The notes beneath the pieces are model-generated. The model had not been told where the DNA came from. It saw only the letters and a program-made list of their open reading frames with translations, and made no database searches. Below, one piece after another: positions 1-64,000 of a stretch of 64,000 bases of DNA. The position numbers and the translations under genes were made by a program. This stretch comes from Hericium rajendrae (lineage: Eukaryota > Basidiomycota > Agaricomycetes > Russulales > Hericiaceae): NCBI GenBank assembly GCA_033439255.1, contig CM065880.1:1-64000 (forward strand). Reading direction: 5' to 3'. How positions within the stretch are numbered: position 1 is the stretch's first letter; every line of letters begins with the position of its first letter.

Positions 1-1538
1 CAACCCAACCCAAATGACCCCAACATTCCTGCCTGAATTGTTTGGGCCATCTTCTTCTCCTCTCCCCCCCACAATAATGATTGCCTTGCCGAGAAAGAAC
101 GGGACTGCCGTTTTTACTAAAATTTCATATACAAGGGCTTCATATATATAGCTACCCACATACAAAATTTCAGGGCAAAATTCCATGACAACAGTTGTTG
201 AGATGCAGAAATGTGGGTACCAATCGGAGGTGGAGCATGCGCCTGCAGTCCCAGATTTTGACTCGATGCGAAGCTGCTCCAGGGGACGGTCGAAGACGCT
301 GACCGAGCCGATGATATTGCTGCCAATGTGTGGGGTTGTCTGTGTGGTGAGATGCACACGACGTGGCGCAGCTGTGGAGGAATACACGGCTGCCGTCGAT
401 GGGGCGTGGGCACGTGCAGCTAGGTCGGTGAGATGTACGAGTGCCGCTGGCGGGGGCGGGACATCTACCTCACCAGCCGCTGAGCTGCAAGCCCTGCATC
501 GTCATCGATGATAGACTGCTCAAAGATGGGCGAGCGGGAAGATGGTGTGCTTGGACTTGACCGAGAGCGAGCAGTTAAAGAACGGTCGATCATGACGCAC
601 CCAAGCAATCAATCAACACATCGCACTAACAATCGTTGGAGAGGTGTTGAGCAGCGAGCAGGCGTGAGCTGGATCAGACTCCCACCCATCTGTCCTGGAA
701 GGGCAGCGGGCTTCCTGAATACTAGGGAATTGTCATTGGAGGCCATCGCGGACCATCCTTCTTGATGCACCAACATTGGCCGATAGAAGGAGAGGTGAAG
801 TCCTGGAGATGGTGGGAATGAGAGACAAGGTGCAGCTGGCTGAGAGACCAGCCGGTGTCCGTCTTATATAGGGCAGGCGGGGCTGACAGAGTGACTCGGC
901 GCGCGAGTTTCGGGCGGTGAGACGGTCTGGACTGAAATGGCTCTGTGGGCAGTGCGTCACAGATTCGACTCAGACGGAGGACTGAGTCCTGTAAAGAGAG
1001 GATGAGGAAGAACACCTAAATTGGGAGGTGTAGAGACGCTGCCCTCGAATAGCAAGAGCGTCCAGAAGCATACCCCAAAGCAGACGCTACCGACGCCTAG
1101 ATTCTGTCAAACTGCAAAGGGCATGGAGGTCGTTGAGAACGGCGAGATGAAGTGAGGACGACGACGTAGATGCAGACATCGGGCCGGACAGCGGCCCGAA
1201 CTAGACGGCAGTACTAGGTGTCGGCAACAACTGCTCGTTCTTTCGATTTGTGACAACATCGCTGCAGGCTTAGTGCAGACAGCCTGCCGACACCGTTCTC
1301 GATAATTGTCTGGATTCCTGATCGACATGATCCCATGGACTTGTCTTGCGGGAAGCAGCTCCGACTCTGAGACTTAGGTGCAACAGATAAGACCGTTCTC
1401 AACAACCCCGAGTCCTATCTTTACACAGAACCAGCTGATACCCATACATATGGTGCACATCTCTCGCCCACACTGACTCATACCAATAGGATATGAACCG
1501 TGATGGCGTGAACATGGCGCGGACCTTTCACCCCCACA
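1..1538. other. Gene-poor left edge
   Basis: No reading frame here resembles a known protein; the open frames are under 110 codons and overlap in conflicting directions. The one structured item is a TATA-like module on the minus strand near 863-890, listed separately. Sequence left of it, read leftward, is open only in short stretches. Confidence 0.5.
863..890 (-). promoter_or_regulatory. TATA promoter-like module A
   Basis: Read on the minus strand this is a TATATAAGAC box preceded by CTGTCAGCCCCGCC. The same arrangement, TCAGCYC..GCC then ATATAAGA, occurs at 4257-4290 and 19434-19460, also on the minus strand. No protein-coding frame follows in any of the three cases. It is probably a promoter of a non-coding or degenerate transcript, or part of a dispersed repeat. 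Confidence 0.4.
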
Positions 1539-2071
1539 ATGCAGGCCCCCGACATATTCCAGTCGGTGCACCTCATCTATCGCGGCTTCCAGAAAGCGGA
1601 CCTCGACGCGCCTGTGGCCATATATAGCACGCACGCCGTCCAGCTCGGCATCATGCGCGACTGGGTCGTCCCGCGCCCCAAGGCGTTCCGTGACATGCTC
1701 GCAGGCTGGATGGGCTGCGCGCTCTTCACGATGGTGGTGGAGAAGGACTCGGGCTGCGTCGTCGGCAACATGTCCATCCGCGTGCAGTTCCCGCGCTAGC
1801 GCGCGGGCGAGATGGGCATCGTGCTCGCGGAGGAGTTCTGGGGGAAGGGGTATGGGACCGAGGTCATGCGCTGGACGGTCGAGTGCGGGTTTGAGGGGCT
1901 TGGGCTGCACCGGCTTGCGCTGGACGTATCCGAGCCAAATGAGCGGGCAATTGCGGTGTATAATGAAGTGTGCGTTGGTGGGATCGTTAGTTGCATGCGA
2001 GGTTTGCGCTAATTCAAGACTGCGGTAGTGGGTTCGTCGACGAGGGCAGTAATGAAGGTCGCATGGATTGA
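1539..2071 (+). pseudogene. GNAT-family N-acetyltransferase, interrupted by one in-frame stop
   Basis: Acetyltransferase of the RimJ/RimL-like GNAT fold, which transfers acetyl from acetyl-CoA to an amine; the substrate is unknown. Exons are 1539-1969 and 2029-2071, with a 59-base intron (GTGCG...GGTAG) that has a CTAAT branch-like site. The fold is recognised from LIYRGF near the start, the acetyl-CoA loop EEFWGKGYGTEV near residue 100, and the C-terminal AVYNEVGFVDEG, which is restored only when the intron is removed. The frame is single from end to end except for a TAG at 1797-1799, between FPR and RAGEMG, where family members read straight through. About 176 codons in all, close to family length. 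It is either a recently inactivated copy or a sequencing error; the high coding quality on both sides suggests the event is recent. Confidence 0.7.
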
Positions 2072-2700
2072 GGGGAGATGATGGGATGTTGTCCACATGG
2101 CTATCCTTCAAAATGAGTACTTGACGACGAAGCAGGAGACCATGGCCGCATAAAGATCGACAGAATATACGGTGCGAAGGACGAACATACGGGGATAACG
2201 ACGTCAAAGACCTTGAAAAGACCGAATGCGTACCGATCTGCAACACTCGATTGAGCATGTATACGGCGACTGCATAACTCGTGAGACATCATTTACTATA
2301 TGAAATAGATTCACATACCGTCTCTTCAAATCTAGCCTATCCATAGACTGAGCCATGATCTTCTCATGCTCAGATAGGCTAGGTTAGCCCGTACCATAGG
2401 TCGTCCGTGATTACCTTCATGCTCGATCGCTTGGTTGGCCACGTTTTTCGGACGGCAGTCACTCGCTTGAGCGATTGAGCACCGTGATTAGCAGATGCAT
2501 GTCGTTTTTGGAATCTGTCCAAAAGGTGCGCGTGTTGATTGAGGTCTATCTTTGTGTATGAACCTACCCACACTGCACGAACGTGTGGGCCCACATACGT
2601 CCACTGACCACATGCCTGACGCGCCACTAGTCCCACGTACTTAACCCAGTGCCCACCACCGACTCGTTCCACAAAGCACGCTCCCTCCTCCGCACTCACC
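2072..2700. other. Intergenic stretch
   Basis: I see no gene here. The last 100 bases before 2701 are pyrimidine-rich and fit a promoter and 5' leader of the next gene. Confidence 0.4.
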
Positions 2701-3258
2701 ATGGCAGAAGCAGTGCATGACTACACGCGCAAAATCGGCGCATACAAAACCCCGTACACGACGGCCCGTAAAGTCGCCATCGCCCTATCGCTCGACCTCA
2801 CGGGCCAGGAACAACCCGTCGTCGCGCGGGCGCTACAGAAGTACCTAACCACGCAGAAGATGTCGATCCACCACCACATTCTTCACTGGCCGCCTGGGTC
2901 AACGGGCGGACCGGACACGTCGCTATTTGTGTCGCAGGTTATGACTTTGAAGGATGATCCAAATCTGGGCAAGAGGGAATTGGAGGAGCGGGAGGAGGAT
3001 AAGGAAGCGAAGGCATGGTTGATTGAGCACGGTGTGGAGGAAGAACAGCTGGAGTAGGTGTCATTGTGGGATAGGTTCAACTTCATGCCGTACGGGATAG
3101 AGAAGCACGGGTCAGTTATCGAGTATACTTACTCTGAACCTAAGGAGGCGGGAGAGAAAGAAGAAAAGGAGAAGGAAAAGGATACGAGTCTGCGGGGGAT
3201 ACTTGCAAAGATGGCCGAGAACGGAGATCTCGAGCGAATTGCGAACTGGAGGAAATGA
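2701..3258 (+). CDS. Unknown protein, frame interrupted by TAG
   Basis: I do not recognise this family. From ATG at 2701, in the good context CACCATGGC, 118 codons run to a TAG at 3055-3057. The same frame then continues with LWDRFNFMPYG and a Lys/Glu-rich tail to a TGA at 3256-3258, about 185 codons in total. The second half reads like genuine protein (IEKHGSVIEYTYSEP), so the TAG looks like an interruption rather than the natural end. No intron of normal size can remove it: the only GT...AG pair spanning it is 26 bases long. The N-terminal part (YKTPYTTARKVAIALSLDL) looks globular; there is no signal peptide or membrane segment. It could instead be a 118-residue protein with a conserved 3' trailer. 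It is the second interrupted frame in 1.5 kb. Confidence 0.4.
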
Positions 3259-3520
3259 TGTTTCCGTCGGTATCTAAGAGAAAATTTTCTGCGGCTGCTT
3301 GCTACATATTTCAATGACATGCATCGTCGTCCTATCTTTCCCACATATACTACAACGAATCTCAGGCAGGTGACATGCGAACTTCACAAACCCAATTTGT
3401 GCGCGCTGGGGTGAGCGCGGAAAGAGATACGCACGTCAGCACGCTCAAGTACAAAAACTTACCATTCTCGAAATAATGAAAACGACCTTTTGTGCCACAT
3501 AACTTACGAAATTGGGAAGC

Positions 3521-4115
3521 GGGAGCCATACCAGTGCGCGAGGAAGGCACACTTGAAGGTAAGCAACATCCGAGGGTATCCGCAGGCAGACGCTGTTGAT
3601 GATAGCATGGATACTGAGGAATCAGGATTGCAGGCGACGGGAACCTCACCAGTGCCTCCGGGAGAGCACACTTGAGGCGAACAACGTCCGCAAGCGTGCG
3701 CAAGTCGTCAATGGTGACGATGTTGATCGCATCGGCTCCGGAGCGGGAGCCATACCAATGTACCAAGGAGAACATGCTTGAAAGATAAGCAACGTCCGCG
3801 GAAATCCGCAGACAGCTGGTCGACGGAGTGAGTTCCGCAGACTGGAGAGCGGGAGCCATGCCAGTCCCTGGGGGGCACGATTGAAAGGCAAGCAACATCC
3901 GCGGACGTCTGCATGCGGTAGCTGGCGACAGCATGGATGGCATGAATTCTGAGGACTTCAGGGCGCGGGAGCCATACCAGTGCCTCAGGGAGGGCATGCT
4001 TGAATGGCAAGCAACGTCCGCGGGCGCCGATGGTAGCCGTTTTGAGGGCATCAGTTCAAGGGAGCGAGAGCCATACCCGTATCCCAGAGAGAACACGCTT
4101 GAGAGGTAAGCAACA
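3521..4115. repeat. Six-unit degenerate tandem repeat, 101-118 base units
   Basis: Units begin with GGGAGCCATACCAGTGCC-like sequence at about 3521, 3639, 3745, 3851, 3967 and 4068. Each contains GCTTGAAAGGYAAGCAACRTCCGCGG about 30 bases later. Spacings are 118, 106, 106, 116 and 101 bases. On the minus strand the units appear in open frames as a repeated HWYGSR-like peptide, but the unit lengths are not multiples of three, so no single frame is preserved and coding is unlikely. The array lies directly downstream, on the minus strand, of TATA module B. Confidence 0.75.
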
Positions 4116-5065
4116 TCCGCGGGCGTCCAGGCTGCTGTGAATCAGCAATAGTCAAGCTCGCCACGGGAGGATGTAAGGCGAGGAATTGAGGCTCGAGCAA
4201 GGTGGTGGAGGTAAAGGATCAAAAGACGGATGTTAGAAGGACGAGTGGAGGACGTTCTTATATATGCGCGACGGCAGAGCTGAGACTGCGGCCCGCGGGG
4301 CTCAGACTGCGGTCCGAGCCAGCACAGGATGCTTTGAAACTGCCGACCCGATGACGGCTGTCGCAGCTATCAGCGGTGGTCGTGGATCGGGGGAACGGGG
4401 GATGTTGCGAACCCAAGTCTGAACAATACTGAGACGGAAAGACTGTTCGATCATATGGATGGAATAGAACACACACGGGGATCCCAGACGCATAGGACGA
4501 ACGCGTCAAAAGGAGAGCTCGGAGAAACAAACTCACCCGACCCGAATCAGACCGGATGACGGACGCCGCAAAGACGCTCCCCTCCTTCCGCATTTCAGTT
4601 CAGACTGAAAAATGAGATTCTTCCTGAAGTGCATTTGTCCATCGCGTGTGTGACGAAGAGATAAACGTGGTTAACAACGTTGAAGTTGACGGAGACAGAG
4701 AGAGCTCGAGACAAACACTGTATTTTCGACCTGGGTCACGGTGGGCGCTTACAGCAGAAAGAGTCACGTCAGGTCGCGTCGACGTCTGTGGCGGCCGCAC
4801 AATTGGCGCTCACGACTCGTGTCTCCTGCCAATATCCTCGAATACTTAGGTCTGATCAGGTCTAGTATTGCGAGCACCTGAGACTCGTATAACTTTATTC
4901 TCGCTACCTCTACCATACCCTGTCATTTCAGGGAATTTCGTCCTGCAGAACGATATATCAGGTTTAAGTCAGACAAGTCAACATTCCGAAAGAATACCTG
5001 ATTTGAAGGTGGGTCCAACTCCCTGTAATGAAGAATTATGTAGTAACGTAAGAAAGAACAGAAGA
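4116..5065. other. Intergenic stretch before ORC2
   Basis: About 950 bases without a recognisable gene. The left part holds TATA module B on the minus strand. The right part should contain the ORC2 promoter and leader; the ORC2 frame stays open for 66 codons upstream of the chosen ATG, to 4868, but that extension shows no conserved sequence. Confidence 0.4.
4257..4290 (-). promoter_or_regulatory. TATA promoter-like module B
   Basis: On the minus strand: GTCTCAGCTCTGCC, a short spacer, then CATATATAAGAAC, followed by CCTCCACTCG. Module C near 19434 shares TCAGC, the TATAAGA box and CCCCACTCG at the same spacing; module A shares the first two. The sequence downstream on the minus strand runs into the six-unit tandem repeat. 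Confidence 0.45.
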
Positions 5066-6328
5066 ATGTATGCCTCCGAGGACCCAACAGACTACCTCGA
5101 ATCCGAGGCCTACTCTGACGCAGAAGGAGGCGCAACCTCCGACTATAGCCCGCGCCGCCGCTCCGCACGAGCATCCAGTCCTCTAGGTGGACCATCCAAC
5201 CAAGGCCTTAACAACATTATCAGTGTGGAGACCAGCTTTGACGCCTACTTCCTGCAACATGCTAAGCCCCCGCGCACGTCAACAAATGTCTTTTCGCAGC
5301 TCGTGCCGCCACTATCAGCAGATGAATACGCCGCTGCCATTGAGGACAAGACGTTCTCGCCGTTGCCTGAGCTCGCACACTTTTCAGAAGCTGTCGAGAC
5401 GGCCCACCGACAACAATTTCCCCGATTTCGCCGCGAGCTTGACGAGGGATTCAACCTTCTCTTCTACGGCTTCGGCTCGAAGCGAAAGCTGCTCAACACA
5501 TTCGCAATGGATCACTGCCGCAAACATGGGCACGTCGTCGTCGTCAACGGCCACCAGCCGCACTTCGCCCTGAAAGACATGATCAGCGTGATCGAGCAAA
5601 TCCCCGGTATCGCCAAGCTCCCGCTCCCCTCCCAAGGCCTCGACAGCCAGCTCAGACGCATCTTCGACTTCTTCGTCGCCACCCCCCGCCCGCTCTACCT
5701 CCTCATCCACAACCTCGACGCACCCCCCTTCCGCACCGCCCGCGCCAAAGCGCTCCTCGCGCCCCTGCTCACCAGCCCGCGCATCCACACCGCCGCCTCG
5801 CTCGACCACATCCACGCGCCCCACCTCTGGAGCTCGTCCGCGCTCGCCGCGCACCGCTGGCTCTGGCACGACCTCACCACGCTCGCGCCCTACGCCGCCG
5901 AGCTCGCCTTCGCCGACCGGTCCTCGCTCCGCGGGGCACTCAGCACTGGGGCATCCGCGCCCGCTCAGGCCGCGGGGGCCGCGCAGGCGACGGAGAGCGC
6001 GGCGCAGCACGTGCTCGCGAGCGTGACGGTCAAGGCGAAGAAGCTCTTCGCGCTGCTCGGCGCGCACGCGCTCGATGCGCTCGACGCCGCGGGGGAGGCG
6101 GCGCAGGAGCGGGACGGCGCGCTCGCGTACGACCGGCTGTTTGCGCTCGCGCGGGACAACTTCGTCGCGACGAATGATACGGCGCTGCGCGCGCTGCTGG
6201 GGGAGTTTCGGGACCATGGGCTGGTGGTCGTTGCGCCGCCGAGCACGGTCAGGGGCGCGGAGATGCTGTGGATTCCGGTGCGGAGGGAGCGGCTGAAGAG
6301 GATTTTGGAGTGGCTTGAGGCGCAGTGA
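5066..6328 (+). CDS. ORC2: Origin recognition complex subunit 2
   Basis: Subunit of the six-part complex that binds replication origins in the nucleus and loads the MCM helicase. This is a 420-residue single exon from ATG at 5066. Recognition rests on the ORC2 core: FDAYFLQHAKPPRTS near residue 58, NLLFYGFGSKRKLL near 128, the conserved VVVVNGH strand, and LYLLIHNLDAP near 212 in the AAA-like domain. A C-terminal winged-helix region follows (residues about 330-420, ending ERLKRILEWLEAQ). The N-terminus is short and acidic, as in other basidiomycetes. The frame is open upstream to 4868, but that stretch is low quality, so the start beginning MYASEDPTDY is preferred. Third positions in the second half are strongly G/C, which opens long shadow frames on the other strand. 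It is convergent with EBP2, with 125 bases between the stops. Confidence 0.9.
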   Translation: MYASEDPTDYLESEAYSDAEGGATSDYSPRRRSARASSPLGGPSNQGLNNIISVETSFDAYFLQHAKPPRTSTNVFSQLVPPLSADEYAAAIEDKTFSPLPELAHFSEAVETAHRQQFPRFRRELDEGFNLLFYGFGSKRKLLNTFAMDHCRKHGHVVVVNGHQPHFALKDMISVIEQIPGIAKLPLPSQGLDSQLRRIFDFFVATPRPLYLLIHNLDAPPFRTARAKALLAPLLTSPRIHTAASLDHIHAPHLWSSSALAAHRWLWHDLTTLAPYAAELAFADRSSLRGALSTGASAPAQAAGAAQATESAAQHVLASVTVKAKKLFALLGAHALDALDAAGEAAQERDGALAYDRLFALARDNFVATNDTALRALLGEFRDHGLVVVAPPSTVRGAEMLWIPVRRERLKRILEWLEAQ

Positions 6329-6453
6329 ATTTTTGTTTGTTTTGTGTATGTATTGGAAAGGTCTTTGCTATCTCATGTTTGAGAAACCAGAAAATGCCTG
6401 AGCCGCTGGAAAGACGCCGTAATATCCAAGAGGTATAGACAGCGTTACAGTTT

Positions 6454-7843
6454 TTATTTACTCCTAGCAGACTCCCTCCTACCCTTGCCCAATCGCTGGG
6501 ATTTACCGCCCCTCCCACCTCTTCCGCCGCCCCCGCCTCTTCCGCCCCTGCCGCCTCTCCCGGCCGCACCACCCCTTCTGGGACCCGACATGAAGCTATC
6601 AGTCGAATCCTTCGTATTTTGCTTTTCGCGCCGTCCGCCCTTCCCGCCGAATCCGAATTTTTGGTCGCGCGCATGCCGCGGCAGGTGCTTCTTCCCATCT
6701 TCGCCCCTGCCCCGCTTCGCAGGCCGCGCGGAAATAGCATCCTCGACCGCAACATCGAACTCGCCATCATCCGCCTGCGCATTGTCCATCGCGCCCTTTC
6801 GCTCTACATCACCCCAAAGTCAACACCTCCAAACCCCAAAACGAAGAGAGGCAGAAACGCACTGCGCTTGAGGCCCTTGAGGCGCTCCTCCATCTCCTTC
6901 TTGCCGCGCTCGCGCTCCTTGAGCTTCTCGACCTGGACCTGCTTGCCGAACTTCTTGCCCTCGCGCTCGCGCTTCTTCTCCTCGCTCTTCTTGATGCCCG
7001 CGTTTTCGTCGAGCAGGCGCTGGCGGATGCGCTCCATGTGCGCGTCGGTCTTGACCATCTCGGCGAAGTAGTCTGCGGGGCGCGTGAAGGGGAACTGGTG
7101 CTTGGCGGCGAGCGCGCGGGCGGCGTTCGCGCCGTGCAGGGCTTGTTTGTAGCTGTGGGATGGTGTCAGCGGGGGTGGGAGAGATGGGAGGGGACGTACA
7201 ATGCGAGCTCGCGGGTGAGGTCGTCGTCGACGTCGACGTCGATGGTTTCGGGGTATGAGACGGTTAGGGTCTCGGTCCAGGGAAGGGAGGGGTCGAGCTG
7301 GATGGTGTCTCGTATGCGCTCGAGCGCAATCTGTGCGTGTAATTTAAGCGTTAAAGTGAGAGAAAAGAGAGATGAACGCACTTTATTGTCGATCTCGATT
7401 TTTTGTCGGGGAACGGCGTCCTCGTCGATGGACTCGACGTCGTCCAACGCGACGTCCTCTTCTTCCTCGTCCTCGTCTTCTGAACCATCCCGGCCCTCAG
7501 CAGCATCGACGGCTTCTTCCTCATCTTCCTCCTCCTCTGCTTCGCTCCCTTGCGCATCCTCCGCCTCGCTCCTGTCCTCCTCATCCTCATCCTCTTCGCC
7601 ATCCAATGCCCTCAACTGCGCCTGCTCGAAATCATCCAGAGCATCCTCTCCGAGTGCCTTCATGAGCCTCTCCATGCCCTCCTCGTCCACACCACTATCG
7701 TCCTCCTCATTCACTTCTTCATCGTCGTTCTCGACCACTTCGATGATTTTTGGCTGCTCCGGGACGACTTCGCGAGTCTTTCCCTTGACCTTGACCTTCT
7801 TCGCGTCCTTATCGGTCTTTTTTGAAAGTTTTATCGACGGCAT
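6454..7843 (-). CDS. EBP2: rRNA-processing protein EBP2
   Basis: Nucleolar protein required for 27S pre-rRNA processing and 60S ribosome assembly. Four exons on the minus strand: 7382-7843, 7200-7330, 6863-7152 and 6454-6803; introns of 51, 47 and 59 bases. The spliced product is 410 residues. The N-terminal third is a long Asp/Glu tract, usual for the family. The core is IALERIRDTIQLDPSLPW, DDLTRELAFYKQAL (restored across intron 2) and FPFTRPADYFAEMVKTD. A Lys/Arg/Glu coiled-coil stretch follows, then GEFDVAVEDA, KFGFGGK and a Gly/Arg-rich (RGG) tail. The start beginning MPSIKLSKK at 7843 is chosen because the 12 codons upstream are not conserved. It is divergent from the secreted-protein gene, with 182 bases between the starts, so the two may share a promoter region. 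Confidence 0.92.
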
Positions 7844-8025
7844 GGCAGTAGTAGAGTGAACGCGGAGTGTTTGAGCCAAAAAGCTCGATCGGAGGCTGTG
7901 GCTGTGCCGATATTCCCACCAGATGATGGCGGGCGGGCGTCTCCATCGCGGCGTTGCCTGCTCCTGATAAACCGCGCGGCACCACCGCCCCTCAGTCTGT
8001 CGCTGCCCATCTCCCCCCCACGACG

Positions 8026-8937
8026 ATGCGGGCCCTACTCCTCGCCCTCGCCCTGCTCGCTGAGGCGCTTGCGCTGCCTGCAGACCAGGTTGCGATGTCT
8101 CAGCCTGCGCCTGCGGAGCCCGACGTCCCCGGAGGCATCCTATCGGGGTGGGTCGACCCCCGTATCAACGGCGGGCGGTTTCTCGATGTGAGGCGTTCTT
8201 GGCTGGAAGATGATTTGGCCTGTGCTGATGAGTGCTACAGTACACGACGCCGCGCTACGGCGAGCCTCTGAACGTTATCATCTCCGGCCGCTCCGACCCC
8301 TTCATCCTCACCGAAGACGGCTTCGAACGCTACGCAAAGTACGCGCCTTACCACCGCACCCGCCGCCATGCTTACATGAATTTCAGGTCCATAGGCTACT
8401 CGGAGGAGTGCCTCGGGCTGCACTACGGCAACCTGCACGAGGCGGACCTCGGCGACGGCGAGGGGCGCCGGCTCGAGATGTACCTCGTGCGCCAGTACTA
8501 CTTCCCCATCTGGGGCACGTGCTGGGAGAGCTTCGCGGGCGGGCACCACTTCCGCGCGTGGAAGCAGAACGGCACCGTCGCGAACAGCGGCGCGTGGTTC
8601 ATTGCGTGCGTAGCTCTTTGTTTCGCACTGGCGCGCGGCGCGCTGATGGGGGCGCAGGGCGTCGAAGGAGGAGCACTCGCGCAAGCACCATAAGATTACG
8701 GTGAATGGCTACAACGACGGTCGCGACTGGCTCGTGGACAATGCTCTAGCTGGCACGTATTATAAGGGCATATGGTGGAAGGCCGAGGTCGAGTTTAGAA
8801 CGCTGCTCGAGCCTGGTCATGAAGGTTCATCTTACGTGTCCCGCTTCTAAAGTGCAAGTCTGACCGCGATTACAGGTGTGAACCATGGCATTAGCCAGGA
8901 CGGCCGTGTCGCCATCCTCACAGTCAACCGTCTCTGA
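8026..8937 (+). CDS. Secreted protein of unknown function
   Basis: Small extracellular protein; I recognise its general look from basidiomycete proteomes but know no function. Exons: 8026-8187, 8241-8605, 8658-8824 and 8876-8937, with introns of 51-53 bases; 251 residues. It starts with a clear signal peptide, MRALLLALALLAEALALP, followed by a short Pro-rich stretch. The mature part is rich in Tyr, Trp and His (RQYYFPIWGTCWESFAGGHHF) and carries a sequon in KQNGTV. It ends KITVNGYNDGRDWLVD ... LEPGHEGVNHGISQDG. Every junction is phase-consistent. There is no transmembrane segment after the signal peptide and no GPI-type tail. Confidence 0.75.
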
Positions 8938-9464
8938 GTGCTGAGTCGCTCGTATCCGAGCGCTGTATGATTTCCCATTGTAGACTTTGCCTGCATCACA
9001 GACTGCGCCGCTGTATGTATGATCCACCACGATCGTTGACGAACTGATATTGTATGTACCGTCCACATCTTTGACTTACTTTGGAGATCCTGTTAGATAG
9101 ATGTTCTCAGGAGATCTGTCTGTAACCATATATCAACGCATATTTTACATGGCATTTGCGTTTTCTGTGCAGTTGTTGTTCCGTCTCCTGTTCGTGAAGT
9201 GTACCACCAACATATACCACAGGCACTGGATCTCCTGACTCCTGGTACCACTGCAATATCACCCATTGCTTGCAAGATGTCGGGCTTGCTCTCCCGCCCT
9301 GTGAAGGGCGAGTCGGGACCAAGGAATGTCCGAGATGTTCTCTAAAAGCAAGTAAGGGCTCTTGTACTGACGAACACTCGCACGCCAGGTTTACGTCGGT
9401 GCATCTCCTTCTCGTAGTTCAGACGCATCTTTCTGATGTGCCATACCTCGAGTACTTCCTCTAC
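8938..9464. other. Intergenic stretch
   Basis: No gene or repeat recognised. It ends at the left terminus of the MITE. Confidence 0.4.
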
Positions 9465-10161
9465 TAGGGGGCTGCTCAATTCTAGGATGAGTGCTAGCCG
9501 ATAGATAGAGACGACTAGCCGATAGCCGGTGAAATAGTAAAGCCGGGTTTTCGACGCCGAGGAATTCTCGAGATGGATACCGAGTAAATGATCTGAGTTT
9601 GAACTCAACCCAAGCCTGCAGCGAGCCTCCGAATTTGAACATGAGAATGCGTTAGTGAGAGAGTGAGAGGGACACACATCTACAAGGGTCGAGCCCGTAT
9701 CTACCTGCCTCTAAAATGCTGCGGGAATCGATGGGGTGAGTATGTACAGAAGATTCACGATTTAGCGGGCAACTGAACGTGCACGGCGTACACAACGTTT
9801 CCCCAGTGCTCCCGGTGTGGGTTAGGGTTTTTAGGGTTTCCGCCGCAAGGCTTCGGCTACCTGGTCCTGGATTGTTGAACACATTGCTCGTGCACACAAG
9901 TCTCACTGTTCAGCAATTGAGAGATCCTTCGAATGCACATCTTCCTCGTGTGCTTAAGATGTTTGTATATCTTGTTCTGAGGCAAGTGCATGAGCATAAC
10001 ATACACGGCTTGTCTCGGTCAATTCAAACTCAGTTCATTACTCGACGTTAACCTCGAAGGTTTCCTCGGTATCGGAAACCCGGCTTTACTATTCCACCGG
10101 CTATCGGCTAGTCGTCTCTATCTATCGGCTAGCACTCATCCCAGAATTGAGCAGCCCCCTA
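9465..10161. mobile_element. Non-autonomous inverted-repeat DNA element (MITE), TA target site
   Basis: Terminal inverted repeats begin GGGGGCTGCTCAATTCT at both ends. They match almost perfectly for about 90 bases (9467-9556 against 10070-10159), then with falling identity to about 145 bases. Both ends are flanked by TA, the target site of Tc1/mariner- and some Tourist-like families. Each repeat contains CTAGCCGATAG twice, about 21 bases apart, likely transposase-binding sites. The centre (about 9610-10015) has no coding frame and includes a telomere-like GGGTTAGGG motif near 9819. Total about 697 bases. Similarity of the ends suggests a fairly recent insertion. The mobilising transposase is not in the window. 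Confidence 0.85.
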
Positions 10162-10640
10162 CTTCTCGCACCGTCCACGAGACCTAATTTGCAACCAACC
10201 TGCGTGCTCCGAGCTCGTAAAAGTAGATTACACAATCCACAATCCCCTTTTTCCTCTGCCCGATATCCCCTTTCTCAATGTTTTACTGCCAACTTTGCCT
10301 CGGGTCTGCCGCGGAGGACGCAGAGACCTTGCGTTGCTGACCTCGTCAGATGCTTCGGACTCACGACGAAGGCGGCGGCCCACATGGTGCCATCAGTGCC
10401 GAGACCGCATAGACTTAGTGCCGTCATTCATGCACACAAATCCATATATTATAAAACACGCGCGCCAGCGAGCTCATTCTGCAACGCACCCGACGGCCAC
10501 TGCGTTCATCCTTTTCGTCTTGTCTCTTGCGGCCGCGTACAGGCAACTCGACCCTCGCCGTCTAGCGAACAGCGAGTCACGTCTCCCGCCGCCTTGCAAC
10601 CCCAGTCACTCTTTTATTTCCACTTTTCTAACCTTCGAGC

Positions 10641-12705
10641 ATGAAGATTTGCCTCGTCATCACCGCACTCGGCGCGCTCGCCAACGCGTTGACGCTGCCG
10701 TACCCGCAGGCGGCTCGCACTGAGATGCACGTCCGGCACCGCCGCGACGCGCCGCCGAGCGGTTATGTGAAAGCGGGCGCCGCGCCCAATAACCACCTGC
10801 TCGAGCTGCACCTCTCGCTCGCCCAATCCAACTTTGCCGAGCTCGAGCAGCGCCTGCTCGCCGCGAGCACGCCAGGCAGTGCCGCATACGGGCAATATCT
10901 GTCCAAGGAGGAGGTGCGCCCGTTCATGTGCTGCCGACGCGACGCGACCTGACGGTGTAACAGGTTGCAGGGCTCGTCGCGCCGTCGAACGACACGCTCT
11001 CGGCGCTCGACGCCTGGCTCGCGTCGCACAACCTGACGTCGACGGCCCTGTCGCCCGCCGGAGACCTGCATGTCCTGCGGCTGACCGTGAAGCAGGCGAA
11101 CACGCTCCTGGACGCGGACTACGCGACCTACACCGACCAGACGACGGGGACGCAGACCGTGCGCACGCTGTCGTATTCGCTGCCCGCCGGCCTGCAGCAC
11201 CATGTGCACTCCGTCTGGCCCACGACGCAGTACGTCTTTCTGCTCTGTGTCTGGCCTCAGTGCTGATGGAATGCTAGATTTGCGCCGGCGCTGGCGAGCT
11301 TGGTCAAGCCGTTCTCCGTGTCTACGACCGGCCTTCGCGCGCGGGCAGACGCGTCCTGCGACGACACGTTCACAGTGTCCTGCGCCATCGACCTGTACGG
11401 CATCCCGACGAATCTCCCCGCGCAGACGGCCAGCCAACTTGGCGTTGCCGGCTTTACCGGCCAGTCTGCCAACTACGCTGACCTCAAGGTGGGTTTTCCC
11501 AGGCTTTGCGGTCGTCCGTAGACGCTGAGCTTCGGACGGACAGTCGTTCCTTGATACGTACCGTCCCGACGTACCGGACAGCACGAACTTCACCGTGCAG
11601 CTCGTCGACGGTGCCAACAACAACCAAAGCGACCCCGGCGTCGAAGCCGTCAGTACTTCATGCTCTCACACCGTTTTCATACACCGATGTTCTTTCACCA
11701 GAACCTCGACATCGAGACGACCGTAGGTGTGACGGCGCCCACGGTCCCCATCACCTTCATCGACGTCGGCACCGCCGACGGCACCTTCTTCGACCAGCTG
11801 CCACTCCTCGCGAGCGCGCTACTCAACGCGACGAGCCCGCCCGACGTCGTCAGCATGAGCTACAGCCTGCCCGAGTCCTTCATCGACGCCGCGACCGCCA
11901 CGTACGCCGCCCCTTCCCCCACTTCCGCTCTCACACGACTGCTAATGCATGTGCAGCTCCATCTGTAATGCTTACGCGCAGGTCGCGGCGCGCGGTATTG
12001 CCGTGCTCGTCTCGTCGGGCGACTATGGCGTCTCCGGCGGCGAAGACCCCGACATGTGCAAGGCGTTCCAGCCCGGCTTCCCCAGCAGCTGCCCCTACGT
12101 CACCTCCGTCGGCGGCACCATCAACGTGTCCCCCGAAATCGGATGGAACAACTCCGGCTCCGGCTTCTCGAACTACTTCCCCGCGCCCGCGTGGCAGACC
12201 GCCGCCACCGACGCGTACAAGGCGACGCTCACGCCCGTATACGCGGGGCGGTACAACGCGAGCGGGCGCGGCTTCCCGGACCTGAGCGCGAACGCGAACT
12301 TCGTGGAGGTGAGCGGGGGTGAGACATCGAGCGGGACGGGGACGAGCATGAGCGCGCCGGTGGTCGCGGGGGTGTTTGCGCTGCTGAATGCGGAGCTGCG
12401 CGCGGCGGGGAAGCCGGCGCTTGGGTTTTTGAATCCGTGGATCTATGCGAATGCGGGCGCGTTTACGGATGTGCTTGTTGGTGAGTCGTTTGGGTCTTGT
12501 GTGCGTTTTGGTTGGGGGCTGATGGATGGTGGGTATGTAGGCGGCAGCGCGGATTGTGGGGGGCTTGGGTTCTCGGCGACGCTGGGGTGGGATGCGGTAG
12601 GTGGTTTCGTGCTCGTTATGTGGACTGCGCTCATGTGTTGTCGTTTAGCTTACGGGCGTCGGCACGCCCGTGTACTCCAAGCTGCGGGCCGCTGCAGGTT
12701 TGTGA
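10641..12705 (+). CDS. Secreted sedolisin-family (S53) serine-carboxyl peptidase
   Basis: Acid extracellular tripeptidyl- or endopeptidase. Eight exons: 10641-10913, 10964-11229, 11278-11488, 11544-11648, 11702-11901, 11957-12480, 12541-12596 and 12649-12705; introns of 48-60 bases; 563 residues. Signal peptide MKICLVITALGALANALT. A pro-domain runs to about residue 190 (FAELEQRLLAASTPGSAAYGQYLSKEE is its family motif region). The catalytic domain shows Glu284 and Asp288 in EANLDIET, the oxyanion Asp374 in SSGDYGV, and nucleophile Ser482 in GTSMSAP. The C-terminal calcium site is DVLVGGSADCGG with GWDALTGVGTP. All residues needed for activity are present. It resembles fungal aorsin/grifolisin-type enzymes more than subtilisins. 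Many sequons support secretion. It is convergent with the JEN transporter. Confidence 0.92.
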
Positions 12706-13109
12706 TCAAGCGCTGACCCCTCCGCCGTGGATGGAGTCGTAGCTTCGCTGCGGAACGGACCTTGTTATCTTTGGACTTATTCCCTCCTTCGCTCATTACT
12801 AAGGATGGTGTTTAGGATATCGTCTCATTTTGGACTTGGCTGCATATACGGACTCTTATAGCACACCCGTCATGGTTGATGATCACGTTGCATCTTGCGC
12901 TTTGTTATGGAACTCTGCACTACTAGCACACTAGCATTGACAACTGATGGCCTCCGTGGTCGCAAACCACCAGCATCGACTGATAATAATAAAATTAGGA
13001 AGATTCGTGACTGGCAAAGCAGGAGGGGGTCGTGAAAGGCATATCCCGATACATCCCGGCATCATGAACTAGTAGTACAGTGTACACCGCCCGTATAGCA
13101 CGCGCACGC
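12706..13109. other. Convergent 3' intergenic region
   Basis: About 400 bases between the stops of the protease and the JEN transporter; it should hold both 3' ends. Nothing else is seen. Confidence 0.4.
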
Positions 13110-15261
13110 TTAAACGTCCTGCTTTTCTTTCTCGCTCATGATGGACGGTGAGGGCTGCTTCTCTCTGTTCAATTCTGTTTCCGCTTCCGCAGCCGCAGCT
13201 CTGGCGGCGGCAGCCTCCTCCTCGATGATTGCGTCGTCGCGCCCTCCGCCCTCCTCGAACGCCGTCTTGTGTTTCTCGAACTCCGATGCGTGGTTACTGC
13301 CCACCAGCCACGTCAGCAAAGAAGACGCAAGGAGAAGAAAAACGACGCACTCAGGCCCGACGGTGACGATGACGACGACAAACGCGGCCACGACACCGAT
13401 GAGGATGCCCTGCACGGTCGCATAATCTGGCACGACAGTCGGCACGCCGTTCTTGACGATCGTCGTCTTAAAGTTGTCGCCGCCGCGCGCCTCGATCTGC
13501 GCCGATGCCGACGAGACCATCTATTCAGCCCAGTCAGCACATCGCCTCAGACAAAGGAAACGTAGGACGCACGTTGCCTATCTGGTACGCGACGCCGGGG
13601 AACGTCGCGCGGAATGCGGGCGGGCTGATCTCCGCGAGCCAGATGGGAATGACGCCCCACGCGCCCTGCACGCCGAACTGGATCCAGAACGCGCCGGCTG
13701 CGAGCCCGGAGAACGTGTTGGGCAAGATCCAGAGCGGGATGAACGCGCCGATGAGCAGCGTGAAGCAGATGATCGTAAGCCGCCGGCCGAAGTACTGCGA
13801 GAGGAAGCCTGCGAGTCCACCGCCACTGTGAAGAAGAGAAGTAAGTGAGTTGGGTGCCAAGGGCGAAGGGGTGCCAAGGAGGAAGACGCACGCTACAGCG
13901 CCGCAGTTGCCGATGATGGTCGCGACGGTGGAATGGTAGTTGTCGAAGTTCTTTGACGTGATCAAGTACGTTGGGTATAAGTCCTGCGAGCCATGTGATA
14001 AGAAGTTGAATCCTACAATGCACGGTCTGCATCAGCTTCTCCCAACTCAAAACGCAAAATACACAGAAGCTGACGCACCACTCATGAGCAGGATGGCGTA
14101 CACGACGAGCACCCAGTGGGTCTTCAGCATGACCCACGTCTCGTGGATGAAGACCTTCGTCTTCTTCGTCGTCGTCGCGCCGCGCGCACGCTCCGCCGCC
14201 TTCGCGCGCAGGAACACCTCGCTCTCAGGCAACAGCAGGCGGATGAACGCCGCGAACACGCTCACGCCCGCGCTCGTCCAGAAGAGCGTGCGCCACGTCT
14301 GCGGCGTCTCGGGCACGAGGCGCAGGTTCACGACGGCGGCGAAGAGGTAGCCGACGGCGTAGCCCTCCTGCAGCACGCCCGACGCGAGGCCGCGGATCTC
14401 GACGGGCAGGTTCTCGAGCGCGGTCGCGGACGAGAGCCCCCAGATCCCGCCCATCGCGAGGCCGAAGAGCGAGCGCACGGCGAGGAACTGCTTGAATGTC
14501 TGCACGAAGCCCGAGCCGAGCTCGAGCACGGCACAGATCAGCAAGTTCCAGATGAGTGGCCATTTGCGGCCGAATCGATCGGAGAGGAGGCCAAAGATCA
14601 CCTGAGCAAAAAAGAAAAAAAAAATCAGTCCCCCGTTTGCGAAATGACGCTGAGAGCGATGCGTCGGGCCAGTCTCGTACGCGACAAGCCTCTTGGCGCA
14701 GGGTCGGAGACGCCGGCTGATCCTGGAGCCTGAGGCCTGCCGTACTCCTGCCGTTCATGCGCACAAGCGATCAAACGTGATCCGGTGGGGCCCCGCAACC
14801 CAAGACGTCCTCTCCGGGTCTCCCCACATCCCCCACTGCTTGGCATCGAAAAGAAGGGAGAACACTTACAGCGCCGGCTGAACGGAACAGTAGCGTCAGG
14901 GTTATCGCAGTCGTCTGGAAATAAATTTATATCGGTCAATCACCCTATGGGAAGGGCACAATTACGCACGATGCTGGACGCATTGTCCTTATGGAAAGCC
15001 TCCTGCAGCCGGTTGACACTGAGGGAGACAGAGAAGAAATCCATCGCATCGCAAGTCCATGCTAGCCATCTGTGCAGAAGGAAGAAGGGGCGGAAGATGA
15101 GGAAGCTGGTTTCTCGACGCGATGTGGGGCCCCACTTACCCTGACCAAAAATGGGCCCACTGAAGCCATGTGAGAGAGCGCAAGACCTGCCATAATGGCC
15201 TGCCCGCCTTCCTCAGCTCGCGTTTTGGCTTGAGATTGGAGATGAAGAAAGGGACAGCCAT
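13110..15261 (-). CDS. JEN-family carboxylate:proton symporter (MFS)
   Basis: Plasma-membrane uptake of short monocarboxylates (lactate, pyruvate, acetate) with protons. Eight exons on the minus strand: 15140-15261, 14970-15069, 14870-14914, 14079-14601, 13892-14012, 13573-13825, 13351-13520 and 13110-13296; 506 residues. The start beginning MAVPFFISNLKPKRE is followed by QWAHFWSGWLAWTCDAMDFF. The first loop is the MFS signature LLSDRFGRKWP. The JEN signature N-x-x-S-H-x-S-Q-D-x-x-x-T is present exactly as NFLSHGSQDLYPT, just after intron 4. LSQYFGRRLTII is the mid-protein loop, and the cytosolic tail is Glu/Ala-rich. Intron 3 is 268 bases, far longer than the others (52-70). In yeasts such genes are glucose-repressed; no regulatory site is identified here. 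Twelve membrane helices are expected. Confidence 0.9.
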
Positions 15262-15331
15262 GGCGGTAAGGAGCAGTCGTCGTCGGGGAAGGGAGACGGC
15301 GAACGGCTCGAAAAATCACCACAGATGAGCA

Positions 15332-15339
15332 TTTTATAG
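15332..15339 (-). promoter_or_regulatory. TATA box of the JEN transporter
   Basis: Minus-strand CTATAAAAT lies about 75 bases upstream of the ATG at 15261, a normal distance for a fungal TATA box and short leader. Confidence 0.5.
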
Positions 15340-18300
15340 CTATCGCACACGGTGTAGCGACGGGCGGCTCCTTCGACTTCTTTTTGATAAAGAGGAGTTT
15401 ACCCCGCGCGTGCGGGGCTGTGGGCTCAGGCCCGCGTTCTCCACCCTGTGCCTGAGCGCTAGACTGGCTTGCCGCTCTCACTCAGGCCTGGAAAAAAGGC
15501 GGAGCAGCTGAGCACCCCGCAAACCTGGATCCAATTCCCTCAGAAACGTCCACCTGAAACTGCATGCATCGCTCAATCAGCTTTGTTCTGCTAGGGAACG
15601 CCGTTGTCATGCTAAATTTACATACCGGACATTGCCTCCCGTGGATCCGCGCCTGCAACATCCTGCTCAACTTACACGACTTCGTCATGAAATCGGAAGG
15701 ACGATCACGGCAACGAGTTAATGGTTTAACACAGTAGCATCGAAGTGTCTTGATATGTGTTCCGGTTCGGCGTCTTCGTTGCAATCTTTTCCCTGGCTGG
15801 GCGTGCACCGTGACCCCGTCAGGCGGAACAACGGTTTCAGCGAGTTTTTGTCCTCTGCTACGGATATGGAGTGTCGGCGTCAGTGTCTCTGACGCCTCAC
15901 CCGCAAAACCGTCGACAGCATTCCATATGATCCTTCATCAGCGTAGATATGTGCACCTCGCAGCGCTAGCACGACGATCGTCTCGTTCACCAACCTGCTA
16001 GATTTGAACAATACGGTTTAGGCCGACCAACATCCACCTACCGCACGGCAAGCGTTGGAGGTACGTCTTAGAAGACAAACGTGCCAGATCGATGAACGAC
16101 TCGCCTTGCTATATCGGCTCGCATTCCGAATGCGCGGACAGAGATGGTCAGCAGACGAAAGACGCGCGACATAAGTTGACGCGACGCCGCGACGCGATCA
16201 GAAACACATCGGCCCGCGAAGGAAATTCAAATTCCTCCATATTTCGAGACGTTGGTCTCGGCGGACACGGACCAATCTCTTCAGTTGAATGGGTCCTGGC
16301 GTTCGCTCGGTGTAAAAGTGACTACAGGACCAAAGCGTGTATCAGAGTCAATAGCAGAAATGTAGGCAAGAAGCCGATGACCTGCGATACGGATGTAAGC
16401 ATCCACCTGTTCCACCCAAAATGAGGCTGTCATGCCCATGTCCGTCACCTGTCCTCGGGAATGGACCATGTTGCATCGTGGAACGCAGTGAGTCAGGCTG
16501 AACTCTCTCCGATGGGCAGCACGACATACCAAATGCGACGACGACGTGCGAACCAAGGAACATCCATCGGCAGACACGGCATGCTTGCCGGAAACATGAG
16601 GCGCCGTAAATGTCGAGCGGCAGACAGCCCTGGGCCCAGGCGAGCGGAAATTACGGTGATGGGGTAAAGGGTACGATTGTCGTTGAGAGAACAAGGAAGA
16701 TACGCGCATGGAGCACCGCTCGGTGCGGGAAGATGAGGACTGCAGACGTATGGGATTGCAAATACGCCGGAGACGGCGATGCTTCTGTGAATGGGAGCCT
16801 GTCATGTATTTTTGTCCAAAAGCTTAAGCCGGTCAGATGAAGTGCACGGCAGCAATCACATTGGAAGTGTCTTTCTAGAACGAAGATGCACGGCGAAGAG
16901 GACGCCTGTCGGTGTGCGAACACCAGGGCTGAAGAGGTTGAGATTGCGAGGCCACCGGCGATGGGTAACATCTGCGGATAGGAACGAGTGTCGCGTCAAT
17001 AACGCGATCAGAGAGAGAAGGCTGAGGCGATTGTTCAGTTTTGAACAGTGAGGCCTTGAATGGGAAGCGAGGTCCGATTGGACGGCAAGGAAAGTCAGAT
17101 GTGGAGAATGGCAGGAGGGACCGCTGAGCGATAGAGCGATATGTGATAAGGGTTCTTTCAACAGTCCCAACCAGTGACGGAAGAAAATATCTAAGAACCG
17201 GCTTCAGCCCAAGACATTGAGCGAGATCTGCATGCCGAGCGTTGCAGCGAAGGTTATCGAAGATGGAGAGCAGCCAATGGGAAAAGATCAGCCATCCGCG
17301 AAACGTTCGGGGTGAAAAAATGGACGATGAGAAAACGCGCTACGCTGGCAAAAATTGCTGCATTTAATGGTAGCGCGCGACTGGTTTTAATGGGATATAT
17401 AGAGCAATTGAACGGAGTAACCGACCAGTCCGCTCTGTTCATCGCAAAGATCAGCTTCAAAATAAGAAAAGTGAAACATACCGAAGATATACGGCAGGTT
17501 ATATGCGCACTACGCTGGGAAACGAGAGAATAGAACGGGTGGGCATCCGGGCATCGCGGAATACGGTTGTGCAAGCACACCTTATATCAATCCTCAGCTT
17601 TCCCGCCAAGAGATGTGTATTGCCACCGTGGCAGTCCGAAGCAGTCGGCTAGACGCAATAGGAATCCAGCGTGCCACAAAGCTCGCCGAGATGTCTCGGT
17701 GAAGGAAAGAAGGCTGTCAAGGAATCAGCCAAGATGGAGAGCATATAGCTCGAGCGAAGGTTTGCGTAGCTTGGCAGGTCCTGGTCCGATGAGCTGTCGA
17801 ACCCATAGAGTAAGAGAGCCGCCTCGAGATGAGTTGATAAAGGGGGATAGCGAAACATATGATCGGTCAGTGCGTGTCAAGAAACCGTATTGCCTCATCT
17901 GCATGTTAAGGATGCGGGAAAGGGCCCTTGATTTAACGGCAAAACGGGGACGGGGAAATCGATGGCGATGGACAGGGGTTGACGAACGATCAGCCGAGCA
18001 ACCGTGAAGAGCTAAGTTAAGTTAGATGGGACATAGAACCTCGAAGAAGCCGCCAAGCGGTGGACGAGAGGCAACAAAACTAATTTCAAGGCGCGTTGGC
18101 GAGGGGTGATTCGCAGAGAAGTTGGCTTGTGGCCGAAATGAAGGGCGGAGGCCGGTACTCGGATTCCATACGGCACAGACCTTGTCAAGATGGAGATTGA
18201 CCGCGTCAATAAAAAATCTGCCAGTGAGGATCACTTTGACATGCACGCAGCCAAGGCGATGGGGCGCCTGGAGGCCTACCCCACGCACCTTGACTATGAA

Positions 18301-18368
18301 ACCAGTTAAAGGAAAAGTAGGACTCACCGAGAAGACACGAAATATAATTAGTGGAGGACTTACCTGTT

Positions 18369-18460
18369 GATGAAGTGAAAGAAACGGCTGGCGACTTACC
18401 TCGTGAAGACAGATGATGAAGTGAAAGGAACGGCTAGCGACTTACCTCGTGAAGACAGAG
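18369..18460. repeat. 46-base tandem duplication
   Basis: Two head-to-tail copies (18369-18414 and 18415-18460) differ at only a few positions. Each contains GCGACTTACCTCGTGAAG, which on the minus strand is a GAGGTAAGTCGC donor-like motif. Confidence 0.8.
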
Positions 18461-19433
18461 ACCTACCGCGGCAAGAAAGAAGAAAAGACCTACTGAACGA
18501 AGAAACGGTGAGAGGAAAAGTAGAACATACCGGTGACGCCACGCCAGAAATACAAGACACGAAGGAAAGGAGAAACTACTGACCTTACTGACATAATCTT
18601 GCTGGTGGCTATAGGTTACTTAAATGAGAATAGGACGACGCACCTGGCAGCTGCTCGAGATCAGGCAATCAGTGAGGAGAAACAAACAGACCTACCGTCA
18701 AGCACGCGAAACATACCAGACAGACCTACCATCTTACGCGGGAGAATTAAGTGAGAGAGCAGGTCTTGACCCAAGAAGATTGCGATGAAAGTTGCGGATG
18801 ATTGGTCTTGATGTGCCGATGGAAAGCTATTATTGAAAAAGCGAAAGAACGCAACGCACCTCCATGGAGGTCAGCGAGACACAATCAGAAAACGTACCGA
18901 GGTGTTGTCTTGGTTTCAGCTTGTCGGTCTGCGATCAGTCCAAATCAAAATCCGTCCCCGTCAGTGTTAGTCCGAAATGCGATGATCGAGAGGGCGGGAA
19001 GGCGCAAACCGGCGAATAGTCCGAAACGATCCAAGACAAATTGAAGGAAGAGCACCTACATCAGGAGAACATTTTGAGCAGGGTGGAAGAGGGACGATTG
19101 CCATATACTGTGGTTGGAATGGTGGAAGTTATGTTCGATGTTGCGACGGGGCTGAAAGGCTGTGGATAGCAAAACGTCGAGGACTCACCGGGCTGCCAAC
19201 ATAGAGACATTGAGGATGGGAGAATGTAAAAATAACCTTTTTTTTCTATATGGAGCGGTGATTGAGCGAGGGGAGCTTGGGTAGAGTGCGATGGACCATT
19301 GGGAGGCAAGTGTTGAGACGCGGTGAGATGGATGCAGTAAGGCCTTGCGATTGAGGGGAGGGTCGGCAATGGGAAGGGGATGACGGAAGTAGAGGAGCAA
19401 GAGGCGAATGAGGATAAACGAGTGGGGGTTGGT

Positions 19434-19460
19434 CTTATATGGCCGGGCGAGGGCTGACAC
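19434..19460 (-). promoter_or_regulatory. TATA promoter-like module C
   Basis: Minus strand: GTGTCAGCCCTCGCCCGGCC, then ATATAAGACC and CCCCACTCG. It is homologous to modules A and B. Downstream, a pyrimidine-rich leader is followed by ATGTCTCTATGTTGG and a GTGAGT donor, but no protein family can be recognised. Confidence 0.45.
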
Positions 19461-20155
19461 TGTTTGGTACCGCAAACAGAGGTTCCAAACCGCCGCACTG
19501 AAACCAGTCGACATTGAAACGTAGTCGGCAATCGTCTTCTGGAGGGATAAACTGGGAGACGTGACCTGATAATGGAACAAGAATGAATAGACATACAAAA
19601 AATTCTCTAGAGGAACCTTGAATCGAGAGGCTAAGGATTGTAGATCCCTGTATGGCCGGTGGCAGAACAAGGTCGCTTTCACAGGCAGTCTGGTACACAA
19701 TGTGACGCTCAATCTTACTAAAAAGAACCCATGCGTAAAGAGGATAATTTCACTGATTTCAGCGACGGAAAGAAGGTCGTCGATACATGACACTGAGCAG
19801 ACGATGAGTAGTAAATGGTGGCAAATGAGCCCAAGATCATGCTTACTAATCAGCTACGTGCTAAGATGTGGATTCTGAACTTCATTGACTTTGGATGACA
19901 ATTGAAAATATACATGATCATCGTTAGAAAAGTTATTTCATTGGATAGCAGCAGTGACTTGACGGTTGACACGAGCGCTCGCCGTCTGGAAACGTTGAAA
20001 CGAATATTACGGAGGCGCGATTACGTCACCTAAGCGCGCTCACGTAATCACAAGTCGGCGCTTATTCGAGCGCCGCCACCTTCCGCCACAACGTCCTAAT
20101 CTTCGACCTCGACGTCGACCACGACGAGCACACTCCTTTCACACTAACACCCATC

Positions 20156-23100
20156 ATGGCATCAAACAAAACAAACAAGCTGGCATTCTTGTCGATGCCA
20201 GCGCCAGCATCTTACGTCGCTGGTCTGGGACGAGGGTACGTTTACTGACTTCATTCAAGCGCTAATAGCATGACTAACTGTGTTGCTGCTACAGTGCTTC
20301 TGGATTCACCACTCGTTCAGATATCGGTCCTGCTCGAGAAGGTCCATCTGCAGAGGTTATCGCGTATGTTTATTCACTTTTATTCACTATTGACTTGAGG
20401 AAACGTACTGACTTATATGCTTTCTTCAGAGAGGCCCAAGCAAAGCGCGGAGAGGAGGCTGAAGTTGAACCAGAACAGTTTCAGGACCCAGATAACGAGT
20501 ATGGCCTCTTCGCAGGGACGACATACGAGGCAGATGACGAGGAGGCAGACAAGATCTACGACTTGGTGGACCAGTCGATGGACTCTCGGCGGCGGGCACG
20601 AAGGTGTGTGCTTTGGTTAGTGCTTTCCTCTTCTGCGACTCACCATTCTTCATTTTCTTTCTATTTCAGAGAGGCACGAGAGGAAGAAGAGCTTGCAAAA
20701 CATCGCGCAGAGCGGCCAAAGCTGCAACAGCAGTTTGCGGACCTGAAGCGCGGGTTATCGGTCGTGACAGACGCGGAGTGGGAGAGCATACCCGAGGTAG
20801 GGAACCTGACGCGGAAGAAGCGAAAGAAGGATGAACGATCTTTCGTCGTGCCAGACAGTGTCATTGTGGGCGACAGAGGGAAGACAGAGTATGAGAGCTC
20901 ATTAGACACCAGGCAACAACAGGTGCGTGGTCTGGCATATACGTTCTTCATGGTATACTGACAGTGGTTTAGCTTGGCGGGTTTGAGACACCTGCAGACT
21001 CGGGAGCCTTAACAAATCTCGTCGAAATTGGCCAAGCGCGTGATAAAATTCTGTCGTTGAAGCTTGACCAAATCTCTGGCACGGCGACTACCTCGGGCTC
21101 TGCAACGTCTGTCGATCCTAAGGGCTACCTCACGTCGTTAGAGAGCGTTGTGCTCAAGACGGACGCGGAGATCGGTGACATCAAGCGTGCACGGATGTTG
21201 TTCGACTCGCTTGTCAAGTCGAATCCAAAGCATGCTCCCGGATGGATTGCGGCGGCTGCTCTGGAAGAGCATGCAGGACGCATGGTCGCTGCGCGTAAGT
21301 TGATCAAAATGGGATGCGAGCAGTGCCCGAAGAGCGAAGATGTATGGCTAGAGGCGGCACGGCTACATGTAAGTTTACCTTATCATCTTTCGGACTGACT
21401 GGGTGCTCATTACATTTCTTTGCAGAACAATGAGGACGCGAAGGTTATCCTGGCGAATGCCGTTCAGCACGTCGGACAGAGCGTTAAAATCTGGCTCGCA
21501 GCGGCTGACCTCGAACACGACAATAAAGCAAAACGGCGTGTTCTCCGCAAAGCTCTCGAACACATCCCCAACTCCGTCCGATTATGGAAGGAGACCGTCA
21601 ACCTCGAAGACTCTATTGCCGATGCACGCATTCTACTCTCCCGCGCCGTTGAGGTACTACCCCAATCCGTCGAGCTCTGGCTAGCACTCGCCCGACTCGA
21701 AACGCCCGATCGCGCTCAGGCGGTGCTGAACAAAGCGCGTCGCGCCATCCCGACGTCGCACGACATCTGGATTGCTGCGGGCCGGCTGCTCGAGCAGGAA
21801 GCGTACGCGGAGGGCAAGTCTGCAGAAGAGCGTGACACGCAGCTTGCGGGCGTCGACAAGGTTATCGAACGCGGCGTGCGCGACTTACGCAAAGCTCAAG
21901 TGATCCTTACGCGCGAGCAGTGGCTGGCGGAGGCAGAGCGTTGCGAGGCGGAAGGCTCGCCTAGGACATCCGAGGCGATCGTGAAGGCGACGATCGCAAT
22001 GGACGTTGAGGAGGAGGACCGGCTCGACACGTGGCTCAGCGACGCGGAGAGCGCTGAGGCGCGGGGCCGCGTGGGCACGGCGCGCGATATACTGGCGTAT
22101 GCGCTGCGTGTGTTCCCGGACAAGCGGGACCTTTGGCGCCGTGCGGCGGATCTGGAGAAGAAGCATGGAACGCGGGAGTCGCTGGATGCCATTCTGGAGC
22201 GGGCGGTGCATCATTGCCCGCAGGCGGAGGTGCTGTGGCTGATGTGGGCAAAGGAGAAGTGGCTGAGCGGGGACGTGCCTAAAGCACGAGAGGTGCTCGA
22301 GAAGGCGTTCGTGGCGAACCCCGAGAGCGAGCAGATCTGGCTTGCGGCTGTCAAGCTCGAGGCAGAGAACGGCGAGCTGGGCGTCGCGAGGGAGCTGCTG
22401 ATTCGTGCGCGCACAGTCGCGGATACCGAACGGATCTGGATGAAGAGCGCGGTCTTCGAGCGTCAGCAAGGCCAGACCGACCAAGCTCTCGCCACTCTGG
22501 CCACTGCCCTGTCCAAGTACCCGAAGTTCGACAAACTCTACATGATCCAGGGTCAAATATACCAAGCGCGTGGGGACTTCGCCGCAGCGCGCGCCTCATA
22601 CGCCGCCGGGCTCAAAGCCGTGCCAAAGAGCATAACGCTCTGGTTGCTCGCGTCCCGATTGGAGGAGGCCGACGGGAAGAGCATCCGCGCACGTGCTCTG
22701 CTCGACAAGGCGCGGCTCGTGAACCCGAAGAGCGACGTCCTCTGGGCCGAGGCGACCGGCGTGGAGGAGCGTGCGGGCAGCGCCGCGCAGGCGAAGACGA
22801 TGCTCGCGCGCGGGCTGCAGGAGGTCCCCGATTCGGGCCTGCTGTGGTCCCTCGCGATCTGGGCGGAGCCGCGCCCGCAGCGCAAGGCGCGCTCCGTCGA
22901 CGCGCTGAAGAAGGCGCAGGACGACCCGCTCGTGATATTGACTGTCGCGCGGCTGTTCTGGGCGGAACGCAAGATCGAGAAGGCGCGGCAGTGGTTCGCG
23001 CGTGCGGTCGCTGCGAACCCCGATCTGGGCGATACGTATGCCTGGTGGTTGAAGTTTGAGAGGCAGCATGGGACGAAGGTTAGTTTTCTTGTTACTTGGC

Positions 23101-23279
23101 TGCTGCATCGATGGTGGCTGATACGTATTTTACAGGTACACCAAGATGAGGTTATTGACAAGGCTGTGGCTGCCGAGCCCCTGCATGGGCAAACATGGCA
23201 GGCCATTAACAAGGACGACAAGAACATGGGAAAGAGCGTCAAAGAGATCTTAGAGCTCGTGGCGGCGGCTTTGCATTGA
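20156..23279 (+). CDS. PRP6: Pre-mRNA-splicing factor Prp6 (U5/tri-snRNP)
   Basis: Bridges U5 and U4/U6 snRNPs in the tri-snRNP of the spliceosome (prp1 in fission yeast). Seven exons: 20156-20235, 20295-20363, 20430-20603, 20670-20922, 20973-21368, 21426-23078 and 23136-23279; introns of 50-66 bases; 922 residues, close to the human and fission-yeast lengths. The N-terminal PRP1 domain shows [43 protein letters not shown] and [20 protein letters not shown]. From about residue 230 to the end run tandem HAT/TPR-like helical repeats, for example [39 protein letters not shown] and [18 protein letters not shown]. The last exon encodes the conserved end [16 protein letters not shown]. Exons 1-4 are short, as is common in this gene. 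No anomaly seen. Confidence 0.95.
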
Positions 23280-23613
23280 GTTCTTGTGTTCTGCTGTTCA
23301 TTGCATTGTATTGATGGGTCGGAGTATTTTATGGCAATATAAATTTTACATCTCCATGTCTGGCATGTTGTTCTGAAGTTGACCGGAAGCTGTTCGCACT
23401 GTTTGTCCACTATGTGCAAGAGAGATACGTCATGATTTGTCGACATCTATGCAAAATGTGATGAGCCAAGGTCGGACAGGAACAATAGCGAAGGACAATG
23501 GTTGACGACAAGCCTCGTGTCCGCAAGACGGCTTCATTGTGGTGCGTGACTATAAATCTCAAAAAAGGCCGTTGGCAATTCGAGTCCTATCTTCTCTCCT
23601 CACCGCATCAGAA

Positions 23614-24705
23614 ATGGGTCAAGACTGGAAGCTCATAAACCTGGATAGACGCGAATATTGTTCGTTGCCCAAGCTGGGCGAAGCTCTTTTTAGCTCTGAG
23701 CCTTGGTATATCGAACAGGAATTCCTGCCCACCCCTTCAGTGTATGTCGGGGAGGCGCCACCCCCGAGGGATACAACAATCGACATCCGTACTTCGTAAG
23801 CATCGTCAGTATCTCGAGCAAGATATGTATTAACGCCCGTTGATAATAGGCTCAACTCATCGATGTTTTCTCGACTTCCGTTGGAACTGTACGACATCAT
23901 CTTCGAAAGTATGGAGGACTACTTCGGCTGTGTCTGCCTTGGCCTTACGTGCCGGTTTCTCTGGAACGTGGCGCGACGACATATCCGCAAGCGCTACGTC
24001 GAAGAAGTGCCGGTGTCGTGGTCCGGGGGACGCATCATTGGTGCAGGAACATTCAGCGAGCGAGATGATCCACTCCCGGTTGGCATGCTCACAAAGGAGG
24101 AGGAGAAGGAATACGATACGCCGCTGCCAACAAAAAAACGGTGTAAATGCGGCGGCTGGCATGAAGCTGACACACTCTCGTGGCATCTCAACTCTTTCGC
24201 AGGGTGTCGATTCAGAGATAGGCCGAGTCGCAAGGATGTGGTACGCGATCTGAATTGGCGGGCGTGCAGCGATGCTCTCAAGCGGAACTTCCACCTCAAG
24301 GACTTGCGGATCCTCACGAGCGTGTTGAGCGTACCAGAGAAGCCTGTTATCCAAGACATCGAGCTGGCGCACCCTCTCGTGCTCCGCAATCTCTCGCGCA
24401 AGTTGTACGTGCGTGAAGAAGCGATCGACCAGTTCATGGAGGACAATGTCGAGTTGATCTCGCCGTACTATGACATCCTCTTGGGCCACGTCCTCCTCAT
24501 GCGCGTTTGTTGGTCATCGTGCGATAGTGTCGCAATGGTCAATCCGATCGCACTCCATAGAGGGCCCTGGGCGGGTGATCGGTTTGATTATGTGTCCGCC
24601 AAGGATTTCCGGACGGAGGAAGGAGGAGATGGTGATAAGGTAGTGGAATGGACAGATGTCAGTGATGAAGCCGTGCGCGACCTAAAGCTGATACGGGGAA
24701 TATAA
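23614..24705 (+). CDS. F-box-like protein of the basidiomycete MGQDW family
   Basis: Probable substrate adaptor of an SCF ubiquitin ligase; the target is unknown. Exons 23614-23795 and 23850-24705 with a 54-base intron; 345 residues. It starts MGQDWKLINLDRREY, an opening I recognise from expanded agaricomycete families. It then shows SRLPLELYDIIFESMEDYFG and VCLGLTCRFLW near residues 68-95, which is the F-box helix pattern, and later GPWAGDRFDYVSAKDF, a motif repeated in members of this family. KCKCGGWH is a small Cys/His-rich patch. The in-frame ATG of exon 2 could give a shorter protein, but the splice joins the two frames cleanly and the N-terminal motif is conserved. Confidence 0.75.
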
Positions 24706-25008
24706 TTAATGCATGTTGTGGCCTGTACCCGGAATGAATCTCTCTTATTGATTGTTCGCTACCAATCAACGTGTGCGCTAGAGATGAGTGAAAATTGTAA
24801 GTGTCTAGAAGTCATTGAACTACCGAGAGGGTCGTTGACTGGAACCATACGTTCAACTTCAACATTTGTTACGTCGTTAGTGAATGAAACCGTGGGAAAT
24901 GTAGAGTGTAGTGTTTCAAACTCCGAAGCTTAAGCGTTCTGTAGACGAAGTTCTGAGCGAGTCTACGACTCTTTAACGTCACCTCATGAATGCTCAGCTG
25001 CCCTTGAG

Positions 25009-26242
25009 ATGCTTCCTTCTTCCTCCCAACTTCAAGGCCCTCGAAACATTATAATACAGCGTCAGAAGTTCAGTAAAATCATCTCATCTGTCCGGGCGGT
25101 CCTGCCCAAAGTACCGTTCTGGACACTTCGAGCACATCGTGTGCTAACATTATGGACGCTTTACCGTGGTCTCCTACGACATGCCGGAAACGATGATGTA
25201 CGCCAGCGAGACAGCATCTCATTGTTACATCGCTGATAGCCTTGTGGTCAAGCTCAGGTTAGGTGGAGGATAGGCAAGGTGTTCCGACGATATCGACATG
25301 ATACTAGCCCAAAAACAGTTCGTTCGAGGCTTGCTCAATACCACAATGTGAGCCGTATATCGTCCACGCAGGCATCGTACACTTAAACGTGTATGGTGGC
25401 AGTGGCTTGAACTTTTCGAACGTGCGTCAGCTGGGGACGAGCGGATGAAGGCCATCCTAGCACGATATGGACAGATGATCGCGGCACGTCGCGACAAAGA
25501 GCAATTCAAAGCAATGCTCCGAAATGAAGTCGTGCGTCTACCTTCCCTTTTGCACTCTCACCTATCCCAATGCAGAGCATAGAAATGGCAAGACCGCCTC
25601 GCGAACCGACCTATCGTCACCGGTGCATACTTTCGCCCCTCCCATTCCAATCCACCCCTTCCACGTCTCGTACCCCAACCTGTTCCCCTTTCGATGATCA
25701 TCCGCAATCGGCGGCGTGCACGTGCCCAGCGTGGCGAGCGCAGGAATGAGTTGCAGGGCGCACTGGAAGATCTTCGGACGGAAGCACAATTCGAGGAGGA
25801 ACTTCTGCGCCAGAGTCAGAATTCCGACAGCGGCAAGTTTGAACCTGAATTCTCAGGGCCGAACCTAGGGAGTTGGCAGGCTCCGATCAGAGACAAGATG
25901 AAGGATATCGTTGAAGCATTTGAGCGGGACACACGTCGCGCTAACCTGCCTTTCCCGGAACCGATGCTGAAGCAAATCAAGGAGGCGCGCAAAGAGCGCC
26001 ATCTGAACCATCAGCGCGAGCTGCAGAGGGAACTGAAGGGCGAAGTGTTGAAGGCAACTTTGAAGCGGAGAAAGCTTGGATTCCCGGCGCATGTGACGGA
26101 GAAATGGGGAAAGGAGAAACTTAAGAAGATGTTATCACTTAGGCGGCGGTTGAAATCGGTCGGTCTATCTCGCGAGGAGCAACAATCTTCAGATGCCGCT
26201 ATGAAGTCTCAGCGGACGCACGAGGTAAATTCGAGCAGATGA
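25009..26242 (+). CDS. LYR-motif protein, Cup1-like
   Basis: LYR proteins are small mitochondrial factors that bind acyl carrier protein and help assemble Fe-S or respiratory complexes; Cup1-like members are longer and little studied. Proposed exons: 25009-25197, 25258-25347, 25403-25531 and 25583-26242, giving 355 residues. The LYR motif is LTLWTLYRGLLRHAGN near residue 48, followed across intron 1 by VRWRIGKVFRRYRH. Exon 3 continues WLELFERASAGDERMKAIL. Exon 4 opens KWQDRLANRPIVTGAYFRPS and ends in a long basic helical stretch (KQIKEARKERHLNHQREL). The first intron could end earlier, at 25239, which would add six residues. The start is uncertain, because the 40 residues before the LYR helix are unremarkable. 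No mitochondrial presequence is obvious. Confidence 0.6.
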
Positions 26243-27189
26243 GGTGGCCTGGGGAGGCACTTCTGTCCTCATATATTATCATCTCAGCTACTACGGCACT
26301 CTTTGGTTAGAACCACCGCAAAAACGAAAGGCTTCCATCTATCCTGACGGTTACTCGCGGATCTTTTATCCCGGTACGCTGTTCTCAAATAGTTTCTGTT
26401 TGACAACGCGCCAGAGGCACTGCGGCGGAACTGGGTCAGTCCTGGTGCCCGTTGCGTACCTCATCGCAGAATGTGAGCTCATCTTCGTTACGACGTTCGG
26501 TGTTTCTCCAACTTGCCATGCCATGCTCTCGTTGAGACGGAGATCTGTATATCACGCTCCTCGTCATATACTTTAATCGTGCAATTAAATCCGGGGGTTG
26601 TTTACAATTCCCATCTCTGAGAGCCTCTAGCTGGAATAGGCCAGAGTCTTCGCGCTTCGTACAGAATTTAGAAGCAAGTACATGAGGTGGACGTAAGTTG
26701 TAATCCGGAAGTGAGTTACTTCGCCCGTACTGCTGCGGCAGGGCCACGCGCTGCGTGTCTACACTTCCTTTCTGCCGTCATGCTCACTGCATGAAAGCGC
26801 AGCCAACAGCCATCCGTCCTGGAGGCGCTTATGCTCGTTATACTATCGAATGGGTGTTCTGCGATAGTCAGCTGAATGATACGAGCAGAAGATCCGCATA
26901 CGCAGCTCAGAAAGTCGAGGGGCCGGTCGCTTGACTCCTGAAAACTTGCCAGTAGCTTGACGTTTGCCTTGGGGTAGATGAACTGCGGAGCTCTTCTTTC
27001 AACTCGAGGCGCTTATCGATGCACGTTAGGGCCAGGACACGGAACCTTTCAGCATAATTTTATGCGGATCAGGAAGCTTGTGGGTGTATGTGTATGCGTC
27101 CTTGTTCTGGTCATTATGCCGGAGTGGCTCGTTGACCTCTATCTTCCCTCATCCTATCTCCTCCCTCATCAGATCCCTGCTCAACTCGA
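26243..27189. other. Intergenic stretch before Dicer
   Basis: About 950 bases with no gene, repeat or clear promoter element recognised. Confidence 0.4.
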
Positions 27190-30100
27190 ATGGCTCTTAA
27201 AGAAGATGGGGTGGGCGACGTACAACCGCAGCGAGCTATGCCGCAGACGCGCGGCTATCAGCAGGAGATGCTGGACGAATGTCTTCAAAGAAACCTTGTC
27301 ATCGCCTTAGACACCGGTGCAGGTAAGACGCATATCGCTGTTCTTCGCATGAAATTAGATGCAGAAAAGATGTCGCGGAAGGTACGCTCTGTCGTTTTCA
27401 TGATTTTGCATTTTTGCCCAATTTATCCCGGTAGGTCTCCTGGTTTTTGACGCCCACAGTGGCGCTGTGCCAGCAGCAGTACGAAGTCATCAAAGATCAC
27501 CTCCCGGTCTCGGTTGGAATAATCTCTGGTGCGAATGAGCCCGACCAGTGGAAGGATGCCCAGCTTTGGCGGCGAGTGCTTGCGAACTACAAGATCATCG
27601 TATCGACACATGACGTTCTTCTAAATGCTCTCCGGCATGGCTATGTTGACATGGGCCAATACATCAATTTGCTGATATTCGACGAAGCCCATCATGCCGC
27701 GGATAATCATCCTTACAACCGCATCATGCAGGAGTTCTATTTCGGACTGCCGCGTAGGACCTCCCCGCCCACCGACCTTGCCAATTTAGAGGCTGTGGTT
27801 CGTCCGATGGTACTCGGACTGACTGCGAGTCCTGTGTTTGGTGGAAATATAGAGAAGGCTTTCATGTAAGAGCCTGTCCTTTGATGTTATGTGCCCCGAC
27901 ACTCGAAACTAACGTAGTCCCCTTCACCAGGAAAATAGAGAGCAATTTAGACAGTGTCATTCGAGCGCCCCTTCTATATCGCGAGGAGCTCGCGGGCTTT
28001 GTCCACAGGCCGGAGTTCAGACATGTCATCTATGCACATCCACCGTACTACTACGACGGCACCCCTCCATCCCGGAACCTAGTCTCTCTTAAGCAGGTCG
28101 TCGAATCACTCGAGATCGAGGAGGATCCGTACGTCCTCAGCCTTCGTGACAAGCTGAAAAAGCTGCCCCAGGGCGCCGAGCGCGACCGGGAGGACCAGAA
28201 GCTTTCGAAGACTATTCGGAAGAATGATACATACACGAACAAGGGCCTCCGCGATTTCTGGCGAGCTGCAGACGAGATCTGTGTAGAGCTGGGAGAGTGG
28301 GCTGCGGATTGGTATATCGAGAAGGTACTCGAGCAGGCGCGCAACTCGGATCAAACCTTTCTGGGCATGACCTCCCCTTGGAGCACGAAGGAGCACCGTT
28401 ACTTGATGGATGCACTGGCGCGCGTTGAAGTCACACCGGTGTCATACGATCCTGAAGTTGTCGCTTCGAAGTGCTCGGACAAGGTGCGCAAGCTGGTCGA
28501 GACTCTCGTCGCCGAGAAAGCCTTCTTTGAAGACCTTGGAGAAGAATACCGCGGACTGGTATTCGTGACGCGCCGCGATGTCGTTCTGGCTCTGACGGAG
28601 GTGCTATATCACCATCCCCTGAACAACCAGCTCTTCCAAGTAGGCAGCCTGCTCGGGAACTCAGAGAGCGCTCGCCGACACTCCTTTCTCGATATCACGC
28701 GTCAGCTTCTGAGGAAGCCTGGAGCAGACACCCTCCGCGATTTCAAGATTGGCGACCTCAATCTCATCATAGCGACTGCTGTTGCAGAGGAAGGCCTGGA
28801 TATCCAAGCATGCTGCAATGTCGTGCGCTGGGATCCACCACCGAACATGGTTAGCTGGGCGCAGAGCAGAGGTCGCGCGCGGAAGCAGCGCAGCACCTTC
28901 ACGTTGATGTTCTCGAACCAGACCGTGCATCAGGGTCAGGTCAAGGATTGGGAAGACCTTGAGCGCGAGATGGTACGCCTGTATCATGCTGGGAGATATC
29001 GCGAGCCGATGGAGGAAGACGACGATAGCCTGGACAGCCATATGACATTCCGCATTGAATCCACTGGGTAAGAATGACTAGTCTCCACCATCCTGAAGAC
29101 TTACTGACGATACCTTCTGCAGGGCTCTTCTCACTCTTCATTCCGCGGTGGAGCACCTGAACCATTTCTGCTCAATTCTGCCGAACGCGGGCCATGGGAA
29201 CCATGCGCCCATATACGACATCAGCCCGCACGAATACCCTGCAGAGTGGCATTCTCGTGGCGGCGAACTGATACCCTATCCTGGCCCGTTCGGCTGCACT
29301 GTCACGCTGCCCAAGCTAGTGGATCCTGCCTTCCGTGTGTTCACCACTCCGCCTATCCATGCGCGGAAAACTACCGCTCGGCGCCAGGTCGCGTTCCAGG
29401 CGTACTTGGCTTTGTACGAGCGGGGCTTGCTGAATGAGCACCTCCTCCCTCTCACGAGCGTCATCGAGCCCGAGCTCGAGGAAGAGGTCCAGAACCTCCT
29501 GAAGGAGGTGGATAAGCGGGATGGGACGGCCACAGTGACTAGCCAGTTGGATCCATGGCTTCCGGCGGCTGACGTAGCCGATGTGTGGTGGGCTACCGAG
29601 CTGCACATCAACGGATTGCCTCCTCTCAGGCTTCTCACTCGAGTTAGACTGTCTGAGCTCCACGAGGACGAGATGCCGACCCTCTTTACGCCTGACCATG
29701 GCGACGTCAAAGTACGCCTCCAGGTGGTGACTGAAAGCATCGCCGCGACGGATGACATGATCGCGCGGGCACGCAACTACACGCGTCGTATCTTGTGGCC
29801 GGTTTACGGCGCACGCATGGCATGGGAGAACACCGACTTCACTTACCTCTTTCTACCCGTTGATGAGAACGTTTCCGACCCCTGGGAAGAGCGCCGCAAA
29901 GCCAAGGACGCGGAGCCCCATCCATACTCTACGAGCTCGCTGCCGCTTTTTGCCCCAGCCGACTGGTTCGGGAAGAAGTTCCACCATCCACATGACGTCG
30001 CGATGGTCTCGGAAGTACGGCGCTTCGGGAAACCATTTCGCTTTATCCGCTGGCGCATGAAGAAAGTATCGGAAGAAGAGTTCGAGGCTCTTGCAGCGCG

Positions 30101-31919
30101 GTATGCGCCAGACGATGGCGACGTGGACATCTCGTACCCACTGCTTGAGGTCCGGCCGCTCACAAAGCGCATGAACTTCCTCCTTCCCCTGCCACCTGAC
30201 GCGAAAGGGGACGACGCCACGAGCGAGCAGCCGGTGCTGCTGCTGCCCGAGTTCTCGCAGGTGGTGTTGATGTGCCGCGCTGAGACTCGTTATTCGCTCT
30301 GGATACCCTCGATCCTCCGCTACTTCGCAATGGCGATGACGGTGTGTTCGCTGCGAGATACCCTATTTGCCGAGACACCGCTATTCCACATCCCGCTTCC
30401 GTTGCTGACGACCGCGACGACCGCACCGCAGTCCCAAGAGCGCACGAACTACCAGCGGCTCGAGACGCTCGGCGACACTGTGCTCAAATTTACCACCAGC
30501 TTGCAGCTGCTCGCACAATACCCACTTTGGCATGAAGGATACCTCGCGCGTCGAAAGGACCATGCCGTGTCGAACGCCCGTCTGGCGAAAGCGGCGATCG
30601 AGAAGAAGCTGTACAGGTGGATTATTCGCGATAGGTTCTCGCCGAAGAAGTGGAAGCCGCGGTACGGGACAGTACCTGAAGTAGTTGTCGTCGCTGAGGG
30701 GCCTCCGCCCCCGCCACCTAAGATCGAGGCTAAGGATGAGGCCGATAAAGAGAACAAGAAGCCCGAGAAGGAGGATAAGGCGAAGAGGCGCAAGAGGATG
30801 AGCCAGGAGTTGTCTACGAAGGTCCTGGCTGACGTCGTGGAATCCTTGATAGGAGCGGCATATCTTCATGGCAGCTTTGACCTTGCGACGGAGTGCATCA
30901 AGGTGTTCGGGCTGGGCATGACGTGGCAGAAGCTCCCGGAGCACGCCGAGAAGATGCTTTCGCGAGTTCCTGAGCTGGACTTCGTCCCCACGCAACTGTC
31001 GACAGTAGAAGCCATCTTGGGACACACGTTCAAGCGCAAGGCGTTGCTCATCGAGGCACTTACCCATGCAAGCTACCAGACGGACCTGGGTACGATCTCC
31101 TACGAACGGATGGAGTTTTTGGGCGACTCCGTCCTCGACATGATCGTCACGGATTATCTGTACCATGCTCCTGGGAAGCAGTATGGCCCGGGCCAGATCC
31201 ACATGCGCAAGACGGCCGTCGTGAACGCACATTTCCTTGCGCTTGTATGTTTGCGTTCTTCAGTCGAGCACACCACCACGATGCCTACATGGCGGTCTGG
31301 GTGCGTCGCGCTCAAGGAGGACTCGCAGCGCCTGTACTTGTGGCAATGCCTGCTTCATTCGAGCTCTCGACTGCTCGACGATCAGAACATCGCATTCTCC
31401 CGGTGGCAGACTGTCGGCGAGGACATCGAGCGGCAGTTTTCGGAGGGCAAAGCATATCCCTGGGCTGCGCTGACATACTTGCAGGCACCCAAATTCTTGA
31501 GCAACATGGTAGAGAGCATCATCGGCGCGATCTTCCTGGATACGGACGGCGACTTGGGTGCCGTACGTGTGGTGCTAGGCAGGCTCGGGATCATGTCTAC
31601 GCTGGAGTGGATCGTCGAGTCCGGTATGGACGTGCAGCATCCCGTGTCGAGGCTCCATCTGTGGGCAGCCAAGCAGGATGACGAGCCCGAGGTGAAGTAT
31701 GAAATCGAGAAGGAAGGCGGGATGGTAAGCTGCACAGTGATCATTGTTCGGGAGGAGGAACGGATAGAGCTAGTGACGATGGAGGATGAATGGAGGGGGC
31801 GCATCAGTCAAGACCACGTGCGCTTTGCGGCCGCTGAGAAAGCTATGGAAATCTTAGAGTCTCAGACCGAGGGGGACTTGAGTTGGTGGGAAGAGGAGGA
31901 TGTCGAGCCGGATTGGTGA
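27190..31919 (+). CDS. Dicer-like endoribonuclease
   Basis: Cuts double-stranded RNA into small RNAs for gene silencing and transposon and virus defence. Exons: 27190-27381, 27435-27865, 27931-29067 and 29123-31919; introns of 53, 65 and 55 bases; 1518 residues, usual for fungal Dicers. Domains: superfamily 2 helicase with motif I LDTGAGKTH near residue 39 and DEAH near 147; helicase C domain ending in IATAVAEEGLDIQ and QSRGRARK; Dicer dimerisation domain from ALLTLHSAVEHLN (588); RNase IIIa with YQRLETLGDTVLKF near 1031, a Lys/Glu-rich insert, then VLADVVESLIGAAYL; RNase IIIb with YERMEFLGDSVLDMI near 1247, then FLSNMVESIIGAIFLD. In RNase IIIb the first acidic residue of the last motif, normally Asp, is Asn1381. 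No clear PAZ domain was seen. An intron starting GTATGT near 31243 is possible but not needed for the frame. The C-terminus probably forms a dsRNA-binding fold. Confidence 0.93.
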
Positions 31920-32737
31920 ATCAGTTACGATACTAGATGGCGTCTGCAAATGTGTACGTTGATCTCTGCAGGACACGAGGGTGTCCCTATCGGTGACATT
32001 TTTGACGCGACGAGGCGTGTTCGTGTCCGCGGATTTGGCCTTCGTGCAGGGTATGACGCGTCCTATGGTTTCAGCTATACAGTTTATCGTTGCTCGCCCT
32101 GAGCGTGTTGCATCGCTCCGTAACATCTACAACAGTTGTAAGCGTACGCGTCTGAAAGCAATCAAACCCCCAGTGGTGCCGCCGAGGGCCCTTGGACTCC
32201 GGATTCTATTCTTGTCAGTTGTCTTACCCATCTCTCTTCCACCAATACCAATCGGATGATGAATTACTTGTACGCCTGCAGCCTCATGGCAGTCAACGGG
32301 ACGCGTCAATAGGCCAAAAGAACGCGGGGACGCGTCGTGTTGATGACCACGCGTCGCGTCGACCCTAACCCTATGTTCACCCATCTTCATCCCTCCTTGC
32401 CGTCGATTTTCGCTCTAAAAAAAGGCTCTCCTAGGGATTGCAGGCTTCAATAGCTACGAGAATTTTTCTTTGAATTCACGCTCTACAATTGGAAGAGCTA
32501 TACATAAACTACGTCAAAAAAACAAGGATTTGTTGATGAGTACAAATAATCGTCAATACAGGGGTTGATGCTTAGTAACAGCCACCAATAAAGGTGCTCG
32601 GTCGCGTCGATTTGCTCTAGCCGCGATCTTCATCCCAACCTTCACCCCCCCCGGCCTGCGAGCCCCCTTCCTCTCCAGAGAACGTTGTATCATTCCACCA
32701 TCTCTGCTTGTATTGTTTTACCTGCTCTCGAGACGCG
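31920..32737. other. Intergenic promoter region of RNR1
   Basis: About 820 bases. It contains the MluI-box cluster listed separately, a telomere-like CCCTAACCCTA near 32363 and A/T runs near 32415 and 32515. No gene is seen. Confidence 0.5.
32056..32354. promoter_or_regulatory. Cluster of five MluI cell-cycle boxes (ACGCGT)
   Basis: Perfect palindromic ACGCGT sites start at 32056, 32146, 32301, 32330 and 32349, that is 384-682 bases before the RNR1 ATG. In yeasts this box binds MBF (Mbp1/Res with Swi6) and drives G1/S transcription of ribonucleotide reductase and other replication genes. Five copies in 300 bases is far above chance (a 6-mer is expected about once per 4 kb), and the downstream gene is a classic MBF target. 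Confidence 0.75.
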
Positions 32738-35700
32738 ATGGCTTCGTTCGTTTTCAAGCGTGGTAAGTCTCAGTTGCCCCTTGTCGTTGTACCATGTTTT
32801 CATGTTTTACGCGCCGCTCCTTCTAGACGGGTATGTATCGCGTCTTGACACGTCGGACTATGTTTGCACATTGCTGAGGACTGTCTGAAACATTTACAGG
32901 CGGAAGGAACGCGTTCAGTTTGATAAAGTACGCGTCATTGTTACGTATGCACCCATGAATATCTTCCTCATCTGTTACAGATAACAGCAAGGATCAGCAA
33001 GCTTTGCTACGGTCTGGACAACGACCATGTCGATGCTATAGAGTATGTCTGCCGTGATCGCCTTTCGCGCACATGCTGACGCTCCTATAGGGTCGCGCAG
33101 AAAGTCATTCAGGGTGTCTACCAGGGCGTAACTACGACCGAGCTAGACGTATGTTGTTTCTTCCTCATCTTCTTTACCCGTCTGACCTCGTTACTGCACA
33201 GAATCTCGCAGCTGAGACTGCTGCCTATCTCACCACCAAGCACCCAGACTATGCCGTGCTCGCTGCGCGTATCGCAGTGTCCAATCTTCACAAAGAGACA
33301 AAGAAGAACTTTTCACATGTTGTTAAGGATCTGTACTCGTATGGTGAATCTCGATCTCTCATGTTCCCCGCGCATCCTGTTTTCTGAGACCATCTGTGAC
33401 GTAGTTAATCCCAAAACCGGCCGTCCTGCTGGCCTGATCTCCCAGGAGACATACGATGTCGTATGTGCCAATGCCGAGACTCTTGATTCAGCCATCATCT
33501 ATGAGCGTGACTTTCAATACAACTTGTGAGTGCTGTCGGCTCGTCTGGATGTGCTTCATGCTCATTGACTATTGTGTAGCTTTGGCTTCAAGACCCTTGA
33601 GCGTTCCTACCTTCTCAAAATCAACGGTCGTGTCGCAGAACGCCCTCAGCACTTGCTTATGCGCGTTGCCGTCGGGATTCACGGTAACGACATCGAGCGC
33701 GCCCTCGAGACCTACCACCTCATGTCTGAACGATACTTCACGCATGCCTCACCTACTCTTTTCAACGCCGGCACTCCTAACCCTCAATTGAGCTCATGCT
33801 TCCTGGTCACCATGAAGGATGACTCCATTGATGGCATTTATGAGACGCTTCGCAATTGCTCCTTGATCAGCAAGACAGCCGGCGGCATTGGCATCAGCAT
33901 TCACAACATCCGCGCTACTGGGTATGCACACATGCCTCACTTTACCGATGGCGTCTGATCGTTAACGACCTGCTCGTATGTAGTGCTTACATTGCCGGAA
34001 CCAACGGCTATTCCAATGGGATCGTTCCGATGCTTCGTGTTTACGATGCGACAGCGCGTTACGTGGACCAGGGCGGCAACAAGCGTCCGGGAGCTTTTGC
34101 CATCTACCTCGAGCCGTGGCACGCGGATGTCTTTGAGTTCATCGACCTCCGCAAGAATCACGGAAAGGAGGAAGTCCGCGCTCGGGACCTGTTCTACGCG
34201 CTGTGGATTCCTGATCTCTTGTACGTGTTTACGTGGTCAGACTGGTGATGATCCTGACGTCTTCTGCAGCATGCAGCGTGTCGAACAGGGCGGCAACTGG
34301 TCTTTGTTCTCGCCGGACGAAGCACCCGGACTGTACGAGGTTTATGGCGACGAGTTCAATGAGCTGTACGAGCGCTACGAACGCGAAGGAAGAGCCCGCA
34401 AGACCTTTCCTGCTCAGAAGCTCTGGTATGCCGTTTTGGAGGCCCAAATTGAGACCGGTGGTCCTTTCATCTGCTACAAGGATGCAGCGAACAGTCAGTC
34501 ACGCTTACTTTCCGATGACAGACCTTGGCTGACATTTGCTTAGGGAAATCGAATCAGAAGAACCTGGGGACCATCAGGTCATCGAACTTGTGCACTGAGA
34601 TCATGGAGTACTCCTCGCCAGATGAGACGGCCGTCTGCAACCTCGCGTCTCTGGCCCTGCCTACCTTCATCCGCAACGGAAAGTACGATTTCAAGAAGCT
34701 TCACGAGGTGACTAAGACCGTTGCGTACAACTTGAACAAGATCATCGACGTCAACTACTATCCTATCCCTGAGGCACGCAAGTCGAACATGCGCCACCGC
34801 CCCATCGGCATTGGCGTGAACGGTCTCGCCGATGCGTTCATGATCCTGCGCCTGCCATTTGATTCAGACGAGGCGCGCGCTCTAAATCTGCAGATCTTCG
34901 AGACGATCTACCATGCGGCCGTGGAGATGAGCTGCGAGATGGCGCAGAAGGAGGGCCCATACTCGACGTTCAAGGGCAGCCCCGCGTCCGAGGGCCAGCT
35001 GCAGTTCGACCTGTGGGGCGTCACGCCCACTGACCTGTGGGACTGGACTTCGCTCAAGGAGGACGTCGTCAAGCACGGTCTCCGCAACTCGCTGCTGCTT
35101 GCGCCTATGCCTACTGCATCGACCAGTCAGATCTTGGGCTTCAACGAGTGCTTCGAGCCGTACACCAGGTGAGCTTCATCGTCGTAGATACTCGTGGGTT
35201 CCATGCTCATGATTGAATATAGCAACATCTACACTCGTCGTGTCCTCGCTGGTGAATTCCAAGTTGTCTGCCCTTGGCTCCTCCGCGAACTCGTCGAGCT
35301 TGGCCTCTGGAACGACGACATGAAGAACAAGCTGATCGCCCACAATGGCTCAGTACAGAGCATCCCCGACATCCCGCAGGACGTCAAGGCGATCTACAAG
35401 ACCGTCTGGGAGATCTCGCAGAAGAAGGTGCTCGACCTCGCGGCGGACCGCGGCGCGTTTATCTGCCAGAGTCAGAGCCTGAATATCCATCTTTCCGCGC
35501 CGACCATGGGCCAGCTCACGAGCATGCACTTCTACGGCTGGAAGAAGGGGCTGAAGACAGGCATGTACTATCTGCGCACGCGCCCCGCTGCTGCGGCCAT
35601 CCAGTTCACGGTTGACGCGGCGCACCTTAAAGAGGCGAAGCTGGCGCAGCAGCAGCCGCCCCGCGCGAAGGCCGTCAAGTCGAGCGTCGTGGCGGCGACG

Positions 35701-36039
35701 GCGACCAGCGGTATGGTGACACCGCCATCTGAAAAGGCCGTCACGCCTCCACCTGAAGTCGTGAAACAGGAGCCTGTCACCCCGACGCTGCCTCCGAGGG
35801 AAGAGGTTACGAAGGAGGAGGCCCCTTCAAGTGCCGTCCCGCCTTCACCCGCCGCGCCTATTACGCCCTCCGACTCGGAAGACATCCTCGCGGGTCTCGA
35901 CGAGACGACGCGTGCGGCGGCGGAGGCAGACCCCGAGTTCAAGGCTGCCCTTCTCCGGAAGCGTGAGCGCGAGCTGGAGCAGGCGAAGCTGATGTGTTCG
36001 CTCGAAAACAAGGAGGCATGCTTGATGTGCTCTGCTTGA
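32738..36039 (+). CDS. RNR1: Ribonucleoside-diphosphate reductase large subunit
   Basis: Class Ia ribonucleotide reductase alpha chain; makes dNDPs for DNA synthesis with the RNR2 radical subunit in the cytosol. Twelve exons: 32738-32762, 32827-32830, 32900-32927, 32981-33042, 33091-33148, 33202-33343, 33405-33525, 33580-33921, 33984-34220, 34270-34493, 34544-35168 and 35223-36039; 894 residues. Exon 2 is a 4-base microexon, needed to give [18 protein letters not shown]. An ATP-cone (residues 1-90) is followed by the barrel, with LSSCFLV (first redox Cys), NLCTEI (catalytic Cys and Glu), [12 protein letters not shown] and [14 protein letters not shown]. It ends with a Pro/Thr-rich linker and the swinging tail CLMCSA, whose Cys pair re-reduces the active site. 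The intron after exon 10 starts GTCAGT. The upstream region carries the MluI-box cluster. Confidence 0.96.
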
Positions 36040-37346
36040 GCGTTCTCTTGGTCCTGGTCTGTCCACATTGCATACTTGTTTTCCGATTATACTCTGTCTC
36101 TGTATCCCGTCTTCCATCCGTCTCGTATCTTCTCATCTCATCGTACTGCCTAGCATGTTTCTTTCAATGTGTCGTCTCATGTTCTATAATACCCTGTAAT
36201 ATCTCCAATCATATGTCATTGCATTGAGAACTCGGTGATCTATGAGGGACAGTGCAAGCACCATGGAGGTTAAAAATGAAATAGTCAATGTGGAATCACC
36301 GACATCGGCGTCTCGACGAGTAAGTTAGGCGACTGAAATTTGGTCGGCGCTTAATGCATTGACCATGACGCGGACGAGCTTCTCGCTTATCGACCTGGAT
36401 GCTCTTGGACGGCGAAGGCGCATACATTAATGTAAGTACAGTACCTGGTGTCTAAAGATCCTTACTGCTCTCATCTCCACCCTAAAGACCACGTTTGATT
36501 GCAGAGATAAATGACCTCCCCGTCACATGGCTTGCCGGCAGTGGCTCCCTATCAGAATGACAGCCTGATGCGCCCAGAAAATCGCTCTTCAAGTCGAGAA
36601 TGGTAGGTCAGGCTGGTCAGGAGCGGATGATTTTTCCCGAATACCGTGAGGTCTGGAGCAAAGCTAAGGGGGGTAGGTAATGAGGTCCGCGGAAAGCGTA
36701 GTAGCGATGTCAACACTGCCGACAGGAACACTCAACATTGCTATGTCAGTGCGTCAAAACTCGCAGCGGGCCGAGTCGAAGAGGTCGATATTCCAAACGC
36801 GCACAGGTGGATCAAGATGGATCAAGAACACAATTTCTCGGAGCTCCAGCTATCCCCAGAAGCATCAGGTGTGGACCTTCATGTTTTTCCGTACGCATGA
36901 CGCAGACTTCCGTCCATGTTATGTTCTCTTCCCAAGTGAGCTCACGGCTCTATTATGAGACTGCCACCGGTCACCCGGCTATTGTGCTGGCTTCTATCCT
37001 CCTTCTATACTCAGCGCGATAGGTCCCATGGTCATTGATCCCCGCACGACCTGGGAATCAACTTGCAACTAAAGACACAGAGCCTTCAACCTTGTCGCGG
37101 TCGACGGCTCAAAGACATTGCGACCGCGCAACCCCGCAGTCCTCCTCCAACGACTGGACAAACCAGACGGAAACAAACATAACTTAGTGGCAACCTATTT
37201 TGGAATAGTTGTTGCGCAGAACCAAGTATGTAGTTGATCCAGCTGCAGGTTAAAAGGGTGATAGGTGGACCTCATCACCAGTCCCATCGCACTCCAGGTT
37301 AACAGCTCAACCCGACAACCCTTCTACCACTCCACTCAGTCTCGAC
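36040..37346. other. Intergenic stretch
   Basis: About 1.3 kb without a recognisable gene. Short open frames near 36646-37022 have no conserved sequence. It includes the RNR1 3' end on the left and the oxygenase promoter on the right. Confidence 0.4.
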
Positions 37347-38737
37347 ATGCCAGGCATCGCTCACCCGCCCTTTCCTGACGACGTCCCGACCGTCCCGCTC
37401 ATCGTCGTTGATTATGCTCTGATCAAGGCTGGCGACCAGCAAGAGATCGACCGGCTCTGGAAGGCCGCCACAGAGCTCGGCTTCTGGTAGTAAGTCACGG
37501 ACTTTCACGGTCATTGAGCTCGGCATACAGACTGATCAACTGACAGCCTGAAGAACCACGGCGCCGACGACCTTGCGGAGCAGATGTTCCAGATGGGTGA
37601 GGAGACCATGGATCTCCCTCTCGATGAGAAGATGAAGTATGAACAAGGTGATGGCGGCATGTCTTTCGGGTAGGCTCCCCTTCATCCGACAAAGTCGCTC
37701 TCTCACTCCAAAATACGACAGCTACAAGTACGCTGGCGCCAATGCCGTCGACGAGACTGGCGCTCAGGATGTCGTCGAATTCATCAACGTCTCGAAGGAC
37801 GACGCGCTCGCCTGGCCCAAGCAGGCGCACCGCGCTTACCCGTCCACGGTCAACGCCCGCATGGAGTCCACCATCGCGCCCTTCGTGAATAAGTCTCTCG
37901 AGATCAACAACACCATCCTCTCCGTTCTGGGCGACAGGCTCGGTCTTCCGAGGGGCGCGCTGGGCGAAAAGCATCTCCTGGAGGAGTACTCCGGCAGCGA
38001 GACGCGGGTGATCAAGACCCCGCCTCGTCCAGACATTCCTGCAGACAAGGCGACGCTCGGCGCACATACCGACTTTGGGTCTCTGGTACGATTTTCCATG
38101 ACCCATGTGATCGTCGTATCGCTGACATTGCATATCAGTCCTTCTTGCACAACCGCCTCGGTGGACTTCAGGTCCTTCCTCCGGGCGCAGACGGCTGGAA
38201 ATACGTGAAGGTCGGTATCGCCTTACGCCTACATAGTTGCCCGATTGTATCTCACCTTTTCCAGCCCTATCCTGGCCACGCCATCTGCAACATCGGTGAC
38301 GCTCTGGCTATCTTCAGCGGCGGCGTCCTTCGTTCTAATCTTCATCGCGTCGTGTGCGTCCGCTTCCCCTTTCTCTTTCTCTGCCCTCACTTACCCTCAC
38401 TTACCATCCAACAGCACGCCTCCCAAGGCGCAGAACGCTTTCACGCGCTGGTCTCTCGTTTTCTTCACGCGCCCGAACAACAGCGCCGTGCTCGAGCCAC
38501 TCGCCGAGCAGAGCGAGATGATCCGCGATGCCGCGGCGAAGGCCCAGGGGAAATACAACACAGGAACGACAGCGAAGGACTGGTTCGCTAGGCGTATCAA
38601 GAACCAGAGGGTCAACAACCGTACGGTGGGTGATGGCTACGTTTTGCATCGTCTCGACCTTGCTTAAGTTTTCATTTGCACAGGGCCCTGAGACCTGGCG
38701 CGCTAGCAGGGGCACGGAACACCAGGAGATCTATTAA
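37347..38737 (+). CDS. 2-oxoglutarate/Fe(II)-dependent oxygenase, isopenicillin-N-synthase type
   Basis: Soluble dioxygenase that oxidises a small molecule using O2 and usually 2-oxoglutarate; the substrate is unknown. Seven exons: 37347-37489, 37547-37669, 37722-38085, 38139-38210, 38265-38353, 38415-38625 and 38684-38737; 351 residues. The N-terminal DIOX_N part has VPLIVVDYALIKAG and LGFWYLKNHG (restored across intron 1). The jelly-roll core has the iron ligands His and Asp in GAHTDFGSL, the distal His in NLHRVV and the 2-oxoglutarate-binding Arg-x-Ser in FTRWSLVFF. GGLQVLPPGADGWKYVKP and GHAICNIGDALAIFSGG are also typical. All catalytic residues are present. It has no biosynthetic cluster around it, so it may act in general metabolism. 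It is convergent with the seven-helix protein gene. Confidence 0.9.
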
Positions 38738-39097
38738 GCGCAGAATAATTTTATGACCCGTCATGTCGTTAACGACGCTTCAACCGTGTGTTGTTGTATG
38801 ATACAGCGATGCAGTATGGTGATATCCAATAAATGTATACTTGGTCCTTCATCTTGTCTTAGGTCTACTTGACCTGATCATACTGGTGATGTCAACGTTA
38901 AGCAACCTCTGACTTTGCACTGCCGTGCCGTCTAGTCTTTGGATGTTGGCCTCAGGTCCCACTTTCCTGTCCATGGTCACTAGACACGACAACGCCACGG
39001 TTAAATATCTTACAAGGTACGCTAGTCACTACGTATCATACAATCGCATGCAAGTCCAAATGTCCGAATTGCCACGCTAAAACTTCATGCAAAGGAA
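38738..39097. other. Convergent 3' intergenic region
   Basis: 360 bases between two stop codons; nothing recognised. Confidence 0.4.
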
Positions 39098-40783
39098 TCA
39101 GATCCATCTGTCTCGTCTATCTGGGTTAGACCGGTCCAGATCTATTTTCTCAAATTTCGGACTCTGCGTGAACAGGTGGTCCACGTTTCCATCGACAGCC
39201 GTGTCTGCGTCGTCCATCTCCGCCCATTTCTGCTTGGTCTCGATGCTGCCCGAGGAGTCCGTGGATCCCGTGCGCCGCGAGCCTAAGCCCTGCACATATG
39301 TCGACGACGGGCTCACATTGACTCCTGATCCCTGCGACTCGACGCTCTTGCCTAGACCCACGCGAACAATGATGAGCGTAGGAGCGATACCCTACGGAGA
39401 AGCCAGATTGTAATGTTAGTCAATTAGAGGTTACAGTCGGACGATTACTTGCCATTAGCTGCTGCATGGCATATCCGGGAATGCTCTGAAATATGAGATA
39501 TTTGTATCAGTGACGACCATAAATTCCCTCTGCGTGACAACGTACGTGGTAGTTCGGTGTCAGGAAATAAGTAATGAGCCAGATCACGATCGAGGTGGAC
39601 CAGATAGCTCCAGACTCGACGCTGTTTAATCGGTCAGCTCACGTCCATATGAACAAGAGGGAGAGCATCCTTACATCATAGTAATGGCAGAACGATACCT
39701 CTTTCCAGCGCTCACGCCCAATGTTCCCTCCAGCTTTTTAGCCATCCACCAGATGCGTCCGACTGATAGATTACCATATCAAGTGAGCTCCAGGGCTACG
39801 TATACCGAAAATACAACATACCGATGAGCCCCGTGGCTATGAGATTTGTCGCCAGGGAAAGCGGCATAGTCGCAACGGACAGATTGCCGTTGAGATCGCT
39901 GATCTCCAGCCATCTCGGCGGCGGAACCTTCACGTCTGCCGGGATAGTGCGTCTTAGGTAGTATAGAGTGATATCGCAATACGCTTGGGCGAATGTAAGG
40001 CCTACGGACTGCAAGTCAGAACTGATCTGGTGTTGACAGCAGATTCGACGCACCAGTGTTGGCTAGCAAGATGATTGCGGGGGCAATGACAATCCAAGTC
40101 CTTCCTTTCCAGAGGATGTAACAACGGAATATCTGGTAAATAATTAGATCGCTGTAGTACTCGGCGATTAAGGGTCCAACGGCTTACCAGCAACGAGTCT
40201 GCAACCAACCTATGGGTCAAATATCAGCAGTGCTCGAAAACAAGGAAGGTTCTAATACGACGCACTGGTTGATCGCAAACACAAAATCCAAGAGAACGTT
40301 GAAGAAATTCTGAATGATTGCCTGGTTCACGCGATCGACCTCTCCTGGGTTGCACGAGACACAGAGGCTGCCGACACATTGCGAGCCAGCAACGAAGTCC
40401 GGCGTTAGGAGAATTTGCACGAAGTTCAGGATCAGGAGCGTCGCGCACAGCGCGAACATGGCGATGGACGTCCCGAGGTAGTACGTGTTATTCGTTTTGT
40501 TGTCCCTAAGAACATATATTGATCCAGCAAATAGTGCCACGTAGAAGCCTTTGCACCAGTTCAGACGTCAGAGCGAGAGCCGCAGCATTTGGTTCTCACC
40601 GAAAAGCAGGGTCTGGGTCTATATGAGATCATGGTTAGTCCGAAACTCCACTTAGAGAAGACGTTTGTCGCTTTCTTACCCATAGACCTGCTATTTGACC
40701 CTATATTGCGCAAGCGCTGCTTTCAGTCACTGAATATATGAACAGTTGGCAGGACGCACCATATAAAAGTCCTCGCCGCACAT
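39098..40783 (-). CDS. Seven-helix membrane protein, basidiomycete family
   Basis: Probable plasma-membrane protein of an expanded basidiomycete family with GPCR-like topology; no known ligand. Eleven exons on the minus strand: 40760-40783, 40680-40700, 40600-40618, 40266-40548, 40188-40209, 40054-40132, 39822-40001, 39675-39762, 39546-39621, 39453-39485 and 39098-39391; 372 residues. The start MCGEDFYMGQIAGLWTQ is assembled from three tiny exons (24, 21 and 19 bases). Membrane segments include LLFGFYVALFAGSIYVL, STSIVIWLITYFL and the last helix, after which comes GIAPTLIIVRVGLGKS. VESGAIWSTS and GIAPTLIIVRVGLG are the family's hallmark end motifs. The cytosolic tail is hydrophilic and Ser-rich. 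Intron 10 (39392-39452) has a GC donor (GCAAGT). Intron 3 ends AAAG, a weak acceptor. Confidence 0.82.
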
Positions 40784-41982
40784 CTTGAAATGTTTACAAA
40801 GAAAAAGGAATAAGGATATAGTAAGAAAAAAAATTGACGGCAAGCCTGCTTGCAGTGGAGGGGGATCCAAGGATCATTCATCCCCGCACAGCTGCACCTT
40901 TATGTGTAGAGCCACATCGGATCCGTTCTAGGTCCCACCGATGGCCGATGACACAACGATGGGCGAGATAAATGGCGATGATTAAATAACGCTGATCTGT
41001 ATCAAGGGTCTGCTTAGCGCTACATTCTCGGGTTTAGACGAGCTGATGTGTGGTCGCGACGCCGTCCGTAGTACGGTTGGGATGCGCAGCCTGATATCCC
41101 ACCCGTTCTAACATAATAAATACGACATCTCCCTGTGCTGACGACATGGAGTTGATTGTAGACGTGGTGACGGTTAGCAGCCCCGAAAAGAGCTCCATGC
41201 AGAAAATGCCACAACTGTGGAGATACAATTCAGAAAGAGGAGTTGCGTACTGACTGAATGAATAAGAGGCACAACTTTGAACATAGCATCGCTTCCAGCT
41301 CTGATCGACCGGTCATTGATCGTGCGAGAGCATCATACATCAACGTCAACCCTGGCAGCTGTGCTCCGGTTTCCAGGAGTCCTTATCGTCGAGGTCCAGC
41401 CAGAACTCAGCGTAAGAGACCAATGGTGCCCGGGCGAGTGGTATATTTGTCGTCCGAACACTGTCCCGACTTGGAGGCGACTCAGAGCCGGCAGAACAAG
41501 GGCAATGTCATAACTTTTCCTGCCAGAGTCCAAATGGTCAGTTCCCTCGTTAGAAAAGTTCCGCAACTTACAGTACTCGTCTATACTTCTGAAGAATCTC
41601 CAAGTTCCAGCAAAAGGCTGCCATTGCCTTGCCTGAAGTCTGCAGCAGTCTTCAGAGTTGCAACGGGCGGCCAGCGTTCAACAAGAACATTGTAGACGCC
41701 CGTCGGCGACGGAGCCACCCGGACCAGCCCGGACCGCCCGGAAAACATTCGCACAAGGTAAGGAATTGGCAGCCTCAAACACACCTCTTTATATAGCTGG
41801 ACTGGTGCATAATATCTCAAAGCTGGCATTCCATTTCTGTAAGTCGAAATAATGGAGATCTGAGATGGTTAGTATGTGTATCAAACTCAATCCACGGATG
41901 CATGGTATCCCATCGAAGGAGGATGTACCTGTGGGCTGTTCAGAGAACTGACCGCAAGCTGGTACAGAAGATACCGAAGTGC
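40784..41982. other. Intergenic stretch
   Basis: About 1.2 kb. The minus strand has short open frames (for example 41333-41566 and 41034-41228) but none has a recognisable motif. No gene is called. Confidence 0.4.
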
Positions 41983-41990
41983 GATGACAG

Positions 41991-43480
41991 AGGACCCCCG
42001 AAATTACACTGACCATGCCTGAGGCCGTGAAGGACAGATATGGGCCAAATTTTGGCGGATGCATGGGTCAGAACGGACGGATTTGGGGGTCGGTGAGCAC
42101 GGACGCCAGGGTCGAAGTACGGACATCCGGGGGGGTGGTCCGGCCAGGCCTGGTCCAGGACGGACATCATACCCTGTGGGTCGCCCAAATGGGGCATGCA
42201 CCTGTCCGGATCATAGGATCTGGTGCTTTTTCTCGGCGTCCTTCCGTGGTGGCAGCGGCGGCTCGACGGTCTTCATGTTCGACTCTAGGCTCGTTCCCAG
42301 CCGGTTCCACGTGATCTCATAAATGAGGTGACACTTCTGTGGAACCGGCTGGGCCCATCCGTCGCCGTTTTGGCGGACGCGTCGTTTCCCCGCCAAATCC
42401 AAAGCTCGTCTTCGCGAAAAACGGGCCTCAACTTCATTAAAAAGGTCTCTAAAGTTAGTAAATGAAAGATGGATTTTGAAGAATTCTGAGTTGATTTGTA
42501 TATACATGTTTTTCTCGAAAAAAGTCAGATTTTGTTAACTTCGACAAGGTGCAAGATCACTGCCTCGAAGTGCTGCATGTATAGGCAGTTTCAACCACAT
42601 TGGCAGCCCACCGGTGAGATCAATTGGTGTGTCTAAATTTGATTGTCATGGGTGACATGTCTGGTGAGAATTGGGAGGCTGTTCGGGTCGTAGCTAGTCG
42701 ATCTCAATGTAATACAAGGAGGCAGAGCCGCAGTGCAGACGCGAAGTCGAAGAATTTCGATTTTCTTCGAAAAAAGATTATATATCCAAATCGACTTGGA
42801 TTGCGTCAAAACTCACTTTTCATTTACTGAGTTGAGGAACTTTTTCTCGATGTTGAACGTCGATTTCGACGAAGTCGAGCTTTGGATTTGGCGGGGAAAC
42901 GACGCGTCCGCCAAAACGGCGACGCTGTGGCCCAGTCCGCTCGTAAACTCGCGTCTCCTAAATTACCTCACATAAGCGAGTTTACGTGCTGGACTGGGTA
43001 CGAGTCTAAGCAAACCCCTGCAAACCCTAGCGCTTCCGGCCTTGAAGTTGGCGATACTTATTGACTTGAGCAAGCTTCAATTGCCGTAGCCTCCTTTCAT
43101 CCTGGCCGACATGTCACGTTCCAACCACAAACCGAGTGAGTCCTTCCGATATGTGCGCTGGGGTGGATCCGAGCGCCTGAGCATTGAGTACATAGAGCAG
43201 TGTGCGGCATTCCTCGGGCTGCTCAGAGAAGACCACGCCCGCTTCGGAGCAGCTTCATCTCACCTGCAAACATTGACAACTTGGTGCCGCTTTCTTCGGA
43301 GCTGCAATATGCTTATCGCAGAGGGAATTTTTGGAGGCCTGGTCCATATCACGGACAAGATTGGGTCTACAGCGGAGGCCTGGGTCAGAACGGACGGAGG
43401 GTTCAAAATCATGCCGGACATATCTGGGCAAAATCGGGTTTTGCGGGATCAGGCCTATATAGGCTATTTTCGGGGGTCCT
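41991..43480. mobile_element. Non-autonomous hAT-like DNA element, split by a nested insertion
   Basis: The ends are inverted repeats starting AGGACCCCCGAAA, with weaker similarity continuing for about 40 bases (GCCTGA..CCG). A perfect 8-base duplication GATGACAG flanks them (41983-41990 and 43481-43488). An 8-base target duplication is the mark of the hAT superfamily. The total span is 1490 bases, but 719 of these are the nested element at 42288-43006, so the original unit was about 770 bases. There is no transposase frame. A direct-repeat motif GGGTCAGAACGGACGG occurs in both halves (near 42064 and 43384). Confidence 0.8.
42288..43006. mobile_element. Foldback-like inverted-repeat element with hairpin termini, nested in the hAT-like element
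   Basis: Flanked by TA on both sides. Ends are G(G/A)CTCGT(T/A)CCCAG. Arms about 240 bases long are inverted copies: a 48-base block is perfect (42361-42408 against 42876-42923) and the rest is diverged. Just inside each end lies a hairpin. Left: 42296-42310 pairs with 42339-42353, 15 of 15 bases, around a 28-base loop. Right: 42931-42952 pairs with 42976-42998, about 21 base pairs with one bulge and one mismatch. Both stems begin CCCAG and close CTGGG, but the rest of the two stem sequences differs completely. The central part (about 42540-42735) has no coding frame. Superfamily not determined. Confidence 0.8.
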
Positions 43481-43488
43481 GATGACAG

Positions 43489-44357
43489 ATGGAAAACCGG
43501 CACAAAGTTCAAGGTGGAGGAGGTCAACTTACTTATGCCTTCACAACGATGGCGAGCGCTATGGTGCGGGCTCTCTAGACACCGCTACTTTTGTGCAGCC
43601 CGAAATGCAGGCGCCGGTTTTCGTCCGTTTTCTTATCGCTCTTGTGGAAACGCGCGTATTGATGAAAGGAAGAGGTCCACAAGAGCGATTAGCCCAAAAG
43701 TTAAAACTGACGGAGATAAAAAATTGGGGGGTCACGGAATTGGCCACACCACGTAAGCATTGCCATATATGGCAGTAAATATCCATATATGGTAGTATAT
43801 GTAAGCGATAGCCGCCCGAATGTGTCGAGATATGGGTGGTATTCCTCGGGCTTACTGGCCCAAACTATTCAAATGGAGTCACTTCAGGACAAGTAGCTTG
43901 GTCTTTCGGTGAATGGGAGATGTTCTGAAATTTTACATCACCGTCTACATGCCAAAACTGGGCCAAACCACACCATTAAAGCCTTCTTTCTCTTGAAATA
44001 TTGCTGAGCCAACCTCACTCACCTCTCCCGCTCTCAAACCACCGAGCTTCACCGTGTTCGTCAAAATCTAGGCGCCGAGGTTCTTTGCCCGGCCGATTTG
44101 GCCACTGCACAAAATAAGCGGTGTCTAGAGAGCCCGCACCATAGGAGGACTCGGAGGTACAAGAAGCCAAACAAGCGCCCACGACAACTTAACGATCACG
44201 TGCCTCGTCGCGTCCATTGTGTGGCGGAGTTTCCGCTTTTCCGCTTGGACCTCTTTTGCTTTTGTACTTCGCAGCTCCAGCATGTTCAAGTGAGCTCGGT
44301 ACACCGCCTACAATTCTCCGTTCACCACATATCTATGATCCTCAAGAGAGCCTTATA
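43489..44357. other. Intergenic stretch before the Artemis-like gene
   Basis: About 870 bases. It holds two CCATATATGG palindromes listed separately. No coding frame is recognised; an apparent open frame upstream of 44358 in phase with the next gene lacks conservation. Confidence 0.4.
43763..43792. promoter_or_regulatory. Two CArG-type boxes, CCATATATGG
   Basis: Perfect CC(A/T)6GG palindromes at 43763-43772 and 43783-43792, each followed by YAGTA. This is the binding consensus of SRF-type MADS-box factors (fungal Rlm1/Mcm1 relatives). They lie about 570-595 bases before the nuclease ATG; a role there is inference. Confidence 0.4.
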
Positions 44358-47314
44358 ATGATGCCTCCTGGAACGCCATTTCACGGTTTCATCCATCCTT
44401 TCCCCATTCGGGTCGACGAATTCGACAGCCCCGCATCGCTTTCAGGAAACCCCGCTCTCCACCTGCTGTCTCATACGCACACGGATCATTTAGTAGGGCT
44501 ATCGGCCAAGTCATTTTCGTCAACCATCATATGCTCTCAAGATGCGAAGGAAATGCTCCTGAGACACGAGGTCTACACCGAGAGGGCACTTCAGGAGATG
44601 AAACTTCGCGAGGCCAAAGTCGGCCGGACGTTCGGGCACCTCAAGGTCAGCCCCGTTGTGATCGACGGAAAGTGGTATTATGACGGTAGTAGGGATCTCC
44701 TGGTTCGTACTTTTTCCAGAGATTTCCGATTTCTGATGACGAGAGGTGAAAACAGAGAGCGTTGCCTACGAACACACCAACCACCATTGAGCTCTCGGAT
44801 TCCGAGTCTGCAACCATCACGCTCATTGATGCCAATCATTGTCCCGGCGCGGTCATGTAGGTGCATTGCCTCAAGTTGGATGGTCTGGGTCGCTCACGCA
44901 GGCGCCTCAGGTTTCTTGTCGAAAGTGCGAAAGGGGCCGTCCTGCATACAGGCGACTTCAGAGCAGAGACTCGTTTTCTCGAGAACATCTCGCAGGACAA
45001 CGCTCTTCAGCCCTATATCAGCTACCAAGGCCCTACGGGCGACTTCATGCCGCCTCTCAGGACGCTTGATGCAATCTATCTCGACACCGCCTGCCAGTTT
45101 TCCGAGTCCCCTGTACCTTCGAAGGTGAGTATATGCTATGTCATTAACCCCGCCTTGTCTCACGCGGAGGCATCTCGGCAGAAAGAGGCCGTCGATGGTC
45201 TCATCGAACTTATGAAGCTCGTGCCATCTACGTCCATTTTCTTCATCAATGCCTGGACATGGGGATACGAAGAGATCCTGAAGGCGGTGGGCAGAGCCTT
45301 CGGCACAAAGATCCACGTCGACAGCTACAAACACGGGATCTACACCCATCTGTCAGACCGCGTCATGCCCTTAATTCTAACAGAAGACGCCAGCTCGACG
45401 CGCTTCCATGCTTGCGAACGGTTTGACCGCTGCTCTCAAGCGGCCGAGCCCGCGAACAACGACCGTCATGTCGTGTATGTCAACCCAGTGACGATGTCCA
45501 CCGACAAGTGGACCGTCTACTTCAGCGAAACCAAGGCCGCCCTTCGCGCCGGCAAGCGTCTCGACTGCCTCGTAAGTCACCCCTCCCTCACCTCCGTCCC
45601 GCCGCCCGACAACTAACATCATCCACAGCTCGTCCCGCTCTCCCGCCACTCGCCCCTCCCAGAGCTGCGCGCCTTCGTCTCGCTGTTCCGCCCGAAGCGC
45701 ATCGTGCCCAACACGCTCGACCCGCAGCTGCACGGCCTCGACTGGAAGTGCATGGCGCGCATGTACGCCGGCTGTCTCGCGCCTGACGGCGCGATGCCCG
45801 GTGTCTCCACCGACGCGCGCGCGCTGGAGCTCGACGAGGCGCAGCTCGGCGACGCGGCGCTCAAGAATATGCAGGGCCCCGAGCACGCGCTGGAGCTCGC
45901 AATGCGATGGGCGGAAAGCGGGGCGCCGCGGAAGAAGCTTGAGGTCATGGAGCGGTATCTGACGGGCGGGGAGAGGGCGGCCGTGCGGCGGTGTCTCGGG
46001 CTGGAGCAGGAGTGGGACTTGTCCAGCGGGGAGGAGGAAGGGGCGAAGGCGGGCCCGGCGCAGACGAAGGCCCCGCCGCCGCCTGAGAAGCGCCCATTTA
46101 CGACGTGGGACAAGGCGCAGCTCGCACAGCGCATCAACGTGTGCAAGCGGCAGAAGCTGTGGAAGCCCGAGTCGAGCGATGAGGAGACGGACGACGATGA
46201 GGAGGGTAGGGCGCGCATGGCGCATTTTCTGTTTGCGCCGCTCGCGGGCATCGAGGAGCCTTATCCTGGTGGGCCGGGTTTTTCGTACGAGACGCAAGAC
46301 GAGCAACAGGAAGAAGTCGTCATGCTAGAGACGGACACCGTGAAGACGCCTGCTGGTGATTCGTTGCCGACGCCGGGTACTTCGCCGCTGTCGTTGCGCA
46401 GGGACAAGGGCAAAGGAAAAGCTGTCGAGGATGTATGCGTGGAGAACGACCAACCTCCACAGGTTCCTACTCCACCGCCGACCGCTCCCAGGCCGCTGCT
46501 CATCAGCCCCGTTGCTTCTCGCACTCCCAAGCGTAAGGCATCTGGGGCAGATGTCCACGACGACACGGACCATACCTCGTGCCGACGTCACTCGCAAGAA
46601 GATGCGCTCGCCGAGAAGAAGAACGTGCCCGACGAGAACTCACAACCGTCCCAAGAAGCGACCACGCCTGCGTCCAACCCGCCCCACCGAGCAAAGCGCA
46701 GCCGAATCCAGGACTGGATCAGCAGTGCTGCCAGCATCACAGACACCGACTTCATCCCGGCCAGCCCGACGTCAAGCCAGCCGCCCAGCGACGCTGAACG
46801 CTCGGTCAAGCAGATCGACGAGAACGTGCCGCAGACGCAGCTGCGTCTCTCGCCTGCTTCCCAACGGCACTCCGGGCGGAAAAGCGCCGGGCGGAACGCT
46901 CCATTCATGCCCAACGCACCCGTGCAAGGCGCGAGCACGATGCTCATTCCCTCCCTCGAACCGCCCGCGTTCGCTCCCAGCGCCTCGGCAGAGACCGCGA
47001 AGGCGACGAATGACAAGGAGTGGCGCCGCGCAGTGCGCGCAAAGTCGCGGATCCTCGCGGAGAGGCTGAAGAAGGCGTGCCCCGGCGCGCCGACCGACGT
47101 CTTCGCGCGCGCGCAGGCCGACACGCACCGCGCGCTCGCGAGGTCGAAGCGGCCGCTTGCGGCGGCGTCGTCGTTCGAGTCGGTCGGGAACAGCGTGGAC
47201 GAGAGCGAGATGGATTGGGAGCGGAGTCGGCGGCTGGCGGCGCAGATTCGGGAGGACAGTGCGCAGGGGAGGGCGTTGAGGGTGCCGAGGCTGGAGTGTG
47301 TGGAGAACTTGTGA
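44358..47314 (+). CDS. SNM1/Artemis-type metallo-beta-lactamase DNA-repair nuclease
   Basis: Nuclear 5' exonuclease or hairpin-opening nuclease for crosslink or double-strand-break repair. Exons: 44358-44702, 44756-44856, 44911-45124, 45182-45571 and 45629-47314; introns of 53-57 bases; 911 residues. The start MMPPGTPFHGFIHPFPIRVD is typical of the Artemis side of the family. Catalytic motifs: HTHTDH near residue 38 (motif 2), DANHCPGAVMF (motif 3) and HTGDFR (motif 4). The beta-CASP/DRMBL part has IFFINAWTWGYEEILKAVG, IHVDSYKH, the VNPVTMSTDKW stretch and LVPLSRHSPLPELRAFV. From about residue 500 a long tail rich in Pro, Ser, Glu and basic residues follows (TPKRKASG and HRAKRSRIQDW could be nuclear-localisation or docking sites). 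All metal ligands seem intact. Convergent with the GST gene. Confidence 0.9.
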
Positions 47315-47614
47315 GACGTGGTGGGTAAGTTATGTATACTTATTGGTGTTGTCGAGGGGGTTCGTTGTGGTGGTTGGGCGGTTAGCGTGGCGATAGTATC
47401 CCTGGTCCTGTATAATACATGGATAGTACGGAATGGTCAGTTGAGGATTACAATTCGTCTGTCAGCCTAGTAAGTGTCAGAGCGAAGCACGTTCTATTTC
47501 ATTTCCATGCCGCTGTCATGTCTGCTACTGAATTTCTTGGCTTTTTCGCTCCAGCTCAGATGTTTACAATCTAGTATTTCGATGAGTACAACAAGGAGGC
47601 ACAAAAGAAAGGGC

Positions 47615-48464
47615 TTACTTCACAGCGGAGGGCTTGTCATCGGCGTTCTCCCACTTTTCAAATTCCTTCATGAACTTTTCCCATCGCCCGTCATGCCACT
47701 GCGTTAGCTCCTTCCACTCCCGACTGTCCGCGCTCCACAGCCGCTTCACCCAAACCAGCCATCCCGCAAGCGACACGTCCGCATAGCTCAGCTGTTCACC
47801 CATAACGAATGGCGTCCCGTCTCCATTTACCTTCATGCACTCATTCAGGTACTCAAGACCCGCCTTGAGGCCCGCCCACAGGTCCGCCTGCCTTTCAACC
47901 GGCGCGAGGTCCTCCAGCTTCTTCCTAAACATGGCCTCGCGCGTGCGACGGAAGTAATCCTGCGCGCGGGGGGAGAGCTCGGCATGCACACGCTCAAGCA
48001 TGAGCGGGAGCATCGGGCGCATCACGCGCTGCGCGATAACATCCTGCAAGAGCGCCGTGAGCGCGCGCGAGCCGCGTGGGAAGAGCGGCGCGCTGGCCGG
48101 GTACGCGCGCTCGAGGTAGAGCGCGATCGCGAGCGAGTCCGCGACGTAGGTCTCCGTGTTCGGGTCGTAGATGATGGGGACGCTGTAGTACGGCCGGCCG
48201 TCCTTCGCGCGCTGCGTGGGCGGCGTGCACGTGCGCGCGCAGAGCGCGGCGATGTCGGGGAACTCGACCCATTCGGTTTTGTAGGGGATGTGTTTGTAGT
48301 TCAGGGTGTATCTGTTTGGGCGGGTCGGTGGTGGTAGGTCTGGGCTTGGGATGTGTGATCTGTGGGGCGAGAGGTGCGCTTACCTTGTTTTCCATACGTT
48401 TGGCGAGAAACACGAGTTGTTCATACCGTGCAGGTCGTACAGGATTAGAGGCTTGTTCGCCATC
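47615..48464 (-). CDS. Glutathione S-transferase, one-base shift in exon 1
   Basis: Cytosolic detoxification enzyme joining glutathione to electrophiles. Exons on the minus strand: 48384-48464 and 47615-48311, with a 72-base intron. The N-terminal thioredoxin-fold half reads MANKPLILYDLHGM, then, only after skipping one base in the A-run at 48419-48422, CFSPNVWKTR and across the intron YTLNYKHIPYKTEWVEF, PIIYDPNTETYVADSLAIA. The all-helical half has GTPFVMGEQLSYADVSLAG and RLWSADSREWKELTQW. Without the shift the frame from the ATG leaves the family sequence, and no alternative start lies upstream in the correct frame, because TGA precedes it. Apart from this base the gene is complete, about 258 residues. 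It is either a very young frameshift or an extra A from sequencing. Confidence 0.8.
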
Positions 48465-49198
48465 GTGGACGGTCTGGACAGAGTGGGTGGACTAGACAGT
48501 GGAGTAGTTGGAGTGTCTGTCCCACATGTAGTCCGAGTCCGGGAGACGCTCGTGGCTCGCTTTGTTTCCTGGTTTCACGCGAGACTCAAGAACTTGGAAG
48601 GGAATTACCCCGCATTCTGTGGATTCCTGGACACCTATGGACCTACTTGTACACATGGTTCAAAAACCGGCGTTTGCCGACCACGCCGTTCATAGCGCTG
48701 CCCATAGCAAACTCACGACCGGAAGGCCGCGCTTTGCGCTGGAAAAACTCGAATATATTATTCGGATGAACATCTTCAAGTATCTTTTGGCTTGCACACT
48801 ATGGGAAGGCTGCCCATACTTAGCAGGCTATCATTTATTTGAATTCCTCCGTGCGAACACCCAATCCTACATTCTGGTTTGAATCTCTCGGGTTCCGTGA
48901 AAGGCAGTCACGATATTTATCTCTCGTTCGCCATCCTCGACGCGATGCTCGACATTGATGTCAACGGCGGAGCGAACGTCAGCGCCTCCGAATCTGATGC
49001 CCATACTTCCATATTCTTCGATCGTCGCCAGAGGCTCCAAGCTCTCCTTTCATGATCTTCGCTATTAACATCACAAGCGCCATGGCGGGCACATGGACAA
49101 GAAGCAAAGCCATATAAACCTTGACAGGCGGAAGGGGGTTCCAGCGCCTGCCTGGAGCCCCCCGCCTATCTGCCTATCGTAACGAGCAGCTAGGGATC
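48465..49198. other. Divergent promoter region
   Basis: About 730 bases between the GST and MFS starts. No gene or repeat recognised. Confidence 0.4.
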
Positions 49199-51501
49199 AT
49201 GGCCGACACCAAATATCTCGCCCATACGGAGAAAACTCCGGAAAAGGACCAGCAGGACATCCAGGACACAGACGATGTCTTTGGTGGCATGAATGCGATC
49301 ACGCAGGACGTATATGAGGAAGATTCTATTGACCCTGTGTACCAGGCCAAGGCTAGGATACTGAATGATGCACTGCAGGAAATTGGAATGGGCAAGTACC
49401 AGGTGCGCGTTGTGACCATCAGTGTTACAGGCTCATCTTACCTTTCACGACCTAGTGGTATCTATTCATTGTCGCGGGTTTTGGATGGCTCTCGTATGTT
49501 TCGCTCGTTGGAAGACTTCGCAGTACTGACTGGAATTCTGCAGAGATAACCTGTGGCCGGTGAGCGGTTTAACCCCGCTCGTTCAAAGCAGTGCCAGCTT
49601 CTGACAAAACGACAGATCGTGACAGGTCTTATCTTGTCGCCCGTCTTGAATGAGTTCAACTTTCAGGGACCCTTCCTCAAGCTCGGTCAAAATATAGGTC
49701 TGCTCGTAGGAGCCGCCTTCTGGGGCATCGCTTCTGATATCTGGGGCCGCAAGTACGTGGTTCTACTTCTCCCATTCATCTCCAGAACGCAAGATCCTGC
49801 CTATTTCCATGACTTCTAACATCTCTCAACGTCCGCTGAATCCACCTTCAGATGGTGCTTCAACCTGACGCTCGGCATCACGGGTGTGTTTGCCGTGGCA
49901 GCTGGCGGCTCTCCAAACTACATCGCATTGTGCTCGCTCGCTGCAGTTTGGAGCATCGGCGTCGGTGGAAACCTCCCTGTCGACTCTGCCGTCTTCTTGG
50001 GTATGTAAATTGGGCGTCACGTTGCATGTGCATGACACGACGTGTTTCTTTCAGAATTCGTCCCTGCGTCCCATCAGTATCTGCTCACGGTTCTGTCGGT
50101 ATGGTGGGCCCTGGGCCAGCTCCTCGGAAGTCTTGTAAGCCGACCTATTGTCAATAATACTGCTGTCGCCGCTTATCGTCACGCAGGTCGCGTGGCCGCT
50201 CATTGCGAACTACTCCTGTCCAACGACGATCCCGCCCTCGCCTTGCCCCAAGTCCTCCAATCAAGGATGGCGCTACTTCCTCTACGCCATGGGCGGACTC
50301 ATGCTCTTTCTCTTCGTGATCCGCTTCTTCGTCTTTCATCTGTACGAGAGCCCGAAGTACCTCATGGGCCGCGGGCGCGATGCTGAGGCGGTCGAAATCG
50401 TGCACAAGGTCGCGGAGTATAATGGGAAGCGCAGTGGGCTCACATTGGAAATGCTGCAGGAGGTGGATGAACGCTTCGCCGGTAAGGGCATCGTGGACGA
50501 GGAAAAGGCCCAGCAGGTGATGGATACATCTGCAAGGGGCGCGTTGGTGAGGACATTGAGGGAGTTCGGGTGGGATCACATAACGCCGCTGTTCAGGACC
50601 AAGAAGCTCGCATGGTCAACAAGCTTGCTCATTGTCCTATGGGGTGAGTATCACTTCGGAAGACCTGGTATCGAAAGCTGACCTTTCGGTGCAGCTCTCA
50701 TCGGGCTTGCATTCCCCCTGTAAGTTATACAGCGTCAGTCGGCGGAACAGCAGACTGACCCAAGGCTTCCGCAGATACAACAGCTTCGTGACCTACTTGT
50801 GAGACTCCACGATACTTGATGGGGCGGACAGCTAACAAGGCATTCCAGCCTCCAGATCCGTGGAGCTGACTTCGGCGATGGATCGGTATATATCACCTAC
50901 CGCAACGTACGTTACCCCGTCCTTCCCGGCGAAACGCGCACTAAGACCCGCCTGCAGCAAGTCATTCTCAGCGTCATTGGCGTGCCCGGTGCGCTCTTGG
51001 CCGGCTGGGCTGTAGAAATTCCCTACCTCGGCCGACGCGGATCGCTCGCGATCTCCACTAGTAGGCCCTAAACGTCTATCGGCTACCTCGTGTCTGACAC
51101 ATGCACAGTCGTCACTGGCGTCTTCCTCTTCGCATCCACGACGGCACGCACGTCCGATGCACTACTCGGGTGGAATTGTGGCTACAGCTTCACGAGCAAC
51201 ATCATGTACGGCATCCTCTATGCTCTCTCGCCCGAACTGTTCCCAACGCGAGACCGCGGGACGGGCAATGCGCTCGTCGCGAGCGCGAACCGCGTCTTCG
51301 GCATCATGGTGCGTCAGCCGGTCTCATTAGCTTTGTGCCACCGCTGATGCAGACGGCCTTGGGCTATAGGCGCCCATCATCGCGCTGTACGCGAGCTTGA
51401 CATCCTCGGTGCCGATATACATCTCTGGCGCATTGTTTATTGTGTCCGGGTTCATCGCGTTGTTGCTTCCGTTCGAGCCGCGGGGCAAGGCGTCACTGTA
51501 G
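49199..51501 (+). CDS. MFS transporter (SV2/phosphate-sugar-like type)
   Basis: Twelve-helix membrane transporter; substrate unknown. Thirteen exons: 49199-49402, 49456-49493, 49544-49559, 49616-49752, 49852-50000, 50055-50134, 50187-50643, 50695-50719, 50775-50798, 50849-50906, 50958-51060, 51109-51308 and 51370-51501; 540 residues. A hydrophilic N-terminus of about 65 residues leads to WYLFIVAGFGWLSDNLWP, then WGIASDIWGRKWCFN (first MFS loop). Next come GSPNYIALCSLAAVWSIGVG, FHLYESPKYLMGRGRDAEAV, a long central loop, VEIPYLGRRGSLAIST and SPELFPTRDRGTGNAL. The C-terminus ends FEPRGKASL. Loops of this form fit fungal membrane transporters annotated near the SV2 and inorganic-phosphate groups. 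Exon 3 is only 16 bases, and exons 8 and 9 are 25 and 24. All junctions keep phase. Confidence 0.88.
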
Positions 51502-52404
51502 AGTGCCTTGGAGCGTCGAAGGATCGCGATGCCACATTTCTTGCTTCCCAGTCCCATACTCGTCGTCATTTGAGACTAAAAAAAGGTTCCTATCATTGTT
51601 TTGTGACATGGATGATGGTGGTAGCCGGTGTTTTTGTTTCGGTCGCCCGCATGGTGTGTCCTGAATCTGTCAGGATTTTGGAGCTTGGAATGACTTTATG
51701 GACGAACTTCCCTGGCACGGCTGCCATCATTGACAAAATCCACCTTGCAGTGAATCAAGGCGGTGCAGCTCGCGTCGGCAATGTGCGGCCCGGTACCGTG
51801 CTGGCGGCTTGGCCAACATTCTTTTTGGCTTTACCTTCTCTTCCAGTCATGCTAAGTCCGCATCCTTAGCCTCGTTTCCTCCATTCATGTACGACGCACA
51901 ACGCCCGAAGCATGCTATACACCACTTTGACGCAGCGGTGGGTTTGTATGCCCGGTGAAAGCGGTGACTCCATGCGTAGCTGCTCGGGCGTCTGAGATAT
52001 TGATTGAATTGCATCTGTCACTTTCAGGTCCAGGCTTCAAAACGAGGAGGACGCCCCTTGGGTCCCCTCTTTGACAGGAAGTCCTCTGCCTCGCAATTGA
52101 GAATGGACAGGGATGGAAACAGGAAACTGCTGCATTCATCCATTCCGAGCAGCTCCCATCATGACCTAATGCAACATGGCCGCTCTGCGCTTCGTGTAAT
52201 GCTCCGAGCTGTCGTAAGTCTAAGCTCGTATAAAGCATCGCGAGGATTTGGTCATGGACGCTCTGCATAATATCCTGTCTGCTCTCGTTTTCCAATCCTT
52301 GGGCATACCTCCGTTTGGCATAGCCAGCCATACTTCGTCTATCTTGCCGTGTTCTTCACAGACGCGCCTTATTTTCTCCGCAATCTACCGGATATAGATT
52401 CACC
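51502..52404. other. Intergenic stretch
   Basis: About 900 bases without a recognised gene. The right end, close to 52404, should hold the promoter and leader of the prenyltransferase gene. Confidence 0.4.
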
Positions 52405-53994
52405 ATGGCCCCTGCAGCGCTGAGCCCTACTGCCCAGGCCATCTCACTCGGCCCTCAAGATATCAAGACGAAGGCCCAGCAGCAGATTTCCCGGCAGCGC
52501 TTTGTCGATACATGGGCGATCATCCGCGACGAGCTTCTCGATGCGTTCAAGGCGCAGGGCGTGCCGCCAGAGGCCGTAGAGTGGTACAAAAATGTAAGTT
52601 CTGATTAATGAAGGCGATCGCAGGCGTGATGGGTATCCCGTCTGCTCCACTCGGTCATAAACGCCTTCATTTCGTATCTACGCGCTCGACTTGCACGCAT
52701 TGCTGGGTATCATCACGTCCATCCGGTCCTATTCCCATGCGCTCCAGAGCTTATCCATCATCCTTACTTTATTCCGAGCATGGATCCTCTTCGCTCTATC
52801 TCCCCGTCTTCCGTCTCTACCTCCGAGAGGAGCGCGATCTGACACATCTTCGTGACGACAGTCTCTTGACTACAACGTTCCAGGCGGGAAGCTCAATCGC
52901 GGCCTGAGTGTCGTCGATTCCGTGGAGATCTTCAAGGGCCGGCCGCTGACAGATGACGAGTACCTCAAGGCAGCAATCCTTGGCTGGGGCGTCGAGTTGG
53001 TGCGTTTGCAGCTTGGCGTGTTCCTGTGCTTCTTCCGCGCGCTCCGTGCTCATTTGGCGTGATTGACAGCTGCAGGCCTACTTTCTGGTCACGGATGACC
53101 TCATGGACGGCTCGATAACGCGCCGGGGCCAGCCTTGTTGGTATCGCCTTCCAAAGGTCGGGAATATCGCAGTGAACGATGCCGGGATGCTCAAGAGCTG
53201 CATCTTTGTGCTGGTCAAAAACCACTTCAAGAGCGAGCCATATTATGTGGACTTATTGGAGTTGTATCAGGATGTCAGTCTTGCTGATCTGTCGAAGTCT
53301 CTCAGTGCTGACGGCTTCCGCGCTAGATGGCGTACATTACGGAGACTGGACAGCTGGTGGACCTGATCACCGCACCAGAGGACAACGTCGATCTGTCAAA
53401 GTTCTCCCTCAACCAGTATGTCTGTGCTTGACAGGGCCGCACGTCCTCTGACTGACCTCCCCTGCCAAAAGCTACAAAACGATCGTCACCTTCAAGACCG
53501 CGTTCTACTCCTTCTACCTCCCCGTCGCCCTCGCCATGACGATGTGCCGCATCCCCGTCCGTGTAGAGCAAACCACGCCGTATAAGACCGCGCTCGACAT
53601 CCTCATTCCGCTCGGCGAGTACTTCCAGATCCAGGACGACTTCCTAGACTTCGCGGGCACGCCGGAGCAGATCGGTAAGATCGGCACGGACATCGTCGAT
53701 AACAAATGCTCATGGTGCGTCAACACCACCCTTGTGGTCGCCTCGCCCGCGCAGCGCGCGGTGCTCGACGCAAACTACGGGCGCAAGGACCCGGCGTGCG
53801 AGGCGCGGGTGAAGGCTGTGTTCGAGGAGGTCGGGCTGCGGGAGAAGTACGATGCGTATGAGCGGGAGGCGTACGAGCGGCTGAGCGCGATGATCGACGA
53901 GGTGCCGGAGGTGGAGAGTGTGGATGGGGGCGCGGTGTTGAGGAAGGAGGCGTTCCGGGTGTTCTTGGAGAAGGTTTACAAGAGGTCGAAGTGA
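52405..53994 (+). CDS. ERG20: Farnesyl diphosphate synthase
   Basis: Condenses isopentenyl and dimethylallyl/geranyl diphosphate to farnesyl diphosphate, the branch point to sterols, ubiquinone, prenylated proteins and the sesquiterpenes abundant in mushrooms. Exons: 52405-52593, 52862-52999, 53070-53273, 53327-53415 and 53472-53994; 380 residues. The first Asp-rich motif is [20 protein letters not shown] (Asp118 onward) and the second is [11 protein letters not shown] (Asp262 onward). [19 protein letters not shown] is restored across intron 1, and [12 protein letters not shown] and DNKCSW are also family marks. The N-terminus is about 25 residues longer than in yeast. Intron 1 is 268 bases, against 53-70 for the rest; the conserved sequence joins perfectly across it, so no exon is missing. 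The acceptor of intron 4 is AAAAG. Confidence 0.95.
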
Positions 53995-54988
53995 ATGCTT
54001 ACGAGCGTTCGTGTCGATTCGGCCGTACCTTGTGGCACTGCATACACTGTATTGTTTATCTCCGAGAATACACTGTATTATTTATCTCCGATGGGCAAAG
54101 AACTGTATAGTATGCAATATACAGTGTTCGGTTGAGATGTAACCAGTTCTTGGGAGGCTGAAGGAAGGCGGGGTCGGCAAACGCCGGTTACTACTCTGAT
54201 CAAGCACCAGTGGCTGCTCCGCTGCTCACCGTCAACCATCTGTCAATCTCGACTCGAACATCTTGCAGGGCTGCCATGACCGAAGTCCTGATGGTGTATC
54301 CTCTGAAAGAATGAAAAGTCGGATCAAGGTCGTGAACAGTCAGTTCGAGGTCGAGATGGGACTAGATAGAGATGAAATAAAATGATTTTGACAGCGAGGC
54401 GACTTACTTCGTCAATGGCCAGAAAACAAGCGAAGAGGAATTCTTGGCACCGCCAATTGCGCTGTCGGTGCTTGGCGTCCGGTAGAAGGCTGCCTGGAGT
54501 TGCAGCGTAGTCGCAAGTCAGTCGGAAGTAGCTTGATGGAAAGTCAAGCGGACGTTGAGTGCAAGTCGCGCGCACGTCGATGCGAAGTCGAGGACAAATC
54601 GTTGGCAACGCCACGACCGTCCGATGGCCGTCTTCGCATAGTCACGATCCAGTCGCGGTGAGTCGGCGCGAGTTGTAATCGAGTCGGTTTTCAGTCATAT
54701 TCAAGTCGGCAAGTAGTCATTCTCAAGTCAATGGTCGGTCACACTCAAGTCAGCAGTCAGTCGCACTCAAGTCGAGCTGCTTCGATTCGAGTCGAATCGA
54801 TGTATTGTTTGCTCGAGAGATTTTACTGCATGTCGGCCGCACATCTCGACAAGTCAAAGTACTCATTTTACCATACCATTGAATTAACTCGTTGCCTTCC
54901 CTGCAGGACTGCCACCTACCCGCCCAATGTCCCTCTTCGACGACTCGAACAACCATGCCTGCCCTCCGCCAAGCTGCTCCGGTTGTAG
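53995..54988. other. Intergenic stretch with degenerate sequence
   Basis: About 1 kb. It holds a duplicated TCTCCGA...ACTGTAT stretch near 54046-54110 and the CAAGTC-rich tract listed separately. No gene. Confidence 0.4.
54500..54785. repeat. CAAGTC-rich degenerate short repeat
   Basis: AAGTC occurs at least eight times in under 300 bases, mostly as CAAGTC followed by AG, GG, AA or GA, with further AGTCG copies between. Spacing is irregular (about 15-40 bases) and the tract has no coding frame. It looks like an old, decayed simple repeat or a clustered binding motif. Confidence 0.55.
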
Positions 54989-55273
54989 AGCACTGAAATT
55001 GCCTCGGGCTTGAACGCGCTGCACAAGCACGGCATCATCCACCGCAATGTGAAACTCGCGAACGTCCTGTTCGGCACTGACAGCCATGCGCGCGTCGCAA
55101 ACTTTGGCCTCGTGCGGTGCTTCAAGCCACACGGGGTGGCAGGGACCGTGCTCGCCTTGTACATTGACGGGCGGTGCGTTCTCATGCCCGTGCGCTGCCC
55201 GATGATGGCGGAGGTGAAGGATGCTGAGATGCTGCGTGAGCTGCGATATTTGTATACGGTCGACCGCAGCTGA
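54989..55273 (+). pseudogene. Protein-kinase fragment, catalytic loop degenerate
   Basis: An 94-codon open stretch matches only the catalytic-loop part of a Ser/Thr kinase: ALHKHGIIHRNVKLANVL, then RVANFGLVR. In active kinases these are HRDxKxxN and DFG; here both aspartates are Asn (HRN and NFG). Nothing resembling the ATP lobe precedes it and the sequence after the loop has no kinase C-lobe features. It is most likely a relic of a kinase gene; basidiomycetes carry many such degenerate copies. A stop precedes the frame at 54986-54988. Confidence 0.6.
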
Positions 55274-56184
55274 AGACCTTTCAACTTACCCGATAAGTAA
55301 TGATTAGCACTTCTGTATACCTACCCACCAGCCGTTAGCTCTTATGTTCTCAATCCGAAATGAACATACATATACCAAAACACCACCTTCTTCCACAGCT
55401 TCTAAGCCTCTGATACTTCTCCAGATCGCGTGCACATGCGCCCGCCCTGCCCTGATGCACCATTGGACTCGCGCCGACTTTCTGATCGACTCACTTCTTG
55501 CCTTTCTTCTTGCCCGGTGAGCAGCAATGCGCGAGATCGCACCTGTGTGTGCATTGTGCCATGCGCGGGGGTGCGTGATGCGGTACGCGTGGCCCATCTG
55601 ACATGTGCGACGAGAGGAAGCTGAGCAGGCACGTCTATGGGTGTGGCACAACTGCCTGTGCCTCCTAGGATACCGCAGCTTGACCACATGCACACAGCAA
55701 TTAATACAAGCAGCAGGAGAAAATGGAGATAGAGGCAAATTGGACTTACATAGGATGCGCAGTAGTGGTGGAGCAGCCCTGCAAGGTTGACCTTCAGCTG
55801 GGCTGCCTATGGCTGGGTGTTCTGCTCGCGAAAAGAGAAAAGGCAATAGAAGGCACTAAAGAAGGCAAAGGAAAAGAGAAGACGGAGAGCGGAATGATTC
55901 GAGTAGTAGAGGAAAAGACGAACCAAGAGCGCTGATGCAGTGCTGACAACGCTATGCAGTGCATTATGTAAACACAGTTTCCTAATTCGCCTCGAGATGC
56001 CTCCAGCCCTGCATACTTACCTTCATGCAGACAAAGGAGGAGGAGCATTGACTTCTCCTGAACATTGTAATCTAACACACTATTTGCTTGCCAGTAAAAA
56101 TGAGATGCTGCAAATTTGGAGAAAGGCTCTTCTTGTCCTGAAATTTAATCTTGATCATGTCTGGTAACTCAACCTTCCTTAATG
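55274..56184. other. Intergenic stretch
   Basis: About 900 bases with no convincing gene on either strand. Confidence 0.4.
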
Positions 56185-56510
56185 CTGTCAATAGTGTTGA
56201 ACAACTTCATCTCTCTGGACATTGTTGATAGTGTTGGATGACTCCACTTTTCTTCACGTCATTGATGGTATCAATAGTGTCAGACGACTCCACTTCTCTT
56301 CACGTTGTCAATGGTATCGATAGTGTCGGACGACTCCATCTCTCTTCACATTGTCAATGGTGTCGGATGACTCCAGCTCTTCTTCACGTTGTTGATGGTG
56401 TTGACAGTGTCGGACGACTCCATCTCTCTTCACGTTGTCGATGGTGTCGATAGTGTCGGATGACTCCACTTCTCTTCACGTTGTCGATGGTGTTGATAGT
56501 GTCAGACGAT
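56185..56510. repeat. 46-base minisatellite, about seven copies
   Basis: Unit: GACTCCATCTCTCTTCACGT followed by TGTCGATGGTGTCGATAGTGTCGGAC. The GACTCC anchor starts at 56240, 56286, 56332, 56369, 56416 and 56462, with a partial unit on each side. One unit is about nine bases short. Copies differ at a few positions, mainly C/T and A/G transitions. Open frames across it are by-products of the repeat. Confidence 0.9.
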
Positions 56511-57443
56511 GATGCGCCCTTTAGCGCGCCTTGCAACGGCATTGCCCACTCCCCGCCTCCTTGCCCGTCCCGCTTCACTTCACCTCCGCCGCACCAAGTC
56601 TGCCCACCGCGATGTTGCTCCCTGCACAGGACAAGTGCCCCCACGGGTTTGGGACCGACCGGTTCGGACTAAAGCCGGTGTCCCGTGGTCCGATGCACCG
56701 AACGGGCAGGAGATCAACCGGCCGGACGAGTCAGCGGCACAGGAACAGAAGCGCGCCCAGAGAACCAGCCGGCTCAATCAACGCGCCCTCGAACGCCCAC
56801 ACGCCCCCGGATCACGAGCGGCGCCCGCGACAGTGCGTTACTGACGTCATCCCAGCCATTCCAGCTCGACGTGCCCGCCGTTCCCGACGCACGCCCCGGG
56901 CGACGTTGTAAGGCGGCACCTTTGATTCGTTCGTACCACGCGCACGCCCTCTGCCCTGCACGGGCCGAGCCGCAACGACTCCACTCGCCAAGGGACCCGG
57001 AGCAGGCAGGATCAGGAAGGAATTGGAGATTGGGTCGGTCAGCGGGAGGTTGTCGTAGGAAGTCACGCCGGGCCGCCAGAGGCGGCCTTGCCCATTTGTA
57101 CCGTAGCTACTGACTTAGAGAATCAGAACGGAATCTGCCTTTTTCCCCTCAGTGGTCAGATCTCACAAAGCCCGCCGTTTGACGTTCTCACCCCAGTCTC
57201 TAAGCACGTCTCAGACGTAGCTCTTCTCACTTTCTCGTGTCGCTCATCATATTCGTCGTACTCGTCGCCGCGCCGTTATCTACAAGCCGTATCACCTAAG
57301 ACCCGTGAGTCTTGTCGTACCGTCATCGTCCCTAGCAGAGCCGTGTCGGAAGTCGCCCGCGCGCAGCAAGCTCGCCCTCCGCGGCCTTGCTCCCCTACCC
57401 GTAGTACGATCACCCGTCAGCTACACGTCTCGGCGCTCCCCTC

Positions 57444-60400
57444 TTGAGATACTTGGTCCCCTCGCACCCCCCGGTACACTGTTGGTTTTGGTTTTGGCTG
57501 CCGCCTCCATTCCCAGGGTACACACATCATTTTGGAGCCCACCACGAGGGTTCCATACTCAAAATAGAGCCGCGTCGTACTAGGAGTAGCGCACGGTCGA
57601 ATCCAGATCGTACCCTCGAACAAGAAGTCCGTGTTGCGACTCAGGACCCTCAGCAAGTTTCCCCCGACCTACCGTCACCTTTCCCACCGGTTCCAACTCC
57701 CACTAGTCCCCTTACTCCCATCGACGAAGAGTTCGAAATTCCCGAGCTCGAGCGTTCCTTCATCGTTCCTACTCCACCCGTATCGCCAACCCCGGCGCCG
57801 CGACCCCTTGCCGGCCCCTCTGCTACCGCGGGTCCTAGGACAACGCCGCACCAGGCGACTTTGCCTGCTACCCCCCGTCCCCCTTCTCCTACTCAACAAC
57901 ACAGCCCACTAGCCCCAGCACGTTTCCCCTTCCCCAGGCCACCAAGTATCCAACCAGTCATGCTGCCCCCCTCCATGCCTATGCACGGCGAGAGCGGTGC
58001 TCCCAAGTTCGACACCAACTCCCCCCGCGAGCTGGGCCGTTACTTCCTCGATCTCGAATTTTGTTTTCAGCGTTCCTCCGTGGCAGATGACGCGGAGAAA
58101 AAGAGTCATGCAGTCCGTCTCCTCTCAGACGTTGACGCACAAGAGCTGTGGCGGTCCGAGGCCAAGTATGCCGCCGGCACTTGGGACGAATTCAAGAAAG
58201 CTATCCACGAACTCTACCCGGGCTCGGCTAAGGAGAATACCTTTTCGCGTCAAGATTTGGAGTCACTCGTCCACCGAACTGCCGAGTCCACCCTCAGTTC
58301 CGTCGGCGAACTTGGTGCGTTCTCGCGCGAGTTCACGGTCATCACGCGCTACCTGAAAGGCAAGAACTGCATCTCCGATATTGAGGAACAACGCTGGTTT
58401 TTGGCGGCGCTCCCCGAACGTCTTCGCCTGCGGGTAGAGGACCGCCTTGCTCTTACCAAGCCTGATCACCATCCCGACGATCCGCACCCGATCAACGACG
58501 TCTATAGGGCCGCAGAGTGGTGCATGTATGGCACTGCCATCACCCCCGACCCGTACCTGCGTGGACCGTCGTCAACTCAAGCCACCGCGTCGTCATCAAC
58601 CGCCGATGCAGGCTCAGGAACGACTATCCAGATTAAGAGTGAGCAGTTAGCGTCACTGGCCGATATCCTCTTGAGGAGCGCGCAGCAGCCCTCGCGTCAA
58701 CCGATGGTCTCCGGAGGTAATCAAGGCACGCCAATGCGCGGGCGAATGGGGTCGGATCAGTGCAACTTCTGTGGGAACGTGGGGCATTTCGTGCGCAAAT
58801 GCATGACAGCCCAGGAATACATGGCCGCCGGCAAGTGCAAGAAGGACGTCCAAGGCAAGATGGTCTTACCCTCTGGGGCTTGGCTCCCGCAAGGACCCCC
58901 AGGCGCGACTATGGCCGAACGGATCGACGAATACCACCGTATGAACCCCAATCAGCGAGCCACGGGTCAGCTTATGATGGGTGTAGCCGGTACCCACCAG
59001 GCAAGTTCGCCGCGGGCGGGGCTCCCTCCCTACGGCTATCGCGTCGCGCTGGCATACGCTCAGACCACCGTGTCCCCCTATACCCAGGTCCAGGCAGGGT
59101 TGTACCAGCTCACCACAGACGCACGGATTGAGAGCCTGGAGGGCGAGCTACGGCGGTTATACCAGTTGAAGGACGCCTCGGTTGTGCCCCCACCCAATGC
59201 CGCGGCCAGCCGTGATAGAGCTAACCGGGCGTTGGAACGAGCTCGCAGGATGGAAGAGCCTGCCCGCCAACCAGCCCCTCCACGATTGCCCCGTGCGCCA
59301 CTGCGCCCGACCATCGAGGACGAACCAGAGCCGCCGCGGGCGTCCCTGCCCCCTCCGCAAGCTTCACCGGCCCCAGGCCCGGAACGAGACGTCCCCCCCC
59401 ACCTTCTATCTCAACCTGCAGTACGCGACGACCTCCGCGACCCTGATGGTCCCGTCCACCCATTTGCCAGAGCCCGCGACGGTGCAAGGCCCGCGCAAGT
59501 CCCAGTGATCGAAGTAGTCGAAGAGACGGGCCCAACCCGTCGTGCGCAAGACTCAGTCGGGCAAGACATGCTGGACCGCGTGTTCGTGTGCGCCATGTCC
59601 CTCCCTATCGAGGTCACCCAGGGCGAGCTCTGGTCCCTGGCGCCTGCACTACGCGCGAAATACAAGGAGGCAGTCTCACGGCGTCACACGCGCCCGGTGG
59701 CGGGACAGAACCTGTTGGAAGTCCTTAACGAGACTGACCTGCTCTCCGAGCTGCCAGGTGAAGATGCAGTCGAGGAGCTGGCCTCGCCAGCGCGTCAAGT
59801 AGAACTCGCTGCAGGTATCCAGTTCGCGAGCGAGCCCGCCGAAGGCGACCGTGTGCAGCACCCGGCCTCGCCCCCTCATCCACGGGTATCTATCCTTTCG
59901 CACCAGTGCGCCGAGCCGCTGGAAGGTGCTGTCGTCCTCCCGGATCCCTACGAGCAGTATCTCAAGCAACTCCGCCCGGACGAAAAGCCTAAACCCCTGA
60001 TCGTCTCGTGCGAGTCTGCGGTGCTGCGTTCTATTGCAGCACTCATAGATCATCAAGAACCGGTCGAGTGCATCTTGGACCCAGGTTCTCAGGTCATCTC
60101 CATGTCAGAGAGCGTTTGCTACACCTTAGGCCTGTCGTATGACCCCACGATTATCCTCACTATGCAATCCGCCAATGGCGAACTTGATGACTCGCTGGGC
60201 CTGTGCCGAAACGTGCCTGCAGTCTTCGGCAACATTGTTCTCTACCTCCAAATACACGTCCTCCGGTCGCCCGCCTACGATATCCTACTCGGACGCCCCT
60301 TCGATGTGCTTACCGAGTCAGTCGTGTGCAGCTACCGCAATGAAACACAGACCATCACCATCTTCGACCCAAACACCGGCGAAGCAGCCACGATCCCCAC

Positions 60401-60467
60401 CCACCCGCGCACTGACATTCAGTATACGCTCGCGGCAAAGGAGGATTTTCGCGCTTCGATGATTTGA
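57444..60467 (+). CDS. Gypsy Gag and retropepsin region
   Basis: Part of the LTR element. A long open region of about 1000 codons: Pro-rich N-terminus, capsid-like helical domain around 57990-58520, zinc knuckle CNFCGNVGHFVRKC near 58761, a long Pro/Arg-rich linker, and an aspartic protease fold near 60060-60320 with active-site motif LDPGSQ. The true Gag start may be one of several ATGs inside this span. Confidence 0.85.
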   Translation: MRYLVPSHPPVHCWFWFWLPPPFPGYTHHFGAHHEGSILKIEPRRTRSSARSNPDRTLEQEVRVATQDPQQVSPDLPSPFPPVPTPTSPLTPIDEEFEIPELERSFIVPTPPVSPTPAPRPLAGPSATAGPRTTPHQATLPATPRPPSPTQQHSPLAPARFPFPRPPSIQPVMLPPSMPMHGESGAPKFDTNSPRELGRYFLDLEFCFQRSSVADDAEKKSHAVRLLSDVDAQELWRSEAKYAAGTWDEFKKAIHELYPGSAKENTFSRQDLESLVHRTAESTLSSVGELGAFSREFTVITRYLKGKNCISDIEEQRWFLAALPERLRLRVEDRLALTKPDHHPDDPHPINDVYRAAEWCMYGTAITPDPYLRGPSSTQATASSSTADAGSGTTIQIKSEQLASLADILLRSAQQPSRQPMVSGGNQGTPMRGRMGSDQCNFCGNVGHFVRKCMTAQEYMAAGKCKKDVQGKMVLPSGAWLPQGPPGATMAERIDEYHRMNPNQRATGQLMMGVAGTHQASSPRAGLPPYGYRVALAYAQTTVSPYTQVQAGLYQLTTDARIESLEGELRRLYQLKDASVVPPPNAAASRDRANRALERARRMEEPARQPAPPRLPRAPLRPTIEDEPEPPRASLPPPQASPAPGPERDVPPHLLSQPAVRDDLRDPDGPVHPFARARDGARPAQVPVIEVVEETGPTRRAQDSVGQDMLDRVFVCAMSLPIEVTQGELWSLAPALRAKYKEAVSRRHTRPVAGQNLLEVLNETDLLSELPGEDAVEELASPARQVELAAGIQFASEPAEGDRVQHPASPPHPRVSILSHQCAEPLEGAVVLPDPYEQYLKQLRPDEKPKPLIVSCESAVLRSIAALIDHQEPVECILDPGSQVISMSESVCYTLGLSYDPTIILTMQSANGELDDSLGLCRNVPAVFGNIVLYLQIHVLRSPAYDILLGRPFDVLTESVVCSYRNETQTITIFDPNTGEAATIPTHPRTDIQYTLAAKEDFRASMI

Positions 60468-63400
60468 TCGAAGATCAAGGAGAGGTCGCCTTCATCGTTG
60501 ATTTCGACTCGGAGACGCCGCAAATCACGGCTTATGCTGCTATACCCCCAGAATGTTCTGAAAACCCAGAAAAACGCCAAGATCATCTTCAATCTCTTTA
60601 TCTCTATGCCTGTGATGCCTCGCTTCTCGACTCTAGTCCGGGGGGTCCTTCGCTTTCGGATGCCCCCGATAAATCTAATTTGTTGTCCGCCTTTCTCTCC
60701 GCTACAGCCTGCAAGTCTGCTTCCGCTTCCAAGCAAGGTCACCCGGGTCCGCCGCCTCCTGGCGCGACGGATACCGGTCCTCCTGTCGCCTCTTACGCCG
60801 CAAAGAAATACAAGCCAGTTGCCCAAAAAGTCCGCCCAGTATTTACGGACCTCCCCGAGCGTTTTCGGGTTCTCCGTAACATCAAAGGCGACCCTCTCCA
60901 AGACCTGCCGGAGTTATCTCCCAATCTGCCCCCGTTCGCTCCCACCGCCCGCTATACCGAAGAAAGAAAAGCGGTTATCGATCGCGCCCATCCAGAAGGT
61001 TTCCTCTGGCCCTCCGAGCGTGACCTACTCCACCATTTCATGTGTCTCCACGATACCGCCTTCGCCTGGGACGATTCAGAGCGGGGACATTTCCGCGAAG
61101 ACTTCTTCCCCTCAGTGGTTATGCCGGTGATACCGCACACCCCCTGGGTCTTGAAGAACCGTCCAATCCCGCCAGGCATCCATGACAAGGTCTGCGAGAT
61201 TATCTGTACCAAGATCGCCGCCGGCGTATATGAGCCTTTGTCATCGTCATATCGCTCACGCTGGTTCTGCGTCACCAAAAAGGATGGTACAAGCCTGCGC
61301 ATTGTGCACAGTCTCGAACCACTCAACAAGGTCACCATCGCTCACTCGGGTGTCCCGCCTTTTACTGACCAGCTCGCCGAGCAGTTCGCCGGGCGTGCTT
61401 GCAGCGGCATCCTCGATCTCTACGTTGGTTACGACGAGCGACTCTTGGCGGAGGAGTCCCACGACATGACCACGTTCCAAACCCCGTTCGGGCCCAAACG
61501 GCTCGTTACGCTGCCCATGGGGTGGACGAACTCCGTGCCTATCTTCCACGACGACATTACCGAAATCCTCCAGCCAGAAATCCCAGCTGTCACCATGCCC
61601 TATATCGATGATGTCCCCATTAAAGGCCCAGCTACCCGTTACGAGTTGCCCGGCAGAAATTTTGAAACTATACCCTGGAACCCAGGTATTCGTCGCTTTG
61701 TCTGGGAACACTTCCAGGGCGCGAACCGTGTCGTCCAACGCATGAAATATTGCGGTGGTACCTTCTCAGGGAAAAAGACTGTCCTTTGCACGCCGGAAAT
61801 CATCGTCGTCGGCCATAGATGCACGCCGGCGGGCCGTTTGCAACTCAGCAACCTCGCCAAGGTCAGCAACTGGCAACCTTGTACCGACCTCTCGGACGTT
61901 CGCGCTTTCCTCGGGACCATTGGCGTGGCCCGCATCTTCATCAAGAACTTTGCAAAACGTGCTCACCATCTGGTACGGCTTACGCGCAAGGACACCCCAT
62001 TCGAGTTCGGCCCAGACCAGTTGGCTGCGCAGGAAGACCTTAAGCAAGCGCTACTCGCATCACCCGCCCTGCGCGCGATAGATTACGAGTCTCCCACCTC
62101 AGTGATCCTGGGCGTCGACACCTCCTATATTGCCATCGGTTACCTACTCTGTCAACAGGATGTGGACGACCCCAAAGTTCGCCGGTATGCCTGCTTCGGC
62201 TCTATCGCCCTGAACGACCGTGAGGCGCGCTTCTCCCAACCAAAGCTGGAATTATATGGCCTATACCGGAGCCTTCGCGCACTCAAACTCTGGCTCATTG
62301 GCGTTCGCAACCTGATTATCGAAGTCGACACCCGTTATATATCCGGCATGCTGAATAATCCCGATCTCGCCCCTAGTGCGTCCATGAACCGGTGGATCAT
62401 CGGCATCCTCATGTTTCAATTTACCCTGGTCCACGTCCCTGGCGAGAAGCATGGGCCGGATGGCCTCTCCCGGCGCCGCCCCCAGGACGATGATGCGCCC
62501 GAACCCGACGACGACTTCGACGACTGGGTCGACCGTGCTTATGGCTTTGTACACATAATAAATGTGCCTCGGATCGGCCACGACCGCCCTCAGCTGGCCC
62601 AACAGCTCATCTCGACCAATGTCGCCGCCGGTGATTTTGTCACGCCTCCTCCACAAGACCACTTGGCGTCCTACGCAGACGTTCCAAGGTCCGAAAAATC
62701 CCTCCTCACGGATGCCCGACTGCGCGCCGTCACCGACTTCCTGCTCCATCCGATCCGCCCTGACGGATTGACGGACCGGGAATACGCTCGCTTCCTGCGT
62801 TATTGCCGCGACTTCTTCATGAAAGGTGGCCGCCTCTGGAAGCACGACAAGACAAATGCGCACAAACTAGTGCTCCCGCCGACCGGCCGCTGGGCTGCTC
62901 TCGTTGAGACTCACGAGTCCGCGGGACACCGTGGCGTCGCCGCAACCGCCCTCCTGCTCGCGGTCCGTTTCTGGTGGCCTTTTATGGGCTCGGATGTCGC
63001 TTGGTTCGTCCGTTCGTGCCATATTTGCCAAGCGTTCCAGATCCGCAAAGTTCTTATCCTGCCAACGGTTGCGGTGCCCGCACCTTTATTTGCGAAAATG
63101 TACATGGATACCATGCACCTGCCGAAATCCAACAATATGCAATACCTGGTCCAAGGACGCTGCTCTGTGTCCCACTTTCCCGAATGGCGCATGCTGCGCA
63201 AAGAACGCAGCGAGCACATTGCTGATTGGATTTACCAAGACATCTTGTGCCGCTGGGGTATGCTCACCGAAATCGTGTCCGACAACGGCGGCCCGTTCGT
63301 TAAAGCCTTGACGCAGCTGGAAAAGAAGTACCACATCCGGCATATCCGCATCTCGGGCTATAACTCGAGAGCCAACGGCATCGCTGAGCGTGTACACTTT

Positions 63401-63900
63401 GACGTACGCCAAGCCCTGATCAAGGCCGCCGACGGCGTGGAGAAGAATTGGAGCTACTCAGCCCACTCCGTGTTCTGGTCGGAACGTATCACCATCCGCC
63501 GGCGCATGGGCTGTTCCCCATACTTCGCGGTAACCGGTACGCACCCCCTGATGCCGCTCGATATCGCTGAAGCCACCTACCTGCTACCGCTGCCCGAGGC
63601 GATCTTGTCCTCTACCGACCTGATCGCCTCCCGCGCTCTTGCCCTGCAGAAGCATCAAAAGGACCTTCAGCGACTTCACAGCCGCGTCTACGAGGCCCGC
63701 CTCCAGGCAGCACGAAAATTCGAACTGGAACATGAACGCACGATCCGCGACTTTGACTTTCGCCGCGGCGAACTGGTACTTGTCCGCAATTCCGCGTACA
63801 GCACCAGCCATTCCCGGAAGACCAAACCGCGCTACCTAGGCCGTACCTCGTCCTCGGCCGCAACAAGGGGCGTGCTTACCTCTTGTGTGAGCTCGACGGT
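60468..63900 (+). mobile_element. Gypsy Pol region: reverse transcriptase, RNase H, integrase
   Basis: Part of the LTR element. Reverse transcriptase lies at about 61080-61650, with the YIDD box near 61600. RNase H lies at about 62090-62430. The integrase follows, with an HHCC zinc-binding domain near 62900-63030 and DDE-type core motifs (MDTMHL, SDNGGPF) from about 63105 to 63420. No chromodomain is visible before the window ends. Gag and Pol of this family are commonly joined by frameshifting or read-through. Confidence 0.88.
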
Positions 63901-64000
63901 ACGTTATTCGACCGGCCCACCGCAGCCTACCGCGTTGTCCCGTATTTCGCCCGTACCATCCTCGATCACCCGCCATTGGAAGATTTCCTCGATGTCGGCA

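Follow-up and report, generated by a model that had tools for sequence, protein, structure and literature searches.

Terminal hairpins that differ between the two ends of a RecQ/DUF6589 transposon and some of its relatives in Hericium rajendrae

The window analysed here, a stretch of 64,000 nucleotides at the start of contig CM065880.1 of Hericium rajendrae, contains a short inverted-repeat element with a hairpin at each end. The two hairpins are built from different stems, and both stems are self-complementary. Why should the two ends of one element differ in sequence and still pair? The initial annotation proposed selection for structure rather than sequence. We compared the element with its copies and relatives in the same genome.

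The element in the window and its parent transposon

The copies confirmed the element that had been placed at 42288..43006, and shifted each of its boundaries by two bases. Its parts are as follows.

42286..43008, no strand assigned: whole non-autonomous element, 723 bp, TAG...CTA; boundaries common to the copies on contigs C12, C8, C11, C10, C1 and C2
42286..42295, plus strand: left terminal motif TAGGCTCGTT, 10 bases, with the tetranucleotide GGCT at 42288-42291
42296..42310, plus strand: outer arm of the left hairpin, with the foot AGCC at 42299-42302, complementary to the terminal GGCT
42311..42338, plus strand: loop of the left hairpin, identical in five family A copies
42339..42353, plus strand: inner arm of the left hairpin, with GGCT again at 42347-42350
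42360..42408, plus strand: left subterminal inverted-repeat block, 49 bp, perfect
42876..42924, minus strand: right subterminal inverted-repeat block, 49 bp, perfect
42931..42952, minus strand: inner arm of the right hairpin, with minus-strand GACT at 42934-42937
42953..42975, minus strand: loop of the right hairpin
42976..42998, minus strand: outer arm of the right hairpin, with the minus-strand foot AGTC at 42992-42995
42999..43008, minus strand: right terminal motif TAGACTCGTA (minus strand), 10 bases, with the tetranucleotide GACT at 43003-43006

From the outside to the inside, each end consists of the 10-base motif, the hairpin, a short spacer and the perfect block, which is one base longer than the 48 first reported. 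The self-complementarity of the stems was borne out: the left stem (42296-42310/42339-42353) pairs at 15 of 15 positions and the right stem (42931-42952/42976-42998) forms 21 pairs with one mismatch and one bulge. The two stems had been called unrelated; they are indeed different, but CCCAGNCC and its complement are common to both, and only beyond it do they diverge. Folding of the ends as single-stranded DNA, a check proposed with the annotation, gave -21.8 kcal/mol on the left and -22.2 kcal/mol on the right (z -6.6 and -7.6), and 0 of 200 shuffles folded as well as either end. When the stems were anchored behind the end motif, with arm lengths as observed, 0 of 1000 shuffles reached them on each side.

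Searching the genome (46.8 Mb, 19 contigs) with the element returned 35 matching stretches, including cross-matches of the inverted arms. The copies, here called family A, measure 715 bp on C12, 1409 bp on C8 (where a different insertion abuts the right loop), 7670 bp on C11 and 23,624 bp on C10, and two miniature copies measure 96 bp on C1 and 74 bp on C2. All six have the same termini and exact 9-bp target duplications; no target-site duplication was found at 42286/43008 in the window copy. A direct repeat, TGGGTCAGAACGGACGGA, flanks the window element at 42064-42081 and 43381-43398, and recombination there might be related to the missing duplication.

The 7.67-kb copy on C11 encodes, in two frames, a RecQ-family helicase (Helicase_C 2.2e-11, DEAD 4.9e-09), whose best solved relatives are WRN and then RecQ, and also a DUF6589 protein (3e-105). 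The window element is an internally deleted, non-autonomous copy of this transposon; it is ordinary in origin, but its end architecture is unusual and testable. The C10 copy (C10:1777035-1800658, 9-bp duplication) is a relative whose DUF6589 gene is split by a retrotransposon encoding reverse transcriptase, integrase and a chromodomain (L025-L027). In the C8 copy (C8:1445093-1446501, L010), the insertion of about 680 bp is lodged in the right hairpin, where inner arm and loop meet, and carries TGGGACACG at its ends in inverted orientation.

The genome holds at least 34 DUF6589 loci and at least 34 RecQ loci (matches grouped within 3 kb). At 24 of the 34 DUF6589 loci a RecQ relative lies within 6 kb, a distance that covers about 1% of the genome; thus, the two genes recur together as a unit. 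RecQ relatives of the transposon helicase with no DUF6589 in their vicinity were also seen 25-58 kb from contig ends (C1:5260574, C11:57873 and C2:24818), a position reminiscent of telomere-linked helicases, and a further one lies inside C1 (642183). Six near-identical left-half copies (L004-L008 and L016; two each on C19 and C11, one each on C9 and C10) are situated about 14-78 kb from a contig end, and their common flanking context identifies them as a subtelomeric duplicated segment.

Stems and terminal tetranucleotides in five families

The ends of five related families (A-E) were located in this genome. Family B was bounded by comparison of copies, with no hairpin required. Its left ends on C16 (L029/L030) and C14 (L042/L043) end at TAGGCTCGGACCT, followed by a stem of CCTAACCGGTAAT or CCTAGCCGGTAAT with ATTACCGGCTGGG; its right end is a composite of two loci, with the terminus TAGCCTCGAACCCAGGCC taken from C14:785554 and a long, imperfect hairpin from C16, since no single intact copy has the two together. 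Family C, a 210-bp element with a 10-bp target duplication, was found by a terminal-motif pattern in which some foot bases were fixed (31 matches versus 4 for the reversed pattern), and its stems are CCAAGACCC/GGGTCTTGG on the left and CCAAACCGCTC/GAGCGGTTTGG on the right. Families D (C8:743104-749706) and E (C11:591846-597511) emerged from a scan requiring a stem behind TAG or TAC upstream of DUF6589, and were confirmed by a matching end and a 9-bp duplication on the far side.

Ends were located for about 10 of the 34 DUF6589 loci, by searches that, in requiring stems (D, E) or fixing the foot (C), would miss ends without hairpins. For the remaining loci, only B, D and E emerged from the 1.5-kb flanks (30 loci, L028-L057) and from L065-L068. 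Judged by script or, for some copies, by eye, exact target duplications were present in 11 of 18 two-ended copies (A 6/7, B dimer 0/1, C 3/4, D 1/5, E 1/1); they measure 9 bp in A, D and E and 10 bp in C, and no other length occurred among these 18. Two further candidates, C9:923328 and C7:1078053, look by eye like chance matches of the end pattern. A lone family C right end at C8:2770338 (L074) is flanked by a 9-base repeat, GAACCGCTC, which resembles its own missing arm, and it is perhaps a one-ended insertion.

The stems differ between the two ends in families A, B and C, so that chance divergence of one copy is ruled out. The long left and right ends of D and E are nearly identical (7 differences in 157 bases and 10 in 212, respectively), and therefore carry the same stem twice. 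Identical stems at both ends of other copies would, by the initial annotation, have refuted its reading; they were found only in these related families and not in family A. In other words, an ordinary element with identical ends is ruled out for A-C and is true for D and E.

It is evident that the stems change between ends and families with their pairing kept. We compared eight representative ends: A-left, A-right, B-left (C14), B-right (two loci), C-left, C-right, D and E. Their first eight stem positions give 64 pairs, of which 61 are Watson-Crick in an alignment that sets D and E one base off, T and A replacing the first C. Only 2 of 40,320 permutations of the inner arms equal this value, namely the true arrangement and the one in which two identical arms trade places, though related ends are not independent and all come from one genome. 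Stem position 6 alone is filled by C-G, T-A, G-C and A-T, plus one non-pair in D. At the six ends of families A, B and C, tested with arm lengths taken from the stems themselves, the observed stem was reached by 0/1000, 0/1000, 0/1000, 0/300, 1/1000 and 2/1000 shuffled interiors, and the best pairing partner of each outer arm was its own interior. Folding energies were good in family C (z -4.0 and -3.9) and in family E (z -4.7), where the best fold is the terminal palindrome AGACTGG/CCAGTCT and not the full hairpin. The left ends of family B (C14 z -1.3, C16 z +0.8) and the ends of family D (z -0.9) folded no better than shuffles.

A second regularity links the stems to the termini. Every end studied has a terminal TAGNYT motif and a hairpin starting 10-11 bases in. 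Terminal bases 3-6 (GNYT) are complementary, in fixed register, to bases 14-17 at the hairpin foot in seven of the eight representative ends (D fails by one base), and the same GNYT recurs near the end of the inner arm in all eight. N is G in A-left, B-left and C-right, A in A-right and E, C in B-right, and T in C-left and D; Y is also changed in C-right. Among the 40,320 permutations, 24 were as good for terminus and foot, 8 for terminus and inner arm, and 24 for foot and inner arm; with both B ends left out, 8 of 720 (terminus-foot) and 4 of 720 (terminus-inner arm) were as good. Because the rule was noticed before these counts were made, they do not amount to a test planned in advance, and here too related ends are not independent. 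When the left and right ends of an element are compared, the changes at the rule positions prove compensated: one in A, one in B and two in C. A single mismatch interrupts the terminus-foot pairing in family D, in the two left ends of B on C16 and in the right end of the C5 miniature copy.

A scan for the rule plus a stem recovered, among copies with both arms, 11/11 A-left, 4/4 A-right, 2/4 B-left, 3/3 C and 2/2 E ends and 0/4 of D; neither the interrupted C8 right end of family A nor the decayed D relatives (L080, L081) were picked up. Among the scanned loci it returned element ends only, and it gave no hits when these loci were reversed (582 kb with both strands included). Covariation between ends and families thus involves three places, the terminal GNYT, the foot of the hairpin and its inner arm, and the new finding here is that the terminal GNYT pairs with the foot and recurs in the inner arm.

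Within one family, it is the sequence of an end that is fixed. Five family A copies (window, C12, C8, C11 and C10) agree at 68 of 68 positions from the left terminus through both arms and the loop, whereas the next ~172 bp are 63-87% identical; the one subtelomeric fragment of six that we compared matches at 64 of 68. At the right end, four copies agree at 74-76 of 79-80 positions versus 76-77% beyond, and the close pair of window and C12 agree at 78/78 versus 160/162. Gene conversion could contribute to this fixity. Covariation between copies, which the initial annotation had expected, does not hold within family A, where changes in the stem are one-sided: the subtelomeric left-end fragments, which are without right ends, show three uncompensated changes that break pairs, the C11 and C10 copies have a common new mismatch in the right stem, and the mismatch of the window copy is absent from C10. 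Selection for structure rather than sequence is therefore partly supported: it would fit the comparison between ends and families, but not the left hairpin of family A, which is conserved as sequence throughout.

How the ends may be recognised

The reading we favour, at a probability of roughly 55%, is a cut-and-paste RecQ/DUF6589 transposon, most likely AcademH, whose opened ends fold and are recognised partly through base complementarity. The DUF6589 protein would be the putative transposase. An end would be opened, probably by the RecQ helicase, and then fold; during assembly of the transposition complex, either its terminal tetranucleotide would pair with the hairpin foot, or the foot would pair with the inner arm. 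Protein contacts would then not suffice for recognition, which would also require complementary bases at these sites. An end, once set, would be held constant within its family, but left and right ends of an element may diverge, since each must fit only itself. Against pairing stand the terminus-foot pairings interrupted by a mismatch, the D and B-left ends, whose folding is no better than that of shuffles, the uncompensated changes of family A, and the miniature copies of 57-96 bp, which have target duplications and no inner arms; if these moved in their present state, the inner arm is not needed. A stronger form, in which end recognition in a eukaryotic cut-and-paste transposon is achieved by DNA-DNA pairing, the foot serving as a guide that reads the terminal tetranucleotide, with the inner arm competing and a changeable code at each end, is speculative and we consider it doubtful.

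The arms and the terminal motif could instead be ordinary transposase-binding sites in alternating orientation (roughly GNYT, then G or T and GG), with the hairpin as a by-product. The three motif copies per end in direct-inverted-direct order, the strict conservation within family A, and family E, which repeats an 8-base motif and folds best as a terminal palindrome, are all consistent with such sites. In families A, B and C, however, a single protein must bind two ends that differ in N, and at each end the motif copies still change along with N; a base that is not read should not covary. A base that differs between the ends and still agrees in three places at each of them is not easily explained by a protein binding both, and the family A stems pair well beyond the motif; binding sites alone are thus an unlikely explanation.

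Mechanical renewal of the stems is another reading: when a nascent or broken strand folds back, one arm would be copied onto the other, and the complementarity would be an unselected by-product of repair. Such events may have occurred at these hairpins. On C16, a 15.3-kb inverted dimer (C16:254462-269719; L058, C16:260500-263500) joins two family B elements head to head, with left ends at 254462 and 269719 and one common right hairpin with interior sequence on both sides. Its outer flanks differ, which makes an assembly fold less likely, and it has no target duplication; we infer that a strand folded at the right hairpin and was then copied back. At the left end of the miniature copies of A, B, C and D, the outer arm survives with some or all of the loop, whereas the inner arm is gone (to within one ambiguous base); left breakpoints within the loop or at its edge are explicable by interrupted repair at the hairpin. 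As the source of the stems themselves, foldback copying is improbable, since it should carry longer tracts than GNYT, to which the match of terminus and inner arm is limited, with differences on both sides in seven of the eight representative ends; moreover, five copies of family A have one and the same stem and loop. A role of the hairpins at the RNA level, such as termination or the silencing of read-through transcripts, is very improbable. Stable stems do lie outside genes at both ends of family A, but in the ends studied 10-11 bases separate the hairpin from the cleavage point, the rule of pairing extends to the terminal bases, and copies without genes keep their hairpins.

Should base pairing be the means by which the ends are read, the two ends of a eukaryotic transposon could diverge without loss of activity, a four-base code could match non-autonomous copies to their donor, and the job of the helicase would be the opening and refolding of the ends. 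Moreover, the uncharacterised DUF6589 is now tied to a transposon with defined ends and target duplications, and its function becomes testable.

Relation to known transposons

AcademH is said, after Kojima in 2020, to comprise Academ DNA transposons with a helicase. The initial annotation knew of no described fungal family with such ends, a claim that cannot be upheld: the helicase and the 9-10 bp duplications make AcademH the most likely assignment, as far as the available text of the sources goes. AcademH target duplications are given there as 9 or 10 bp (PMC10045372), fungal DEAD/Helicase_C domains are assigned to AcademH, KolobokH or Helitrons, and AcademH is described as low-copy in fungi (PMC10799480); the present transposon likewise has 9-10 bp duplications and a DEAD/Helicase_C helicase. 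DUF6589 paralogues, compared among themselves, have conserved D, H, D and GDxGR columns and no assigned DDE triad. Searches for DUF6589 found no solved relatives at E up to 5, no sequence relatives in phages, viral contigs or prokaryote genomes, and, in the literature available, no paper naming it. In the accessible parts of the literature, a search for terminal hairpins with Academ, compensatory stems, and guide sequences with RecQ found nothing on point.

Kolobok elements duplicate TTAA, 4 bp, while the present transposon duplicates 9-10 bp without a TTAA motif. It shares with KolobokH, a fungal Kolobok with a RecQ helicase in the available part of its description, the presence of such a helicase in a fungal DNA transposon (PMC9587614). 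The helicase and a hairpin near an end are also reminiscent of Helitrons. Helitrons, however, have only one hairpin, no target duplication and no inverted repeats, whereas the present element has target duplications, inverted repeats and a hairpin at each end.

The closest parallel in working, not in kinship, is IS608. IS200/IS605 elements use an HUH (Y1) transposase and make no target duplication; no Pfam match to an HUH (Y1) transposase was found in the seven scanned frames of the C11 element. According to the accessible text on IS608, each end carries a subterminal hairpin, the cleavage and guide tetranucleotides differ between left and right, and the end tetranucleotide is recognised via pairing with a guide tetranucleotide at the hairpin base (PMC5934647). 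At seven of our eight representative ends, the terminal tetranucleotide pairs analogously with the hairpin foot. IS608 differs in its single-strand HUH transposase and fixed target tetranucleotide, as against RecQ, DUF6589 and a 9-10 bp duplication here, and the present tetranucleotide lies inside the element. If the stronger pairing reading is true, these transposons would be a eukaryotic parallel to the guide pairing of IS608 in an unrelated RecQ/DUF6589 system.
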